64,000 nt of DNA from Thermococcus eurythermalis (GTDB taxonomy: Archaea > Methanobacteriota_B > Thermococci > Thermococcales > Thermococcaceae). Below, one piece after another: positions 1-64,000 of this stretch; position 1 is the first letter of the stretch; every line of letters starts with the position of its first letter. Below the pieces are notes generated by a model. That model searched no databases. It was not told the origin of the DNA and was given only the letters and a program-made list of their open reading frames with translations. The stretch spans positions 2,046,001 to 2,110,000 of the forward strand of contig NZ_CP008887.1 in the NCBI RefSeq assembly GCF_000769655.1, written 5' to 3'. A program made the translations under genes and the position numbers.

Positions 1-407
1 GAAAGCTCCTTCATCTTGTTGAGCGCTATCCTCCCCACACCGACGTACGCCATCAGTTCCTTCGCCCTCTCCCTGGCTTCTTCTTTCTTCATTCCGGAGA
101 GGCGCCCCATGTAGGTTAGGAACTCGAAGATTGTCATGTTCTCGTAAGCGATGGGCTTCTCGGGCATGTAGCCGACCCTCTTCATTATCTCCACTCTTTC
201 CCTCGGCATGTTCATCCCGAAAATCTCAATCTCGCCGTAGGTGGGCCTCAGCGCCCCCGTGAGCATTTTGATAGTAGTCGTTTTGCCCGCTCCGTTCGGC
301 CCGAGGAAGCCGTAAACAACACCCTCCGGAACCCTTAAATCGAGGTTGTACACCACGTTGCGCTTTCCGAAAAACTTTGTTAACTTTTCAGTCCTGATGA
401 GCTCCAT
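1..407 (-). CDS. ABC transporter ATP-binding protein (partial, C-terminus outside window)
   Basis: This is the N-terminal 135 residues of an ABC ATPase that would power an ABC-2 type exporter; the rest lies beyond the left edge. The Walker A motif GPNGAGKTT sits at about residues 35-43, followed by a Q-loop-type segment with the sequence VGYMPEKP. The ATG at 405-407 starts the typical MELIRTEKLTK opening. No signature or Walker B motif can be judged because they are cut off. The substrate cannot be told from this fragment. The gene is 110 bp from the convergent end of the mutase gene to its right, which runs in the same direction. Confidence 0.85.
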   Translation of the reverse strand, partial: MELIRTEKLTKFFGKRNVVYNLDLRVPEGVVYGFLGPNGAGKTTTIKMLTGALRPTYGEIEIFGMNMPRERVEIMKRVGYMPEKPIAYENMTIFEFLTYMGRLSGMKKEEARERAKELMAYVGVGRIALNKMKEL

Positions 408-517
408 AAGGGGACACCCTAATGACGTTTTGTCCGTTAATACCATAATCTCAACGATTTAAAAGCATTCCCATGGAGTTATAAGCCACCAGAGGAGAAT
501 CAAAAAGAGAGAAGGCA

Positions 518-2206
518 TCAGAAGACGAGCGGAGCGCGGTACTCACCCCAGACCTCTCTGAGGACGTCGGTGACCTCACCGAGCGTTGCGAGGTGCCTGT
601 GCGCCTCGATGATGTACGGCATGAGGTTCTCGTCCTCGTTCTCGGCCGCGTTCCGGAGCTTGTCAAGGGTCTCCTCGACCTTCTTGTTGTCCCTCTCCGA
701 GCGGAGCTTCTTGAGCCTCTCAATCTGCTTCTCCCTGATGCTCGGGTCGACCTTGAGGATTTCGACCTCGATGGGCTCGTCGGTCTGGAACTTGTTGACG
801 CCGACGATTATCCTCTTTCCTTCCTCGATCTCCTTCTGGTATTTGTAGGCACTCTCGGCAATCTCCTTCTGGATGTAACCGCGCTCGATGGCGCGCATCA
901 TGCCGCCCATCTTCTGAATTTTCTCGATGTACTTCAAAGCTTCTTCGTAGATGTGGTCGGTGAGCCACTCGATGTAGTAGGCTCCGCCGAGCGGGTCAAC
1001 GGTGTCAGCGACACCGCTCTCGTAGGCGATAATCTGCTGTGTCCTGAGGGCTATCCTGACGCTCTTCTCGGTCGGAAGGCTCAGCGCTTCGTCGTAGGAG
1101 TTTGTGTGGAGGCTCTGCGTTCCACCGAGGACGGCCGCGAGCGCCTGAATGGCGACGCGGATTATGTTGTTCTCGGGCTGTTGTGCCGTGAGGGTTGAAC
1201 CAGCTGTTTGAGTGTGGAAGCGGAGCATCATGGAGCGCGGGTTCTTGGCGTTGAACCACTCCTTCATTATGTAGGCCCAGAGCCTTCTCGCGGCCCTGAA
1301 CTTGGCTATCTCCTCAAGGAAGTTGTTGTGGGCGTTGAAGAAGAAGCTCAGCCTCGGAGCGAACTTGTCAACGTCCATGCCCCTCTCTATGACTGCCTTG
1401 ACGTACTCTATACCGTCGGCAAGGGTGAAAGCGACTTCCTGGACGGCGTTGGCACCGGCCTCACGGATGTGGTAGCCGCTTATGCTTATCGGGTTCCACT
1501 TGGGAACGTTCTCGGCACAGTACATGATGATGTCAGTGGTGAGCCTCATGCTCGGCTGCGGCGGGAAGATGTAGGTTCCCCTCGCTATGTACTCCTTGAG
1601 GATATCGTTCTGAACCGTACCGCGGAGCTTCTCCTGGGGGACTCCCTGCTCCTCGGCAACGAGTATGTACATAGCCAGGAGGTTGGCCGCAGTCGAGTTG
1701 ATGGTCATGCTCGTTGAGACCCTGTCGAGCGGGATTCCGTCGAAGAGAATCCTCATATCCCAGAGGGAGTCGATTGCCACACCGACCTTTCCGACCTCGC
1801 CCTCGGCCATCGGGTGGTTGGAGTCGTAACCGAGCTGGGTCGGAAGGTCGAAGGCAACGCTTAAACCCGTCTGGCCCTGCTCAAGGAGGTACTTGTAGCG
1901 CTTGTTGCTCTCCTCCGCTGTTGCATAACCGGCGTACTGCCTCATGGTCCAGAAGCGGCCGCGGTACATGGTCGCGTAAACGCCACGGGTGAACGGGTAC
2001 TCTCCGGGGAAGCCGAGCTTCTCAAGGTAGTCCCAGTCCTCGCCAAGGTCTGCGGGGGTGTAAAGGCGCTTGATTTCAAAACCGTCGTCCGTCATGAACT
2101 TTTCCTTTCTCTCGGGGGCCTTCTGGAGGAACTTCGTGACTGTAGTTTCTTCCCAGCGCTTTTCCTCCTCGCGAATCTTGGAGAGCTTCTCCTTATCGAA
2201 GGTCAT
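518..2206 (-). CDS. Methylmalonyl-CoA mutase, large (catalytic) subunit
   Basis: The 562-aa protein matches the substrate-binding TIM-barrel subunit of adenosylcobalamin-dependent methylmalonyl-CoA mutase, which interconverts methylmalonyl-CoA and succinyl-CoA. Visible family blocks include [15 protein letters not shown], the [13 protein letters not shown] segment, [10 protein letters not shown] and DPLGGAYY. Archaea usually split the enzyme, with the B12-binding subunit encoded separately, and no B12 domain (DxHxxG) is fused here. I chose ATG 2206 because GGTGGT lies a few bases upstream; a GTG nine bases earlier would add three residues. The gene appears monocistronic in this window. Confidence 0.92.
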
Positions 2207-2431
2207 ACCAACCACCGCTTAGGGTTGGGCGGTGGAACTATAAAAACCTTTTACATAGCGAAAGGTCGCCTTTGTCATTGGATAAAAAGTCCAGTTTGAG
2301 CGGTTCGAAAACCTGACAGAACTTCGAGTAGAGAAGGGCATTGTTTTGAACATTGTTCCAAATTAGAGCAAAAATCCTAATAAATCAGGAAGTCCTAAAT
2401 AAGAAACCGAAAACTTTGCGGAGGTGGTGGC

Positions 2432-2719
2432 GTGCAGACCGTGACAAGGAGGGCCAGCTCCAAATGGGTAACCGGGCTGAGGCCCAGGCTGGAGGAAGCC
2501 TTTTCGCGCGGGGCCTTCGAGGGAACCCTTATCGGAAAGGCCGAGCTCAAGGGACTTGATATGCTGGAGGTCGTTGAGATAAAGCTCGTTCCCGGGAAGC
2601 CCGAGGGACCGTCCTTCGAGGTCTCTGGTAGAATCGTGACGTTCAAGTTCCCCGTGGAGAAGGGGGAGAGCCTTGACGACGTCTACTACCCCCTGATGGG
2701 CATGCTCAACAGGGTCTAA
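2432..2719 (+). CDS. Conserved hypothetical protein, 95 aa
   Basis: I do not recognise this protein. It starts at a GTG directly after a strong ribosome site, GGAGGTGGTGG. The product is soluble, without membrane segments, and mixes charged strands with a C-terminal acidic stretch ending in a YYPLMGMLNRV motif. Codon use matches the neighbours, so it looks native. The 225 bp upstream of it, back to the mutase start, holds only AT-rich promoter-like sequence. It is followed 30 bp later by a metallo-beta-lactamase gene on the same strand, which has its own TATA-like box. Confidence 0.7.
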   Translation: MQTVTRRASSKWVTGLRPRLEEAFSRGAFEGTLIGKAELKGLDMLEVVEIKLVPGKPEGPSFEVSGRIVTFKFPVEKGESLDDVYYPLMGMLNRV

Positions 2720-2749
2720 AGCTTTAAGCCTCACCCCCAAGTTTTTGTG

Positions 2750-3607
2750 ATGCTCGTCAAAGGTATCGGCCTCGACAGCTCGGCAAGGCTTACCTTCCAG
2801 AGCCACGCCCACAGCGACCACTTCGTTAGCGGGGAGCTCATCTTCGCGACCAGGGCGACCAAGTTCCTCAGCCACCTCAGGAAGGGCGGGTTCTACCGCG
2901 AGGTCAGGTTCGGGAAGACCTTCTACATTGGCGACTTCAAGGCCAGGCTCTACCCAGCAGGCCACATGCTCGGTTCGGCCGGAATAAAGCTCTGGCTCGA
3001 AAACGGCACACTCTTCTACACCGGGGACACCAAGTGGTTCAAGCTTAGAACCGCCGAGAAGAGCCGTTTTCCTAGGGCGGACTTCCTGATAATCGAGGCA
3101 ACCTTTGGAGTTCCACACTTTACGTTCCCCACGCCGAGGGAAACGGAGAAAAAACTGATAGCCTTCGTAGAGGAAGCGCTCGACAGGGGGAAGAGGCCCG
3201 CCCTCTACGTCAACCAGATGGGAAAGGCCCAGGAGGTCATGAAGATACTCGACGTCCACGGGATAACGGTTAAGCCCTCGCGGGAGATGCTCAAGGTCGC
3301 CAGGGTGTACTCAAAGTTCGGCGTCAGGTTCCGCAACGTGGAGAGGGACGGAGAGGTCGTCCTGCGCCCCTACCGCTCGCCCAGGGTTGAAAACTCTCTA
3401 TCCCCCTGGGAACTGACCGTTTCGGGCTTTGGGAGGCTGAGGCTCAGCAACCACGCCGACTTCTGGGAGCTGATCAGGATAGTGGAGAAGGTAAGACCCG
3501 AGAGGGTGTTCACCGTTTACGGCTTCGCAAGGGAGTTTGCGGGTATTTTGAGGGGACTTGGCTACGATTCTGAACCCGTGACCCCCGATGCACAGATGGA
3601 TATTTAG
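2750..3607 (+). CDS. Metallo-beta-lactamase fold nuclease-like protein (YSH1/SNM1-related)
   Basis: This 285-aa protein has the metal ligands of an MBL-fold hydrolase: SHAHSDH near residue 20, GHMLGS near 72, YTGD near 95, and a late LSNHADFW near 234. That pattern resembles the mRNA 3'-end exonuclease family (COG1236) and the bacterial ligase-associated exonucleases. A role in RNA or DNA 3'-end processing is inferred, not shown. A TATA-like CTTTAAG around 2722 puts the transcript start close to the ATG at 2750, so the message is probably leaderless. A GTG three bases earlier is the alternative start. Confidence 0.75.
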   Translation: MLVKGIGLDSSARLTFQSHAHSDHFVSGELIFATRATKFLSHLRKGGFYREVRFGKTFYIGDFKARLYPAGHMLGSAGIKLWLENGTLFYTGDTKWFKLRTAEKSRFPRADFLIIEATFGVPHFTFPTPRETEKKLIAFVEEALDRGKRPALYVNQMGKAQEVMKILDVHGITVKPSREMLKVARVYSKFGVRFRNVERDGEVVLRPYRSPRVENSLSPWELTVSGFGRLRLSNHADFWELIRIVEKVRPERVFTVYGFAREFAGILRGLGYDSEPVTPDAQMDI

Positions 3608-3670
3608 TAACATATGGGGACTAAAATCGAAAAGTTTATAAAGGATTCCTTTTTAGTAACTACTAGTAAC
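3606..3670 (+). promoter_or_regulatory. hsp20 promoter with repeated AGTAAC sites
   Basis: A TATA box TTTATAAAG lies at 3635-3643, which predicts a start near 3660-3665. The hexamer AGTAAC occurs three times, at 3606-3611, 3655-3660 and 3665-3670. The last two are exactly ten bases apart and straddle the predicted start, a good place for a repressor to block RNA polymerase. Thermococcales repress hsp20 through the Phr regulator, but I cannot confirm that these are Phr sites. Confidence 0.55.
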
Positions 3671-3700
3671 CAAAAACAAAGACCATTGGGGGTGGTGCCG

Positions 3701-4186
3701 ATGGTCTGGAGGAGGGACCGCTACTGGGACCCCTTCGACATAATGAGGGAAATACAGGAGGAGATTGACGCCATATTCCGCGACTTCATGCGCGGTCCAA
3801 GGCTCTGGAGCTACCGCGAGCCCGGGGAGAGCGTCAGCATCAGCGAGACCTGGCGCGAGCCCTTCGTGGACATCTTCGACCGCGGTGACAGGTTCATCAT
3901 CACCGTCGAGCTCCCCGGAGTCAGGAAGGAGGACATCAAGCTCCGCGTTACAGAGGACACCGTTTACATCGAGGCCCAGATAAGGCGCGAGAAGGAGCTC
4001 GAAAAGGAGGGCGCAGTGAGGATCGAGCGCTACTACAGCGGCTACAGGAGGGTCATCAGGCTTCCTGAGGAGGTCGTTCCCGAGAAGGCAAAGGCAAGGT
4101 ACAACAACGGCGTCCTCGAAATCGAGCTCCCCAAGAAGGCCCCGAAGAAGGCCGAGGGAGAGGGCTTCGAGGTCAAGATTGAGTGA
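3701..4186 (+). CDS. hsp20: Small heat shock protein, Hsp20 family
   Basis: This 161-aa alpha-crystallin-type chaperone binds unfolding proteins during heat stress and assembles into large oligomers. It has an N-terminal arm rich in aromatic and charged residues, then the alpha-crystallin domain from about residue 50 (FVDIFDRGDRFIITVELPGV) to the conserved A-x-x-x-NGVLEIELPK motif near 145. The reading frame extends upstream to 3614, but ATG 3701 is preceded by GGTGGT and lies downstream of the predicted transcript start. CDC48 follows on the same strand, so two protein quality-control genes are neighbours, each with its own promoter. Confidence 0.93.
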   Translation: MVWRRDRYWDPFDIMREIQEEIDAIFRDFMRGPRLWSYREPGESVSISETWREPFVDIFDRGDRFIITVELPGVRKEDIKLRVTEDTVYIEAQIRREKELEKEGAVRIERYYSGYRRVIRLPEEVVPEKAKARYNNGVLEIELPKKAPKKAEGEGFEVKIE

Positions 4187-4190
4187 GAGG

Positions 4191-4219
4191 GAAGACAAGG
4201 GGGACACCCCCTTATCTTC
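4191..4219 (+). terminator. Hairpin just after hsp20 stop
   Basis: The stem AAGGGGG pairs with CCCCCTT across an ACA loop, extended by GAAGA with TCTTC around one mismatch. It begins five bases after the hsp20 stop codon. A transcript end or mRNA-stabilising structure is likely. Confidence 0.5.
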
Positions 4220-4240
4220 CTCTACCATCAAACCCCCGTA

Positions 4241-4298
4241 GTGGGGCTTCGCCCCACACCCCGCTTTAACTTTAACACCGGAGGGGGCTCCGCCCCCT
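4241..4298. repeat. Two GC-rich perfect hairpins between hsp20 and cdc48
   Basis: Stem GTGGGGC/GCCCCAC with a TTC loop occupies 4241-4257, and stem AGGGGGC/GCCCCCT with a TCC loop occupies 4282-4298. Both have seven perfect base pairs and three-base loops. They lie upstream of the cdc48 TATA-like sequence at about 4331-4340. They look like dispersed palindromic repeats or structured RNA rather than coding sequence. Confidence 0.5.
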
Positions 4299-4379
4299 AC
4301 AACCCCCGATAAATGACTCGGCAATTCCCGATAAAATAAAACTCTAACAATCATCGCTCACAAAACGGAGGTGGTGTAT

Positions 4380-6770
4380 ATGAGCGAGAGGAAGGAAATC
4401 AAGCTTAAGGTCGCGTCCGCTTATCAGAGGGACGTTGGAAGGGGAATTGTGAGAATTGATAGGAAGGCAATGCGCGAGCTCGGCGTCCAGTCAGGAGACA
4501 TAGTCGAGATTATCGGAACCAAGAACACCGCCGCCGTCGTCTGGCCCGCCTACCCTGAGGACGAGGGACTCGGAATCATCAGAATGGACGGAACCATCAG
4601 GAAGAACGCCGGCGTCGGGCTTGGTGACGAGGTCACTGTGAGGAGGGCCGAGGTCAAGGAGGCAAGGAAGGTCATAGTAGCCCCGACCGAACCAATCCGC
4701 TTTGGCCGCGACTTCGTCGAGTGGCTCCACAGCAGGCTCGTCGGCAGGCCGGTAGTCAGGGGAGACTACATCAAGGTCGGCATCCTCGGTCAGGAGCTCA
4801 CCTTCGTCGTCACCGCGACTACTCCAGCTGGAATCGTCCAGATAACCGAGTTCACTGACTTCCAGATCAGCGAGAAGCCCGTTAAGGAGGTCGCCAAGAC
4901 GGCCACGCTCGGTGTCACCTACGAGGACATAGGTGGCCTAAAGGACGTCATCCAGAAGGTCAGGGAGATGATTGAGCTCCCGCTCAAGCACCCGGAGATA
5001 TTCGAGAAGCTCGGCATCGAGCCGCCCAAGGGAGTGCTCCTCTACGGTCCGCCCGGAACCGGTAAGACTCTCTTAGCGAAGGCCGTCGCTAACGAGGCCA
5101 ACGCCCACTTCATAGCCATCAACGGCCCCGAGATAATGAGCAAGTACTACGGTGAGAGCGAGGAGAGACTTAGAGAGGTCTTCAAGGAGGCCGAAGAGAA
5201 CGCGCCGGCGATAATCTTCATCGATGAGATTGACAGCATTGCCCCGAAGAGGGAAGAGACCCACGGTGAGGTCGAGAAGAGGGTTGTTTCACAGCTCCTC
5301 ACGCTCATGGACGGCCTCAAGAGCAGGGGCAAGGTCATCGTCATCGGTGCCACCAACAGGCCTGACGCCATAGACCCTGCCCTCAGGAGGCCAGGAAGGT
5401 TTGACAGGGAGATTGAAGTCGGCGTTCCCGACAAGCAGGGTAGAAAGGAGATACTCCAGATACACACCAGAGGAATGCCAATTGAGCCCGACTTCAGGAA
5501 GGACAAGGTAATTGAGATACTGGAGAAGCTCCGCGGTGACGAGCGCTTCAGGAGCGTTATAGAGGGAGCCATCGAGAAGGTAGAGAAGGCGAAGGACGAG
5601 GAGGAGATAAAGAGGGCCCTCAGGGAGTTCGACGAGAGGCTCTACGACGAGGTCAAGGCGAGGCTCATCGATGCCCTGCTGGAGGAGCTGGCCGAGGTCA
5701 CCCACGGCTTCGTCGGTGCTGACCTCGCCGCCCTTGCGAGAGAGGCCGCTATGGCGGCGCTCAGGAGGCTCATCAAGGAGGGCAAGATTGACTTCGAGGC
5801 CGAGCACATACCGAGGGAGGTCCTTGAAGAGCTGAAAGTGACGAGGAGGGACTTCTACGAGGCGCTCAAGATGGTCGAGCCGTCGGCACTCAGGGAGGTC
5901 CTCCTCGAGGTTCCGAACGTCCGCTGGGACGACATAGGTGGATTAGAAGACGTCAAGCAGGAGCTCAGAGAAGCCGTCGAGTGGCCACTCAAGTACCCGG
6001 AGGCCTTTATGGGACTCGGCATAACCCCACCAAAGGGAATCCTGCTCTACGGCCCGCCCGGAACTGGTAAAACGCTCCTCGCGAAGGCGGTGGCGAACGA
6101 GAGCGAGGCCAACTTCATAGCCATCAAGGGTCCAGAGGTGCTCAGCAAGTGGGTCGGTGAGAGCGAGAAGAACATCAGGGAGATATTCAGGAAGGCCAGG
6201 CAGGCGGCTCCGACGGTGATATTCATCGACGAGATTGACGCCATCGCACCGCGCAGGGGCACCGACGTGAACCGCGTCACCGACAGGCTCATCAACCAGT
6301 TACTCACCGAAATGGACGGAATCCAGGAGAACAGCGGCGTGGTCGTCATAGCCGCAACAAACAGGCCGGACATCATCGACCCGGCCCTGCTCAGGCCAGG
6401 AAGGTTCGACAGGCTCATACTCGTGCCGGCACCCGACGAGAAGGCCAGGCTGGAGATATTCAAGGTGCACACCAGGAAGGTTCCGCTGGCTGAGGATGTC
6501 AACCTCGAGGAGCTCGCCAAGAGAACCGAGGGCTACACCGGTGCCGACATCGAGGCGGTGGTCAGAGAGGCCGCGATGCTCGCCATGAGGAGGGCGCTCC
6601 AGGAGGGCATCATCAGGCCTGGAATGAAGGCCGACGAAATCAGGAGGAAGGTCAAGGTCACCATGAAGGACTTCGAGGAGGCCCTCAAGAAGATCGGGCC
6701 GTCGGTGAGCAAGGAGACGATGGAGTACTACAGGAAGATACAGGAGCAGTTCAAACAGGCCAGAGGGTGA
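4380..6770 (+). CDS. cdc48: CDC48/VAT AAA+ ATPase (VCP-like)
   Basis: This 796-aa protein is the archaeal homologue of Cdc48/p97, a hexameric unfoldase that feeds substrates to the proteasome. It has an N domain (to about residue 180), then two AAA domains. Walker A motifs GPPGTGKT are at about 223 and 558, Walker B motifs FIDEID at about 280 and 614, and arginine-finger segments RRPGRFDR follow in both. Between D1 and its small domain (about residues 370-435) there is a long charged insertion that simpler archaeal homologues lack. The C-terminus ends KQARG, with no obvious HbYX motif. The ATG at 4380 follows GGAGGTGGT. Confidence 0.96.
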
Positions 6771-6830
6771 AGGCAGAGCCTGGGGGCGCTTGTCCCTTTG
6801 AAATTTCTCTTTTTCTCGGAGGTGACGGAG

Positions 6831-7076
6831 ATGATTTATGGAGTGCTTCTGAGCATACCTGAAAAGTTCGTGGCGAAGTACGAGGACGAGGTCAGAAAGG
6901 CGATAGGCTACGGCATAGCGAGGGGAGACATAATAAGCTTCACCGAGGCCAGATACAAAGGGGACGTAGCCTTCGTAATGCTCGCCCGCTCAAACAGGGC
7001 CGCTGAGAGGGTCGCAAGTGAGCTGAAGGAACTGCCGATACACGTCAAAGTCATAGAAATTGAGGGAGAGGGCTGA
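6831..7076 (+). CDS. Conserved hypothetical protein, 81 aa
   Basis: I do not recognise this small soluble protein. It begins at ATG 6831 behind a strong GGAGGTGACGGAG site, 60 bp after cdc48, so it may be cotranscribed with it. The sequence alternates strands and helices (GVLLSIPEKFVAKY, then AERVASELKEL and a final strand VKVIEIEG), compatible with a small alpha/beta fold. There is no membrane segment or cysteine cluster. A link to CDC48 function is only suggested by position. Confidence 0.7.
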   Translation: MIYGVLLSIPEKFVAKYEDEVRKAIGYGIARGDIISFTEARYKGDVAFVMLARSNRAAERVASELKELPIHVKVIEIEGEG

Positions 7077-7085
7077 GCCAGTTGC

Positions 7086-7235
7086 TCAGGCTACCCACTC
7101 AAGCTCATAGCCCCTTGCCCTGAGCTTTGTCATTTCTTCCTGCGCTATTCTTTCCGCCTTCTTGATGTCGTTTGTGACGACTATTTTTTCCTTCGGAAGG
7201 GTGTTGTTCATGTAGTAGACAATCCTCACGAGCAT
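7086..7235 (-). CDS. 49-aa small protein, twin of the protein at 7419-7568
   Basis: Reading the minus strand gives a 49-aa protein starting MLVRIVYYMNN and ending RGYELEWVA. GGGGTGAT lies upstream of ATG 7235. It aligns without gaps along its full length to the protein encoded 180 bp upstream: identical residues include K15, A27, I30, A31, E34, A40 and the block YELE at 43-46. The pattern, a strand followed by one charged helix and a short strand, suggests a mini alpha/beta fold. A TTTTTAAAG box lies upstream, so it may have its own promoter. No function is known to me. Confidence 0.65.
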   Translation of the reverse strand: MLVRIVYYMNNTLPKEKIVVTNDIKKAERIAQEEMTKLRARGYELEWVA

Positions 7236-7418
7236 GGGCCATCACCCCGTATATCACCAGTGGTGAAAAGACAGCCGTGAGGGCTTTAAAAACATTATTG
7301 GACAGAATAGTACACCAAAGCACAGAAAATTGTGGGCAGAATAGCGTATTATAGCCCACTACTGGACACGAGAACAGACGTGTGCCCACCTGGGGGCGAT
7401 GAAGAATGAGAAAGGGAG

Positions 7419-7568
7419 TCACTCAAGCTTCTCAAGCTCGTAGACCATGGCGTCCTTCCGCCTGAGCTCCTGCACGGCTATCAGCCTTGCCTCATCAGCT
7501 GTTTCGGCCTCAAACACGATTGTCTTTCCGCTCTCCTCTCCACCGTGGAGGGTGAGGGCCCACTTCAT
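7419..7568 (-). CDS. 49-aa small protein, twin of the protein at 7086-7235
   Basis: This 49-aa protein starts MKWALTLHGGEES and ends MVYELEKLE. GGTGATGGT precedes ATG 7568. It has exactly the same length as its downstream twin and shares its C-terminal YELE block and the helix residues, so the pair looks like an old tandem duplication. It is divergent from the JAMM protease gene, with which it shares a palindromic TATA box. The 183 bp between the twins hold no further gene that I can see. Function unknown. Confidence 0.65.
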   Translation of the reverse strand: MKWALTLHGGEESGKTIVFEAETADEARLIAVQELRRKDAMVYELEKLE

Positions 7569-7601
7569 ACCATCACCGCGGTGTTTGACATATTGCCAAA
7601 C

Positions 7602-7609
7602 TTTATAAA
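7602..7609. promoter_or_regulatory. Palindromic TATA box shared by divergent genes
   Basis: TTTATAAA is a perfect palindrome. Measured rightwards it lies about 27 bp before the JAMM gene ATG (7633), giving a leaderless message. Measured leftwards it is about 38 bp before the 49-aa gene ATG (7568), leaving a short leader with a ribosome site. Confidence 0.55.
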
Positions 7610-7632
7610 TTTTGTTGGGTCAGATTTGTCAC

Positions 7633-8169
7633 ATGAGGCTCATCATAAGGTGTGGAATTATCAAAATGCTCATTGAGAACGCACGGCGTTCTGACGTTGA
7701 AGTGTGCGGGTTTCTCTTAGGTAGAAGGGAAGGCGATACCTTTAGGGTTCTGGAAGTAAGGACGGTAAAGAACAGGCTCAACTCTCCGGAAGCCTTTGAG
7801 ATGGAGCCTGAGGAAATGGTGAAGGTTCTCGACGAGGCCGAGAGGAGGGATCTTGATGTCGTCGGGATTTTTCACTCGCACCCCCACTATCCCCCCGTGC
7901 CCAGCGAGAGGGACGTGGAGGGGATGAAGAACTGGCGGGTCCCCTGGCTCATCATCACGCCGGAAGGGGAAGCTGGGGCATGGGTTCTAAGAGAAGGAGA
8001 GGTGGAGGAGGTCAAAATCGTAGATGAAGCTAATGACGCCAGAGAGGGTATAAAGGCACTCGCCAAGACAGTCCGAAGGGGAACCTTCGGCGAGGGAGGA
8101 ACGAACGAGGAATTCAGAAAACTAAGACTTGAGGCACTCACACAGAGGGACTCGATTAATCTCCCCTAA
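7633..8169 (+). CDS. JAMM/MPN+ metalloprotease, probable deSAMPylase
   Basis: The 178-aa protein has a complete JAMM zinc site: E23, then H81-x-H83, S91 and D94 in the spacing HxHx7SxxD (HSHPHYPPVPSERD). Archaeal members of this family remove ubiquitin-like SAMP proteins from targets or process their ends, so a deSAMPylase role is likely. After the JAMM core (to about residue 125) there is a charged extension of some 50 residues that I do not recognise. The frame is open upstream to a TTG at 7612, but ATG 7633 fits the TATA box spacing. Its last 14 bases overlap the convergent mobB gene. Confidence 0.88.
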   Translation: MRLIIRCGIIKMLIENARRSDVEVCGFLLGRREGDTFRVLEVRTVKNRLNSPEAFEMEPEEMVKVLDEAERRDLDVVGIFHSHPHYPPVPSERDVEGMKNWRVPWLIITPEGEAGAWVLREGEVEEVKIVDEANDAREGIKALAKTVRRGTFGEGGTNEEFRKLRLEALTQRDSINLP

Positions 8170-8890
8170 TAACTATCTCTATCCTCCTGCCCTCGCGGTA
8201 GCCCTTCATCGCCGAGAGCATACCCTTTATCGTCTTCTCTACCAGCTCCTGCACCCAGTCCTTCATCGGGAGGACCTGGCCGTCTATCTTGACGGTGACC
8301 TTTGGCTTCGAACTCAGGACGACGCAGTCGTTGGGGGTCTTTTCACCCTTGACGATAAGTCTGGCCATCTCGGCGCAGTTGAAGCCGCAGAGGCCGCAGT
8401 CTATGTTGGGGAGCATGAAGGCCCTTTTCTCGACGAGGTCTGCGAGCCTCTCTGGCTCCTTCGTCGCATCAATAACCGGGAGGCCATCAACTTCCTCCAC
8501 GCCGGTTGAAGCTATAACCCCGCTCACCGCTATGGCGAGGCCGTCGTTGAGCTCCCTAACATCGGCTTCGCTCCTCGCACAAATTACCTTGGGGACGTGC
8601 CGGGCTGACTTAAAGCCCTCCAGCAGGAGGAAATCCGCCGATACCATTGAGAAGAGCGCGTTTATGTCCTTGGCCTTGAAGAGCACCGCGTCGGTGTCGT
8701 GCGCCCTGACTACGACCTCATCGGCGACCTTTGAGAACCTCCAGGTGTCACTCCCTTCCCTGTCAAAGTCCGCGTGCATGCTCTTGGCTATCGCAACGCG
8801 GTAGCCACGCTCTTTGAGAACCCTCGCAACCGCTTCAACCGTCGTCGTCTTCCCGCTCTTCTTGAAGCCAACGAAGGCAACGGCCTTCAT
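8156..8890 (-). CDS. mobB: Molybdopterin-guanine dinucleotide biosynthesis protein B with Cys cluster
   Basis: MobB is a GTP-binding partner in making the guanine dinucleotide form of the molybdenum/tungsten cofactor. The P-loop GFKKSGKTT occupies residues 8-16 and the family segment LLLEGFK lies near 88-94. Unlike the short bacterial MobB, this 244-aa protein has a C-terminal part with cysteines 165, 168, 172 and 189 (CGLCGFNC plus NDC), resembling an iron-sulfur or zinc site. The Lsm-like gene lies ten bases upstream, so the two form an operon. Tungstopterin enzymes are common in Thermococcales, which fits. Confidence 0.88.
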   Translation of the reverse strand: MKAVAFVGFKKSGKTTTVEAVARVLKERGYRVAIAKSMHADFDREGSDTWRFSKVADEVVVRAHDTDAVLFKAKDINALFSMVSADFLLLEGFKSARHVPKVICARSEADVRELNDGLAIAVSGVIASTGVEEVDGLPVIDATKEPERLADLVEKRAFMLPNIDCGLCGFNCAEMARLIVKGEKTPNDCVVLSSKPKVTVKIDGQVLPMKDWVQELVEKTIKGMLSAMKGYREGRRIEIVIRGD

Positions 8891-8899
8891 TTTCTCACC

Positions 8900-9115
8900 T
8901 CACAGCAGGGTTATCCAGTTGAGGTCGTCTATCTTGACTATCAGCTCTTTGGCCCTGTTGCCCGCGTAGTCGGTAACTTCCCTGAGAAGGATTACCTCCT
9001 CGTCGAAGTCCTCAAGGACTCCCGAAAAGCTGGTCTCACTTCCAATGCCCACCGCAACCATCTTGCCCTTCCAGCGCTCAAGCGTCTTGTCAAGGAGGTA
9101 CTGTTTCTCGCTCAT
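8900..9115 (-). CDS. Sm-like (LSm) domain protein
   Basis: This 71-aa protein looks like a lone Sm fold: LERWKGKMVAVGI, then SGVLEDFDEEVILLREV, then a final strand KIDDLNWITLL match the Sm1 and Sm2 strands. Such proteins form rings that bind RNA. The match is weaker than for the standard archaeal SmAP1, so it is a divergent member. I chose ATG 9115 because the GGGGGATGAG site fits it; an ATG six bases earlier would sit directly on that site. It is the first gene of an operon with mobB. Confidence 0.65.
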   Translation of the reverse strand: MSEKQYLLDKTLERWKGKMVAVGIGSETSFSGVLEDFDEEVILLREVTDYAGNRAKELIVKIDDLNWITLL

Positions 9116-9234
9116 ACTCATCCCCCGCCGTTGCTATACCCCAAGTTTTTAATACTTTCTCGGCCACATCTGTGTGAGCACCAACGAACAAAAACGTGCA
9201 GAAAAGTTTATTAACTATTAACCTTGCCCCCCAG

Positions 9235-9251
9235 TATCACTATAAGTGATA
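9235..9251. promoter_or_regulatory. 17-bp perfect palindrome in a divergent promoter region
   Basis: TATCACT and AGTGATA are exact inverted copies flanking ATA. It lies between the minus-strand Lsm-mobB operon and the plus-strand gene at 9340, well placed for a dimeric regulator's operator. Which of the two units it controls is unknown. Confidence 0.5.
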
Positions 9252-9339
9252 TCCATCTGGACACACCACCACCCGCCTCTCTTTTCCTTTTCTCCACAAA
9301 GCCTATAAGCGCCAACCGTTTTCCCCCTCAGGTGGTAGC

Positions 9340-10167
9340 ATGAGGCTCGTCACGAAAAACGAAGCCGTCAAGCGTGCGCTCATTGAGGAGCTCAGAAAAG
9401 AGGGAGTCCGCTTCGAAGTCCGCTCCAGGGAGGGCTACGAGGCCTTTGTGGGGTACGCCATCGAGGGGACGCTGAAGGAGATTGAAGAGAAGATTGAAAG
9501 CCTTGAGGGTGCGGACGTAGAGGCCATCAAGGAAGGCTTCCTCTCATTCAGGGAGAGCCTCAACCACGTCCTTGAGCACCTGAAGGCGGGGGAAAAGGCG
9601 GACGAACTGCTCAAGGAGGGCCTTTGGGCGGCTGAGCTTCTCGACCAGCTCTACCGCAACGGGGCGATAGAGTACGATGGTACCAATGTCAAGCTCAAAG
9701 AGGGGACCAACATAGAGGAGCTCCGCTTCGAGTTCAAGTTCCCGTTCAACCTCGTCCACGACCCGGGAAAGGTCGAGGAGAAGGCCAAGCAGTTTGCCTT
9801 TGTGGATCTCGTCACGGAGCACGAGTTCGAGATCCTTGAGCTGAACATAGCAAAGGTCAATGCCCTTGGAAAGGTGGCCAGCAAGTACTTCCCCGAGGAC
9901 TACCTGCTGAAGGTCTACTTTGCCCTCGTCGGCAGGGCAATAGTGGCAGAGGAAATCCTGAAGGCGCTCGGTGACAGGAAAGTCCCGGAGGAAGAGCTCA
10001 TAAAAGGCTTCCTCAGGGCCGCACCCATAGTCGTGCCAACCCCGAAGGGAACTCTCGTGATAAACTACTCGCGCAGTTCGTTTGAGGAGACGCTCAAGCT
10101 CCTCAAGAGGCTCGGCTACGTGGAGATAAAGGGCGGAAAGGTCAGAAAGCTCAAGGAGTTGGCCTGA
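9340..10167 (+). CDS. Conserved hypothetical protein, 275 aa, C-terminal winged-helix-like
   Basis: I do not recognise this protein by name. The N-terminal half is a run of charged alternating strands and helices, including an ALIEELRKEGVRFEVRSR start. The last 70 residues (ETLKLLKRLGYVEIKGGKVRKL) look like the recognition helix and wing of a winged helix. No membrane segment is seen. A CCTATAAGC box near 9301 and the GGTGGTAGC site before ATG 9340 support the start. Its end overlaps the convergent mptE gene by 17 bases. Confidence 0.72.
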   Translation: MRLVTKNEAVKRALIEELRKEGVRFEVRSREGYEAFVGYAIEGTLKEIEEKIESLEGADVEAIKEGFLSFRESLNHVLEHLKAGEKADELLKEGLWAAELLDQLYRNGAIEYDGTNVKLKEGTNIEELRFEFKFPFNLVHDPGKVEEKAKQFAFVDLVTEHEFEILELNIAKVNALGKVASKYFPEDYLLKVYFALVGRAIVAEEILKALGDRKVPEEELIKGFLRAAPIVVPTPKGTLVINYSRSSFEETLKLLKRLGYVEIKGGKVRKLKELA

Positions 10168-10885
10168 TTAATTCTTTCTCCCTTTTGAGGGTCAGGTACT
10201 CAACCCTCGCCCTCCCGTTTTTCTCCAGCCATTCAAGGAGCTCCCTTGCAAACTCGAACTTCTTCCGCTTGGTCTCCCACACGGGCGAGTGCTCCCTCAG
10301 CGATGGCTTGCTCCACCTGCCAACAATTTCGCCAAAGTCGAACCCCACCAGAACTATCTCCCTCGCCCCCAGCTCCTCGGCCAGAAAAGCGGCCCTGTCC
10401 CCGTCGGTAAAGCCCCCGAAGTTGTAGACGACGTCCAGGGGCTCCGTCTGGGTCGTGCCAAGAATTCTGGAGAATAAAGGCAAGTAGGCGGTCAGCTTGT
10501 CAATGTTGTCCCCGTGGGCGTGGACTACCAGAAAAGCGCCCCGGTCATTAGCAATCTTTATGTCCGGAACCCGGCCGTCGAGGTCCGTCACTATTATGTC
10601 CGGCACGAGCCCGGTTTCGAGGAGGGCCGAGGTCGCCCCGTCGGCCGCTATAAGCGTCCCGTCAGAGAAGTCGTGCTCTTTAAGGGCTACCTCAAGGCTC
10701 GGCCCGGCGCCGAATACATACGCCTTTTTTTCGACAACCGAGGCCAGCTCGTCTTTTAAGATGTACTCATCTCCCTCAAGAAGGAGGGCCCTCAGCACCC
10801 GCGCGGCCTCGCGGTCTTTCTCGATGGAGTAGCCCATCTCCCTGGCGATGCGGAGGTAGAAAGGCTCCCAGTCTTTCCACTTCAT
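10151..10885 (-). CDS. mptE: 6-hydroxymethyl-7,8-dihydropterin pyrophosphokinase (MptE, DUF115)
   Basis: This 244-aa protein matches the archaeal MptE family, which adds diphosphate to 6-hydroxymethyl-dihydropterin in pterin cofactor synthesis. The core AYVFGAGPSL (about residues 53-62), IAADGATSALLE and the metal-binding VTDLDG block are clear, followed by the NFGGFTDGDRA and VGFDFGE segments. The frame is open to 10963, but ATG 10885 follows GGTGAGCCG. The Mut7-C gene lies 32 bp upstream on the same strand, so the two may be cotranscribed. Confidence 0.85.
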   Translation of the reverse strand: MKWKDWEPFYLRIAREMGYSIEKDREAARVLRALLLEGDEYILKDELASVVEKKAYVFGAGPSLEVALKEHDFSDGTLIAADGATSALLETGLVPDIIVTDLDGRVPDIKIANDRGAFLVVHAHGDNIDKLTAYLPLFSRILGTTQTEPLDVVYNFGGFTDGDRAAFLAEELGAREIVLVGFDFGEIVGRWSKPSLREHSPVWETKRKKFEFARELLEWLEKNGRARVEYLTLKREKELIRPTP

Positions 10886-10917
10886 CGGCTCACCAACAGG
10901 GGTTGGAGCGGAGGTTT

Positions 10918-11379
10918 TTAAACTCTCCTCAGCCTTTCGTCGATTTTCAGCATCTCCCTCCACTGTCTCCCGGGCCAGTAAACCTGGCCGCAGTCCTCGC
11001 AGACGTAGAACTCGTCGTAGCTCTCGTAAACCTTCGAGGGAACTCTGTCCTTAACTTCTTCCTTCGAAACGGGCCGTATAGACCCGTTGCACTTTGGACA
11101 GCGGGCGTTCGGTGGAAAAAGCTCCTGGAACTCAACGCCGAAGCGCTTGAGCTCTCTCACCTGCCCCTCAAGGGAGTTCGAGCCCAGCAGGATTACATTG
11201 AGGCCGAACTTTCTCGCCCTCTCGGCGAGTCCGGAATCGCGGGTGAGGATTACCCTGCCTTCTCGCCTGGCAATTTCGATTATCTCGTCGTCGTCCTCAA
11301 CGCCGTAGAGCGTGTCGTAGCCGTAGAGCCTGAGCCACCTCGCGAGCCGGCCGAGCATCATGTCGGCGATGAACTTCAT
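10918..11379 (-). CDS. Mut7-C RNase-domain protein (PIN-like plus zinc ribbon)
   Basis: The 153-aa protein has a PIN-like N-terminal part with D6, the ARREGRVILTRDSGL segment (about 38-51) and a C-terminal zinc ribbon with CPKC at 94-97 and CEDC at 127-130. This is the Mut7-C (DUF82) architecture, predicted to be a ribonuclease. The ATG 11379 lies about 25 bp from a palindromic TATA box, so the message is probably leaderless. MptE follows it. Confidence 0.85.
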   Translation of the reverse strand: MKFIADMMLGRLARWLRLYGYDTLYGVEDDDEIIEIARREGRVILTRDSGLAERARKFGLNVILLGSNSLEGQVRELKRFGVEFQELFPPNARCPKCNGSIRPVSKEEVKDRVPSKVYESYDEFYVCEDCGQVYWPGRQWREMLKIDERLRRV

Positions 11380-11398
11380 GTTCCGAAGTTGGAGACAA

Positions 11399-11410
11399 CC
11401 CTTATAAGGG
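11399..11410. promoter_or_regulatory. Palindromic TATA box CCCTTATAAGGG shared by divergent genes
   Basis: The 12-bp sequence is a perfect palindrome including its flanks. It sits 25 bp from the leaderless Mut7-C start on the left and about 39 bp from the MBL gene start on the right, matching the arrangement at 7602-7609. Confidence 0.55.
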
Positions 11411-11443
11411 GACTATTTCACAGCCATAAAATAGGTGGTGGGC

Positions 11444-12193
11444 TTGATAGTCTACTTCATAGGCACAGGGGGAAGCGAGGGAATCCCGGCGCACCTCTGC
11501 ACCTGCCAGACCTGCAACGAGGCGAGGAAGTTTGGCTTCGCCCGAAGGCTGCCTTCAACGGTGGCCGTAATCACGGAGAACAAGAAAGCCGTCCTCTTCG
11601 ACGTCGGGACGGACATAAGGGATGCTCTCCAAGTCCCGCTTGAAGCGATTTTCCTGACCCACTGGCACCACGACCACATCTACGGCCTCTACAAGCTCCG
11701 CTGGATGGCGCTGGAAACGCCGCTCTACGCGCCGGAGGGCCAAGCTGACGCGCTGATTCTAAACGAGCCCAAGAACCTCCGCCCGAAGACGATAAAGCCG
11801 GGCGACACCGTTGAAATAGACACCCTTAAAATCACGGCGCTCCACCTGAACCACCAAGTCGAGACCCTAGGCTACCTCATCGAGGAGGACGGAAAGAGTG
11901 TCGCCCTGCTCTACGACACCAAGGGCCTCCCTGAAGAGACGTGGAAGCTCCTTGAGGAAAAGGCACCCTTAAGGCTGGCGATAGTCGACGCGACTTATCC
12001 CCCGGGCGTTAACGACCCCTATCATAACAACGTGGACGAGGCCGCGGAAATTGGCCTCAAGCTCGCCGAGAGGACAGTTCTCAGCCACATCTCCCACAAA
12101 AACCTGCCCTTCCTCCAGCTGACCGAGTACGTGAGGAAGAAGTGGAAAAACAAAGTACTAGTGGCCTACGACGGCATGGTGTTCTACGTTTAG
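11444..12193 (+). CDS. PhnP-like metallo-beta-lactamase phosphodiesterase
   Basis: The 249-aa MBL-fold hydrolase has the HWHHDH metal motif at residues 73-78 and a CTCQTC cluster at 19-24, as seen in PhnP-type phosphodiesterases that carry an extra zinc site. Later ligands are in HLNHQ and SHISHKN. The substrate is not known; cyclic phosphodiester hydrolysis is the family precedent. The most likely start is the TTG at 11444 behind GGTGGTGGGC, because the encoded IVYFIGTGGSEGIP opening is standard; a GTG nine bases upstream is possible. Confidence 0.8.
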   Translation: MIVYFIGTGGSEGIPAHLCTCQTCNEARKFGFARRLPSTVAVITENKKAVLFDVGTDIRDALQVPLEAIFLTHWHHDHIYGLYKLRWMALETPLYAPEGQADALILNEPKNLRPKTIKPGDTVEIDTLKITALHLNHQVETLGYLIEEDGKSVALLYDTKGLPEETWKLLEEKAPLRLAIVDATYPPGVNDPYHNNVDEAAEIGLKLAERTVLSHISHKNLPFLQLTEYVRKKWKNKVLVAYDGMVFYV

Positions 12194-12325
12194 CCATCCC
12201 CCGAAAATCCGAGAAAGGCTATCGCTGTCATGGAAGTTGTCCCGATAGGGTCTCCGGCGGGAATTATCCTTTCCTCATTGACCTCGTAGCCCGTCACAGT
12301 CCCGCCGTCCTTAGACTGGAGCGCG

Positions 12326-13183
12326 TCATCTTTCCCACCATCTTTCTCCACAGGGTAGAAGGTCGTAGTTCCCGACAACGTGGGCGCGGAAGGTTTTCCT
12401 GACGAGGGAAACCAACTCATCATCATGGACGGGCTCAAGCTCCCTCAGCGGAAGTAAAGAGGCCCCTGTTAAATCGAGTGCGAGCTCCATCCCCTCACCA
12501 AAGGCGTCGCAGACCTCTTCTGGGTCGCGGAAGTCCACGGCTCCGGCAACCCATGCGGCGGTGTAGCCGTTGAACGGCTCCACGAGGATGTAACCGTAGC
12601 GCTCCTTCTCCGGGAGGAATAGCCTGTAGAGGCCGTAGCCGATGTCCAGAAGGCCCTCTTTTGCCAGCGTGAGGGAGGAAGGAACAACGGGCAGGCTCCT
12701 GAGGGCAGTCCACTCTGCGAGCCGGGCAACGAAGAGTTCCATATTGTCGAGCCCGAGTGCCTCTCGGAGGTCCGTCCAGTCGTTCAGGCCGGCAATCAGG
12801 AGGACGTCCCATTTGAAAAACTGCCTCAGGAATGCAATCACCTCGTGGCTGTAGGCGTCCCACCACCAGCTCCTCGGGTTTGGGTGAAGCTCAAGGACCG
12901 AAAGCCAGCCGACCCGATAAATCGAGAAGTCCATGTCTCCTATTTCCTTTCCTTCAACCGTTTTGATTCGATGGTTTGGGAAGAGCACCCCGGAGTAGAC
13001 CCTCACCGGCTCCGGTACTCGTATCCTGTACCTGTACCACTCCCGGACGAGCCACTGCCTTATCTTCTCCTCAAACTCCCAGTCAACGGGTTTAAAGGTT
13101 ACCCTGCCGAGCTTATTGAGGATATTGACAACTTCGTCCAGCATCTTGTCAAAGAAGAAATAAACGTAGTGGTCAACGCCCAT
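12326..13183 (-). CDS. Candidate immunity-type protein 2 (paralogue of 13173-13967)
   Basis: This 285-aa protein is related to the product of the gene just upstream: both share the pattern FLxxxx-(8)-LI-G-(15-20)-LAE, then LPSxLTL-x5-LG-x-GLYxL near residues 150-190. It is rich in tryptophan and has no signal peptide or membrane segment. I do not recognise a family. ATG 13183 follows GGTGGGAGA and overlaps the upstream stop by 11 bases, so translation is coupled. Tandem paralogues downstream of a nuclease-like secreted protein are typical of immunity genes; that role is inferred. Confidence 0.6.
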   Translation of the reverse strand: MGVDHYVYFFFDKMLDEVVNILNKLGRVTFKPVDWEFEEKIRQWLVREWYRYRIRVPEPVRVYSGVLFPNHRIKTVEGKEIGDMDFSIYRVGWLSVLELHPNPRSWWWDAYSHEVIAFLRQFFKWDVLLIAGLNDWTDLREALGLDNMELFVARLAEWTALRSLPVVPSSLTLAKEGLLDIGYGLYRLFLPEKERYGYILVEPFNGYTAAWVAGAVDFRDPEEVCDAFGEGMELALDLTGASLLPLRELEPVHDDELVSLVRKTFRAHVVGNYDLLPCGERWWER

Positions 13184-13967
13184 ATTCTCCCACCTGTGCC
13201 TGGAAGAACTCTTCGGCCCTTTTGAGTAGGGGTTCGTTCTCGACCTTCCGGCCGATGGGTTTGAAGACGAGACTGGTGATTTTTGAGCTGAACCAGTCCC
13301 CATACTCGAGCACTTCCCTGTAAAGGTCATCGTCCAATAACCCCTCCCCAACTGTGAGGAGCACTTTGTATCCCTCCACGCCCAGGTCCCTGACAAAAAC
13401 GTACAAGCCGGGCTCGCCGACCAGCTCGTAGAGACCATCCTCCAGCCCAAGAATGTCTTCCCTGATAACGGTTAAGTCCGAGGGGAGGACTTCGAGCCTT
13501 TTCCTCCTCACTATCTCAGCCAACCGCTCGTACAGGAGGAACTGGTTGTAGTCACCGAACACGTCCCTAAGCTTTTCATGCCCGTAGACGTAACCGCAAA
13601 TGAGAACTGCCCCTGTCCTCGCCAGTTTCTTGAGGAACTTCATCAGTTCGGAACTCTGGACAAAATCAAACCCACTCGTCCACACCTCAATCTGGATGAG
13701 TGTTATGCTTCCCCTCGAGTACATTTCAACGCTGGCCAGGGCTATTAACCTTCCTCCCCACTCCCGCGTGGTCTTCATTCCATAATCAATGTCCCCAACT
13801 TCCACCAGCCGGAATCCCCTCGTATCATAAAACTTGAACCACTCCTTATTCCCCTCATCGCCCTCGTACCGCTTCTCGTCAGTGTACTCGAACTCCTCCT
13901 TAAGCCTCTTCAACACTTCCTCCCATGGTTTATCGAACACCGCAACGATGCTCTTACAATCCCCCAC
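13173..13967 (-). CDS. Candidate immunity-type protein 1
   Basis: The 264-aa cytoplasmic protein starts at GTG 13967 behind GGGGGTGGTC. It opens SIVAVFDKPWEEVLKRLKEEF, is acidic, and shares a central conserved region with its downstream paralogue (EVLPSDLTVIREDILGLEDGLYEL corresponds to PVVPSSLTLAKEGLLDIGYGLYRL, cut here into two shorter comparisons by eye). It lies 39 bp downstream of the frameshifted nuclease-like gene on the same strand. This order, secreted nuclease then soluble acidic protein, is that of toxin and immunity pairs. No function can be proved from sequence. Confidence 0.6.
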   Translation of the reverse strand: MGDCKSIVAVFDKPWEEVLKRLKEEFEYTDEKRYEGDEGNKEWFKFYDTRGFRLVEVGDIDYGMKTTREWGGRLIALASVEMYSRGSITLIQIEVWTSGFDFVQSSELMKFLKKLARTGAVLICGYVYGHEKLRDVFGDYNQFLLYERLAEIVRRKRLEVLPSDLTVIREDILGLEDGLYELVGEPGLYVFVRDLGVEGYKVLLTVGEGLLDDDLYREVLEYGDWFSSKITSLVFKPIGRKVENEPLLKRAEEFFQAQVGEYGR

Positions 13968-14006
13968 ACGACCACCCCCTGCGGTTCAAAAAATATGGGG
14001 AAAGGT

Positions 14007-15123
14007 TTAATTAAACTCCGAAGTCAACTGAACCAGCTCAACGTCCACTCCAAACTTGGACTTCGCATTTCGTATAGCTTCCATGACCCTGTAGTGCTGT
14101 CCCGGACTGAAGACATCCTCTGAGTAGTACATGTAAATTTTCCTGACACCCTTACTCTTAGCATACTCCGCCTGTGTCAATATCTGCTTGGGCTTTATAT
14201 CACCAAAGCTCCTCTTGCACTCGATATAAACCGTCCTCCCGTTCTTTTCGGCGATTATGTCAATCTCTGTGAGCTGTTGCCCATTGGGTTTGTAAACGTT
14301 CTTCTCGACTTCCCTTATCGTCCACCCACTCCTCTTGAGATGACTGACCACCTCAGCCTCGTAGAGGGGACCTAAATCTACCAGTTCCAGCTTGAACTCA
14401 CCGTCTTGAAAACCTTTCCGAATGCCTTTTTTGACATTTGTGAAGAGTCTGTCTCCACCTGGAACACCCTTTATGTCACTGATGACCCTTTCGAGCTTCT
14501 TAACGTCCCAGCCTTTTTGAATTATAATCTCTCTGCAATATTACACTTCTAATGCCGAGACTCTCAAGCCCCTGCATTGCTCCTACCACGTTGTCGAAGT
14601 CTTCTCCCTTCTTCAATCCCCCACTCTTGACCACGTATTTTTCGACTATCTTTGAGATGTACTCCTTCCCGAGCTTGTTCGCCACCCATTCAGCCGCCTC
14701 TTTAGAGGCGTACGTGATTTCCTTGACAACTTTGTTGTCCTTGAACAGACCGATTAGCACTTTATTGCGGCTGATCACTTTAATTCCGAGTTCTGCTCCC
14801 TTGATTCCAAGTTTCTCTGCAATCTTCTCGGGGTCGATGAACATCGTGACTGCATCGTAGACTGCCGCAACTTTTGGCGAAACATAGTGCTCAAGGAACC
14901 AGTGAGCGGCCTGGTCGAGTATTATAATGCCAATTGGAATCCACGCAAATTGCGGTTTGATGTTGTTTCCCTGCTTTCTCTCTACGCTGAAATTCTGCGG
15001 AACCTTTACTGTATCGTTTACCGTGCTGTTGTTCACAAGGTTCGCAGTCGCACTCGCACCGCTGACGGTCAGGCCGAGGATTAACAGGCCGAATAGTAAG
15101 GCCGCTAAAGGCCTCCACCTCAA
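14007..15123 (-). pseudogene. Frameshifted secreted nuclease-like protein (toxin candidate)
   Basis: Two overlapping frames make one gene. The upstream frame (15123-14500) starts at a TTG behind AGGAGGTG and encodes a signal peptide (MRWRPLAALLFGLLILGL), then a helical stalk. It stops after QRDYNSKRLGR. The downstream frame continues with KGWDVKKLERVISD and ends in a PD-(D/E)xK nuclease-like domain: EIDIIAEKNGRTVYIECKRS has the D and ExK residues. Removing one T from the run 14514-14518 joins them into a single 371-aa protein. So it is a secreted or membrane-anchored nuclease with a one-base indel: a true mutation, a slippery site, or a sequencing error. Confidence 0.75.
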
Positions 15124-15305
15124 GCTAACACCTCCTAAGTGTTGTCACCATAAGATACATGAAGAACCTTAAAAGTTTTTCTATTGTAAATAGTAAATTG
15201 TACACTCTACAAAAAAACATTACAACCCTGCAAACACGTTTGTCCGCGGCGTTAGAGGGGCCAAAACCCCTAAAACCTCCCCCGCCTATTTAAACCGGTG
15301 GTCTC

Positions 15306-15866
15306 ATGCGCGTCCTTGAGCTGGCGAAGCGGAGGAAGACGGTCAGAAAGTTTCTTCCGGAGAGGCCCCCGAAGGAGGATATCCTAAAGGCAATCAAGGT
15401 CGCCAAGGAAGCGCCGAGCGGCATGAACGCCCAGCCCTGGAAGTTCGTAATCATCGACGACGACTGGCTGAAGGGGAAGATACGGGAGCTCTGCGAGAGC
15501 GAAGAGGAGAAGTTCTACTCAAAGACGAAGGGCGACCTGATGGCCTGGCTTAACACCAAGGGCTTTAAGCCCGAGAAGCCCTTTCTCAGCGAGGCCCCGT
15601 ATCTGATCCTCGTCTTCGGACACACAAAGGCCCCGTACTGGCTCCAATCAACGTGGATAGCCGTCGGCTACCTGCTTCTTGCACTCGAAGAGCTCGGCCT
15701 CGGAACGGTAACCTACACCCCTCCGAATCCGAAAATCGAGGAGCTGTTGAACGCACCAAAGGACTACAAGCTCCAGACGATACTGCCGGTTGGCTATCCC
15801 GCAGACCCGAAGCCGAAGTACGAGAGGAGAAGGCTCGAAGAGGTGGTGAGCTTCAACGGCTTCTGA
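15306..15866 (+). CDS. Nitroreductase-family flavoprotein
   Basis: The 186-aa protein has the nitroreductase fold signatures: RRKTVRKFLPERPP at the start (FMN phosphate binding), EAPSGMNAQPWKFVII near residues 36-52, and the GYLLLALEELGLGTVTY helix near 120-136. These enzymes reduce nitro compounds, quinones or flavins with NAD(P)H; the physiological substrate cannot be told. A CTATTTAAACC box about 20 bp before ATG 15306 suggests a leaderless transcript. The last 14 bases overlap the convergent phosphatase gene. Confidence 0.88.
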   Translation: MRVLELAKRRKTVRKFLPERPPKEDILKAIKVAKEAPSGMNAQPWKFVIIDDDWLKGKIRELCESEEEKFYSKTKGDLMAWLNTKGFKPEKPFLSEAPYLILVFGHTKAPYWLQSTWIAVGYLLLALEELGLGTVTYTPPNPKIEELLNAPKDYKLQTILPVGYPADPKPKYERRRLEEVVSFNGF

Positions 15867-16305
15867 GGAGCCTTTCCAGCTCTTTCAAGACTTCCATCTG
15901 GTCCCAGACCTCAACCGCACCGGGCCGTACCCCACGAACCCTTTTTAGGGCTTCCCTTAGGGGGAGCCTCTTGGAGTACATCACCCAGGCAACGGCAACC
16001 GTCCCGCTCCTTCCGAGCCCGCCCATGCAGTGGATTAGAACCTTCTTGCCTTCCGTCACTTTCCCCTCTATCCAGCGGAGGATTTCAAGGAGCTGTTCTA
16101 CAGACGGGGCAGAGAAGTCCCTGACAGGGCTGTGGAGGACCTCAACGCCCCGCTTTTTCCACTCGTCCAGGCTGTAGGGCAGCTCAAACTCCTCCACGAG
16201 GACAACAACCGCATCGAAGCTCTTAGCCACCTCACCTATTTCACCCACCGTCGGCATCCTCGAAAAGGCGACGTTATTATCTATGAACTTCGCCGAGCGC
16301 CACAT
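15853..16305 (-). CDS. Dual-specificity protein phosphatase
   Basis: The 150-aa protein carries the phosphatase loop HCMGGLGRSGT, with catalytic C93 and R99, and a general-acid aspartate at D63 in the VRDFSAP loop. Archaeal proteins of this kind remove phosphate from tyrosine and serine/threonine residues. The frame is open to 16323, but ATG 16305 follows GAGGTGGTAGA. It stands alone between a nitroreductase gene and a nitrilase-family operon. Confidence 0.88.
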   Translation of the reverse strand: MWRSAKFIDNNVAFSRMPTVGEIGEVAKSFDAVVVLVEEFELPYSLDEWKKRGVEVLHSPVRDFSAPSVEQLLEILRWIEGKVTEGKKVLIHCMGGLGRSGTVAVAWVMYSKRLPLREALKRVRGVRPGAVEVWDQMEVLKELERLLRSR

Positions 16306-16357
16306 TCTACCACCTCGTCCCATCAGAAGTTTAACGTTTGAGGTTTATAGGGTTTCG

Positions 16358-17023
16358 TCAGACATCCACAACCAGAATCTCATCACCCCTTGATGACGCC
16401 AGAAGCTTTCCATCGGAGTCGAAGGCCCACGCACCCCCGGGCGGGTGGCTGTTGGCTATGAAGGCCCCCGCTCCAAGGAGCCCGACCCTCTCGGCCATGG
16501 CCGCGACGTCTTCTTCGTTCGGCTCACCGTAATCCGGGGAGTATTCCATGGGCACGAAGAGGAAGTCCGGCCTCTTCCTCCGCACCCACTTGGCTATGCG
16601 CTTGTTGTAGAGGTCGCCGCAGATGATTATCGCGGCCTTCCCGAACTCCGTTCTGGCCGTTCTCACCGTGTTGCCGGTGCAGAACTTCATCGGCTCCTGG
16701 AACTTGCGGTGCTTGAGGAGAACCCCACCGTTCCGGCCGATGAGCAGGGCGGAGTTGTAGACACAGTTCTTGTAGGGCTCAAGGAGGCCGAAGACGACGT
16801 AAACGCCCGCCTCTCGGGCGAGTGCGCTAACCCTCTTCACAATTTCACCGTAGAGTCCCGCCCCGCTGAAGTCCCACTCCTCAAAGCCCGTCAGACAGTA
16901 CTCCGGGAAGACGAGGAAGTCCGGTTCGTGCTTCAAGGCCTCGTTAAAGCGCTTCTCGAACTCCCTCCAGTTGGCCTCGAAGTTTCCAGCCTCAACGTGC
17001 ATAGGGATTAGGGCGACCTTCAT
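16358..17023 (-). CDS. Carbon-nitrogen hydrolase (nitrilase superfamily)
   Basis: The 221-aa protein has the complete nitrilase triad: E41 in FPEYCLTG, K107 in KHRKFQEP and C135 in ICGDLYN. It would hydrolyse an amide or nitrile bond in a small molecule. It is shorter than the usual 260-280 residues, mainly at the C-terminus. It is the last gene of an operon with a methyltransferase and a membrane protein; its ATG overlaps the upstream stop by four bases. Confidence 0.87.
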   Translation of the reverse strand: MKVALIPMHVEAGNFEANWREFEKRFNEALKHEPDFLVFPEYCLTGFEEWDFSGAGLYGEIVKRVSALAREAGVYVVFGLLEPYKNCVYNSALLIGRNGGVLLKHRKFQEPMKFCTGNTVRTARTEFGKAAIIICGDLYNKRIAKWVRRKRPDFLFVPMEYSPDYGEPNEEDVAAMAERVGLLGAGAFIANSHPPGGAWAFDSDGKLLASSRGDEILVVDV

Positions 17024-17628
17024 TTTTCTACCCTCCCAAAGACAAGCAGGAAAGCCTCACACACCTTTCCGTGGCTTGAAGCACGCCCAAGTACCAGCTC
17101 CTCCTCAACAGCCAACCTATGGAGCTTGGCTGACTCTTTGAGCCTCTCCTTCAGACCGTTGAGGTCAAAGTCACCGACTATTATCCTACCGCCCGGCGAT
17201 AAAACTTCCACGGCCCTTCTGAGAAACGGTTCCGGTTTGAGGTCGTGGAGGATGTAGGAGAAAACGACAACGTCAAAGTCCCCGCCAACATCGTCCCTGA
17301 GGAAGTCGCCCTGCATGAACTTCAGCCGCTCGTTCTCAAGCTCCCGAAGGAAGGGAAAGAAGTCAGCCCTCTTTTCGACTCCGATGACGGTTCCCTTCTC
17401 GGAGAGCGCTAGGGCGAGCAACCCTGAACCGGAGCCAACGTCGAGGATTTTTCCCTTCGCTCGTTTTACGATTTCTTCCATAACCCTAAGCCTCAGCCGT
17501 ATTTCTTCCCCGTGTGACGGAAACAGGGCCAGTCTCGAACCGACCAGCCACATCAGCTCTTCATCGGTTCCGCCAAATTCCCTGAAGGCATCAAGGGCCC
17601 TGGAATAAAAGGTCTCTATGACTTTCAC
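17020..17628 (-). CDS. Class I SAM-dependent methyltransferase
   Basis: The 202-aa protein has motif I ILDVGSGSGLLAL (about residues 61-73), an acidic motif II at VIGVEKRA and motif III/IV DVVVFSYILHDL. The substrate is unknown. It overlaps both neighbours by four bases, so it is translated as part of the operon running from the TldD gene or from the small membrane protein gene down to the nitrilase gene. Confidence 0.85.
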   Translation of the reverse strand: MKVIETFYSRALDAFREFGGTDEELMWLVGSRLALFPSHGEEIRLRLRVMEEIVKRAKGKILDVGSGSGLLALALSEKGTVIGVEKRADFFPFLRELENERLKFMQGDFLRDDVGGDFDVVVFSYILHDLKPEPFLRRAVEVLSPGGRIIVGDFDLNGLKERLKESAKLHRLAVEEELVLGRASSHGKVCEAFLLVFGRVEK

Positions 17629-17957
17629 GGTCTCACCCCCGGCTTGTCCAGACTTTTATCCCGGTAGCGTCTCCTCCACAAACCCTTTGCAGCTTCGAGC
17701 CCGAGGAGAAGCAGCCCGAGCGCGAGCCCCTGCCACAGGGGTTCCCCAAACTTCTTCATGAGGAGACACATCAACGTGAGGAAGAACGCCACATCGATGA
17801 CCGATTCAACCCTTTTGGGGCCCCTCCTTTCCACGGCGTAGAGCGCGAGGAGGTAGATGACAACGAGGAGGAGGTAAAACGGCCCGATGTAGTAAGCTGG
17901 CAGGAAGAAAAGGGCGATGAGGAAAAGAACCGCGAGAACCGCCAGGGAGTCCCTCAT
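17625..17957 (-). CDS. Small multi-pass membrane protein
   Basis: The 110-aa protein has about four hydrophobic segments: residues 4-20, 23-42, a weaker one near 55-65, and 74-88, then a basic tail RRRYRDKSLDKPG. No transporter or enzyme motif is visible. It overlaps the TldE-like gene upstream and the methyltransferase downstream by four bases each, so the whole block is one operon. Confidence 0.75.
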   Translation of the reverse strand: MRDSLAVLAVLFLIALFFLPAYYIGPFYLLLVVIYLLALYAVERRGPKRVESVIDVAFFLTLMCLLMKKFGEPLWQGLALGLLLLGLEAAKGLWRRRYRDKSLDKPGVRP

Positions 17958-19159
17958 ACCACCACCTCTGTCCTAAGGAAGGGAAGGGAGATGGAAAATC
18001 CCTCGTCGAAGCATACCCTCGTTAGTTCCCTTCCAACGCCGGTGGTGTTTTTAAGAAGCCCCCATACGTTTCCTCTGAGCTCAAAACGTGAAAAACCCTT
18101 GACCTCGCCCCGCTCGATGACGAGGGCCGGCGTTACAACGACCGAGAAGTCGCCGGTGGTGGGGTCGAGGGTGTTTGCCCCCCTGATGCCAAGTACCAGA
18201 AATCCCCTTTCGACCCCGGAAATCAGCTCTTCCAGTGTCTCGTTCCCAGGCGCAAGAGTTAGGTTATGGGGACCGTCGAAGATTCGCTCACCGATTCGTA
18301 TTCCGTTCCCGGTGCTCTCCATCCCCGCCTTCCAAGCGGTGTAGCTGTCCCAGAGCAGACCCCTTGCAACGCCCGCATCAATTAGAACGTTCCTCCCCGC
18401 TTTGACTCCTTCGTCGTCTGCCTTCACGTAGCGGAGCGAGCCTTCATCGCGGGGGTCATCCACGATTGTTACGAGTGGTGAGGCAAGAGCCTCTCCTTCC
18501 ATCGCCTCCATTCCCGGCGCCTTCACCGCCGTGCTCCCCCTGAACTTCCAGAGAACCGGCCCTAGTAAGAGCGGATAGAGCGAGACCGGAGCCATCACCG
18601 CCTCAACGCTCCCTTTGGGAGGTTTTACCTCTCTAGGGGCACCAACGAGGCCAAGATACTGCTCTACGAGTGATTTTAGCCCGGCCCAGGAAGCCGAACC
18701 CGCCGAAATCTGGAAGGGCACTCTCCCCCCGATTTCAAGCTCGACCTTCATCAGGGAGTATGCACCATCAACGTCTGCTCCCGCTGTGCTTTCAACCGAG
18801 AAGCGCCGGGTTATTAACTCCACAGTCCCGGATAGGGAAATGTCCTTCTCCCCAAGTTCGTCAGCTAGCGCGGAGAGCTCGCCGGCGATGTCCTCTACAT
18901 CGGCCTCAAACGTCCTGTTCCAGCGGGTCCTGCATCCAGATGGAAGCTCGTAGTCCTCTTCTCTGGAAAAGCGGAGTGTTTCGCGGGCAAGCCGTAAAGC
19001 TTCCGCCTCGTTGCCACCTTCGGCGAGTGCCGAGCCAAGCCGTCCGTTCTCGACGAGCCTAACGGCTGTGAACTCCCTAACCCTTGCGAAGGGCCTAAGG
19101 TTCCTCTCAAGGGAAACCCCGATGCGTTTCTCCCTTAGCCGGTAGACTTCACGCTCCAT
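17954..19159 (-). CDS. tldE: TldE/PmbA-like protein
   Basis: This 401-aa protein is the partner of the TldD protein encoded upstream. TldD and TldE form a heterodimeric metalloprotease acting on unfolded peptides. It lacks the HExxxH metal motif, as TldE proteins do, but keeps the family C-terminal region with IRGANTLDPTTGDFSVVV (about residues 325-342). The start follows the TldD stop directly, with no gap between them. Confidence 0.87.
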   Translation of the reverse strand: MEREVYRLREKRIGVSLERNLRPFARVREFTAVRLVENGRLGSALAEGGNEAEALRLARETLRFSREEDYELPSGCRTRWNRTFEADVEDIAGELSALADELGEKDISLSGTVELITRRFSVESTAGADVDGAYSLMKVELEIGGRVPFQISAGSASWAGLKSLVEQYLGLVGAPREVKPPKGSVEAVMAPVSLYPLLLGPVLWKFRGSTAVKAPGMEAMEGEALASPLVTIVDDPRDEGSLRYVKADDEGVKAGRNVLIDAGVARGLLWDSYTAWKAGMESTGNGIRIGERIFDGPHNLTLAPGNETLEELISGVERGFLVLGIRGANTLDPTTGDFSVVVTPALVIERGEVKGFSRFELRGNVWGLLKNTTGVGRELTRVCFDEGFSISLPFLRTEVVV

Positions 19160-20497
19160 TCACACCACCCTTATTCCCCTCTCAAAGAGAACGTGCGGCC
19201 CTCCCATACTCACCCTGACGATCTGCCCCTTCCCGCAGTAGGAGTTCTCGAAGTCGAGTTCCTTCCCCATCCCCCGGATTCCGGAGAGGGCATCGAGGGC
19301 CCTTCCGCTGGCGGTCGCTCCTAATATCGGCTCGGCAATCTCACCGTTCCTGATGACGTAGCCCTCCATGACACCAGCAGTAAAGGACGAGTCGAGGCCC
19401 GTCTGCCCCGGTCCGGCGCTCACGAGGTAGTAACCGAGCTTGACCTCCTCGAGCAGTTCCTCGAACGTCCAGTCGCCGGGTTCGAAGTAAGTGTTCCGCA
19501 TCCGAATCATAGGCTCGAAGGCATAGCTCTGCGCCCGTGCGTGCCCGTTGGGCGCCACTCCAAGCAGAAAAGCCCGCTCCCTGTCCACGAGGGGCTCGTT
19601 GAAAACCCCGTCCTTCAGGATTTCGACCTTCTTAACTGGAACCCCCTCATCGTCGTAGAGGTCGTTTCCGTGGCCGTCACAAACGTTCCCGTCGCTCAGG
19701 CCCACGAACTCCGGCGCAATCCTCTCGCCGAGCTTTTCCGCTAAGGGCGTGTTCGGCAGTTCGTCTGCCTCGGCGAGGTGACCCAAAGCCTCGTGGGCAA
19801 TCATGCCGGCAAAGTATGGTGAGAGGAGAACCGGGACGTCCCGGAGCCTGGGCCTCTTTCCGTGGAGGAAGCACTTCATCTGACCCTGGATTTCGGTGAG
19901 AACCCTTTCCCTCATATCGTCAAAGGCTTCGAATCCCCTCTCGACCGAACCCGTGAGGCCAAAGAGCCACGAACTCCGGCCGCTGGAAGAAACCGCCAGA
20001 TTGGCCTCAAGCGAAATCCCGGATAACTCCCACTCGATTTCGGTGCCTTCGCTCGTGATGAGCCGCTTAATGCCCGAGAAGTCCGAGTATTTTACGGCCT
20101 TCCTTGAGGCCTCCGGGAGTGCGTTTAGGAGTTCTTTGACGGCTTCGACCTTCTCATCGGGCGGCACTTCCGGGGGTTTTACCCTCATACCACTCCTCAC
20201 GTGGTCTCGGGCAGGTTTTACATCGGCGAGCTTTACGTTTCCTTTGCTGACCTGCGCGAGCTTCACCGCCTTTTCAACGGCCCATTCCAGATCCTTGGGA
20301 GAGTTCACCGATACAAAGCCCCATGAACCGCCGGCGAGAACCCTAACCCCGAACCCGCCCGTAGAGCGAGCGGAGACGCTTATCTCGTCCGAGCCCGTGA
20401 TTTCAGTTCTAATCAACCGCTCCTCTCTCACTTCGGCGTACTCCGCGCCGAGGGACAGCGCGAGCTCAACTACCCTTGAAGCGTCCACTTCCAACAC
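19160..20497 (-). CDS. tldD: TldD metalloprotease
   Basis: The 445-aa protein has the metal-binding HEALGH motif (about residue 235) and the C-terminal GGPHVLFERGIRVV typical of TldD. Together with TldE it would form a peptidase for small peptides or peptide modification. This is of interest because TldD/E act on RiPP leader peptides in some bacteria, although here they are far from the RiPP-like locus. The GTG at 20497 is followed by a TTG that could also be used. It is the first gene of the leftward operon. Confidence 0.9.
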   Translation of the reverse strand: MLEVDASRVVELALSLGAEYAEVREERLIRTEITGSDEISVSARSTGGFGVRVLAGGSWGFVSVNSPKDLEWAVEKAVKLAQVSKGNVKLADVKPARDHVRSGMRVKPPEVPPDEKVEAVKELLNALPEASRKAVKYSDFSGIKRLITSEGTEIEWELSGISLEANLAVSSSGRSSWLFGLTGSVERGFEAFDDMRERVLTEIQGQMKCFLHGKRPRLRDVPVLLSPYFAGMIAHEALGHLAEADELPNTPLAEKLGERIAPEFVGLSDGNVCDGHGNDLYDDEGVPVKKVEILKDGVFNEPLVDRERAFLLGVAPNGHARAQSYAFEPMIRMRNTYFEPGDWTFEELLEEVKLGYYLVSAGPGQTGLDSSFTAGVMEGYVIRNGEIAEPILGATASGRALDALSGIRGMGKELDFENSYCGKGQIVRVSMGGPHVLFERGIRVV

Positions 20498-20558
20498 CTG
20501 AATTCTAAATCAGGGATAATCCTTAAAAACAATTCGGAGTTGTAAATACGGTGATAAC

Positions 20559-21281
20559 ATGTTCCGGAACCTCGGGGTGACCTTCGAGCCGACCTACGAG
20601 GAAAAACTCTGGCTCTACGACCCGAGGAGTGAAACCGGGCGGAAGAGACTCGAACGGATGAAGGAACTCCTCAGGGACGTTCTTCCTCGACTTGGCGGGA
20701 AGGCCCTCGACGTCGGGTGCGGCATGGGAATCTCAACCCTCGCCCTCGAGGGGCTGGGCTTTGAGGTTGTAGGAATAGACACGCAGGAGGAGCTCGTAAA
20801 GAAAGCCAAGGAAATCGCCCGGGAGCTCGGGCATAAAGCCGAGTTCAATGTAATGGACGCTAGGAACCTCGATTTTCCGGATGAGAGCTTCGACCTCGTG
20901 GCTTTTCTCGGTAACCCTCTGCCCCACATGAGCGTCTACGACTTTGACTCCGCCGTGGGAGAGGCCTTCTGCGTTTTGAAGCGGGGAGGAGTTCTGGTCA
21001 TCGAGTACGCCGACTGGGTTAGGCTGCTTCACGAGAACTACCGCGAGGTGCTCGTAGAGGAGCCATTCACATCGTTTCACGTTGGACTTGACACTCTCAC
21101 AGGAACGGTGGATAGGCTCTTCGTGAACTTCGAGAAGGGCTACCTCTTCAGGACCAGAATCAACGTCTGGGCTCCGTGGATAGTCGAGTTCGTTCTGAGA
21201 AAGGCCGGTTTCGACGTGAAAACGCATTACAGGGGCACGTTCAGCGTCGTGACCGTCGGGACTAAGCGGGAGAACATTTAA
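20559..21281 (+). CDS. SAM-dependent methyltransferase
   Basis: The 240-aa protein has motif I ALDVGCGMGISTLAL (about residues 49-63), acidic motif II VGIDTQ and the post-I segment DARNLDFPDESFDLVAFLG. The C-terminal half is distinctive (NVWAPWIVEFVLRKAGF). A decayed relative of the same family lies at 27102-27783, in the AT-rich accessory region. No substrate can be named. A TTGTAAATAC box precedes ATG 20559. Confidence 0.82.
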   Translation: MFRNLGVTFEPTYEEKLWLYDPRSETGRKRLERMKELLRDVLPRLGGKALDVGCGMGISTLALEGLGFEVVGIDTQEELVKKAKEIARELGHKAEFNVMDARNLDFPDESFDLVAFLGNPLPHMSVYDFDSAVGEAFCVLKRGGVLVIEYADWVRLLHENYREVLVEEPFTSFHVGLDTLTGTVDRLFVNFEKGYLFRTRINVWAPWIVEFVLRKAGFDVKTHYRGTFSVVTVGTKRENI

Positions 21282-21318
21282 ATACTTCCAAGAGTAAAGT
21301 TAGGCTCAGGGGTGAACC

Positions 21319-22413
21319 ATGGTTCGGGGTCGAAATCCGTTCAAGCTCAGAACGCTGAGTAGGAGGACAGAACTCTTTGGAGAAAGCCATAAAAAAGCGT
21401 TGGAGGAACTAGAGTCCCTCATCCTTGAAGGTGAACCCATAGTCTTACTCGGGCCGAGAAGGGTAGGAAAGACCAGCCTCCTGAACATAGCCCTGAACGA
21501 AAACAAAAACAAAATCTGCTACCTGTACTACGACCTCAGCCCGTTCATGGGGCAAAGAGCGATAAACGTTTCCCAGCTCGTCGTTACGAAGTCGAACCTG
21601 CTGGCTTTCAGTGAGAAAGCCGGTTTTCGCATAAATCTCAAAATAATCGAAGGATGGAGGGAAAGGGTAACGACATCGGAGTATTCAAGGGAGCTTCTCA
21701 ACCTTCTCAGGGAACTCCACGGGCGGTGTGACCACGGGGCGATAATCTTCGATGAAGCCCAGACCCTGGCTTTTCTCAGGGGCCTTGACTTCAGAGGGGT
21801 CTTCCAGCTCATCATGAACTCCTACGATAATATAAGCCTCGTTTTGACAGGTTCAATGCCCGGAATCCTCTCGAACTATCTCAACCCGGAGGCGGAAGAG
21901 GCTGGATTTTCGAGGTTTTTCAACGAAATATCCATCAGCAGGTGGGATTCTAAGACAACCGAGGAATACCTCAGGAAGCACATAGACATTGAGGAGGGCG
22001 AGGTTAGGGAAGTCTCCCTGAGTCTATCGAACGTTCCTGGTTTCGTTGCCATGTACGGCCACCTCAGATGGAGGGGACTCAGCCACTCAGAGGCCCTTTC
22101 AAGGGTGTATGAAAAGGCGGTGAGCCTCTGGAAGAGCGACGTTAGAAAGTTCCTGACGGTCTACAGCTCCCACACTTACTATTACCTCCTCCTGGCACTG
22201 GCAGTTGGATCTCCCATAGGGCTGAGGTACTCCGAGCTTATGGAAAGCACGTTTGAAGTTGCCCAAAAAATGGGGAGCTCTTTCAGTGAATCGAGCTTTA
22301 AGAGGGCCCTGAGGCGCCTGAAGGATGCTGGCTTCATTGAAGAGACCGAAACGGGGAGGTATTTAATTCCCGAGCCCCCGCTCAGAGAAGCCCTCAGGAG
22401 GCTGAGGTTATGA
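21319..22413 (+). CDS. Archaeal STAND-type ATPase (AAA, PF01637-like)
   Basis: The 364-aa protein has Walker A GPRRVGKT at residues 45-52, Walker B IIFDEAQ near 142-148 and a sensor-like segment VLTGSMPG. The C-terminal part, after about residue 290, has a winged-helix look (ALRRLKDAGFIEETETGRYLI). Many Thermococcales carry families of such ATPases with unknown roles. ATG 21319 follows GGGGTGAACC. Its stop overlaps the next start by four bases. Confidence 0.82.
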   Translation: MVRGRNPFKLRTLSRRTELFGESHKKALEELESLILEGEPIVLLGPRRVGKTSLLNIALNENKNKICYLYYDLSPFMGQRAINVSQLVVTKSNLLAFSEKAGFRINLKIIEGWRERVTTSEYSRELLNLLRELHGRCDHGAIIFDEAQTLAFLRGLDFRGVFQLIMNSYDNISLVLTGSMPGILSNYLNPEAEEAGFSRFFNEISISRWDSKTTEEYLRKHIDIEEGEVREVSLSLSNVPGFVAMYGHLRWRGLSHSEALSRVYEKAVSLWKSDVRKFLTVYSSHTYYYLLLALAVGSPIGLRYSELMESTFEVAQKMGSSFSESSFKRALRRLKDAGFIEETETGRYLIPEPPLREALRRLRL

Positions 22414-23330
22414 GAACTTACTCCTTCGGCACTGAAACCGTCCCCACTGCCTTAGCCGGCGACCTGCTCGTTGGAATCGTCCACGACGGGAAGAACTACA
22501 GGATAATGCTCGCCAGGTTGAAAAATGGAGAGATATCAGAGACCCGCTTTCTTGCAGGGGAGAACGACTGGGAAGGCCACAGCGCGCTCGATCTCGGTGA
22601 CGGCTACCTCATCGGCGGGTCTGTCGAGGGAACCGCAACGCCAGACGGCGGCGAGGGCTGGAAGGCATACCTCGCGAGACTTGATGGGAACTTAAACGTT
22701 CTCTGGGAGCTGAAGCTCGACGTTAGAAGCAACGGGGCGGTTCACTCAATACTGCCCGCGGGGGATGGAATCATCATAGCGGACGAAACAGGGAGGCCAG
22801 GAAACAGGGGCTTCTTCATGGGAAAGGTCTCCCCGGAAGGCGAGCTCCTCTGGCTGAGGGACTTCGGGAGCTGGGAGGATGGGGTTTTCACGGCTCTTCT
22901 TCCATCGGGGAGCGGTCTAAAGCTCATCGGGAGCGTCAAAGATGGACGCTGGGAGGTCAGAGCCTTTGACTTCGACGAGAACGGCGAGCTTCGTGGGGAA
23001 GAAGCCCTTGCGGAGGGGATAGCGCTGACGGCCTGCCTCTGGAACGGAGAACTCGTCCTGGCCGGCTACTGCGGGGAAAACTTCTGGGTTCAGATTGGCG
23101 GGCGGGACGTTCTGCTCGGCGAGGGGAGCGCGACCTCGCTCCTGCCCGTTGGCGAGTGGCTCATCGTCGGTGGCGAGCTTGAAGGGAAGGCCGTCGTGGT
23201 CAAAGTTTCCAGGGGAGGAGAGCCGGAAGTAAAGGAGCTCTGGGAGGACGGCTGGGTCGAGGTGCTGGCAGAGAATATGGCGTTTGGGGTTAAGGAGAGG
23301 GAGATGGTTATCTCCCGTTTTTCCTTTTAA
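22410..23330 (+). CDS. Beta-propeller-like hypothetical protein
   Basis: The 306-aa protein shows a repeating pattern of about 40 residues with G-rich turns and strand pairs (GDGYLIGGSVEG, GDGIIIADETG, GSGLKLIGSV, GEWLIVGGELEG). That is typical of a beta-propeller. There is no signal peptide, so it is cytoplasmic. It is translationally coupled to the ATPase gene upstream. Its 3' end overlaps an opposite-strand reading frame at 22917-23591. Function unknown. Confidence 0.7.
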   Translation: MRTYSFGTETVPTALAGDLLVGIVHDGKNYRIMLARLKNGEISETRFLAGENDWEGHSALDLGDGYLIGGSVEGTATPDGGEGWKAYLARLDGNLNVLWELKLDVRSNGAVHSILPAGDGIIIADETGRPGNRGFFMGKVSPEGELLWLRDFGSWEDGVFTALLPSGSGLKLIGSVKDGRWEVRAFDFDENGELRGEEALAEGIALTACLWNGELVLAGYCGENFWVQIGGRDVLLGEGSATSLLPVGEWLIVGGELEGKAVVVKVSRGGEPEVKELWEDGWVEVLAENMAFGVKEREMVISRFSF

Positions 23331-23591
23331 CCACATAACTCCCGCGTAGACTGCAACCAGCATGGCAACGCCGATAACTATGCCCCACAGGAGCCCAGAG
23401 GGTGAAAAAGCATCGCGGAGATACTTAATGAAGCCCTCAGTTACGTCCCAAAAGACCACTGGAGAGAGAAGAGAAAGTCCCACAGCTGTCGTTATGGCCT
23501 TTCTCGCCTTCTCGCATTTAACGTAAAGCTCGGGGATCAGGTTGCCGAGCCAGTGAACGGCCATGACCACGAGGAGGCTCCTCATTCCCAT
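22917..23591 (-). CDS. Small membrane protein with antisense-overlapping tail (uncertain)
   Basis: The first 92 residues look real: start MGMRSLLVVMAVHWLG, cysteine, a hydrophobic segment near residue 40 and a strong one near 70-90 (LLWGIVIGVAMLVAVYAGVMWL). After that the frame runs antisense through the propeller gene to 22917 with implausible composition, so the natural stop appears lost or the true gene ends near 23330. The reading frame before the start is open to 23666. It could be an intact 225-aa protein or the remnant of a shorter one. Confidence 0.4.
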   Translation of the reverse strand: MGMRSLLVVMAVHWLGNLIPELYVKCEKARKAITTAVGLSLLSPVVFWDVTEGFIKYLRDAFSPSGLLWGIVIGVAMLVAVYAGVMWLKGKTGDNHLPLLNPKRHILCQHLDPAVLPELLYFRLSSPGNFDHDGLPFKLATDDEPLANGQERGRAPLAEQNVPPANLNPEVFPAVAGQDEFSVPEAGRQRYPLRKGFFPTKLAVLVEVKGSDLPASIFDAPDEL

Positions 23592-23673
23592 CGAAATACA
23601 AAACGTAGTATCTGAAAACCACTGGATTAAGTTTGTTTTGAAACAACAGTAATTAAAAACCTTCAAAAAAACC

Positions 23674-24666
23674 TTATTTATGTCTAAAACCCTCCTTGAG
23701 AGCCAAAATCATCAGAGATGACAGTACAATAAAAGCTGGCCCGCAGATTCCTTTCTTTCTGCATTCCGGCCAATGAGTAAAGAAGTTCTCCTCCACAAAA
23801 ACTTCTAATGCCCCATCTCCAGTAATTTTGAAAATGTAAAAAATTTTCAGATTCTTTCCATCATAGAAGAACACGGGAAATGGCTTCAAACTCGATGTGT
23901 TTAGGAGTTTGGCTTCCCCCTCATCTTCTCCAAAAAGAACCACCTTGCTGTAATCATGCTGTCCTGGGGTGATGTTCCAAATCCCCCGATAGACTGCAGG
24001 ATAAAATATGACCCCACTATCAAGGAACACACCCTCTAAGTACTTCATCGTAAAGTTGGCATCAAAATAAGGTTCTAACTCTTTAACGGGAATAACATAT
24101 GTTCGTGAACCATTGGAGAAAATCACGGTATTATTTTTTAGCACTCCCTTAACGGGTGCAGTTGTTGGGCTTCTCTGTTCTCCTGTGTAATTTCCCACTC
24201 CTAAATAATCAATGCAGTTTCCATCAAAGCGCCACACACGAGAGGACTGTGTTTTCTGTTCAAAAAAGACCATAACCCACGAATCGTTCTGATGGTAAAA
24301 GAGAGGATGGGACAAAATATCTAGAGCTTCCGAGGAATTTTTCAGGAAAGGATCCACAAGGTAAAGATTTCTCCCATCAAAATAGAATGTGCTATAATAA
24401 GGGATGAGGAGTTGGAGGTAGCATTTAAATGGCTTTTCTTCGAGAGGGTAGTCCCAGAAACCCTCACAAACAGGCCCCAAATGTGCAGGCCACATCATTG
24501 TCCCGTAAGTGATGACAATAAAAGCATTGTCCCCGTCACTATAAACTTCGGTATGCACAGAAAATCCGTCTCCAAATCCGACTTGATAAACAATGCCAGC
24601 TGAAGCAAAGCTCGCCAAGGATGAGAAGATTAAAAAGGCAACGAAAACATACCCAAACTTAGACAT
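23674..24666 (-). CDS. Secreted or membrane-anchored hypothetical protein
   Basis: The 330-aa protein starts MSKFGYVFVAFLIFSSLA, a signal peptide with a likely cut after ASAG. The body has many N-glycosylation-like sites and beta strands, cysteine pairs, and a final hydrophobic segment ICGPAFIVLSSLMILALK that could anchor it. Its start overlaps the DUF4855-like gene upstream by eight bases, so the pair is an operon. Lower GC than the left neighbours suggests acquisition. No known family was recognised. Confidence 0.72.
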   Translation of the reverse strand: MSKFGYVFVAFLIFSSLASFASAGIVYQVGFGDGFSVHTEVYSDGDNAFIVITYGTMMWPAHLGPVCEGFWDYPLEEKPFKCYLQLLIPYYSTFYFDGRNLYLVDPFLKNSSEALDILSHPLFYHQNDSWVMVFFEQKTQSSRVWRFDGNCIDYLGVGNYTGEQRSPTTAPVKGVLKNNTVIFSNGSRTYVIPVKELEPYFDANFTMKYLEGVFLDSGVIFYPAVYRGIWNITPGQHDYSKVVLFGEDEGEAKLLNTSSLKPFPVFFYDGKNLKIFYIFKITGDGALEVFVEENFFTHWPECRKKGICGPAFIVLSSLMILALKEGFRHK

Positions 24667-25648
24667 AGCGATCCCCCAAGCTGTTCTGGCAATAGTTCTC
24701 CATCTCGTCAATAACCCTCAAGTCCGTGCTGAAGTAATAAGCCCTATGGTAAAACTTGCCTCCCAAAACGTCCTTTTGCGCTTGCAGGTAATCTCCAGCA
24801 TAGCCAATGGCAACATCTGGGTCTGATGACCTACAGTTCTCCCAACAAACACCAGCATTGCATCTCATGCCCTCAGGACAATCTTCGTTACCACCGCAAT
24901 TTATTCCCAAGACTGTTCTATCCACCTCCATCTCCATGTACATTTGTCCTTCATATATCCAATCTACAATGTCTTTAAGGGAACTATAATCATAGGGTGT
25001 ATTCGTTGGGGCCATTCTTGAATTTTGATAATAATTTGGCTGGCAGAAGATATAATCGAAGTATTGCCGAATGCTATAACTAGGATTATCCCCCAAACTT
25101 GATTTTCTCCTTAAATAATCCACAGTTCGTCCTCCGAGTGCAGGTATCCAGAGCAGTTTAAGACCGTGCCCCCGGACATATTGAGATAATCCCTTAATAA
25201 AGCCTACACTCACTTTACCTGCACCATATCCAGTAGTTGTTTGTAGCACACTCTCAAGACTCCAGTAGAATCCCTTTCTGTTTGAGTCCACGACACTCAA
25301 AACTCCATCAATCCAGCCATGCCAGTAAGAATTGTTGAACTCTCCCCGAGGGTCGCCTCTTGGATTACTCGTGGAGTGAGATTCGTAGAAGGGGATCGTA
25401 ACATAGTAGGGAATTCCGTTAAGCTTAAAAGTGAGCCACATAGCGAGTTCCTGGCCGTCTGTATAGCCGTTATCATAACTAGGGCTGTCACTGTAGTTTG
25501 AAGCCCCTCCCTCACCATCCAAGGCTATTATGTAGTCAAAACCTCTGTCTTTAAAGTCCAGCACTGTTGCTTCTCTGTCCCCAACCCTCATCCTCGACTC
25601 ATAGTTTGAACCGTTCCACCTAAACCACCACAAAGCGAAAGTCGCCAT
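24659..25648 (-). CDS. DUF4855-like protein with cysteine-rich insert
   Basis: The 329-aa protein begins MATFALWWFRWNGSN and has the pattern of the DUF4855 family: WHGWIDGVLSVVDSNRKGFYWSLESV followed by a GHGLKLLWIPALGG segment (each read in short pieces). A cysteine-rich stretch, NCGGNEDCPEG then CNAGVCWENC, lies near residues 255-275. No signal peptide is seen. ATG 25648 follows GGAGTGATAAG. It is coupled to the secreted protein downstream. Confidence 0.6.
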   Translation of the reverse strand: MATFALWWFRWNGSNYESRMRVGDREATVLDFKDRGFDYIIALDGEGGASNYSDSPSYDNGYTDGQELAMWLTFKLNGIPYYVTIPFYESHSTSNPRGDPRGEFNNSYWHGWIDGVLSVVDSNRKGFYWSLESVLQTTTGYGAGKVSVGFIKGLSQYVRGHGLKLLWIPALGGRTVDYLRRKSSLGDNPSYSIRQYFDYIFCQPNYYQNSRMAPTNTPYDYSSLKDIVDWIYEGQMYMEMEVDRTVLGINCGGNEDCPEGMRCNAGVCWENCRSSDPDVAIGYAGDYLQAQKDVLGGKFYHRAYYFSTDLRVIDEMENYCQNSLGDRYV

Positions 25649-25789
25649 CTTATCACTCCCGGAGTTTTTGCAATATTCTATCCACAAAACCATTTAAAAA
25701 CTTTTTCTATGTAAATTTTATGCACCATTAAAAATAGTAAGCAAAAAAATAATAGCATGCTGGTTGCAGATTGAATTCAACAAATGAAG

Positions 25790-26047
25790 AAGCATCTGAA
25801 AATGGAGCTACAAGGCCGTTATCAAAAGGTTCCCCTACACGGAGAGGCTTAAGCCCTCTGAGTGGGGGAGGCTCGGTCTCTGGGAGCTTTCTTACACCAG
25901 GGGCGCGCTGTTCTCTACGGGCTCCACTGGCAGGCTGGAGATACCTTCTATGAGATTCTGAAAAGGCTCGTTGAAGCTGAGAGCGTGGACTTCGAAAGGT
26001 TCAGAGAGATAGTCAGAGATGTGGCGGGGATTGAAATCAGTGTGTAA
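25790..26047 (+). pseudogene. Decayed gene fragment
   Basis: Two plus-strand frames together read as one protein: WSYKAVIKRFPYTERLKPSEW and GRLGLWELSYTRGA, then after a one-base shift near 25908 VLYGLHWQAGDTFYEILKRL and VEAESVDFERFREIVRDVAGIEISV. There is no start codon and a stop upstream. GC is higher than in the flanks. It is a C-terminal remnant of an unknown gene. Confidence 0.55.
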
Positions 26048-26453
26048 CTCCCCCAAAGCTTCCACGAGTGCTGGTCCCAAATGAAAAAGACGTGTAAGGC
26101 ACGGGGGTAAGTGTAGTCTATTTGGCTTTTATTTATTTGGTTTAATATGTACCCTTATTTATTATTTTAATTTTATTATTTTAAAGGGAGTTAAAGGAAG
26201 ATATAATAATTCCGTAGGTTTTAGAGGAGCTTGGTAAGAGTGACTCCGTCTTGTTTGGAACACTATTTTTTAAAAGACAAAAAATTAAAGTTTAAGAGGA
26301 TAAAATATTTAAAATTTCTATGCACAAGCTGTTAAGATGAGCTATCTTCAAATCTCCGACCACACCTTTGAACCAACGTCCTCCCTGTCCTGAAAGGAGG
26401 GAGTATCCAAAAAAGGAAAAACAAGACGTGATAGTAAGAGGAGATGATAGATA
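26048..26453. other. AT-rich region without a gene
   Basis: This 406-bp stretch is strongly AT-rich, with runs such as TTTATTATTTTAATTTTATT. The only structure seen is an imperfect inverted repeat CCTCC/GGAGG around 26390. A GGAGATGATAG ribosome site at its end serves the next gene. I see no coding signal. Confidence 0.5.
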
Positions 26454-27101
26454 ATGAACAAGGCTAATGATATTTTAAAACGTATTGAAAACATCTTGTG
26501 GTCTATTGAAGTCAAGGGAGACCTTTTGAAAGCAAGAGAAAAATACATGGAAGTGCTTGGGGAAATAAAAGAGCTCCCAGAAAGTGAAGAGAAATTTAAG
26601 CTTATGTCATTTTGTCTGATGCGAATTGCGAATGTGGAAAATGCATTGGGAAACATTGAGGATGCAGAAGAGTTTGCAAGAGAGGCACTTAAATATGCTG
26701 CTAGGTCCGGAGAAAAAGTAAGTCAGGGACGAGTATTACTTGTTCTTAGTTCAATCCTCAATACAAAGCAGAAATTTGAAGAAGCCCTAACTTATGTCCA
26801 AAAAGCCAAACTTCTATTCAAAGAATCATATAAGGAGGTGCCGGAATTCGATGCTATACAAGGTTACGGATGGGCGCTTCTTCTGGAAGGGAGTATTCTT
26901 TTGAATATGGGGAAAATCCAAAAAGCTGAAGGCGCGGCAAAAGAAGCTTTGAAAGTTCTAGAAGGCATTAACAATATCCCCGGGATTATTAATGCATATG
27001 AAGTTCTCGCTAGGGTATATGATAAGGTAGGTAAGCTAGAAGAAAAACGAAGAACTGAAGAAGAAATCAAGAGGCTGAAAGAAAATCTGGATGGGGGCTA
27101 A
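26454..27101 (+). CDS. TPR-repeat protein
   Basis: The 215-aa, largely helical protein shows tetratricopeptide repeats: ENALGNIEDAEEFAREALKYA near residues 62-82, TKQKFEEALTYVQKAKLLF near 104-122 and NMGKIQKAEGAAKEALKVL near 151-169. These are scaffolds for protein binding. The gene is AT-rich compared with the core genome and starts behind GGAGATGATAGATA. The decayed methyltransferase gene starts within its stop region (TAAATG), so the two were an operon. Confidence 0.82.
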   Translation: MNKANDILKRIENILWSIEVKGDLLKAREKYMEVLGEIKELPESEEKFKLMSFCLMRIANVENALGNIEDAEEFAREALKYAARSGEKVSQGRVLLVLSSILNTKQKFEEALTYVQKAKLLFKESYKEVPEFDAIQGYGWALLLEGSILLNMGKIQKAEGAAKEALKVLEGINNIPGIINAYEVLARVYDKVGKLEEKRRTEEEIKRLKENLDGG

Positions 27102-27783
27102 ATGTTTAGATATCTTGGGGAAGGCACTGATATGTACTACAAAGCCCTTCCTAATACATAGGATGCAACTACTGAAATTGGAGAGAAGAGGATTATAAAG
27201 CCAAAAGAAGTCTTAAGGGATATTTGCCTATAAAAGGAGAAAAAGCTCCGGATGTTGGCTGTGGCACAGGAATTTCGACGTTTGCATTAGAGGAACTCGG
27301 CTTTGATATTGTTGGAATAGATATTAGAGAAGAGGCAATTCAAAAAGCCAAGGAAATTGCAAAGAGAAGAAGATCAAAGGCGAAGTTTTACTTTATGGAT
27401 GCCAAAAGATTGGAATTTGAGCATGAAAGTTTTGATCTTGTAGCTTTATTGGTTCTCCCCTGCCACATTTTAGTGTTTATGAGTTTGACGAAATAATTAA
27501 GGAAGCCTACCGAGTCTTAAAGCCAGGAGGAGTGCTTGTAGTTGAATACGCAGATACGGTAAAAGGACTTTATAACTGGCACAGAGATGTTTTTGTAGAA
27601 GGTTCGCTGATCTCTATTCACAAGAGCTTTAAGTTTATTGAAAGTTTGGAAGAAAGGTTTTTCGTAGATTTGGACAACGGGACAACTTTTAGTGTCAAGT
27701 TTTACACCTGGTCTCCGTGGATTGTGGAGTTTACTTTAAGAAAAGCTGGCTTTAAAGTGGAGAGTCATTACATAATTACATAA
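27102..27783 (+). pseudogene. Decayed methyltransferase gene, related to the intact one at 20559
   Basis: The start MFRYLG resembles MFRNLG of the intact gene. A TAG stop interrupts at about 27160, then the frame resumes with DATTEIGEKR, shifts near 27226 into PIKGEKAPDVGCG, and shifts again near 27450 into PLPHFSVYEFDEIIKEAY and VVEYADTVKGL. Motif I is still visible. At least one nonsense and two frameshift changes mean it cannot make the full protein. It is AT-rich, unlike its relative, so it was probably acquired separately. Confidence 0.8.
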
Positions 27784-27840
27784 ATGAGAGGATGGTTGTA
27801 ACAGCAGGGATAAAATCGTAATTTAGATGGGGAGTATGGC

Positions 27841-28053
27841 TCATGTCTTTCTCCTCAGAAGCTCCTTCCACTCAACGTCCGGCGAGAGCTCCGCAATGAG
27901 AACTTCAACGACATCATCCGGGAGGCCTTCCTTTTCTAGAGCCTTTCTGAAGGCCTTCTTCCCGCGGTTGAAAATCCGGAATAGCCCTGCGATGTGGAAC
28001 ATAAGCCTGGGCAGGTAATAGAGGAAAAAGCGTAAAAAGGGCAGAACCCTCAC
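27841..28053 (-). CDS. Hypothetical protein, 70 aa, basic, hydrophobic N-terminus
   Basis: This protein starts MRVLPFLRFFLYYLPRLMFHIAGLF, a hydrophobic segment with arginines, and ends with an acidic helical part PDDVVEVLIAELSP. It overlaps the upstream coiled-coil gene by four bases, so it is the last gene of a three-gene operon. I recognise no family. It may attach to the membrane through its first helix. Confidence 0.6.
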   Translation of the reverse strand: MRVLPFLRFFLYYLPRLMFHIAGLFRIFNRGKKAFRKALEKEGLPDDVVEVLIAELSPDVEWKELLRRKT

Positions 28054-28556
28054 TCTTCATCCTCCGGTTCCTCATGCTCTCCTTCAACATCAACAATGGG
28101 TTTCCCCTTAGACCCACCGGGCATATCTATCACATGCACGTTCTTTGACTTACCCTTCACTAGGCCCGCGAGGGTCTCCGTGAGGGTCTTGGCGACGTTT
28201 ATGCTGGCCATGTACTCCTTGGTGAGCTCAAGGGCCGCCTCCTTGTCCATCCCAGTCTCCACGAGGTTCTTGTAGAAGTCGGCCACGCTCTTGCCCATGG
28301 CAGCCATCTTCTCGGGGTTGTAGAGCTCGGCCAGGAGGTCCTTTATCGGGCCGATGATGTCCTCCATCATCGGGCCTATCTTGTCCATCAGCTGGGCGGC
28401 CTTGTCGATGTCCCTGTCGCCCTCGACGGCCTCTATAAGGTTTTCAAGTACCTCCACCTTCTTCTGGAGGGCTTCGAGCTCCTCCGGAGTCTTGGCGTTC
28501 TTCATCTCCTCAAGGAGTTCCTCCATCATTTTCTCAATCTTCTCAGTGTCAACCAT
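28050..28556 (-). CDS. Helical hypothetical protein, 168 aa
   Basis: This acidic, nearly all-helical protein has heptad-like spacing in the first 60 residues (TEKIEKMMEELLEEMKNA), a central GPMMEDIIGPIKDLLAELY segment, and a low-complexity acidic tail EGEHEEPEDEE. The frame is open to 28589, but ATG 28556 follows GAGGTGGTTGAT. It lies 10 bp downstream of a winged-helix gene and overlaps the next gene by four bases. Function unknown. Confidence 0.65.
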   Translation of the reverse strand: MVDTEKIEKMMEELLEEMKNAKTPEELEALQKKVEVLENLIEAVEGDRDIDKAAQLMDKIGPMMEDIIGPIKDLLAELYNPEKMAAMGKSVADFYKNLVETGMDKEAALELTKEYMASINVAKTLTETLAGLVKGKSKNVHVIDMPGGSKGKPIVDVEGEHEEPEDEE

Positions 28557-28566
28557 ATCAACCACC

Positions 28567-29010
28567 TCAATAATCTTTAGCCTGCTCAAACCTAATCGGC
28601 ATTCCGATCAAATCTAACCACTTCTTGACCACGTCGCGGGAGAGCGCATAGACCTTTCCCCTGTCATCACTTGGGATTTCCCTGACAACGCCAAGCTCCT
28701 TCAGCTCTTCCAGCTTGGCCCGCACCGTGTTCCGCGAGGCCTTTCCGCGCCTCCCCTTGAGCTCCCGGGTTATCTGGCTCACGTTAGCCCTCTTGAGGTC
28801 GAAAAGCACCTTGACTATCTCCCTCGCTATGGGGTCGTGCTTTATCTCCGGGATAACAACGTCTATACTAAGGCCCCCGTACTCGGCGTAGATGTTGAGG
28901 AGCCTAAGATAGGACTGGGCCATCTGAGAGACCAGCTCAAAGCTGGCCTTCATTGCATCGAGGGCCTTTCTGAGCTCCTGGACTTCCCTGGTTAGGTCTT
29001 CTTCAGGCAT
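28567..29010 (-). CDS. Winged-helix transcription regulator
   Basis: The 147-aa protein has an N-terminal coiled helix and a C-terminal winged helix: VLFDLKRANVSQITRELKG, TVRAKLEELKELGVV, then the wing REIPSDDRGKVYALS. It resembles archaeal MarR/TrmB-like regulators. A CTAAATGATT box near 29030-29040 lies about 25 bp from ATG 29010, so it is probably leaderless. It likely regulates its own three-gene operon. Confidence 0.75.
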   Translation of the reverse strand: MPEEDLTREVQELRKALDAMKASFELVSQMAQSYLRLLNIYAEYGGLSIDVVIPEIKHDPIAREIVKVLFDLKRANVSQITRELKGRRGKASRNTVRAKLEELKELGVVREIPSDDRGKVYALSRDVVKKWLDLIGMPIRFEQAKDY

Positions 29011-29140
29011 GGTTAATAGTTGGGTGCTCAATCATTTAGTCTTTCCGGTCACGGGTGAGCAGAAAGCCAAACCCGGCAGTTGGGAAAACCTTAAGCTATG
29101 AACACCGCTATTGAAATTGAAAATGCCGGAGGCGCCAACG

Positions 29141-29653
29141 ATGAGAAGGCTCATGATTCTAATCCTGGTGCTCATCGTTCTGAGCGGAGTCGCCGGGAGA
29201 GTGGCTTATTTACAAGCCTCGCACAAAAATGATGAAGGAACCCCATGCATCTATCCCGGCTACGGCGAAATGAACGCCCGCGTCCTGAATCTGGTGAGAG
29301 AAAACGTGAGCCTGCACGTTGGAGAGAGCGCGGAAATCAGCGGCACCGTTGAGGGAAAGGCCTTTCTCGTCGACGATGAGACCTGTCACTACTCTGGACA
29401 CATAACTCTGCAGGCTTACCTCGGGCCCGACGTCTCTAAGGACTCATGGAGTTATATGAGAGGGAAGCTAAGGGACGTTGAAGGCCTGAAAGTCGAGATA
29501 AGTCCCTCCGAGACCACCCTCACACCCGGAGAAAGCGTGGCGTTTACACTCAAAGTAAAGCCCGAAAGCGAGGGAACGTATTACCTTTACATCGTCGCAA
29601 CCTCTGACACGGGCTGGAAGAGCTGGGAAGTCATTAGGGTTAATGTGAGCTAA
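29141..29653 (+). CDS. Secreted or anchored protein with Ig-like C-terminal domain
   Basis: The 170-aa protein starts with an N-terminal membrane segment MRRLMILILVLIVLSGVAG. The rest is strand-rich, with cysteines near C36 and C81 and a C-terminal part, SPSETTLTPGESVAFTLKVKP, like the bacterial Ig/CARDB-type folds of surface proteins. GGAGGCGCC lies before ATG 29141; earlier in-frame ATGs exist. It would act outside the membrane. No partner gene is obvious. Confidence 0.68.
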   Translation: MRRLMILILVLIVLSGVAGRVAYLQASHKNDEGTPCIYPGYGEMNARVLNLVRENVSLHVGESAEISGTVEGKAFLVDDETCHYSGHITLQAYLGPDVSKDSWSYMRGKLRDVEGLKVEISPSETTLTPGESVAFTLKVKPESEGTYYLYIVATSDTGWKSWEVIRVNVS

Positions 29654-29838
29654 TCCACTCGGCACTCCATTTCATTTAAAATCTCAAGTCAGGCCGTGAA
29701 TCTTCGTGCTCACCATGAGAAGCCTTCTGTCAGGTTGGGCAACCGTTCCTCTTAAAGAGATTCTAAAGAAGAAGTCCGTTCTCTTTTGACCGGTTGTTAG
29801 TTCTACTTTGAGCACACTACTATTAACTGGTGATGCCA

Positions 29839-29952
29839 ATGTTTGACTGCGAGTGTTTGAAGTTCTGGAAGAAAGTGAGCCGTGACAGCCCGGGGATTGT
29901 GAGGGAGTGGACGCTCAAGGATGCCGTGGATTTCAGAAACAGAGCCATTTGA
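29839..29952 (+). CDS. Possible 37-aa small protein
   Basis: A short frame encodes MFDCECLKFWKKVSRD and then SPGIVREWTLKDAVDFRNRAI, behind GGTGATGCC. It has two cysteines at positions 4 and 6. A GGGCCA/TGGCCC hairpin followed by TTTT at 29977-29997 could end its transcript. Length alone makes it uncertain. Confidence 0.35.
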   Translation: MFDCECLKFWKKVSRDSPGIVREWTLKDAVDFRNRAI

Positions 29953-29982
29953 ACGCCTTTTAATTGAAAAATGCATGGGCCA

Positions 29983-30575
29983 TCAGGTGGCCCTTTTCAT
30001 CTCCCCAACCCACACGTAGCGGTTGACCCTTTGGAACCGGCACTCCAGCCCCAGCTTCGTGCAGATTTTTCTCAGCGCATCAACCGTGGCAAAGTACTCG
30101 TCCTCTATCTCCTCGGTTATGCCGTCCATCTCGCCGATGCGCCTTTTTCCTCCTCCGACTCGAACATCACATCCGCTATTATGATTCTCCCGCCAGGTTT
30201 CAGAACCCGAAGCATCTCCTTTATCGCGTCTTCCTTCTCTTCATCGGGCACGTGGTGGAACGCGTAGGTCGTTATCACGGTGTCGACCCTCCCATCGGGC
30301 AGAGGGATTGCTAGGAAGTGGCCGTTCAGAGGCTCAAAGCCGTGCTTCCCCAAAAACTTCGCCCTCATGCCGGCTGAAGGCTCAACGCCGATGTACTCTT
30401 CGCACTTAGCAAACTCCAGAATATTCCCGGTACCGCAGCCTATATCAACCACAACGCCCTTCGCCTTCTCCGCAACGAGCCTGAGAACCTCCTCATAACC
30501 CCTGTGTATCCAGTCGTCTGCTTTCACGTCCTCGTCGTAGCTCTCGGCCCAGCCGTCGAAGTCCCACTTCTCCAT
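29983..30575 (-). pseudogene. Frameshifted SAM-dependent methyltransferase
   Basis: The first frame gives a clear methyltransferase with motif I VVVDIGCGTGNILEF and the HHVPDEEK and LRVLKPGGRIIIADVMF blocks, then stops after SEEEKGASARWTA. Shifting frame at the T run 30144-30148, by adding one base, gives EEEKRRIGEMDGITEE, then DEYFATVDALRKI and a sensible end at WVGEMKRAT (29983). The restored protein is 197 aa. As read, the last 50 residues are lost. A sequencing error at the homopolymer is possible. Confidence 0.72.
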
Positions 30576-30636
30576 CCTGAACGCCGCATGAAATTTGCTT
30601 CATAATTCTTTTAAACTCTTCTCAGAATTTGCTCTC

Positions 30637-31812
30637 ATGAAACAAGCCCTCTACCGCTTGCACGTCCTCACATCATCCCTTAGAATCGTTGGGGACGCCA
30701 TCGAGAGCGTCGCCCTACCCTGGAGCCTGCTGGATACCACCGGCTCGCTACTGAGCATCGGCGGCTTTGCGCTCTTCACCCACCTACCGTGGGTCCTCCT
30801 CCCCCCACTCCTCGGCAGGACTCTCGACAGGACGACCAAAAAAGTGAGGCTCGCCTTCTTCGCGCTCATCCTTCAGGCCCTACTGGCGGTTCTTATCGTG
30901 CCGCTGTCCTCCAACATCTGGGCGTTCTACCTCATCGTCTCGGGAATCTCTGCCCTCGACATACTGCACCGCTACTACGGGTTTTCGCTGGTAGCGTCGA
31001 TGACCCTTGACGAGAGTGAGCTTCAGGGACTGAACGCGACGCTGGCAACTGTAGGGAACGGTGTCTCACTCGTGGCGTTTCCGCTGGCCGGATTTTTAGC
31101 GTATCGCTTCGGAATAAGGGCAATGTTCCTCGACGCGGTTCTCCTTTTCATAGGGGCACTCACGCTCCTCCCCTACCTGAACGTCGAGGTGAGAAGAGAA
31201 AAGAGCGAGGGAATTCAGCTAGAGAAACCGGACAATAGGACAATCACTGACAAACGGCTCGTTCTCGGAGTCATTGCCTCCGTGCTCATCTTCAACTTTG
31301 CGGTGAGTTCCTTCAGGGTCTTCGTTTTTGCTTCCCTGAGGGAGCTGGGTAACGGAGAGTTCATCTACGGTCTCCTGCAGTCGCTCACAACCGTTGGAAG
31401 CCTCGCTGCCGTCGCGCTCTTGGCCCTTTTTGCAGAGAGGAGGGAAATCGGCCTCAGGAGGCCCCCAATAATCGGAATGCTACTCCAGAGCATCGCACTC
31501 CCCATCGTCGGCGTCCCCGCAGTGATAGCGCTGTTCCCGGCTGTTTTCATCCTTGGCTTCGGCGGGGAGCTCCTCAACGTCTCGTTCGACAGCCTGATGC
31601 AGAAGTTCATCCCCCTTGAGAGCCTCGGAACCGTCAGGGGCATCTTTGACGCCCTCGCGACGCTGGTGATTCCCCTCTCCCAGATAGCTTTTGCATGGCT
31701 TTTGGAAAGGGGCTCAAACGCTACATACCTCTCCTCCGCTATGGCAGTTCTGGCAGTCTTCTCCACATTCCTTCTGGGAGAATTTCTTAACCGAGTCACT
31801 TCTTCTGTTTAA
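30637..31812 (+). CDS. MFS transporter
   Basis: The 391-aa protein has about 12 hydrophobic segments, with a charged loop near residues 185-210 between the halves (EVRREKSEGIQLEKPDNR). The PWVLLPPLLGRTLDRTTKK loop between segments 2 and 3 matches the MFS motif A region. The substrate is unknown. A CTTTTAAAC box about 25 bp upstream makes ATG 30637 leaderless; the frame is open to 30595. Confidence 0.85.
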   Translation: MKQALYRLHVLTSSLRIVGDAIESVALPWSLLDTTGSLLSIGGFALFTHLPWVLLPPLLGRTLDRTTKKVRLAFFALILQALLAVLIVPLSSNIWAFYLIVSGISALDILHRYYGFSLVASMTLDESELQGLNATLATVGNGVSLVAFPLAGFLAYRFGIRAMFLDAVLLFIGALTLLPYLNVEVRREKSEGIQLEKPDNRTITDKRLVLGVIASVLIFNFAVSSFRVFVFASLRELGNGEFIYGLLQSLTTVGSLAAVALLALFAERREIGLRRPPIIGMLLQSIALPIVGVPAVIALFPAVFILGFGGELLNVSFDSLMQKFIPLESLGTVRGIFDALATLVIPLSQIAFAWLLERGSNATYLSSAMAVLAVFSTFLLGEFLNRVTSSV

Positions 31813-31863
31813 TTGTCCAGAAGGGCTTTTAAGCTTCGGCCTCAAAGTCTCTCAGGTGGTATC

Positions 31864-32676
31864 ATGGAGCCCATTATTCGCGAGGCAAGACCTGAGGACA
31901 GGCCGTTCATCGAGGAGATAGCGAGGCTCACCTGGGACGGCGAGGACTACCTCGCGAGGGTCTTCGACGAGTGGCTTGAAGATGGAAACTTCTACGTGCT
32001 TGAGCTGGACGGAAAGGTCATCGGCACGGCGAAGCTGACTTTTCTCCCCGGGAAGGTCGGCTGGATGGAAGGCCTCAGGGTTCACCCCGGCTACAGGGGC
32101 AGGGGCTATGGAAAGATGCTCCACGGCTTTCTGCTCGAACTCGGTGAGAGGCTCGCGAGGGAAAGGAAAATTGAAGCCCTTGAGTTCACGACTGACTTCC
32201 TTAACAAACACACCATCTCGATGGCGCAGAAAACGGGCTTCCACATCAAGGCCAAGTTCTTCAACTTCGGGGCCAAAGTGGGGGACTTTGAACCGGAAGA
32301 GCCAGAAAAAATTGAGCCGGGAATGGAAGACCTGACGCTCGGCACAATCCCAGTCGGCTGGCGCTTCGTGAAGAGAAGCGAGGAGGCGCTGGAGTGGATT
32401 AGGAAAAACGCGGACTTCTACGACCTCAACGGTCTCCGCTTCCTCGTCTCAAAGAAGGGGACGACCTTCACGCCCCTCGACGTCGGCCTGGCAACTCTCA
32501 AGGCGATGCTTCCTGCTATGGCGTGGGTGGCCCGCGAGAGGGGGAGCGAGGAGTTCAAGGTAATGCTCCCGAGCGGTGTTAAACCTCTCCTACCCGGCAT
32601 TAAAAGGCTCGGGCTGTTTCTGTGGGACGAAACGGAGGAGCCGAACGTTCTGGTGTTTAGGAAGAAGTTGATTTGA
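31864..32676 (+). CDS. GNAT-family N-acetyltransferase
   Basis: The 270-aa protein has an N-terminal GNAT domain (about residues 4-140) with the acetyl-CoA site VHPGYRGRGYGKMLH. The C-terminal half (from about 150) is an additional domain of unknown role. GGTGGTATC precedes ATG 31864 and a GCTTTTAAGC box lies upstream. The acceptor could be a protein, antibiotic or small amine; the sequence does not show which. Confidence 0.86.
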   Translation: MEPIIREARPEDRPFIEEIARLTWDGEDYLARVFDEWLEDGNFYVLELDGKVIGTAKLTFLPGKVGWMEGLRVHPGYRGRGYGKMLHGFLLELGERLARERKIEALEFTTDFLNKHTISMAQKTGFHIKAKFFNFGAKVGDFEPEEPEKIEPGMEDLTLGTIPVGWRFVKRSEEALEWIRKNADFYDLNGLRFLVSKKGTTFTPLDVGLATLKAMLPAMAWVARERGSEEFKVMLPSGVKPLLPGIKRLGLFLWDETEEPNVLVFRKKLI

Positions 32677-32706
32677 GAGGTGGTTAGGAAAGGCTATTGA
32701 AACACC

Positions 32707-33825
32707 CTATCTGCCCAGCTCCTCGCTCAACTCTCTAAACACTTCCACCGCCTTTTTCGGCTCAAGGTCGTAGGTGTAGAGCCCTGAGTACTTGTATGGG
32801 TCGCTCTCCGGCCTGTCGGGCCCGTAGTCATGGAGGGCCGCCCAGAAGACCACCTGGGCGCCTTCGTTCAACTCTACCACGAGCGCATCGTGCACGTAGC
32901 GGCCAAACCCCTCCTCTCCCCGATAGCACGGCAGAATCTGGAACCTTTTGACGGGGGTGTAGCTCGTTTCCGTTATCCAGAGGGGCTTTTCGAGGCCGAA
33001 TTCATGCAGAATCGCCCGGGTCTCCCGGATTTCCTGAATTATGTCCTCAGGACTCCGGAAGTTCGTGTGGATGTTCGCCACATCGAAGTTCTGCCCCGCT
33101 GGAAAGTCCGGGTCGCTCAGGAGCTTCCTGAGGTAGTCCTTCTCGCAGGAGGGCTCGACCTTTGAATTCGCAAGCCCGCCGAGGACGACCTTTGCATCCC
33201 GGTCTCCGGCTTTTATACCGCCGTAGAAGTGGGCCAGCATCTCAGCGTACTCGTCAGCGGTCGAACCGTCTCCGTCGAGGTCTTTGAGGAAGCCCCTCAT
33301 GTCGGGCTCGTTCCAGAGCTCCCAGTGGGTTATTTTCCCCCGGTAGTGTATGGCCAGGGCCTTTGCGAAATCGCGGAGGTATTCGCCCTTCGCCGGCGGA
33401 TAGAGGTAGTAATCCTCCGCATCCGGTTTTCCCGAGGCCCATTTAGGCGTGAACATCACGACGGGAAGCACGGAGAGGTTTCTCTGGAGCGCGGCGTTGA
33501 TTATCCAGTCAAACTCGGTGAAGTTGTATTCCCCTGGCGAGGGCTCGGCTAACGCCCAGATGAAGCCTATCCTCACCCACTTTGCACCGGCCGCCTTCGC
33601 CGCGTCAAAAACGGCCTCCGCCCTCTCGTGGCTTATGCCCGGATCCATGTAGACTATCAGGACGCCGAGGGAGCCGTTGACACCGGGAGTGAGGGTGTAA
33701 GTGACGTTGCCCTCGCAGGGCGGAAGGTTCGGGGTTTGGTTGACGAACAATAGAGCAAAGACCACCAGAAGGGCTATGAAAAACGCCGTGAGTGGAAGCA
33801 GTTTTCTCAGCACGTTGACCGCCAT
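32707..33825 (-). CDS. Membrane-anchored glycoside hydrolase (clan GH-A, GH39-like)
   Basis: The 372-aa protein has an N-terminal anchor (residues 10-28) and a TIM-barrel with catalytic acid E173 in the WNEP motif and nucleophile E286 in WITETSYT. This arrangement matches clan GH-A enzymes such as GH39 xylosidases. It would act at the cell surface on a polysaccharide or glycoside. A cysteine at 37 is near the anchor. It is monocistronic. The substrate cannot be inferred. Confidence 0.8.
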   Translation of the reverse strand: MAVNVLRKLLPLTAFFIALLVVFALLFVNQTPNLPPCEGNVTYTLTPGVNGSLGVLIVYMDPGISHERAEAVFDAAKAAGAKWVRIGFIWALAEPSPGEYNFTEFDWIINAALQRNLSVLPVVMFTPKWASGKPDAEDYYLYPPAKGEYLRDFAKALAIHYRGKITHWELWNEPDMRGFLKDLDGDGSTADEYAEMLAHFYGGIKAGDRDAKVVLGGLANSKVEPSCEKDYLRKLLSDPDFPAGQNFDVANIHTNFRSPEDIIQEIRETRAILHEFGLEKPLWITETSYTPVKRFQILPCYRGEEGFGRYVHDALVVELNEGAQVVFWAALHDYGPDRPESDPYKYSGLYTYDLEPKKAVEVFRELSEELGR

Positions 33826-33985
33826 CCGAACTTGGGGAACTCCATTTAAAGCTTCTTAAGAAATTAAGCCGGTGAGTGCGTTTAGCAAGCCCACAGTCTT
33901 CATGAGTAGGGTGAGCGGTGCTGGTTTACGCCAAGTGTATGAGAAACGTTTAAAGACCCCGGTTGTAATATGAGCGGGGCTTCAG

Positions 33986-34904
33986 ATGCGCTGGAGTGAG
34001 ATTCCGAGGGAAGCCAGGGCATACATGCTCTACCACACGCTCATCGCTCCCGGCCTGATAGTCTGGACACTTCTACCGCGCCTACGAGCAGGTAATCTAT
34101 CCGAGGGACAAATACGAAGAGATTTTCGCCTGGCACCTCCGTCTGCCCGAGATATCGAGACTGATTACTTTTCCGATTATGGGCTACCTCCTCAGCTACG
34201 TCTATCCCGGGCCGGAGAGCTACCGCTGGGCGTTCATATTCTTCGGCCTCTTCTCGGCCGTCACGGTGGCCTACATATGGTTCTTCCTGCCCTCGGTCGG
34301 CAGGGAGGAGCGCATCAGTCAGAAGGGCTTCACGTTCAAGGCCGGTGAGTTCAAGCTCCTCCTTGCCTTTGAGGCGTTGCTGACGCTCGCCTGGTCCTTA
34401 GCTCCTGAAATCGTGCTGATTAACTACGTCATCTTCGTGCTTCATAAGACAGTCTTCGAGGTGACGCTGATAGCCTGCGCCACCAGCATTGCCTCGATAA
34501 TAGGAACCTACGCCAGCGAGAGGGTTCCAAAAGAGAAAGGATTCCAGGCCATCGGCCTCGGCATGTTCATCAACGCCTTCTATGCTCTGGTCATGGCGCT
34601 CTCCCCGCCTTTCTGGGTGGCGCTGGCTGTTTATGCTCTCGGTGACTTCGGGAGCACGCTCTGGTTCCCCTTCTACCGCTCCTGGATGTTCAAGTTAATC
34701 CCGAAAGAGAAGGCCAGCGAGTTCCACGCGGTGATATCGAGCTACCGGAAGCTCCTCGGCGTATTTACGCCAGCCATAGCCGGAGCTTTAGCAAGCATTC
34801 ACGCGACGTTGCCTTATGGTGCAAGTCTGGTGCTGTTTTTGATTGCCGGGGCGATGTTCTGGGTGCTGGCGAGGAAAGATATTTATCAGAAAAGGATGAA
34901 GTAA
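33986..34904 (+). pseudogene. MFS transporter pseudogene with internal deletion
   Basis: The first 29 residues (MRWSEIPREARAYMLYHTLI then APGLIVWTL) are a standard MFS start. The frame then shifts near 34070 into FYRAYEQVIYPRDKYEEIF, which belongs to a later loop, and continues from MGYLLSYVYPGPES through about seven membrane segments to 34904. The middle membrane segments are missing. At about 305 codons it is short of the usual 400. Deletion plus frameshift mark it as dead. Confidence 0.75.
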
Positions 34905-34917
34905 GAGTGTGATGAAG

Positions 34918-35190
34918 ATGAGTGAAATCATTGTGTCAAAGAGGGATCTCCTAATCTATGAGAAGCTGAGGATAATTTCGGAGCTTGCCCCCATACGAGA
35001 GAGAATCAGGGCATTTGAGAGAAAGTACGGGATGACACTGAGAGAGTTTGAGGAGAAACTCAAGGATTCAGAAGAGTCCTTTGTAGCCTGGGACGACTAC
35101 ATCGAGTGGAAGGCTTACGTCAGAAAATTTGAGGAGCTTAAAAAGAGGCTCAAGGAGATTGAACATGCTGAGAGAGTTAGAATTGCTTGA
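34918..35190 (+). CDS. Putative antitoxin of a TumA/TumE-like pair
   Basis: The 90-aa helical protein (IVSKRDLLIYEKLRII, then RAFERKYGMTLREFEEKLKD and EELKKRLKEIEHAERV) has coiled-coil character and high charge. It lies directly before and overlaps by 26 bases a TumE-family toxin-like gene. That order, with a small charged protein first, is normal for antitoxin-toxin operons. ATG 34918 is behind GAGTGATGAAG; two earlier in-frame starts exist. Confidence 0.6.
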   Translation: MSEIIVSKRDLLIYEKLRIISELAPIRERIRAFERKYGMTLREFEEKLKDSEESFVAWDDYIEWKAYVRKFEELKKRLKEIEHAERVRIA

Positions 35191-35539
35191 TGGTAGCCCG
35201 GTGGTCAAAAGCTACGAAATCCTTGACTACAAGGAGGGGGAGAGTTTTTATTTTCTGAAAATCAAGGCGGTTCTGGTAGATGGGAGCGTTCTTCATATCA
35301 GGGAATTCGTGTCAGAGGAGGAGTACAACTACTCCTTCCAATGGCAGAGAAACGGGAACCTGATAATCAGATGGGACAACGCATCGCATCACAGGGGCAT
35401 CGAAACGTTTCCACATCACAAGCACGTTGGCTCCAAGGACAACGTACAGCCTTCAAAAGAAATCTCTCTTGAAGACATCCTGGGAATTATTGAGGAGAAA
35501 ATTAAACCCTCGTCCTCAGCCTCCAGCCATCTATGTTGA
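35165..35539 (+). CDS. TumE-family toxin-like protein (DUF6516)
   Basis: The 124-aa protein matches the DUF6516/TumE pattern: EEEYNYSFQWQRNGNLIIRWDN, then ASHHRGIETFPHHKHVGS, then LEDILGIIEEKIK (quoted in short pieces). The conserved RWDN and PHHKH residues are expected to be functional. Such proteins are toxins paired with small antitoxins. It ends within the convergent small gene of the RiPP-like cassette. Confidence 0.72.
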   Translation: MLRELELLDGSPVVKSYEILDYKEGESFYFLKIKAVLVDGSVLHIREFVSEEEYNYSFQWQRNGNLIIRWDNASHHRGIETFPHHKHVGSKDNVQPSKEISLEDILGIIEEKIKPSSSASSHLC

Positions 35540-35685
35540 AACCGCCCATCTTCTCAAGGACATGAGTTATCAAAGCCTCGGCGTTCTCGGTTCCGAGTTC
35601 CCGTGAGCAAAGCCGCCTCAACGACCTCGTTTTCTTCCCAGGGCTTGAGGAACTTTCCGAGGGCGACTTCCCAGGGACGCACCAC
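35502..35685 (-). pseudogene. Frameshifted small gene downstream of the ABC ATPase
   Basis: The first frame gives VRPWEVALGKFLKPWEE then NEVVEAALLT from a GTG at 35685 behind GGGGTGATTT. The second, one base shifted near 35602, gives GTENAEALITHVLEKMG and GFNIDGWRLRTRV. Removing one base from GGGAA restores a 60-aa protein. Its start overlaps the ATPase stop, so it was part of the same operon. Function unknown. Confidence 0.5.
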
Positions 35686-35688
35686 AAA

Positions 35689-36576
35689 TCACCCCTCGTA
35701 GAGCATCGCGTAGACCTCCTCAAGGCTCGGCTCCTTTCTCTTGACCTCCTCAACCTTCAGGCCCGCCCTCACAAGGAGGGCGTTTATCTCCGATGGCTCG
35801 GCGTTCTTCAGGGCTATGTAACCCCTCACGACCTCCGGGGAATAGCCCTTCTCCCGGAGAACCGCGATGGCCCTCTCAACATCGGCCACATTCACGAGGA
35901 CGGCCTCTTCCGTTGGTGCGCTCCTCCGGAATTCCTCAAGGTTTCCGGAGAAGAGAGCCCGTCCCTCGTGGATTACCGTCACGGTGTCGCAGACCTCATC
36001 GACGTCGCTGAGGATGTGCGTCGAGAAAACGATGGAGGCGTCATTCTTCCTCGCATACTCTTTCAGGAACCGCTTGAACTTAAGCCTCCACTCCGGGTCG
36101 AGGCCCCTCGTGGGCTCGTCGAGGATTAAGACTTCTGGGCTTCCGAGAAAGGCCCTCGCCATTGCTACCCTCCTCTGCGTCCCACTGGAGAGCGAGGAAA
36201 CCTTTTTGTCTGTGTATTCTTCGAGCTCAAAAAACTCAAGGAGCTCCCTCAGCCCCCTCTCGTCATAAACTCCCTTCAGCAGGGCGTAGCGCCTGAGGTT
36301 GTCTCGCACTGAGAGATTGGGGTAGAGGAGGTCGTACTCGGGCAGGTAACCAATCCTCCCCCTTATTTCAGGGTTCTTGAGAGGATCAACGCCGAGGACT
36401 TCCACCCTACCGGAGTCCGGGACGAGAAGACCGAGAATCAGCCGAAAGGTCGTTGTCTTGCCTGCCCCGTTGTGGCCCAGGTATGCGTGGATCTCACCCG
36501 GCTTTACGGTTAAGCTTATCCCGCGGAGGACTTCCTTCCCGGCTATGCTCTTCCTTACGTTTTCGAGGACAATCAT
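35689..36576 (-). CDS. ABC transporter ATP-binding protein
   Basis: The 295-aa ATPase has Walker A LGHNGAGKTT at residues 33-42, signature LSSGTQRR, Walker B VLILDEPTRG and a switch histidine in STHILSDVD. The C-terminal extension (NVADVERAIAVLREK onwards) is common in ABC-2-type ATPases. It lies 9 bp downstream of a membrane permease and would drive export with the two permeases upstream. Confidence 0.9.
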   Translation of the reverse strand: MIVLENVRKSIAGKEVLRGISLTVKPGEIHAYLGHNGAGKTTTFRLILGLLVPDSGRVEVLGVDPLKNPEIRGRIGYLPEYDLLYPNLSVRDNLRRYALLKGVYDERGLRELLEFFELEEYTDKKVSSLSSGTQRRVAMARAFLGSPEVLILDEPTRGLDPEWRLKFKRFLKEYARKNDASIVFSTHILSDVDEVCDTVTVIHEGRALFSGNLEEFRRSAPTEEAVLVNVADVERAIAVLREKGYSPEVVRGYIALKNAEPSEINALLVRAGLKVEEVKRKEPSLEEVYAMLYEG

Positions 36577-36585
36577 GCAATCACC

Positions 36586-37254
36586 TCAGACGAGCACCAT
36601 TTTCTCGGCGAGTCTTTCTCCGAGGGGGTGAATAATCAAGTAGGAGACTGCAAGTGCGCCCATGGACATCAGGAGCGATAACACAAGTGCAATCTCCAAT
36701 GAGAAGCCAACTCCAAAGTATTTGGGAATGCACGCGGGCCCAAAGTATGCCGTGAAGAAAATTATGAGCTTTGCCACGTCGAGGTACTTTGACTGAAAGA
36801 GGAGTGTTATCAGGATTATGAGGAACGTGAAGCTGAAGAGCGCCGGGACTGAGATTAGAATCCCGATGGACACCGTTGTTAATGATATTGGAGTGCCCAC
36901 GTGGAGGGCTATGAACCATCCCGCGACACTTCCAACTGCAATTCCCGCGATTCCAATAATGAAGCTCGCGAGGGCTCTCATGGAGATAAACTTAACCGGA
37001 TCGAATGGAAGGCTGAGGAGCACCTCGTGGATTCCAAGGAGCTTCTCTTTGGCAACCGAACCACCCAGGAAAAGGGAAATCAGGACGGCAATGGAGAAGC
37101 TCGACGTTCCGACGATTGCATCGCTCGGAAGGGGGGTCCAGCTCGCGAACATGTAAACAACCGCTACCACAGAGGGAATCCCGATGAGGTAGAATCCGAA
37201 CTGCTTCGCTGTGTATTTAATCTCCTCAGGAAGTTGAGTCCATGTTAATCCCAT
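36586..37254 (-). CDS. ABC-2-type permease 1
   Basis: The 222-aa protein has about six membrane segments and starts MGLTWTQLPEEIKYTAKQFG. It is a paralogue of the next gene upstream, sharing the start TQLxEExKYTAK, the loop KEKLLGIHEVLLSLPFDP and the PLGERLAEKMVLV end. It should form a homo- or heterodimeric channel with the ATPase encoded 9 bp downstream. The frame is open to 37329, but ATG 37254 fits the shared start. Confidence 0.85.
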   Translation of the reverse strand: MGLTWTQLPEEIKYTAKQFGFYLIGIPSVVAVVYMFASWTPLPSDAIVGTSSFSIAVLISLFLGGSVAKEKLLGIHEVLLSLPFDPVKFISMRALASFIIGIAGIAVGSVAGWFIALHVGTPISLTTVSIGILISVPALFSFTFLIILITLLFQSKYLDVAKLIIFFTAYFGPACIPKYFGVGFSLEIALVLSLLMSMGALAVSYLIIHPLGERLAEKMVLV

Positions 37255-37299
37255 TTTTCCACCCCCAGGGCTTTTCCCGTATTGGACAGGAGCCCAAAT

Positions 37300-37348
37300 G
37301 GGGTTCTTTCCATCCCCGCCTTTTCTCAAAGACTATCATGGAACCACC
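37300..37348 (-). pseudogene. Remnant of a second ABC ATPase start
   Basis: Just after the stop of permease 2 the sequence GAGGTGGTTCCATGATAGTC aligns with GAGGTGATTGCATGATTGTC, the junction between permease 1 and the intact ATPase gene. The few encoded residues MIVFEK resemble MIVLEN. Everything after that is lost. It looks like the start of a deleted duplicate ATPase gene. Confidence 0.5.
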
Positions 37349-38017
37349 TCACATCAGCACCATTCTCTCTACGAGGCCGTCACCCAGAGACCTCACGATT
37401 AAGATAGAAATAATAGAAATCCCCGCCGAAAGGATTAGAGACATGACCAGAGCGAGCTTCAAAGACAGAACGTTTTCGAAGTATCGCGGGACGTATAGGG
37501 GAACGATGAACGCCACAAAACCCACTGCAACCTTCACGGCGTTGAACCACGCGGACTGGAAGAGAAGCGTTGTTAGAATCACGAAGAAAGTGAAGGTGAA
37601 GAGCAGGGGCCTCGAAATCAGCAGTCCGGAGAGCATGATGGTCAACGGAACGTGGACTCCGCTGTGCCAAGCAAGGAGCAGTCCGACGAAGCTTCCCAAG
37701 AGAACTCCAATAACTTCAATGACGAATCCGGCAAGCGTTTTGAGAATAAAGAGGCGCGTGGGAGGGAACGGAAGCGAGAGGAGGAGTTCGTGAATGCCCA
37801 GGAGCTTCTCCCGGAAAACTGCCCCGCTGAAGAAGAGCGGGAACATTATGGCGAGTGAAATGCTGGATAGGCCGACGATTGTCCCGCTCGAAACGGGAAA
37901 CCAGCCGGACAACCAGTAGATTGTCGCCGTTACCCAGGGGATGGAAATCAGGTTAAGCCCAATGTGCTTCGCGGTGTACTTTACTTCTTCGCGGAGCTGG
38001 GTGAAGGTTAGCTTCAT
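37349..38017 (-). CDS. ABC-2-type permease 2
   Basis: The 222-aa six-segment membrane protein starts MKLTFTQLREEVKYTAKHIG and has REKLLGIHELLLSLPFPP and RSLGDGLVERMVLM, both shared with permease 1. It lies 22 bp downstream of the MFS gene, so it belongs to the same transcription unit as the radical SAM gene. The two permeases arose by tandem duplication. Confidence 0.85.
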   Translation of the reverse strand: MKLTFTQLREEVKYTAKHIGLNLISIPWVTATIYWLSGWFPVSSGTIVGLSSISLAIMFPLFFSGAVFREKLLGIHELLLSLPFPPTRLFILKTLAGFVIEVIGVLLGSFVGLLLAWHSGVHVPLTIMLSGLLISRPLLFTFTFFVILTTLLFQSAWFNAVKVAVGFVAFIVPLYVPRYFENVLSLKLALVMSLILSAGISIISILIVRSLGDGLVERMVLM

Positions 38018-38039
38018 TTCTTTGCCTCCGAATATTAAG

Positions 38040-39206
38040 TTAAGTGCTCACCATTCTAAAAACCCATATGTAAATGAGGCCAAGGAGAGCAAACACAGGT
38101 ATCATAAGGGCAAAACTTCCGACGAGTCCAGAAAAATTCACCAATCTGCCAATTAGAGCGTAGAACAAGGCGCCAACCAAAGCGGAGGCGCTCATCCTCG
38201 TCGAGATTATTGTACTGCGGTACTCGTTTGGAATGACATCATTGATTAAGAGAGTGTAACCGGTGAAGTAAATCGCCTCTCCGAGGGAGTATAGAGCCAG
38301 TGCCAAGACACCTATAATTTTGGCGTGCATTCCAGCGAACAGCAGATAGGAGAGGAACATCAATGAAAGAGAAACCCTAAACAGCGGAGCGTGGGATTCC
38401 TTCTTACCCTTCCCAACCCACAAAATCAGAAATCCTGCCAATATGCCCATCACGGATTTCAGGGAGTAGAGCAAGCCAAGAGTTTCCACTTTGAGGTTAA
38501 GAACGTTGGTAAAGTATAGTTGCCACACGTATATGAAGTGTAAGTGAGGGAATGTAAAGAGCATATCCGCGATAAAAAGGTAGCGCAGAATGTGAGTGTG
38601 GATAATGAAGGAAATACCCTCCCCAACTATTGACAGGATACTCTTCCCCTTATCTCCGTAGTTTTCGTTAAGAAGGAGAACCGCAAGAAGGGCCCCGAGA
38701 AAGTTCAGGACGGCCGCGGCGTAGAAAACACTCCTCATCCCTGTGAGAGCAACGATTGTGGCAGTGATAATACCTATCAGGAGTGAATTCGCACTGTTTA
38801 TCGACCTCAACAAACCGTAGGCCTTCTTGGCCTCATTCCTTTCCAAACCCCGGGTTTTGACCTCTGTGAAGTACCAAGCCTGAAGGGTCCCCGAGATGAA
38901 GGAAGAACCAAGAGCGGCAAGGGCATAGGCTGGAGCACATACGAAGAAGTTACGGAAAGCACCTATGAGTGCCATGCTGAGGCCGTAAAGGAGCAGACCG
39001 ATGGCGAGGGTTTTCCTTCTTCCGTACCTGTCGGCAATTCCGCCTGTAAAAACGTCGGTTGCAAACATGACGAGAAGATAGAGCGAATACAGGTAGCCAA
39101 CCTGTGAATAGCTCAGACCAAGGGCATCCTTGAAGTAAACTGTGAGAACAGGCGTTATGATGTTTCTGCTGTAAAAGATAACAACGCTAACCAGAATCAT
39201 TTTCAT
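38040..39206 (-). CDS. MFS transporter of the RiPP-like cassette
   Basis: The 388-aa protein has about 12 membrane segments and the MFS motif A loop GGIADRYGRRKTLAIG near residue 60. It has a long polar loop between the two halves (NENYGDKGKSILSIVGEG). It lies 57 bp downstream of the radical SAM gene, as expected for a peptide exporter or self-immunity transporter. No clear ribosome site precedes ATG 39206, and the same frame is open back to the radical SAM stop. Confidence 0.8.
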   Translation of the reverse strand: MKMILVSVVIFYSRNIITPVLTVYFKDALGLSYSQVGYLYSLYLLVMFATDVFTGGIADRYGRRKTLAIGLLLYGLSMALIGAFRNFFVCAPAYALAALGSSFISGTLQAWYFTEVKTRGLERNEAKKAYGLLRSINSANSLLIGIITATIVALTGMRSVFYAAAVLNFLGALLAVLLLNENYGDKGKSILSIVGEGISFIIHTHILRYLFIADMLFTFPHLHFIYVWQLYFTNVLNLKVETLGLLYSLKSVMGILAGFLILWVGKGKKESHAPLFRVSLSLMFLSYLLFAGMHAKIIGVLALALYSLGEAIYFTGYTLLINDVIPNEYRSTIISTRMSASALVGALFYALIGRLVNFSGLVGSFALMIPVFALLGLIYIWVFRMVST

Positions 39207-39263
39207 AGAGATTGAGTTCAGCGATTTGGAAAGATGGGGAGGAAAGGGAATAGAAACACCCCC

Positions 39264-40595
39264 TCACTCTTCAAGCAAGTGGTATGAGTATTCTGGAAGC
39301 TCTAGTGGAAACCTGCCCGATACAAAGGGACATTTAGTTAAATCCCTCCTATTTAAGGCGTCTTCCCAGATACGTTTTAGAGGCTCTTGTCTAAGATCTC
39401 CGAGGAAAATATCCCTAACACCACTACACTGGATTACCTTTCCATCATATCTAATTCTCAAGTCCATAGTTCCAGTAGGGCAGTTATCATAATTAAATTC
39501 TGGTGTTAGAGCAGGAGCATATATGGAGATAAACGGACGATAGTCCACGGATACATCCAACTCTCTATTTGCTTTATCCACGATTTCAAAAAACTGAACT
39601 AACATTTTTGGGGTCAAAAGTGCAGGTTTATTATTAATGGCCCCTTTCCCAATTGGAAGGTAATGAAGTAGGGTTACGTGCGAAACACCCAATGAATCCA
39701 GAAGAACTAAATGATCCCATAGATTTTGAATATTGATTGTACTAACAACAGATTTGATATGCACTTCAATATTCTCACTCCTCAATAGCCTGATGTTCTC
39801 AACAATTTGATTAAATATTCTTTTAGCAATACTCAAATCGTCTAAGTTCATGTATTTCGCATAATCCATTGGATTACCATGTAAACTTACTACCACGGGC
39901 ATCGGAGGCATTAGTTTCAATGCAGCTAACTGTTGCTTTATCAAGTAACCGTTAGTTATTACAGTAGAGTACATATCATATTCTCGGATTTCTCTAATTA
40001 TACTATAAAACTCCTTTCTAAGAAGGGGCTCACCACCAAGCAAAACAAAGTAAAATACCTCCATGTCGCTAGCCTGCTTTATTATATTGCACATCTCGTC
40101 AAATGAGAGGTCCTTTCCCACATTTTTGTCACCATATACATAGCAGAAATTGCAAGAGAAGTTACAATTTTTAGTTATCTCCCACACCAAACGTATTGGA
40201 GATTTAGGGCGAGGTATAATAGAGCTGATTTTTGGATCCCCTATTTTTGGATAGTTCTTGGAGGAAAAGGTTTTGTTTGGATTTATACTAACCACGTACT
40301 TTCCATACTCTCCAAGTGCCAATTTAATTGCATTAAGAAAGGAATCCAGTTCCCAGTTAGAAATCCCTTTATACTCCAATGTGTTCACAAGAGCACTATA
40401 ATCTAAGTTACCATACGTAATGAGATGCTCCTTTATATAGCCAGCTATTTCCAACCCCTTGTCTGTAACAACAACGGGAGCTTTTAGTTTGGGCAGGAAC
40501 AGTAAACCCCCATTATTTTCTTTTCTTAATAATAACCCATCAAGATATTTGATAAATTCTTCATTTGGCATAGAAAAAATGGAAGAAAGTTTCAT
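39264..40595 (-). CDS. Radical SAM peptide maturase with PqqD-like N-terminus and SPASM-type cysteines
   Basis: The 443-aa protein has the radical SAM motif with C144, C148 and C151 (CNFSCNFC) for the 4Fe-4S cluster that cleaves SAM, and the GGEP motif at 187-190. C372, C390 and C422 form a C-terminal cluster like SPASM or Twitch domains. The first 100 residues (LLFLPKLKAPVVVTDKGLEI) look like the PqqD-like domain that binds RiPP precursors. It lies 13 bp after a 45-aa peptide gene. The gene is AT-rich. The crosslink or modification formed is unknown. Confidence 0.85.
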   Translation of the reverse strand: MKLSSIFSMPNEEFIKYLDGLLLRKENNGGLLFLPKLKAPVVVTDKGLEIAGYIKEHLITYGNLDYSALVNTLEYKGISNWELDSFLNAIKLALGEYGKYVVSINPNKTFSSKNYPKIGDPKISSIIPRPKSPIRLVWEITKNCNFSCNFCYVYGDKNVGKDLSFDEMCNIIKQASDMEVFYFVLLGGEPLLRKEFYSIIREIREYDMYSTVITNGYLIKQQLAALKLMPPMPVVVSLHGNPMDYAKYMNLDDLSIAKRIFNQIVENIRLLRSENIEVHIKSVVSTINIQNLWDHLVLLDSLGVSHVTLLHYLPIGKGAINNKPALLTPKMLVQFFEIVDKANRELDVSVDYRPFISIYAPALTPEFNYDNCPTGTMDLRIRYDGKVIQCSGVRDIFLGDLRQEPLKRIWEDALNRRDLTKCPFVSGRFPLELPEYSYHLLEE

Positions 40596-40608
40596 ATAAA
40601 TCCCCCTC

Positions 40609-40746
40609 TCAACTTTTTTCAATATGAATCTGTGGGAGCTGGAGAAATGTTCCAGCATCCTCATTGTAGTGCCCACATGCCCCAACTTTTGCAACTTTTT
40701 CCAGGACTCCCACCACATATGTAGATTCATTTACTTCGGGCTCCAT
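40609..40746 (-). CDS. Candidate RiPP precursor peptide, 45 aa
   Basis: A short frame encodes MEPEVNESTYVVGVLEKV, then AKVGACGHYNEDAG and TFLQLPQIHIEKS. It is behind a near-perfect ribosome site, GGAGGTGATGTT. It has a leader-like acidic start, a single cysteine at residue 24, and a polar C-terminal half (core candidate about residues 24-45). It stops 13 bp before the radical SAM gene, the usual arrangement for a precursor and its maturase. No similar peptide is known to me. Confidence 0.65.
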   Translation of the reverse strand: MEPEVNESTYVVGVLEKVAKVGACGHYNEDAGTFLQLPQIHIEKS

Positions 40747-40750
40747 AACA

Positions 40751-40801
40751 TCACCTCCAAAGTTATGTTCAACAATATAAAACTGCAGGTAAACTTAAAA
40801 A
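40751..40801 (-). promoter_or_regulatory. Promoter and ribosome site of the RiPP-like operon
   Basis: Read on the minus strand, a TTTTTAAGTTT box (40791-40801) predicts a start near 40771, leaving a leader of about 25 bases that contains GGAGGTGA (40751-40758) before the precursor ATG at 40746. A second TATA-like TTTTATATTG at about 40773-40782 lies too close to give that leader. Confidence 0.45.
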
Positions 40802-40882
40802 TTTTTTTAAAAGCAACAATTATCAACTAAAGGTTTAAAATCAAAGAGAAAAAGGTATGAAAAAGAAAGTTACTAGAAGCGT

Positions 40883-41449
40883 CTAAAACTCCGGAATCCT
40901 TATCGGCGCCTGGAGCTCCTTCTCGTTCTTCTCAAGGTTGGTTGCGAGCATCTTTATCCTTTCGCAACCCTTGATTTCCCGTATGAACTCGGCCACGCTC
41001 TTTGGAACGAGGTCTTCCCACGGCTCGCCGTTGACCATTCTCCTCCTTATCTCGGTCGCCGAGAGGATGTCCTTCCTGAACATCGGCTGGACGATGACCT
41101 CGTAGCCCTTCTCGCGGAAAAGCTGAGCGACCAGAGAGTTCCCGGTAAAGACGACGTCAAACCTCGGCACCATGCTGACCACGTAGGTGGCCCAGATGGC
41201 GTTGAAGTTTATGTCCGGGAGGGGAATCAAATAGTAGCGCTTCTTGGGGAACTCCGCCTCGTCAAGGGCCCTTATGAGCATCTCCATTCTCTCGCTCGTC
41301 GTGAAGGGGTTCTTGAGCGTGTGGCTTGCCTGGGCGCTTCCGATTCCTATGATGACCTCATCAACCTGCGAAAAGACGAATTCAAGCGCCTTCAGATGCC
41401 CGTTATGGACAGGCTGGAAACGGCCAACGAAGAGACCGCGTTTGACCAT
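40883..41449 (-). CDS. nadM: Nicotinamide-nucleotide adenylyltransferase
   Basis: The 188-aa protein has the nucleotidyltransferase motif GRFQPVHNGHLKAL (residues 9-22) and the second site SATEIRRRM near 132-140. NadM joins NMN to AMP from ATP to make NAD. The length is normal for archaeal NadM. It is the downstream gene of a block starting with the VapBC pair, 15 bp apart. The ATG at 41449 follows GAGGTGATTAAC. Confidence 0.93.
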   Translation of the reverse strand: MVKRGLFVGRFQPVHNGHLKALEFVFSQVDEVIIGIGSAQASHTLKNPFTTSERMEMLIRALDEAEFPKKRYYLIPLPDINFNAIWATYVVSMVPRFDVVFTGNSLVAQLFREKGYEVIVQPMFRKDILSATEIRRRMVNGEPWEDLVPKSVAEFIREIKGCERIKMLATNLEKNEKELQAPIRIPEF

Positions 41450-41464
41450 TGTTAATCACCTCGT

Positions 41465-41941
41465 TCAATCCTTTTGAATGGTTCGTTCAGTTTCAGCGAA
41501 CGAATCACCAGTTATGGCCTCCACTTTCTCAGAACGGGCAGGATACAAAAAGTCCTCGTCAAGGGTTACGAGTGTCACTCCATAAAACTTCGCCGTTGAA
41601 AGGATTAGGGCATCGTTGGGAAGCATGCCGTAGTTCAGAATAAATTCAAACGCCCTCTCCTCTATCTCTTCCGTGAGGGGAAGCTCGGAAAAATTGTCCT
41701 TGAGATAGAGATAAACTTTCTCAAGCTTATCCCTGTGTTTTTCAATTTCCTTGGGATTGCCCCTAAGTGTTAGGTAACTCTTTCCAGTAACGAGCTTCAG
41801 AAAAACGAACAGGACTTCACTGAAGATTATGGGGTTTATAAACTTCGGATCGCTTTCGAGCGACTGGATCAATCGCTTTGCCGTTGGGTTGCCCTTTAAA
41901 GCCTCAATAATAACGGAGGAATCAACCAAAGAGCTCCTCAT
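41465..41941 (-). CDS. vapC: PIN-domain toxin (VapC)
   Basis: The 158-aa PIN nuclease has the acidic residues D7 (LVDSSVI), a central glutamate, then MLPNDALILSTA and LVTLDEDF with the remaining aspartates. VapC toxins cleave specific RNAs. It overlaps its antitoxin gene by 20 bases. It is a normal length for the family. Confidence 0.85.
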   Translation of the reverse strand: MRSSLVDSSVIIEALKGNPTAKRLIQSLESDPKFINPIIFSEVLFVFLKLVTGKSYLTLRGNPKEIEKHRDKLEKVYLYLKDNFSELPLTEEIEERAFEFILNYGMLPNDALILSTAKFYGVTLVTLDEDFLYPARSEKVEAITGDSFAETERTIQKD

Positions 41942-42122
41942 AGGCCTCCAACCTCAGCTCCTTAGCGCTCTTCTCACTCTTGACGATGCCAAAAACATCG
42001 TCCAGGGTAACCCTTGGCTTCTCTCTCCTCCCCTTCAGTGTCTTAATTATTGCCATGACCTCCCTCTCAAACAGCTTTTCCATACCGTCGGGAACTCGAA
42101 CACGGAGGGTTATTTCTCCCAT
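41922..42122 (-). CDS. vapB: VapB-type antitoxin
   Basis: The 66-aa protein starts MGEITLRVRVPDGMEKLFER, a strand-helix opening like ribbon-helix-helix antitoxins, and ends KSAKELRLEAYEELFG, the part that should bind VapC. ATG 42122 follows GCGGGTGGGAAA. It would autoregulate the pair. Confidence 0.78.
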   Translation of the reverse strand: MGEITLRVRVPDGMEKLFEREVMAIIKTLKGRREKPRVTLDDVFGIVKSEKSAKELRLEAYEELFG

Positions 42123-42166
42123 TTTCCCACCCGCTAAAAGTTCGTTCCGTCTCTTCAAAACACTTT

Positions 42167-42946
<780 letters not shown>

Positions 42947-42986
42947 CTAAAGCTTATTAACGGTCCAGGCTTTAAAGGGTTTGGAG

Positions 42987-44591
42987 ATGAACGTGAGGAG
43001 AGTGGGGGTCTTTCTGGCAATTGCACTCATCGTGCTCGCATCTGGCTGTCTCGTGAAGCCGCCCGCCAAGGTCACATTCTCCATTGATAAGACCAACGTG
43101 CCACCGGGAGGGACGTTCCACATAATCGTGACCATCAACAACACCGGAAAGGTCGGCCTTGTCGGGGCAACGCTGATACTCGGCAACGACAACTTCTACA
43201 TCGTCCAGGAGCCTAGGTTCCCACCCGTCCTGAAGGTCGGGGAAGCCGTCCAGCTCGTGTGGATAGTCCGCGCACCCCCTAAGCCTGGGGTGTACCCCCT
43301 TCAGGTATCCCTTGAGCTGAAAGACGAACTCAAAAGAACCTGGACTGGCTTTTACGGCCAGTTCAAGATCGCCGTTTCCAAAGAAGAAAACGTCCCTGTC
43401 AAGCTCAAGATAGACGTCAGTGCACCCGAATTCGTCAGGGGCGGAGAGAACATACCCGTGAACATCACGGTGACCAACGAACACGACCAGAGCATCGAGC
43501 TTCTCAAGGTAAGCTTCGCGCCCCTGCCGGGCATGAAGATGCTCAGCGCCCCAACTCCCCCGGCACTCATTCCGCCGAGGGAAAGCGTAACCCTCAGCTA
43601 CACCTTCAAGGCACCCTATGCCTACCGCGAGGGCTTCGTCTCGGTTCTCATTCAGTACCGCATCGGGACTGCGGAAAAGAGCATGGCAAAGAGCTTCAGG
43701 GTTCACGTCATCTGGAAGCCGTGGGAAGCGACGCTCGACCAGCTAATGGAGGCCTACGGGGAGGAGTACTCATGGACTTCCAGCGGACACATCGTTGACA
43801 GGTACTGGGAAGAGAAGTACAACTCGACTTCCATATTCAACGCGACGGCGTTTAGACCCGCTACCCTCTCGATAGTGGGAGACGCGAGCTCGGAATACCA
43901 TGCGGCCCTTGAGCTCTATAAATGGATTAGAACCACCTACAACTTCACGGGGACAACGAGAACGCTCAACCCGAAGGAGCTCCTCAGGCAGGATTCAATA
44001 AGCCCGCACGAAGCTCAGGTTCTGATAACCGCGATGCTCAGGTCAATAAACGTCCCAGCGAGAGTCGTGAGCATGTACGACGGCACCGACTGCACCTCCC
44101 GCCCAATCACGGAGTTCTACACCAGCGACGGCTGGTACGTGGTCGACTTCCGCCACGGATTTATCGGAACCCTGGACGAATACCTTGCCAGCCCCTACTT
44201 CCCAAGGGTTTACCAGCTCGCGACTAGGGAAGGGCAACGCCTCGTGGCGCTTAAGTACGAGGAGGGTTCCCACGGACACGTTGACATTACCAGCCAGTTC
44301 ACGGCCGACCTTGAGGAGAGGCTCACGAAGGTAATAACAGACCGAGTTCGGCCCTCCCTCCGCTCCAAGTTTGACCGCATCCTGAACGGCCTCAATGGGC
44401 AGGAGAGGATTTACGCGCTCTTCCTCTTCGCAGCGGCACCGAACGATGCCAGCCTGAACTACGTACTAACGGAATGGGAGGTAGACAAAATCCAGAAAAA
44501 CATAAAAGCCCTCTACGAGTTCTACCATGACCTGCCCTGGCGCGAGGACTTCACGTACTACTGGAAAATCTTCATCGGTGAGGTGCCATGA
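42987..44591 (+). CDS. Lipoprotein-like transglutaminase-fold protein
   Basis: The 534-aa protein has an N-terminal signal with a lipobox-like LASGCL (C about residue 21), two Ig/CARDB-like regions (to about 250), and a transglutaminase-like domain ([20 protein letters not shown] near 355). The usual catalytic cysteine is absent (SISPHEAQ instead) and the usual HAW motif is replaced ([17 protein letters not shown]), so it is probably not an enzyme. It is coupled by four bases to aTrm56. Confidence 0.75.
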
Positions 44592-45121
44592 TAGTAGTGC
44601 TAAGACTCGGCCACAGGCCAGAGAGGGATAAGAGGATTACCACTCACGTGGCCCTGACGGCGAGGGCCTTTGGGGCTGACAAAATAATCATAGCGGCGGA
44701 AGAGGACGAGCACGTAAGGGAGAGCGTTGAGGACGTCGTTAAGAGGTGGGGAGGCCCCTTCGAGATAGAGTTCGACCCGGGCTGGAAGAAAATCCTGAAG
44801 GAGTGGCGCGAGAAAGGCGTAATCGTCCACCTCACGATGTACGGAATCCACGTTGACGACGCGATGCCGAAGCTGAAGGAAGAGCTGAAGGCCGGAAAGG
44901 ACATCCTCGTCGTGGTCGGCGCCGAGAAGGTTCCGAGAGACGTTTATGAGCTGGCCCACTACAACGTGGCAGTTGGCAACCAGCCCCACAGCGAGGTGGC
45001 GGCGCTGGCGGTTTTCCTCGACAGGCTCCTCGACGGTGAGGGCCTCAGGAAGGAGTTCGAGGGGGCGAAGCTCAAAATCATTCCGCAGGAGAGGGGGAAG
45101 AAGGTCGTCCAGCTTGAGTAA
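44588..45121 (+). CDS. trm56: tRNA (cytidine-56-2'-O)-methyltransferase
   Basis: The 177-aa SPOUT-family enzyme matches aTrm56, which methylates the ribose of C56 in the T-loop of archaeal tRNAs. Its start [16 protein letters not shown], the [18 protein letters not shown] knot region (about 121-138) and [18 protein letters not shown] are characteristic. Its start overlaps the upstream stop; the CDP-alcohol transferase gene follows 13 bp later. Confidence 0.92.
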
Positions 45122-45134
45122 AGAGGCGGTGGAG

Positions 45135-45704
45135 ATGGTTCTCAACAAGTACCGCGAGAACGTCAGGGGCTATCTTGAGGCAATAGTTAAACCCCTCGCA
45201 AAGGCCGGGCTCACGCCGAACACCGTGACGGTTCTCGGCCTCATTCTCAGCCTGCTCTCGGCCTATCTCTATTCCCTCCGCGAGCCGAGACTGGCCGCTT
45301 TGGTTCTCCTCATAGGCTCCCTCGTTGACGCCCTTGACGGCACTCTTGCGAGGCTCACTGGAAAGACGAGCCGCTTCGGTGCCTTCCTTGACTCGACGTT
45401 CGACAGGATAAGCGACGGGGCTGTGCTGTTCGGGATAGCCCTGGGAAGCCTCGTGGACTGGCGCGTGGCGTTTTTGACCCTCATTGGGAGCTATCTCGTG
45501 AGCTACGAGCGCTGCAGGGCCGAGTTAGCTGGCTCAGGAAAGCTCGCCGTCGGCATAGCCGAGAGGGCAGAGAGGCTGATAATACTGATGGCCTTCTCGT
45601 TCATTGGGGTTGAATACGCAAAGTACGGCGTCTACCTCGTGGGAATACTCGCCTGGATAACGGTCTTCCAGAGGTTTTACGCCGCATACCAGAGGCTTAA
45701 GTGA
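45135..45704 (+). CDS. CDP-alcohol phosphatidyltransferase (archaetidylinositol phosphate synthase-like)
   Basis: The 189-aa membrane enzyme has the complete family motif: D65, D68, G69, A72, R73, G82, D86 and D90. It would move a CDP-archaeol head group onto an alcohol such as inositol phosphate, giving a membrane lipid precursor. About five membrane segments are seen. ATG 45135 follows GGCGGTGGAG. The likely function in Thermococcales is archaetidylinositol phosphate synthesis, but the alcohol cannot be proved. Confidence 0.87.
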   Translation: MVLNKYRENVRGYLEAIVKPLAKAGLTPNTVTVLGLILSLLSAYLYSLREPRLAALVLLIGSLVDALDGTLARLTGKTSRFGAFLDSTFDRISDGAVLFGIALGSLVDWRVAFLTLIGSYLVSYERCRAELAGSGKLAVGIAERAERLIILMAFSFIGVEYAKYGVYLVGILAWITVFQRFYAAYQRLK

Positions 45705-45800
45705 AGAAGTGGAAAAGGGGAATGACGAGAATTTCGCTATCTGAGGTTCCGATGAAGAGCCCTGCCGTTACCGACCCCGTTTCTCCATCATTTTTACCTC

Positions 45801-45830
45801 GTGAAAGCCTCGCCCTTTAGGGTGGGGATG
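45801..45830 (+). repeat. Hairpin resembling an IS200/IS605 right end
   Basis: After GTGAAAG, the stem CCTCGCCC/GGGTGGGG with loop TTTA (45808-45827, one or two G-U pairs) is followed by ATG. This resembles the terminal hairpin of archaeal IS605-type elements from memory. No transposase gene is near. Confidence 0.4.
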
Positions 45831-45945
45831 CAGAGATTCTAAAATTCGGCATTCGAATAGAAACCTTTTTGAACTCTTGCAATGTAATAAGACCCTGAAA
45901 AGGCCATCAAAGAACAACCCGATGAGATGAGGGGTTTTCACTGTG

Positions 45946-46203
45946 TCCTCCCTACGGTGGGAGGAAGACGCCGTTAGGCGTCTCTTCAAAAACCGCCTTC
46001 GAGCGGTTGAAAACTCTGAACGGTGGCCTCTAAACCATAACCCCAAACCGCTCTGCGCGGTAGGGGTAACGGGCCGAAGACCCGGCCCGCGGGCTGAACC
46101 GAAAGTGGCAACACGAGTAGGTAATGAACCCGCAAACCTCCCCATCAATGGCGAGAGGTTAAACAGTTGGAACCCTCGCCGTGAACGGCAGGGAGGAGGT
46201 CAG
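45946..46203 (+). ncRNA. Structured RNA candidate, omega-RNA-like (TnpB relic)
   Basis: Six stable hairpins follow one another: 45946-45965, 45966-45983, 45991-46008, 46040-46067, 46070-46089 and 46173-46193. The last is CCCTcGCCG/CGGCAGGG with loop TGAA, preceded by AGTTGGAA and followed by GAGGAGGTCAG, which resembles the 3' scaffold of TnpB omega-RNAs as I recall them. It ends exactly at the stop codon of the HAD gene. A short TnpB-C-terminus-like frame overlaps it. No intact TnpB is present. Confidence 0.45.
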
Positions 46204-46901
46204 ATTAGGCCCTTCACGATTTCAATGACGTCACCCAGCTTTGAAACGACGAAGTCGCAGTTGCTCCAGAGCTCCCTCTTCTCGGCCTTCGGGTCAAGAA
46301 GGACGCTCACCATACCAACGTTTTTTGCCCCGACGCAGTCCTTGGCAGGGTTGTCTCCAACGTACAAAGCCTCGCCCGCCTCGACCCCGGCCTTTTCAAG
46401 GGCCAGCTGGAACGGCCTGGGGTGGGGCTTGTAGTAGCCGGCCTCCTCACTCGTGGTTATCGAGTCAAAGAGGTCATAGATGCCGAGAGCCTTCAGGTGG
46501 GCCTCTATGTAGTCGTTGTCGGAGTCGGTTATGATTCCCACGTGAAGGCCGAGGTCTTTGAGGGCCTTTAGGGTCTCAACGGCATCGGGAAAGAGCTCCC
46601 CGTACTTCTCATGCATCGCGATGCTTATCTCCCAGAAGTCCTCGGGAACTTCAAAGCCGTAGCGCCCGGCAACCCTGCGCATGGCATCGGTATCAACGTC
46701 CCTGATTTTGACGTAGGGCTTGCCGGCGAGCTCTTTGAAGAGGGCGGAGCTCTCTTTCTCGTACTCCTCCCAGACCTTCAGGTAGTCGAGGTCTTCCCGG
46801 CCTGCCCTCCTGAGGACTTCCTTCACAATGTTCTGGTGGGTGACGTTTTCACCCTTTTTCGTTATCAGCGTCCCGACAAAGTCGAAGAAGACGGCCTTCA
46901 C
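46200..46901 (-). CDS. HAD-family phosphatase
   Basis: The 233-aa protein has HAD motif I FFDFVGTLIT (nucleophile D), motif II GIITDSDND, motif III lysine in YYKPHPRPF and motif IV LYVGDNPAKDC. It removes phosphate from a small molecule such as a sugar phosphate. The start is the GTG at 46901 behind GGTGGTGACC. Its stop TGA is formed in the sequence shared with the RNA element on the other strand. Confidence 0.85.
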   Translation of the reverse strand: MKAVFFDFVGTLITKKGENVTHQNIVKEVLRRAGREDLDYLKVWEEYEKESSALFKELAGKPYVKIRDVDTDAMRRVAGRYGFEVPEDFWEISIAMHEKYGELFPDAVETLKALKDLGLHVGIITDSDNDYIEAHLKALGIYDLFDSITTSEEAGYYKPHPRPFQLALEKAGVEAGEALYVGDNPAKDCVGAKNVGMVSVLLDPKAEKRELWSNCDFVVSKLGDVIEIVKGLI

Positions 46902-47051
46902 GGTCACCACCGTTAATTCCTTTGAAGCCAGCCGTTAAAACGGTTCCCGCCGGAGAGACGAACCGTCTGCGAAAATTTTTCGAATAGTTGGAAATTTGAC
47001 GGAAGAAGTTGAGAAAGGCTTTTATCGCAGGATTGCACTCTTCTTGATGGG

Positions 47052-47333
47052 GTGGGAAGTATCGAGGCAATACTCCTTGTCTGGGGCGTCAGGGACGAGG
47101 TTCTTGAAAAGCTCCCCGTCAGCGGGCAGTGGCTCTACGGGGAGTATGACTTCATAGCCAAGGTGGACTTTACCAGCGAGAAGGAGCTTGAGGAGTTTGA
47201 AAGGGCTCTCAGGCACCTTATTAGGAGAAACACCTTCAAGCTCATGCCCATTAAACTCTCAGCCATCAAAAGAGATGTCGAGGGAAAGGAAACGATAACA
47301 CTCTTAGAGAGCGTTAAAGCTTCGGCCCCATGA
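47052..47333 (+). CDS. AsnC/Lrp ligand-binding-domain protein, 93 aa
   Basis: The protein has only the regulatory ligand-binding (RAM) domain of Lrp/AsnC regulators: AILLVWGVRDEVLEKL, GQWLYGEYDFIAKVDF and TFKLMPIKLSAIK. There is no HTH, so it would act as a sensor or partner. It starts at a GTG, with a GCTTTTATC box about 27 bp upstream. Its end overlaps the convergent ASCH gene by 20 bases. Confidence 0.75.
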   Translation: MGSIEAILLVWGVRDEVLEKLPVSGQWLYGEYDFIAKVDFTSEKELEEFERALRHLIRRNTFKLMPIKLSAIKRDVEGKETITLLESVKASAP

Positions 47334-47883
47334 TTCCCTTCTTTTTCAGTTCCTCGTAGGCCCTTCTCAGTGCGTCCCTTATCAGGTAGCGCTTGTTCAG
47401 TCCGCCGAGCCGATAGGCGGCCTTCCTGAGACTACCAGTCTTGAGGAACAGTTCTATGAGCTTTCTGTCCTCCTTAGGCAAATCGAGGTACTTCAGGGCC
47501 TTCTCCGCTATCTCCACCGGCAGGTTGCCCTCGTAGGCGTAGTCCGAGCTCATCACCGGTTTGTCGAACTTCTCCACGAGACGGAAGACCACGACGTGGG
47601 CCTTTGAGTCGTCGTTGACGTACTTGTAGTGCTCCCTCAACGCCCTTATAAGCTCCTCCCTGCTCGAAAAGCCGTCGAGGAAGGCGTCTTCATCGGTGAG
47701 CTCCTTCACGGTCTTGGTCTCGACCTTCTCTACTACCGCCTTCCCCAGGGCGTAGCCGCCGGCGTGTATCAGCACGACGTCCCCTTCCTTCAGGCTCGGC
47801 CTTCTGCCCAGCCTTACGGTGGCCCTCTTCTTACCCTTCAGTATAGCGTCCGCGTAACGCCCGTCGAATTCGAGGTGCTTCAT
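47314..47883 (-). CDS. ASCH-domain protein with helical C-terminal domain
   Basis: The 189-aa protein has an N-terminal ASCH domain (about residues 1-110; [22 protein letters not shown]) and a C-terminal helical domain ([20 protein letters not shown]) resembling a helix-turn-helix. ASCH domains are thought to bind RNA. It overlaps the second ASCH gene by four bases, so the two are one unit. Confidence 0.82.
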
Positions 47884-48218
47884 CTCCCCTCACCGACGAG
47901 CTTGAACTTTATGGCTATGACCCCGTAGCGGTTCTCCTTCCACTTGGGGTAGAGGTTGTGGAACCTCTTAACGGCCCTCTCAAAGCTCGGCTCGTCAGGG
48001 AAGATTTTCTTTATCGGCTCCTCGCGGAGCACCTGCCTAAAAGTCTCGTAGCGCTTGACTCCAGTAACCACCGCGGGAATTGAATCGTTGAAGATTATCT
48101 TGTCCCCGGGCTGAATTTTCCTGAGCTGAGGGTATGCCACACGAACCTCTATCCGCTTTTCCCCCGACTTTATGAAGTCGAGGTACTCGTCTCGAACGAA
48201 CAGTCTGTAAACCTTCAT
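47880..48218 (-). CDS. ASCH-domain protein
   Basis: The 112-aa protein is a single ASCH domain: [19 protein letters not shown] at the start and PGDKIIFND near residue 40. Its start lies after AACTTTTCC-like AT-rich sequence with a TTTTAAAG box upstream. It is translated together with the longer ASCH gene. Function unknown beyond the domain. Confidence 0.82.
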
Positions 48219-48287
48219 TTTCGCTCCCGGAGAAAATTCGGGGAAACTTTTAAAGGCTTTGGGACGTAACCCTATTGGGAGTGAACC

Positions 48288-48452
48288 ATGAGAAGGGCCC
48301 AGACTGCACTGGAATACCTGTTCATGCTCGCGGCGGTTCTCGTGCTCGTTTCGATAGCGGCAAAGGTAGTCCTGGACTCGGTTAAGAACCTCAACAGGGA
48401 CATTACCACATACATCAAGGACGTCAGAAAGGAAATCCTTGAAAACCTGTGA
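48288..48452 (+). CDS. Class III signal-peptide pilin-like protein, 54 aa
   Basis: The peptide starts [20 protein letters not shown]; the RRAQ-x-ALEYLFM motif is the class III (DUF361) signal cut by a prepilin peptidase between A4 and Q5. The rest is a short helix [13 protein letters not shown]. It is followed 9 bp later by a peptidase gene, which supports the call. It would be a subunit of a thin pilus or an assembly factor. Confidence 0.82.
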
Positions 48453-48461
48453 GGTGAAAGC

Positions 48462-49679
48462 ATGGAGCTGATTCCGCTTCTAGCAGGGCTAGCTATGGGT
48501 TTGGTGACCTCTTATACAGACCTGAAGACGGGCTTTATCTTTGACAACCACGTCTCAGTCATATTGATGCTCATCGGAAAGCTCCTTGGGTGGGAAGAAG
48601 ACGACGAAGAAGTGCCCTTGCCGGACTGGGTCGTCAAGCTACCAATTCCCGCCGTTGAGATTGGAATCATCTACTACCTCTACAGGGGGCTCAGCGAGGG
48701 CAACATTCCGGTCGCGCTCTCAGGCATAATATCCCTGTTCGTGGGCCTGGCCCTGGGTCTGCTCCTGTTCTACATAGGGGCCTGGGCGAGCGGTGACGCG
48801 CTCATTCTGGCCGGTTTCTCGGCGCTCCTGCCGTACCCTCCTGACACTGCCAAAGTCACTGCACCATACTACACCAGCTACCCCCTCTACGCTGTGGCAA
48901 TCCTCCTCAACGGGCTCATCGCCGTGTTCCCCTTCATTTTCATCTACGCACTGGGCGTTATACTCGTGAAAAGGAGCTTCTCAGAGCTCAGAGAGATATT
49001 CGTCTCAGGCGCGGGCACCACTCTGAGGGCCTCCCTCTGGATTATGGGGGCCCTGGGAATCAGGACGATACTAATGGTCGGGCTCGGCCTTCAGATTAAC
49101 CCAGTCCTCAGCTGGCTCCTCACGATAGCACTCATAACCGTCTTCGGAAAGCTCGGAAGAGCGGGAGACATTGCTGGCGCCCTCGTTTTGGTGTACCTCA
49201 TTTACCTCTCGCCCGAAAGCGCCCTCGTGGCATTCCTGAGGCTCCTCGCGTTCCTCTACGCCTTCAAGGTGTTCATTGCCCTCGTCAAGTTCATAAGGAG
49301 GAACGTCCTCATCGAGGAGGTTCCGGTCGAGGAGCTCAGGGAGTGGGACATACTGGGAGAAACCATCTTCGAGAAGGACGGGGAAATCGGACGCGACAGG
49401 ACAGACCCCTTCGAGAGGCTCAAGGTCGCGCTCCTGAGGGTGGACATTTCAATCCTCAATCCGAGCTATGAAAAGGTCATCGCCTCACCGAGCGCCGAGG
49501 GACTGACGAGGGAGCAAATTGAAGAGCTTAAGAGGCTCGTGGAGGAAGGAAAGCTGGAGAACAAGTTCCTGAGGAAGAAAGCGATGCCCTTCGCGCCGGC
49601 GATATTCCTCGGCTTCCTGATAAGCTACTTCATCGGCGACCTGTTCTGGTGGCTTGAGCTCAAGCTCATGGGCCTCTAA
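48462..49679 (+). CDS. Prepilin/preflagellin-type A24 peptidase
   Basis: The 405-aa membrane protein has the two catalytic aspartates: D20 in SYTDLKTG and D112 in the GAWASGD motif (GxGD-like). It has about ten hydrophobic segments and a soluble charged loop near residues 290-370. It would process class III prepilins such as the one encoded just upstream. ATG 48462 follows GAGGTGAAAGC. Confidence 0.87.
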
Positions 49680-49707
49680 AGTTTTAAGGCCTTTTTCCAA
49701 TTTTCCA

Positions 49708-49826
49708 CCGGCCCGGCGCCCGCCCTCCCTGGGGAATCGTGAACCGGGGGTTCCGGCCGGGCCGACAGGGGGATGACGAGCTTTTGCTTTGCCGAGCGGT
49801 GAGGAGCACGCCCTTCACCGACCCCC
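49708..49826 (+). ncRNA. H/ACA-like structured RNA candidate
   Basis: GGCCCGGC (49710-49717) pairs exactly with GCCGGGCC (49756-49763), closing an inner stem CCC-GG/CC-GGG with a GGAATCGTGAA loop that could be a K-turn. ACA follows at 49765-49767. A second stem, GGGGG (49768-49772) with CCCCC (49822-49826), encloses the hairpin CGGTGA/TCACCG. A GTTTTAAG box at 49681 predicts a start near 49707. The ACA box after a closing stem is the mark of H/ACA guide RNAs. Confidence 0.45.
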
Positions 49827-50438
49827 TATCAGTCCTTCAATTATTTCCCGCACTTCCCTCAGGCTCTCAACGACGTGGTCGCCCTCAACGCCCTCGTGCG
49901 GGTTTATCGCTATCGCCACGTCCGCCTCGCGGAACATGCTGAGGTCGTTGAAGCCGTCGCCGACCGCTATCGTCAGTTCAGGTTTGAGCTCCTCCTTGAG
50001 CCTTCTGAGTATCGCGCCCTTCCCCTCAAAGTCTACCCTTGGGATGACGCCGGCGACCCTGCCGTTCTCGAATATTAGCTCGTTTGCGTAGACGTAGTCT
50101 GCCTTAAGTTCTCTCGCCACTCTGCCGGCGAGGCACATCAGCCCGCTCGAAAGGAGGACTACCTTAAAGCCGTTTTCGCGCAGGAACTCCACGAGCTCGA
50201 AGGCGTAGTCGTTGTACTCCACCGAATCGGCCCACTCAAGGATTTCTCCCTTTTTTCGCCCAATCCAGAGTGAAGCATCGAGCTCAGCCCACTCGGCGTA
50301 GTCAATCTTTCCTGCAAAGAAGAGCTCCGCGTACTCCTTTCCCTTCTCCCACGTGCCGAACTTCTTGTGGAGCTCGACCCAGCTTGAGCGCGCCTTTACA
50401 AGGGTTCCCTCGACGTCAAAAGCTATGAGCCTGACCAT
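49815..50438 (-). CDS. HAD-family phosphoserine phosphatase-like enzyme
   Basis: The 207-aa protein has motif I FDVEGTLVK (nucleophile D), motif II LLSSGLMCLAG, motif III lysine near FEGKGAIL and motif IV AVGDGFNDLSMF. This is the phosphoserine phosphatase (type IB) subgroup. The first catalytic motif reads DVEG rather than the more common DMDG. The true substrate may differ. It lies 40 bp downstream of pcm. Confidence 0.85.
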   Translation of the reverse strand: MVRLIAFDVEGTLVKARSSWVELHKKFGTWEKGKEYAELFFAGKIDYAEWAELDASLWIGRKKGEILEWADSVEYNDYAFELVEFLRENGFKVVLLSSGLMCLAGRVARELKADYVYANELIFENGRVAGVIPRVDFEGKGAILRRLKEELKPELTIAVGDGFNDLSMFREADVAIAINPHEGVEGDHVVESLREVREIIEGLIGGR

Positions 50439-50477
50439 CTTACCACCTGAAAAGAGGCAGAAAGGAAGCTTAAAAGC

Positions 50478-51140
<663 letters not shown>

Positions 51141-51169
51141 TTAGTCTTTGGAAAAAGGGAATAAAAGGC

Positions 51170-53098
51170 TCACGACTTTCTGGCCAGATACCAGGCTATC
51201 GCTATGATTACACCAGCACCGAGCGCAAACCCAACACCAAACCAGAGCGCCTTTGCAGTAAGGGGCGTGTACGGAACGCTGGAGGTCGTGGTTATAATCA
51301 CATTCTTTGCTTCCGTCTTGGTCTCCGTGACCGTAACAGTAACGGTAGAGTTCACACCGCCGGTGGAAGTGGAGGTCACCGTTTCGGTCCCATTTTGCTC
51401 CCCCTCCGTTTCCTCAAAGACAGATATGGACACACTCGTCTCGTTGACAACACCCGGAAGCGAGACCACCGCCACCCGGAGGGGCTTTTCTCCGGGTGTG
51501 TAGGGCACAACCACGAAGCTCAGGGTGGTCTCGTTGCCCGGAGAAAGGTGGAGGGGAAGCACTACACTGCTCCCGCTGGCAAAAATATTGTCTGACGCGG
51601 CAACGGCAACGCCCTGTGGGACGGCAAGCGTCAGGTTCGCAGGGAGCGCCGCGTCACCCTCATTTCTGACCACAACGGTCAGGTTTACGGGCCTGTAGAG
51701 AGAGGCGTTTTCGGGGGCAGAGGCCATGAGGTAGTACCTGACCCTTGTTGGCCTCACGTTAAGGGTAAGTTCGTTCGAGGAAAATCTAAGGAGGGTATAT
51801 CCCCCACACGCAAGCTCGTAGGGGGCCGTTGCTACTACTTTGACCCTTCCCGCCGAAACTTTGCCCGGCCTTGTGGGCAGGACTACGACTTTAAACTCCC
51901 TCTTCTCTCCAGGCCTAAGGGACTTCAAGAAGAACTCCGTGCCAGAGAGCACCTTGACGTCGCCAGGAACGAACTCTATCGTAAGGTTGGAGAGGGCAAC
52001 GTTGCCAGTGTTCTCGACCTCAACGGTTAGGGCCGTGGGGAGGTACTGCCTCGCGTCCCCGTCCTTGAGGGTGACGAGGACATTGGCGACTTTGTTTACT
52101 GATGGGAGCTCATCGGGGTCTATGAAGCTCGCAAACCAGGCCTTCCCGCTGGAGTCCACGGAGAGAGGAACAACGGTCAAACCGTCGTGGTAGAGGAGCG
52201 TCGAAACGTTGGAGACCACGAGAGACGCGGTAGTTATGACAACCTGACACGGCTTAAGGAGAGAGACACCGAGCCTGTTGCCGAAGCTGTACTCATAGCG
52301 GAAGAGGTAGGGCCCAAGGGCCTTTGTTTGACCTGGAGCCAGGGAAAAGACCTCGTCCGGAACAATCGCCAAGTCCATAGAGACGCCCAAGAAGTTGACG
52401 TCAACCTTGGTGTAGTTAACTCCTATGAGGTCATCGACCTTAACAAGGAACGGCCCGATTACCTTCTCCCCTCCAACGGGCACTTCGTAAGTTGAATCGT
52501 TATACGAGAAGAAAACGGTCTCAATGAACCCTTTGGAGGTGTTTTCAACCCTTGCCTCAACAAAAGTAACCGTCTCGCCCACAAAGGAGACACTGTCGTT
52601 GAGCTTCAGGTAGCCGGAGTAAACGGGGAGAAAGCCGGATACGTTGGCCACGAGGTTTTTGAACCTGAACGAAGACTTAGATGAGAGCTTGAAGGTCTTG
52701 TCCTCGTTATTGTAACCGACCCTCAGCACAAGACCGGACTTTCCAACGGAGAGCACATCTATCTCATAGGGCCCAACCGTGACGTTCTCGCCCTGCAGGA
52801 CATACGGAAAACTTGAAGAGAGGAACACCAGCGACCTAGGCCCAAAGAACACCTTCTCAAACGTCAGGTTCAGCCCGCCGAGGGAAAGCGTACTCCCCAG
52901 CGGGACACTCTCCATCCTGCTCCCATAAGGGGTGGAAACGTCAAGAAGAAGCGAACCATCTGCCTGCGAGACGTCCTTAATCTTCACGGAGTAGTTGCCC
53001 ACATTAATCGTGGAAGAGAGCCCTACGTAGCCTGTAAACGTTGATGCTTCAGCGAGCGGAAGAAGCAGAATGAATAAAATCAAGACCAACCGTTTCAT
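51170..53098 (-). CDS. Secreted CARDB-repeat protein with C-terminal anchor, archaellum operon end
   Basis: The 642-aa protein has a signal peptide (MKRLVLILFILLLPLAEAS), several strand-rich regions with LTVEVENTGNVALSNLTI and LTVVVRNEGDAALPANLTL (CARDB/Ig-like), a Ser/Thr-rich stalk near residue 580, and a C-terminal membrane anchor (ALWFGVGFALGAGVIIAIAWYL). It overlaps ArlJ by four bases. Its place at the end of the archaellum operon suggests a cell-envelope component; this is inferred. Confidence 0.75.
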   Translation of the reverse strand: MKRLVLILFILLLPLAEASTFTGYVGLSSTINVGNYSVKIKDVSQADGSLLLDVSTPYGSRMESVPLGSTLSLGGLNLTFEKVFFGPRSLVFLSSSFPYVLQGENVTVGPYEIDVLSVGKSGLVLRVGYNNEDKTFKLSSKSSFRFKNLVANVSGFLPVYSGYLKLNDSVSFVGETVTFVEARVENTSKGFIETVFFSYNDSTYEVPVGGEKVIGPFLVKVDDLIGVNYTKVDVNFLGVSMDLAIVPDEVFSLAPGQTKALGPYLFRYEYSFGNRLGVSLLKPCQVVITTASLVVSNVSTLLYHDGLTVVPLSVDSSGKAWFASFIDPDELPSVNKVANVLVTLKDGDARQYLPTALTVEVENTGNVALSNLTIEFVPGDVKVLSGTEFFLKSLRPGEKREFKVVVLPTRPGKVSAGRVKVVATAPYELACGGYTLLRFSSNELTLNVRPTRVRYYLMASAPENASLYRPVNLTVVVRNEGDAALPANLTLAVPQGVAVAASDNIFASGSSVVLPLHLSPGNETTLSFVVVPYTPGEKPLRVAVVSLPGVVNETSVSISVFEETEGEQNGTETVTSTSTGGVNSTVTVTVTETKTEAKNVIITTTSSVPYTPLTAKALWFGVGFALGAGVIIAIAWYLARKS

Positions 53099-54834
53099 GG
53101 TACCACCCCCGCAAGAGTCAGGAGATATGCAACTATCTCAGCACTCCCCCCACCGAGACCCATCATCTTTTCCATGAGGGTCTGGCCGAGGTACATTCCA
53201 ACCGCGAATATCCAAGCGAGTATGACAAAGTACCTCGCAGAGCCAAGGATGTGCCCGCCGTCGGCGAGCTTGATTACGACACTTGACAGGAGGGAGTGGA
53301 GAACCATCATGGTGAGCATCATGTACATAAGGAACGTTATGCCCGAAGGAGGGATTACATGGATAATGTCACCGATGTACTGGTTGGCGAGTTCCATGTT
53401 CATCTGGGAAAAGAGCTGGCTTATCGAGACGGCCACTTGGAAAGACGCCGCGAGGGCGAATGCAAATGCCCCAGTCAGACCGTAGATTATTCCTATAAAG
53501 CTCGCTACGCTCTGCTGCCTCTTCCTCCTGAGGCGGACGAGCCTCTCAAAGTTTCTGCTGATGACAATGCCAACATAATCAGGCTCCGCACCCATTCTGA
53601 GGCTCTCCCTGAATATCTCCGAGAATATGCCAATAAGCCAGCTCCCGGTTCCAGTGATAAAGAAGTCCCACGCCCTGTCCCTGTCAACGCGAACCGCAAG
53701 CCTCCTGTAGAGTGCCTGGATGTCCTCCGTGAGCGAACCGAAGTCATGGGCGCTCAGGTACTTTAGAACCAGTACAAGAGAAGCACCGCTGGCCGCGAGG
53801 GAAGAGCTCAGGCTTCTAATGAAGGCGGGGAAGTTTTCGTCTTTTCGGAATATGGACTTCTCCTCTTTATCTACCACGTGGCCGAGGTAGTATAGGGGAG
53901 TCAGTGTTAGGGCCAGAGCGAAGGGTGCCGGGAGGGCAAAACGCGGACGTATCAGAACCAAGTAAACGAGAGCAGTGATAACAACACCCATGGCAGAGTA
54001 TATCGCCGCCCTCTTTATCTTCTCCCTGCGCGGGTCATATACCCCCCTGCTTTCGGCCCATATCGGGTCTTCGGGCATCCTGAACTTGATGACAAGTAGT
54101 ATTCCAACCTCAGCGGCAAGGATTAAGGCAACGGCATAAAGGCCCATCTTGCCTATGTCCATGCCCGTGATTATAGGGCCTATAATGACGAAAGACGCTA
54201 TGAACACGACCGATATGATAATTGACTCGTAAATTTCTTTGAAGATATCAAGGTCGTAAAGGGCACCCTCGTAGAAGGTCTGATAGTCATCCATAACGGT
54301 CTGCTGCTCCTGGAAGAGGTACTCCTTTAAGTCAACACCACTGTCAAGGGAGTACGCCAGCCTGTCGAGAAAATCGGAGAACATCTGACTTGGAGTCCTC
54401 CTCGCGAGGAAGCGGAACGCTTCGGGCATCGAAAGGTGGAGCCTATTGACAATCGTGTGGACTTTCTTCAGCTCGCTCGCTATCGCACCGAGCTTGGGGT
54501 CCTGGGAAAGCACCTTGATTAAGTCCGAACGACCCATCTCGCTCGTAGAGAGAACGGCAAAGTATGTAATAAAAAAGGGCATTCTGGAGTTTATTGAAAT
54601 CTTCTTCGAATCAGCCACCACGTATGGGTAAACAGCAGCGTAGATAAGTAGTATAACAGGGATTAGGAACATCAACACTCTCAAGGCATCTGGAATAGGC
54701 AAAAGTCTTGACAGGACACCTATCGCAATGAAGAGAACCGCTGAAAGTCCCAGGTAAGGCAGGAGTATTTTCCTGATGTAAGTCTCCATGTTTAGGTCGG
54801 CCTTGGTGAAAATGTTGATGTTGTCGCTGGCCAT
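53095..54834 (-). CDS. arlJ: Archaellum membrane platform protein ArlJ (FlaJ)
   Basis: The 579-aa polytopic membrane protein forms the base of the archaellum motor, on which ArlI sits. It has two T2SF-like regions (about 90-280 and 310-520), each with membrane segments. ATG 54834 follows GGTGGTGCCG; the frame is open three codons further up. It is coupled to the gene downstream by ATGA overlap and lies 10 bp after ArlI. Confidence 0.92.
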   Translation of the reverse strand: MASDNINIFTKADLNMETYIRKILLPYLGLSAVLFIAIGVLSRLLPIPDALRVLMFLIPVILLIYAAVYPYVVADSKKISINSRMPFFITYFAVLSTSEMGRSDLIKVLSQDPKLGAIASELKKVHTIVNRLHLSMPEAFRFLARRTPSQMFSDFLDRLAYSLDSGVDLKEYLFQEQQTVMDDYQTFYEGALYDLDIFKEIYESIIISVVFIASFVIIGPIITGMDIGKMGLYAVALILAAEVGILLVIKFRMPEDPIWAESRGVYDPRREKIKRAAIYSAMGVVITALVYLVLIRPRFALPAPFALALTLTPLYYLGHVVDKEEKSIFRKDENFPAFIRSLSSSLAASGASLVLVLKYLSAHDFGSLTEDIQALYRRLAVRVDRDRAWDFFITGTGSWLIGIFSEIFRESLRMGAEPDYVGIVISRNFERLVRLRRKRQQSVASFIGIIYGLTGAFAFALAASFQVAVSISQLFSQMNMELANQYIGDIIHVIPPSGITFLMYMMLTMMVLHSLLSSVVIKLADGGHILGSARYFVILAWIFAVGMYLGQTLMEKMMGLGGGSAEIVAYLLTLAGVVP

Positions 54835-54844
54835 CGGCACCACC

Positions 54845-56485
54845 TCAGACCCTGAAGCTTAAGCCTTCGAGACCCTTGAGGTAGAAGGCCTTAATCTCCT
54901 TGTAGACGTCCCAGTAGTTCGTTATGCCCAGCTCGACCATCCTCTGCAGAATCCTCGCGCGCAGGAAGAGCTCGTTGTAGATATCCTTCGGGTCTTCGTA
55001 ACCGGCAATCTCGGCTATCTTCCTTTCGAGGATGTACGAGTTGTTGAAACCTCTAAAGATGTGCTTGTCCGCCACCGGATCCCACTCGAAGACGTTCCTC
55101 GTCGCGACACCGCCAAGCTCCTCGTAGTAGCCCTCAATCTCGACGACGCTGACGGTCCTCCTCAGGAACTTACCCTTGATGTAAACCGCCTGCTGGAAGA
55201 CCGCTATGTTGAGGTTGTCAATGAAGGTTATGGGGACGTTTATGGGGTGGCCGGTGAAACGCTGTATCATCTTCTTAATGTCACCCGCGTGGAAGGTGCT
55301 CATGACGGGGTGGCCAGTCTGCATTGCTTGGAACGCGATGGCACCCTCGGCACCACGAATCTCACCGACGATGATGTAGTTCGGCCTCGAACGGAGGGCC
55401 GCCTTCAGCAGGTCAAACAGCGTGACCCTGCTCTCCTCCGGGCCGCGCTCACGGGTTATAAGGCGCTGCCACACTGGGTGCGGAACCTGAACCTCAGGGG
55501 TGTCCTCGGCAGTGTATATCTTTGAGTTCGGCTTGATGAACGGGATGATTGCGTTAAGGAGGGTGGTTTTACCGGACGCAGTCTCACCACAGACGAAGAC
55601 ACTCATACCGTACTCAAGGGCTATCCAGAGGTAAGCGGCGACCTCTGCACTCAGCGTGCCCCAAGCTATCAGCTGGGTAATGCTTATCGGAGTAGCCGAG
55701 AACTTACGGATTGTGGCACTCGGTCCCTTGATGGAGATGTCCGGTGAGTAGATGATGTTTATACGGGAGCCGTCCGGAAGTGCACCGTCAACTATCGGGT
55801 TCCTGTCGCTGACGGGCCTTCCAATACGCTCCGCAATGTTCTTGAAGTAGTCGGCGAGCTTGACGTCGTCACCGAACGTTATGTTGGTCTGCATCATCTC
55901 GAATATCTTGTGGACGAGGGACACGTTGTTCGCACCGATGATGTGGATATCCTCAATGTACGGATCCCTGGCTATGGGCTCCAGCGGCCCGATACCGATG
56001 ATGTCCCTCTTTATGAGGTAGCGGAACTTCTCCATCTCATCTTTGGTCACTAAAAACCTCTGACCCCTCCCCATCAAACCGCCTTTGCCGGACTTGACTA
56101 AGCTGAGAACGGCCTCATCAAAGAGGGCATCGAGGAACCTTTCGAATTCTTCCTGGTCTTCAGGGATGTCCCTCGTCGGGGCCAGCTCAAGGATTTTGTC
56201 CCTGATCTTATTGTACTTCTCCTCTTCCTCTTTGCTCTCAATTCTGGGCTCAATTACGATGTAGCGCTTCTCGGCGGTGGCGGGGTCGCCATAGATGTGG
56301 ATAAATATAGGGTCTCCTACGGGATAGATTATATTGGGATAGGGTATGTCCTTCATGTCCCTGCTGAGCTGGGCGTGGAACTCAGGCACCTTACCGTACT
56401 TCTTCCTAAACTGGTCGATGTACTTGCGCAGGTGGGGGTTCCTCGCCATTGCCTCTTCAAGGGTATCACTGAAGACCTGGGCCAT
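54845..56485 (-). CDS. arlI: Archaellum motor ATPase ArlI (FlaI)
   Basis: The 546-aa GspE/VirB11-type ATPase powers assembly and rotation. Walker A GETASGKTT is near residue 303, with the preceding SVFV strand, Walker B VGEIRGAEG near 372 and the HAGD box. The N-terminal domain, about 110 residues, is typical of archaellum types. It begins one base after ArlH. Confidence 0.95.
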   Translation of the reverse strand: MAQVFSDTLEEAMARNPHLRKYIDQFRKKYGKVPEFHAQLSRDMKDIPYPNIIYPVGDPIFIHIYGDPATAEKRYIVIEPRIESKEEEEKYNKIRDKILELAPTRDIPEDQEEFERFLDALFDEAVLSLVKSGKGGLMGRGQRFLVTKDEMEKFRYLIKRDIIGIGPLEPIARDPYIEDIHIIGANNVSLVHKIFEMMQTNITFGDDVKLADYFKNIAERIGRPVSDRNPIVDGALPDGSRINIIYSPDISIKGPSATIRKFSATPISITQLIAWGTLSAEVAAYLWIALEYGMSVFVCGETASGKTTLLNAIIPFIKPNSKIYTAEDTPEVQVPHPVWQRLITRERGPEESRVTLFDLLKAALRSRPNYIIVGEIRGAEGAIAFQAMQTGHPVMSTFHAGDIKKMIQRFTGHPINVPITFIDNLNIAVFQQAVYIKGKFLRRTVSVVEIEGYYEELGGVATRNVFEWDPVADKHIFRGFNNSYILERKIAEIAGYEDPKDIYNELFLRARILQRMVELGITNYWDVYKEIKAFYLKGLEGLSFRV

Positions 56486-56486
56486 G

Positions 56487-57206
56487 TCACACCACCGCCG
56501 CTATTTCTACTATCAGGCCAACCTTCGGCTCCACACGGAAGGGTATAATCTTCTGGAAAATTCCCTTAGCGTTGTTGTACTTGACTATCGTCGCCGAGTT
56601 TTTCAAGTCCCCACCGAAGACCTTGACGCTCAGCCTTATGAGCATGGTGGCGGCCTCTTCGAGGATAAACAGGGAGTCCCTATCAATCTCCTCGGTGTTT
56701 GCGGTGAGTATAATCACTTTATCAAGGGAGGCCATCTTCTTCACGTAGAGGAGGAAGTCCCTAACTGCAGAGGGATCCTGCTCCCTCGAAAGGAGCGATG
56801 AGAATGAGTCGATTATCATAACGTCGGGCTCCCAGAGACGGGGTTCGCCAAAAAGCCTGCTGAGGAACTTTCTCTTTTCACTCACTCCCGTAAGCAGGGG
56901 ATAAAGGGACACGAATATGAGCTTCTTCCTGATTAGAAAAGGGATTACACTATAGCCCAGGGACTCCATCTGCTTTATGTACTCAACCGTCGTGTACTGG
57001 CTGGAGATGTAGCTGGCGGTGTAGCCGTTCATGAGAAACCCGTAGAGAAGCCTCTGGACAAAGATAGACTTACCACTACCCCTATCCCCCTCGACTAGCA
57101 TTATAGTCCCTGCGGGGATTCCCCCGCCAAGGCGCCGGTGGAGCTCATCGCCCTTGAGATCTATCTTGAGCAGTTCCTCGACCAACGTAATCACCCGCTG
57201 GGCCAT
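56487..57206 (-). CDS. arlH: Archaellum ATP-binding protein ArlH (FlaH)
   Basis: The 239-aa RecA-like protein binds ATP and regulates ArlI. It has Walker A EGDRGSGKS near residues 38-46 and a Walker B-like VMIIDSFSSLL near 128. It has no clear catalytic glutamate at the usual place, as is known for ArlH. It lies between ArlG and ArlI with 12 and 1 base gaps. Confidence 0.93.
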   Translation of the reverse strand: MAQRVITLVEELLKIDLKGDELHRRLGGGIPAGTIMLVEGDRGSGKSIFVQRLLYGFLMNGYTASYISSQYTTVEYIKQMESLGYSVIPFLIRKKLIFVSLYPLLTGVSEKRKFLSRLFGEPRLWEPDVMIIDSFSSLLSREQDPSAVRDFLLYVKKMASLDKVIILTANTEEIDRDSLFILEEAATMLIRLSVKVFGGDLKNSATIVKYNNAKGIFQKIIPFRVEPKVGLIVEIAAVV

Positions 57207-57218
57207 TATTTCAGGAGA

Positions 57219-57692
57219 TTAAATCTCAAATATCAGGCTTCTCTTCTTGCCGTTTTCAAGCACTACTACTATCCTGTGCGTTTCAGCAGAGAGCGCGGTG
57301 CCAAGGGTAACCTGTATTTGGCCGACCTCGTAGGGATTAAGGCTCGTTATCGGGTTTCCATCGACATCTGTAAAGGTCAGGTTTGCAGGTGGGATTAACG
57401 TTCCATCTATGAACACCTGAACCGCGTCGCTCGTGAAGGGAATCTTCATCTTTCCGATGTTTTTAATGTAAAACGTATACGTGTAGGGCCCGGTCCCACT
57501 CACGGGAATGTTCTGCGGGTCGTTTATTATCGCAAAGTCCGTCCTGAGGCTGTCGGCCAGCATTGCCCCCCTGTCGGTGATGCCCCCGGCTATGTCGTTG
57601 GTAACATAGGCCAATCCCCCCGCCACGCTTCCCGCGACGAGCACTGCCACAATGAACATTATTAGTTCGCTCGCTGGCCCCCCTGCTCCCAT
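57219..57692 (-). CDS. arlG: Archaellum stator-type protein ArlG (FlaG)
   Basis: The 157-aa protein has an N-terminal membrane segment (LIMFIVAVLVAGSVAGGLAYV) and a beta-rich outer domain. ArlG with ArlF forms the archaellum stator that binds the S-layer. ATG 57692 overlaps the ArlF stop as TAATG and has GAGGTGAGC before it. The next gene, ArlH, starts 12 bp after. Confidence 0.88.
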   Translation of the reverse strand: MGAGGPASELIMFIVAVLVAGSVAGGLAYVTNDIAGGITDRGAMLADSLRTDFAIINDPQNIPVSGTGPYTYTFYIKNIGKMKIPFTSDAVQVFIDGTLIPPANLTFTDVDGNPITSLNPYEVGQIQVTLGTALSAETHRIVVVLENGKKRSLIFEI

Positions 57693-58228
57693 TAGCTCAC
57701 CTCCGTTGGGCAACCTCTTGAGGTATTCACATACACCGCATTGTCCGTGGTGTTATAATACCAGCTGAAGCGAACCCAACACCCATTGCCAAAGACCACA
57801 TTGAGCGTGTGCCGAGTCTCATTGAGGGGTATGTAGGTAACGTTCAACTGGACGGAATCTCCAGGGAGGAGATAGGTATAATCGTTGGAAAGGAAACCAA
57901 CGTTATCATCATCAACGTTGTAAAGTGTGACCAGCTTTCCATCATACGTCCCGCTCCAGTGGAGAACATAGAGGGTAACTCCGTTGCTCTGAATTGCAAG
58001 TGTGAGATTATAGTAGTCCCCACTACTACCAGTTCCAGTACTCACACTACTTTTCTGTATATCCAAGGAGGACAGGGTGTTGAGCTGGGAAAGCTTGAGA
58101 TTATACCAATCCTCCTGGGCAGCCTGAACTTCAGCGTAGACATTGTCCCATGCGTTGTAAAGGGTCACTGCAACCATTAAAAATGAAATAAAGATTATCG
58201 CTGCACTCGCTGAAACGCTGAAGCCCAT
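57692..58228 (-). CDS. arlF: Archaellum stator-type protein ArlF (FlaF)
   Basis: The 178-aa protein starts MGFSVSASAAIIFISFLMVAV, one membrane segment, followed by a beta domain with many glycosylation-like sites. ArlF anchors the motor to the surface layer. It lies between ArlD/E and ArlG in the standard order. C-terminal cysteines (NGCWVRF, SRGCPTEV) may pair. Confidence 0.87.
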   Translation of the reverse strand: MGFSVSASAAIIFISFLMVAVTLYNAWDNVYAEVQAAQEDWYNLKLSQLNTLSSLDIQKSSVSTGTGSSGDYYNLTLAIQSNGVTLYVLHWSGTYDGKLVTLYNVDDDNVGFLSNDYTYLLPGDSVQLNVTYIPLNETRHTLNVVFGNGCWVRFSWYYNTTDNAVYVNTSRGCPTEVS

Positions 58229-58258
58229 TGCAATCCCCCCACCCTGTTGTTGATGCCC

Positions 58259-59644
58259 TCAAATGCCGTAAAACTCGTCCAGCGTCTTTTCTAGCATCTT
58301 GATTTCCCTTTCCAGCTTGTCAAGGACGTTCCTGTTTATCTTGAGGCCCCTCAGCCTCTCGATGAAGAGCAGGCTTATGAGGTGGTCCTGGACGGTGAGC
58401 TTCTCGGCGGGCTTCCACTCGGGATCCCTGTGGTGAGGCCTGGTGCCCTTGGCGTAGCGGAGCAGCTGGTTGAGGACTTCCTCGCTTATCCAGCCGATCT
58501 CGTAGTAGAACTCAAGCACCCTCTCAAGGTTCTGAATGCCGACCCTGTCAATAAGGAACCCGAGCCACTTGAGCGCTATCATGGTGGAAACGATGTCCTC
58601 AGGAAGCTTTTCAAGCCTGGCCTTCTTGGGCTCCTCTTCAAAGAGAAGGCTTGCGATGTCCTCGGGAATCTGGAGCTTTTCAGCCATACCAACACCACCT
58701 TCCTCCTTTTCTTCAATAACTTCTTCATGAGCAGGAACTTCTTCAACTAAAACTTCACCGGCTTCTTCAGAGGGAAGCCCCACGACTTCCTCAGTCCCCT
58801 TCGCAGGGGCTTCCACCCCAATTTCTTCAATTCCCCCGGCTTCTTCAGCCTCTTCCACTTCAGGGGCCTCAGGAGCCCCCTCAACGACCTCAAGTTCCTC
58901 GCCGGGAGCTTCAACCCCCTCAGAGACTTCCGCAGGAATTTCCTCCACTTCTTCCGCTGGCATCTCTATGGTCTCAGCCTCGACCTCAGGAATCTCCGCC
59001 TCCTCTGCTTCCCTGGCTTTCTCTTCTGCGAGCTCTGCCTGAGCCTCGGCAACCGCCTGCTCAGCAGCCGCGAGCTCCTCTTCGCTGACCGCTTCACCTG
59101 CTTCAATCTTCGCGCGGAGCTCTTCAAGCTTCTGCTGGGCCTCTTCGAGCTTTTCACTTGCGGTCTTCTCCTCAACTTTCTCGGTGAGCTCGTCAACTTT
59201 CTTGTGGAGCTCCTCAAGCTTTTCAATGAGCTCTGGGGAAACTTCTTCTTTCTCTTCTTCCCCTTCAAGGATGTCCTCAAGCTTCTCAATCTTCTCGTGG
59301 ACTTCCTCAACCTTCTGGGAGACCTTCTCGGCCTTCTTCTCATGGACGTCAAACTTGGCGGTTTCAAGGGTCTCGACGAGCCTGCTGAGCTGCATGCTGA
59401 GGTCGGTCAGCCTTTTACCAAGCTCGTCAACGCGCTTACTGAGCTGTTCATACTTGGTCACTTGGTTGCCGTAGGTCTCAAGGACCTTCTGGACTATCTT
59501 CTCAAGCTGCTCATAGGTGAGGTTCTCCTTTCTCGCTATCAGCTTCTCCCGGAGCTCGTTAATGACGACGCTGGGAACCTTACCCTTGAGCTCGGCGAGC
59601 TTGGCGTTGATGTCTGCCTCTGTGACGAGCCTTGTCATCTCCAT
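58259..59644 (-). CDS. arlD: Archaellum cytoplasmic protein ArlD/E (FlaD/E) with long acidic middle
   Basis: The 461-aa protein has a helical N-terminal third (coiled coil to about residue 125), then a long stretch (about 130-330) of almost only E, A, V, P and K, and a conserved C-terminal FlaD/E domain (LEKLPEDIVSTMIALKWLGF onwards). It belongs to the motor-switching complex with ArlC that responds to chemotaxis signals. It lies 3 bp downstream of ArlC. Confidence 0.87.
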   Translation of the reverse strand: MEMTRLVTEADINAKLAELKGKVPSVVINELREKLIARKENLTYEQLEKIVQKVLETYGNQVTKYEQLSKRVDELGKRLTDLSMQLSRLVETLETAKFDVHEKKAEKVSQKVEEVHEKIEKLEDILEGEEEKEEVSPELIEKLEELHKKVDELTEKVEEKTASEKLEEAQQKLEELRAKIEAGEAVSEEELAAAEQAVAEAQAELAEEKAREAEEAEIPEVEAETIEMPAEEVEEIPAEVSEGVEAPGEELEVVEGAPEAPEVEEAEEAGGIEEIGVEAPAKGTEEVVGLPSEEAGEVLVEEVPAHEEVIEEKEEGGVGMAEKLQIPEDIASLLFEEEPKKARLEKLPEDIVSTMIALKWLGFLIDRVGIQNLERVLEFYYEIGWISEEVLNQLLRYAKGTRPHHRDPEWKPAEKLTVQDHLISLLFIERLRGLKINRNVLDKLEREIKMLEKTLDEFYGI

Positions 59645-59647
59645 GCA

Positions 59648-60124
59648 TCACACCTCCGCGAGCACCTCATAGATTATCGAATCAAGGTCAACGCCGTAGC
59701 CGGCTATCACCTTAAGGTCATTCTTTATCTGTGCAATTTCGAGCTTTAAGTCTTCCAGTTCTCTCTTGATTTCCTGAATCTCGCTGCTGAGCGGGTTCTC
59801 CTGCCCCATCTGCTCCTTGAATGGATTTATCTCCTGGCTGATGACCTCGTAGAGCATCATGACGTCCTTGATGGTCTTGTCGAGCCTATCGATGTCGTCG
59901 CGGAGTTCCTGTATCTGCTTCTTCAGCGTGTCAACGCTTATCTTTATCCTTGGAACCTCGTTCTCGATCTCGTTCAGTCTCTCCATTATCTGCATAATCT
60001 GCTCGTTTTCCTGCCTGCTTTCGACTTCTTCTTCCAGCTCCTCAACATCAAGGGGCTCGGTCGGGGGGGTGGGCTCCTCTTCTTTTTTCTTCTTGAACAA
60101 AGATGAAAGGAAGTCTAGTGCCAT
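59648..60124 (-). CDS. arlC: Archaellum cytoplasmic protein ArlC (FlaC)
   Basis: The 158-aa protein is mostly coiled coil (QIMERLNEIENEVPRIKISV, then QELRDDIDRLDKTIKDVMML) after an acidic start, as in ArlC. It forms a complex with ArlD/E. It lies 12 bp downstream of the last archaellin gene. Confidence 0.85.
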   Translation of the reverse strand: MALDFLSSLFKKKKEEEPTPPTEPLDVEELEEEVESRQENEQIMQIMERLNEIENEVPRIKISVDTLKKQIQELRDDIDRLDKTIKDVMMLYEVISQEINPFKEQMGQENPLSSEIQEIKRELEDLKLEIAQIKNDLKVIAGYGVDLDSIIYEVLAEV

Positions 60125-60136
60125 CGTCCCACCCCC

Positions 60137-60925
60137 TCACTGGAGCTCCATCAGGTTGGTAGTGTACGTGCTGGGAGTCGTGAAGTCTATGACGCCACCG
60201 GCCCTATTCTCTGGTATCACCTTGCCGGTAACCTTGGTGCCGGGGCCGATGCCGTAGCCGTCCTGGTAACCGTTGTCTTCGTTGGCATTATCATCAAAGG
60301 GTATCGTCCAGATTGCTATGCCTGCGATGTCGCCCCAGCTGAGGCTGGGGTGCTGCCAGCTCCCGCTGAGGCTCTGGTCAGTATCGGCAACGACGATGAT
60401 GCCAAAGAGCATCTTATCGTCATTGGTCATAGCGTAGTAGAGGTTCTTCCAGAGGTTCTCGACGGTGTTGTTTGTACCCGTAAGTTCTGTGTAGTCAGTT
60501 GGAGCAGAGGTAAGGACACCATTGTTGCTCTCCCCAACGTCCGGGAACACGTTGCTGACGTCACCGGAGTAGAGGAAGTAGTTGGTCTCGTTAATCTCGT
60601 ACCTGTAAACCGCCATCTGCTTGCCGTTGCTGAGGACAACCTTAACGTGGGCGAGGTCTATTCCTCCAGAGCCAGCGTTTGGCGAAACGTAGATGACCAT
60701 CCTGGTTATGTTGCCGCTCCCAGGCGGGTCTGCCGGAGTGTAGCCGTAGATGTTGATGACTTTGATTCCGCTCGCTACCTCCTGGGTGGTCTGCCTCCCT
60801 GTGGCCATGGCCTTCTGCTGGAGGTAGCCGCTGGTGCTTATGAGCACCCCAGCGGCCACCGCCGCCACCAGCACCATCGCGATGAAGACGATGAGCGTGC
60901 CAATACCAATCGCACCCCTCCTCAC
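60137..60925 (-). CDS. arlB: Archaellin (FlaB) 4
   Basis: The 262-aa filament protein starts [20 protein letters not shown], the class III signal cut before the glycine-hydrophobic helix, then a beta-rich globular domain. It is the longest archaellin here. The start is the GTG at 60925 behind GAGGTGGTTACC, which matches the RRGAIGIG opening of the next archaellin. It is the last of four archaellin genes. Confidence 0.9.
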
Positions 60926-60935
60926 GGTAACCACC

Positions 60936-61601
60936 TCACTGGAGCACCATCACGTTGTAGTTAAACGTTGCCGGGGTCGTGAAGTCTATAACACCGGCCG
61001 CCCCGACCTCGGGAATGACCTTGCCGACCATCTTGGTGGCTGGGCCGATGCCTTTTGTGCCGTCCTCGGTCTCGAAGATAGTCGTCTTCATGAGCAACGC
61101 CACCATGTCACCCCACTCAAGGTTCGGGTGCCTAGTGTCCATCTTGCTGCCCCCGTCGTGGATTACCGCTATTGCAAACGTCGTGTTAGTGAGGTTGGTG
61201 TTGTTCCAAACCTGTTTTGTGATGTTGGTACCATTGAATAGGTCGTCTATGACCCCGGTGTAGAGGATCCCGCTGTAGTTGTAGACCACGAGCTTGACAC
61301 CGTCGCTGAGGACGACCTTCACGTTGCTCATGTCAATGCCCTCGCTACCCGAGTTGGGCGCCACGAGCACGGCCATCTTGCTTATCGCCCCCTTGCTCGG
61401 GGGGGTGGTATTAACGTAGCCGTAGATGTTGATGACTTTGATTCCGCTCGCTACCTCCTGGGTGGTCTGCCTCCCGGCCGCCTGAGCCTTCTGCTCAAGG
61501 TAGCCGGCGGTGCCTATGATAACGCCTGCCGCCACTGCCGCAACGAGAACCATTGCAATGAAGACTATCAATGTGCCGATGCCTATTGCTCCCCTACGCA
61601 T
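60936..61601 (-). CDS. arlB: Archaellin (FlaB) 3
   Basis: The 221-aa archaellin starts [19 protein letters not shown] and carries the [18 protein letters not shown] block shared with archaellin 4. The two share long identical DNA near their 5' ends. It ends [28 protein letters not shown] site precedes ATG 61601. Confidence 0.92.
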
Positions 61602-61658
61602 AGTACCACCTCCTGAAAGTGATCAAAAACGAAAGAAAAACCAAAGAAGCTCTAAGCT

Positions 61659-62360
61659 TCACTGGAGCTCCATAGTGCTGGAAGTGTAGGTGCTTGGGGT
61701 TGTGAACTCGATGACACCCGGAGCACCAAACTCGGGGACGACTTCGCCGGTTATCTTGGTCCTCGGCGGGATACCGCTTGTAGTGCTGAAGACCTTCTCG
61801 ACGTTAACGGCGAGGACGACGAGGTCGCCCTTGTTGAGGGTCGGGTAGCTCTCCTTAACGGAGTCATCGGCGTCCTGGAGGACGATGATACCGAAGTGAG
61901 TAGCGTTGAGCTCGCTCCAGTTGAAGAGCTCATTTCCGCTTCCGATAGTCTCATTGAAGATGTCGCTGACTGAGGCGTTTGTGTAAGCGTTGGATATTGT
62001 GTCCGGGTCATAGGCGAGGGCAGCCTCGACTTCACCATTTGAGAGCAGTATCTTGGTGTTCTTGAGGTCTATGCCGGCTGATCCGGCGTTCGGGCTAACG
62101 TAAATGGCAAGCCTAGTTATGTTCTTGTAGGTTCCAGAACTGTCATCGTATGGTGCGAAGCCGTAGACGGCAGTTACCTGTATGCCGCTGGCAACTTCGT
62201 TGGTGGTTTCCCTGCCGGTGCTGGAAGCCTTCTGCTGGAGGAAGCCGCTCGTGTTGATGAGCACTGCAGCAGCCACTGCAGCCACCAGCACCATAGCAAT
62301 GAACACAATCAAGGTCCCAATACCAACCGCACCCCTCTTCTTCAGCTTCCTAACGAACAT
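61659..62360 (-). CDS. arlB: Archaellin (FlaB) 2
   Basis: The 233-aa archaellin starts [20 protein letters not shown], with the signal cut before GIGTL, and has the [18 protein letters not shown] block. It shares a 132-bp identical stretch with archaellin 1 over the signal-peptide region and another near the 3' end. ATG 62360 follows GAGGGGTG. Confidence 0.92.
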
Positions 62361-62374
62361 CACCCCTCACCCCT

Positions 62375-63080
62375 TCACTGCAGGGTCATAACTTCATCCG
62401 TATAGGTGCTTGGGGTTGTGAACTCGATGACACCCGGAGCACCAAACTCGGGAACGACCTTGCCGATTATCTTGGTCCTGGGCTCGATACCGTTGGCGCC
62501 AAAGACACCATTGTTGCCAACCTGGACGGTGAGGACGACGAGGTCGCCCTTGTTGAGGGTCGGGTAGTTGGCCTTAACAGAATCGTCAGCGTCCTGGAGG
62601 ACGATGAGACCAAAGTTGGTGGTCTTGCTGGTCAGGTTTGTCCACGCGCCAAGGTTTGTGTCGAAGATGTTGGAAACAACCCCCTTGGTATACGCATCGG
62701 TGTCGTAGCTAAGAACAGCCTGGACGCCCCTTGGTATACGCATCGGTGTCGTAGCTAAGAACAGCCTGGACGGTTCCGTTGCTGAGGATAACCTTGGTGT
62801 TCTTGAGGTCTATGCCGGCTGATCCAGCGTTCGGGCTAACGTAAATGGCAAGGTACTGGACGTACTTCTTGTCAGTGTCGGTCTTACCGACGACCTTCTC
62901 GACCTGTATGCCGCTCGCTACCTCCTCGGTGGTTTCCCTGCCGGTGCTGGAAGCCTTCTGCTGGAGGAAGCCGCTCGTGTTGATGAGCACTGCAGCAGCC
63001 ACTGCAGCCACCAGCACCATAGCAATGAACACAATCAAGGTCCCAATACCAACCGCACCTCTCCTGGTCCTGGCCTTCAT
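62375..63080 (-). pseudogene. arlB: Archaellin (FlaB) 1, frameshifted by a 46-bp tandem duplication
   Basis: The first frame gives [18 protein letters not shown], the [17 protein letters not shown] block and then stops after TKGRPGCS. The second frame continues [16 protein letters not shown] to [16 protein letters not shown]. The join is an exact 46-bp tandem repeat (62681-62772); removing one copy restores a 219-aa archaellin. It is the first gene after the archaellum promoter, so loss may affect the main subunit. The rest of the operon is translated separately. Confidence 0.85.
62681..62772. repeat. Exact 46-bp tandem direct duplication in archaellin 1
   Basis: Bases 62681-62726 and 62727-62772 are identical. 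Because 46 is not a multiple of three, it breaks the frame. Precise tandem copies are easily gained or lost by slippage or recombination. Confidence 0.9.
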
Positions 63081-63127
63081 TCTCCATGCACCCCCTGGGG
63101 TTGTCTGCAGTGGAGGTTACGCCCGGA

Positions 63128-63192
63128 AAATATAAAGCCCTTTTTTGTTTTTAGTAGTGTAGGTGGTTGTGTAGGTGCATATGTAGGTGCGA
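63128..63192 (-). promoter_or_regulatory. Archaellum operon promoter with three 12-bp repeats
   Basis: On the minus strand the box GCTTTATATTTT (TATA at about 63128-63137) lies about 50 bp before the archaellin 1 ATG. Upstream of it CACCTACA occurs three times with exact 12-bp spacing (63158-63165, 63170-63177, 63182-63189). This would suit an activator that binds every helical turn. Confidence 0.6.
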
Positions 63193-63219
63193 GGAACAAA
63201 AATAGACCACAATATCTCA

Positions 63220-64000
63220 TCAGAGCTTTTCAATTACAAGAACGCTTCTCCCGGGGTGTTCTGCCTTGAATTGAAACTCAAGCTTTCTGAGGGCATTTAT
63301 TATTTCCTCCGCAGTTGGAAAGCCCACGAAATCCCTGTTTAATGCTTCAAAAAACTCCAGGGCAGAGATGTCCTTAAAGGCGTCCCTGAAAGGCTCGACT
63401 ATAACCAGTTTTCCCTCCACTTCCAGAGTCTCAAAGGCGTTTTTGAGAACTTTCTCCCTGTCCGGTATGTACTCAAGGACGAAGCTTATTAAAACTGCAT
63501 CGTATTTATTGACGGGACGTATGAGCCTTGCATCAAGCTCCTTGAGATATACGGGAAGACCCTTGCTCTCCACCCTTGAGCGGGCTATTTCAAGGAGTGC
63601 AGAGGAGTAGTCGATGCCAAGGTAAAAGCCGTCGTAGCCAACGATTCTACCAAAGAACTCAGGGGAGACAGAGCCACAGCCAATGTCTAGTACCGCAGAG
63701 CCAGGACCTATGCCCGCCACACTGGCCATAACCTCTCGATAAGTCTGAGCAAAGGAAGTCCTCATCCTCATGTCCCAGAAGTCAGCGTCCTTATCGAAGT
63801 CCATGAGAATGTGAGGATGTTTGGGAGTTATGAAGGCGTAGTCTACCATCCTGTAAATCTCCTCGTGGATGGACATCCAGTCAGGAAGTAGAGTGGAACA
63901 GGTGTCCGGGGATAAGTTGAGGATGTACGAAAAATCACTAAGGACAAGCCTGCCTCCATGAACCTCAACAATACCGAGGTCCCGAAGTGTGTGGACGAAC
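63220..64000 (-). CDS. Methyltransferase with N-terminal winged-helix part (partial)
   Basis: The methyltransferase domain has motif I VLDIGCGSVSPEFF and ISFVLEYIPDREKVLKNAF. The frame is open past the first ATG (63876) to the window edge, and the upstream part reads FVHTLRDLGIVEVHGG then RLVLSDFSYIL, a winged-helix dimerisation region. So the gene begins beyond 64000 and is at least 260 aa. There is no ribosome site before 63876. It lies upstream of the archaellum promoter but is a separate unit. Confidence 0.75.
   Translation of the reverse strand, partial: FVHTLRDLGIVEVHGGRLVLSDFSYILNLSPDTCSTLLPDWMSIHEEIYRMVDYAFITPKHPHILMDFDKDADFWDMRMRTSFAQTYREVMASVAGIGPGSAVLDIGCGSVSPEFFGRIVGYDGFYLGIDYSSALLEIARSRVESKGLPVYLKELDARLIRPVNKYDAVLISFVLEYIPDREKVLKNAFETLEVEGKLVIVEPFRDAFKDISALEFFEALNRDFVGFPTAEEIINALRKLEFQFKAEHPGRSVLVIEKL

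What the first reader, a model, noticed from the sequence alone, without database searches (positions are those of the whole stretch)
40609..40746. 45-aa candidate precursor peptide, likely missed by gene callers
The frame begins behind GGAGGTGATGTT, one of the strongest ribosome sites in the window, and stops 13 bp before the radical SAM start. It has a single cysteine (C24) and a polar C-terminal half. These are the features of a leader plus core. Its length is below the usual cut-off, so it could be unannotated.
Basis: partly seen in the sequence, partly recalled or inferred. Interest (0 to 1): 0.8.

Follow-up and report, generated by a model that had tools for sequence, protein, structure and literature searches.

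The report
Tiny gene feeding a radical-SAM enzyme
A 45-residue gene in a heat-loving Thermococcus is real and strongly conserved, and it always travels with the radical-SAM enzyme next to it, so it most likely encodes the raw peptide that this enzyme chemically modifies before a transporter exports it.

Summary
The 45-aa frame at 40609-40746 (minus strand) is there as described. It starts behind GGAGGTGATGTT, has one cysteine (C24), and stops 13 nt before the radical SAM start. It is a real gene. The same 4 of 94 Thermococcaceae genomes carry both peptide and enzyme. The pair always sits after nadM and is always followed by the same MFS transporter. Between G000 and G048 the peptide shows 21 synonymous against 8 nonsynonymous changes (dN/dS about 0.05; none of 20,000 simulations was as conserved). 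Twenty-two residues, including C24, are invariant in all four. The overlapping longer start of the enzyme (488 aa) is not supported. The enzyme has a radical SAM domain and a three-cysteine twitch/SPASM-like domain. Its model matches RiPP maturases best (SkfB, SuiB, PqqE, CteB). Best explanation: precursor of a radical-SAM-modified peptide. A thioether at C24 is plausible but unproven. The N-terminal domain looks RRE-like, but that test is inconclusive. No known precursor family matches. Other Thermococcus lack the pair yet keep the transporter; one copy (G028) is decaying. A second, unrelated 35-aa peptide family sits before PqqD-type radical SAM genes in other Thermococcus. Verdict: a new family of a known kind.

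The parts
40609..40746 (-). 45-aa candidate precursor peptide, single Cys C24
   Evidence: conserved in 4 genomes, dN/dS about 0.05 (G000-G048), 22 invariant residues
40747..40758 (-). GGAGGTGATGTT ribosome-binding site; GGAGGTGATGTT in G061, GGAAGTGATGCT in G048
40791..40808 (-). probable archaeal BRE/TATA promoter element (AAAAAATTTTTAAGTTT), conserved after nadM also in genomes that lack peptide and enzyme
   Evidence: alignment; promoter role inferred from position
39264..40595 (-). 443-aa radical SAM enzyme (CNFSCNFC) with three-Cys twitch/SPASM-like domain (C372, C390, C422) and an RRE-like N-terminal domain
   Evidence: start at 40595 rather than 40730 supported
38040..39206 (-). MFS transporter, directly downstream of the radical SAM gene in all four genomes
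37349..38017 (-). ABC-2-like permease (weak Pfam matches only)
   Evidence: follows the MFS also in genomes without the peptide
36586..37329 (-). second ABC-2-like permease, absent in G024
35689..36576 (-). ABC transporter ATPase of the DrrA type

Best explanation
The ORF is the precursor gene of a small radical-SAM-modified peptide (a RiPP). Proposed order: (1) peptide and radical SAM enzyme are co-transcribed from the promoter after nadM and translated from adjacent ribosome sites [gene reality shown; co-transcription inferred]. (2) The peptide's conserved segment, probably around S8-V21, docks on the enzyme's N-terminal RRE-like domain [inferred]. (3) The 5'-deoxyadenosyl radical takes a hydrogen from a core residue after G22, and the auxiliary iron-sulphur cluster of the twitch domain helps close a bond. 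The simplest guess is a thioether from C24 to a nearby residue such as H26, E29, D30 or F34, which are invariant [inferred, about 0.45]. (4) The leader is cut off by a protease encoded elsewhere and the MFS transporter exports the product, with MFS and ABC genes possibly also giving self-protection [inferred]. The product would be a secreted signal or antimicrobial of a minority of Thermococcus strains, passed between species by recombination.
For: Perfect co-occurrence of peptide and enzyme in the same 4 of 94 genomes. Order nadM, peptide, radical SAM, MFS in all four. Strong purifying selection and rejection of the alternative frame. Twenty-two invariant residues including C24. Radical SAM and SPASM domains over Pfam cut-offs. 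By sequence SkfB is the only solved RiPP maturase that aligns over both the radical SAM and the C-terminal part (E 1.5e-7). By fold the top matches are RiPP/peptide maturases: SkfB E 4e-15, Z 24.6; SuiB Z 24.9; PqqE Z 23.9; CteB; ChlB. A published account gives SkfB the same layout of RRE, radical SAM barrel and twitch domain, with an adjacent precursor gene and export genes (PMC8172795). Module mobility: rSAM and MFS 98.7% identical to G061 at DNA level while nadM is 86%.
Against: No modified product, transcript or translation data. RRE not proven: Pfam finds none, profile comparison with PqqD proteins fails, and the structural match to CteB's RRE is weak (Z 4.1) on a two-sequence model. No maturation protease nearby. 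Residues 8-39 are so conserved that the usual fast-evolving core of an antimicrobial is not seen. The MFS and ABC genes also occur without peptide and enzyme in G024, G055, G057 and probably G049, so their link to the peptide is not exclusive. Only four sequences are known, two of them 96% alike.
Confidence: 0.82

Rival explanations
1. The peptide is modified by the enzyme but without the cysteine: epimerisation, a carbon-carbon crosslink or a cofactor-like rearrangement as in PQQ or mycofactocin.
For: PqqE, SuiB (C-C crosslink) and EpeE (epimerase) are also among the fold matches; extreme conservation of residues 8-39 would fit a fixed small product.
Against: C24 is invariant; no PqqA or mycofactocin model matches the peptide; C-terminus EKS is not the VY end of mycofactocin; patchy presence in 4 of 94 genomes does not fit a metabolic cofactor.
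Confidence: 0.35
2. The peptide is a small protein partner or regulator of the enzyme or transporter (chaperone, translational coupling leader), not its substrate.
For: The stop is 13 nt from the enzyme's start, so translational coupling is possible; conservation is along most of the length.
Against: A coupling leader needs no conserved amino acids, yet nonsynonymous change is strongly suppressed; 45 aa with Cys, no known partner family; the enzyme class by fold is peptide-modifying.
Confidence: 0.1
3. The ORF is spurious; the radical SAM gene really starts at 40730 and runs through it (488 aa).
For: That longer frame is open in G000 and G061 and partly in G048.
Against: In that frame changes are 5 synonymous to 21 nonsynonymous with 19 of 26 at codon position 2; it has stops in G028 and a stop within the peptide region in G048; the spacer between peptide stop and enzyme ATG varies in length.
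Confidence: 0.02

Closest known systems
SkfA/SkfB (sporulation killing factor, Bacillus subtilis sactipeptide)
   Same: Short precursor gene with a radical SAM enzyme that has a twitch-type C-terminal domain; export/resistance genes in the cluster; SkfB is the best fold match and aligns over both the barrel and the C-terminal part by sequence.
   Different: Sequence identity of the enzymes only about 20%; precursor unrelated, with one Cys where SKF has three named (Cys1, Cys4, Cys16); no protease or thioredoxin gene; archaeal host; exporter includes an MFS protein.
SuiA/SuiB (streptide) and other peptide maturases (CteB, PqqE, ChlB)
   Same: Enzyme fold, short peptide substrate.
   Different: CteB has a SPASM domain with two auxiliary clusters; here only three auxiliary cysteines; different precursor motifs.
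Second Thermococcus system: 35-aa peptide before PqqD-type radical SAM/SPASM genes (G037, G016, G063; peptide also in G066)
   Same: Same genus, same order of tiny gene then radical SAM enzyme, N-terminal PqqD domain over Pfam cut-off.
   Different: Unrelated peptide (FE-P-IVPL leader, Trp-rich end, no Cys), different enzyme subfamily with full SPASM.

Membership tests
Radical-SAM-modified RiPP precursor (general) | Short genuine coding gene next to the radical SAM gene | tested here: met
Radical-SAM-modified RiPP precursor (general) | Peptide and enzyme occur together across genomes | tested here: met
   same 4 of 94 genomes
Radical-SAM-modified RiPP precursor (general) | Enzyme has radical SAM core plus auxiliary SPASM/twitch domain | tested here: met
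   (PF04055, PF13186 over cut-off); C372-x12-G-x4-C390 and C422
Radical-SAM-modified RiPP precursor (general) | RRE (PqqD-like) domain for leader binding | tested here: inconclusive
   two strands plus three helices predicted, CteB Z 4.1 and PqqD Z 2.9; Pfam and profile comparison find nothing; distant cousin L016 aligns from residue 22 and has a sub-threshold PqqD match
Radical-SAM-modified RiPP precursor (general) | Enzyme modifies the peptide | not testable with these tools
   needs mass spectrometry
Sactipeptide / ranthipeptide | Cysteine donor in the core | tested here: met
   C24 invariant in four sequences
Sactipeptide / ranthipeptide | Cys-to-carbon thioether in the product | not testable with these tools
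   no product known
SCIFF ranthipeptide | Six cysteines in about forty-five residues | tested here: not met
   one cysteine
PqqA / mycofactocin precursor | Match to the curated precursor models; E-x3-Y (PqqA) or C-terminal V-Y (mycofactocin) | tested here: not met
   no such match; sequence has neither motif

The most novel reading that the evidence does not exclude
A hyperthermophilic archaeon makes a peptide with a crosslink chemistry not yet described (single invariant Cys in VGAC-x-H-x-x-ED, one auxiliary cluster), and the nadM-linked MFS/ABC genes kept by strains that lack the peptide are orphan immunity, which would make this an archaeal antimicrobial arms locus.
Probability: 0.2. Interest if true: 0.7.

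Novelty: new member of a known kind. Interest (0 to 1): 0.5.

Why it matters
I found no paper in the held library describing a radical-SAM RiPP in Thermococcales (the 2019 mBio survey of archaeal antimicrobial peptides is not held). This locus gives a precise and small test case: two genes, one substrate with a single cysteine, in a genus that includes genetically tractable species, with natural strains that have the pair, lack it, or carry a decaying copy. If the modification is shown, it gives a heat-stable peptide and maturase and a way to ask what archaea use such peptides for. It also shows how a longer spurious start of the neighbour can hide a real small gene.

Tried and rejected
Longer radical SAM start at 40730: rejected by substitution pattern. 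Weak peptide hits in 22 further genomes (E 0.01-2): short pieces, many inside long frames, in genomes without the enzyme; discarded. Plasmid, phage and viral collections: no peptide homologue (two Rhizobium flagellin hits at E 2-8 are chance). Genome-wide scan with the enzyme: only the G061 contig, but it uses exact peptide words, so distant relatives outside Thermococcus are not excluded. NCBIfam gives many heterogeneous radical SAM families far below cut-off, so no subfamily can be assigned. Profile comparison of the N-terminal domain with PqqD proteins: no match, but with three closely related sequences it has little power. Foldseek with the N-terminal domain alone gave no significant match. 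Bacterial promoter/terminator scan: nothing beyond chance, and not apt for archaea. Papers: none held on radical SAM precursors in Thermococcales.

Full report
What is there. The window is Thermococcus sp. chromosome (G000:C1:2046001-2110000; the closest contig carrying the enzyme is titled Thermococcus). On the minus strand, 40746-40609 encodes MEPEVNESTYVVGVLEKVAKVGACGHYNEDAGTFLQLPQIHIEKS. It starts directly behind GGAGGTGATGTT and ends 13 nt before the radical SAM gene. After the radical SAM gene (39264-40595) come an MFS transporter, two ABC-2-like permeases and an ABC ATPase on the same strand.

It is a gene. Homologues were found in three other genomes: G061 (96%), G048 (82%) and G028 (62% over the matched 39 residues). 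Between G000 and G048 there are 21 synonymous and 8 nonsynonymous changes (dS about 1.7, dN 0.08). In codons 8-39 the count is 15 to 2. Random placement of the same 29 substitutions gives 17.8 amino-acid differences on average, and never 8 or fewer in 20,000 trials. The competing frame, a radical SAM start at 40730, shows 5 synonymous to 21 nonsynonymous changes and stops in G028 and G048. The overlap may explain why an annotator would miss it; whether it is unannotated was not checked.

It belongs to the enzyme. Of 94 Thermococcaceae genomes, the peptide is found in four and the enzyme in the same four; a search over 115 genomes of the phylum adds none for the enzyme. The order nadM, peptide, radical SAM, MFS holds in all four, although the G061 and G048 contigs end inside the MFS gene. 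In G028 the peptide frame is open but the radical SAM gene is broken by at least two frame changes and the MFS gene is also broken. This looks like a decaying copy, although sequencing error is not excluded.

What the enzyme is. It has CNFSCNFC, a radical SAM domain and a SPASM-type domain over Pfam cut-offs, but only three auxiliary cysteines (C372, C390, C422). That fits a twitch rather than a full SPASM domain. Among solved structures, sequence search places SkfB over residues 133-411. The predicted model (mean pLDDT 69) matches SkfB, SuiB and PqqE best, with CteB and ChlB also high, all enzymes that modify peptides; viperin, MoaA and sugar-nucleotide radical SAM enzymes follow because they share the barrel. 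The published layout of SkfB is RRE, barrel, twitch domain (PMC8172795). The N-terminal 112 residues are predicted as two strands and three helices, the PqqD/RRE arrangement. The best RRE match is CteB residues 1-72 at Z 4.1, and sequence tests fail. The RRE is therefore likely but not shown.

How it probably works. Peptide and enzyme are made together. The conserved S8-V21 stretch is the likeliest leader contact, and G22 to Q39, with C24, H26, E29, D30, F34 and QLPQ invariant, the likeliest modified part. A single invariant cysteine and a SkfB-like enzyme point to one thioether bridge, but related enzymes also make C-C bonds or epimerise, so this step gets about 0.45. Export by the MFS protein is inferred from its constant place downstream. 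No protease gene is nearby.

Distribution and history. The radical SAM gene is 37% GC and the MFS 47%, against 53% for the window and 55% for nadM. Radical SAM and MFS DNA are 98.7% identical between G000 and G061 while nadM is 86%, so the module has been exchanged recently between species. The MFS gene also occurs directly after nadM in G024 (98.9% DNA identity), G055 and G057 without peptide or enzyme, and in G049 where the contig ends. The promoter-like stretch after nadM and the MFS leader are shared. In G055 and G057 about 15 nt before the MFS resemble the 3' end of the radical SAM gene, which hints at loss rather than non-acquisition; this is too short to be firm. Strains that keep the transporters without the peptide would fit retained immunity, but an independent transporter role is equally possible.

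Generality. Distant cousins of the enzyme in G037, G016 and G063 carry a PqqD domain over cut-off. Each is preceded by a short conserved peptide of a different family (about 35 aa, e.g. MVPMKTLQFEKPKIVPLKSKKTQWTIWGLWGKLPL), which is also found in G066. So Thermococcus holds at least two unrelated peptide and radical SAM pairs.

Verdict. It is a new precursor family (no Pfam, NCBIfam or PHROG match) of a known kind of system.

Noticed in passing
L065:973-1080 (G037), L160 (G066), L161 (G063), L162 (G016): A second, unrelated family of about 35-aa peptides, FE-[KE]-P-[KQ]-[IV]-VPL...TQWT-W..WGK, upstream of PqqD-domain radical SAM/SPASM genes in G037, G016 and G063 (peptide also in G066): another likely precursor and maturase pair.
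   Followed up: partly
L034:3649-7690 (G046:C67): Two tandem radical SAM/SPASM genes followed by an MFS transporter, with a 34-aa ORF upstream of the first: a possible third peptide-maturation locus.
   Followed up: no
window 33986-34904 (+): MFS gene split over two frames (120 and 241 aa) where G024 has an intact 393-aa homologue: apparent frameshift.
   Followed up: no
window 35502-35753 (-): Remnant of a nucleotidyltransferase-like gene that is intact (249 aa) at the same place in G024.
   Followed up: no
L012:8148-10760 (G028): Radical SAM and MFS genes broken by frame changes while the peptide frame stays open: a decaying copy or sequencing errors.
   Followed up: partly
window 38040-39206 against L098 (G024): MFS DNA is 98.9% identical although nadM is 87%: recent exchange of this transporter between species without peptide or enzyme.
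   Followed up: partly
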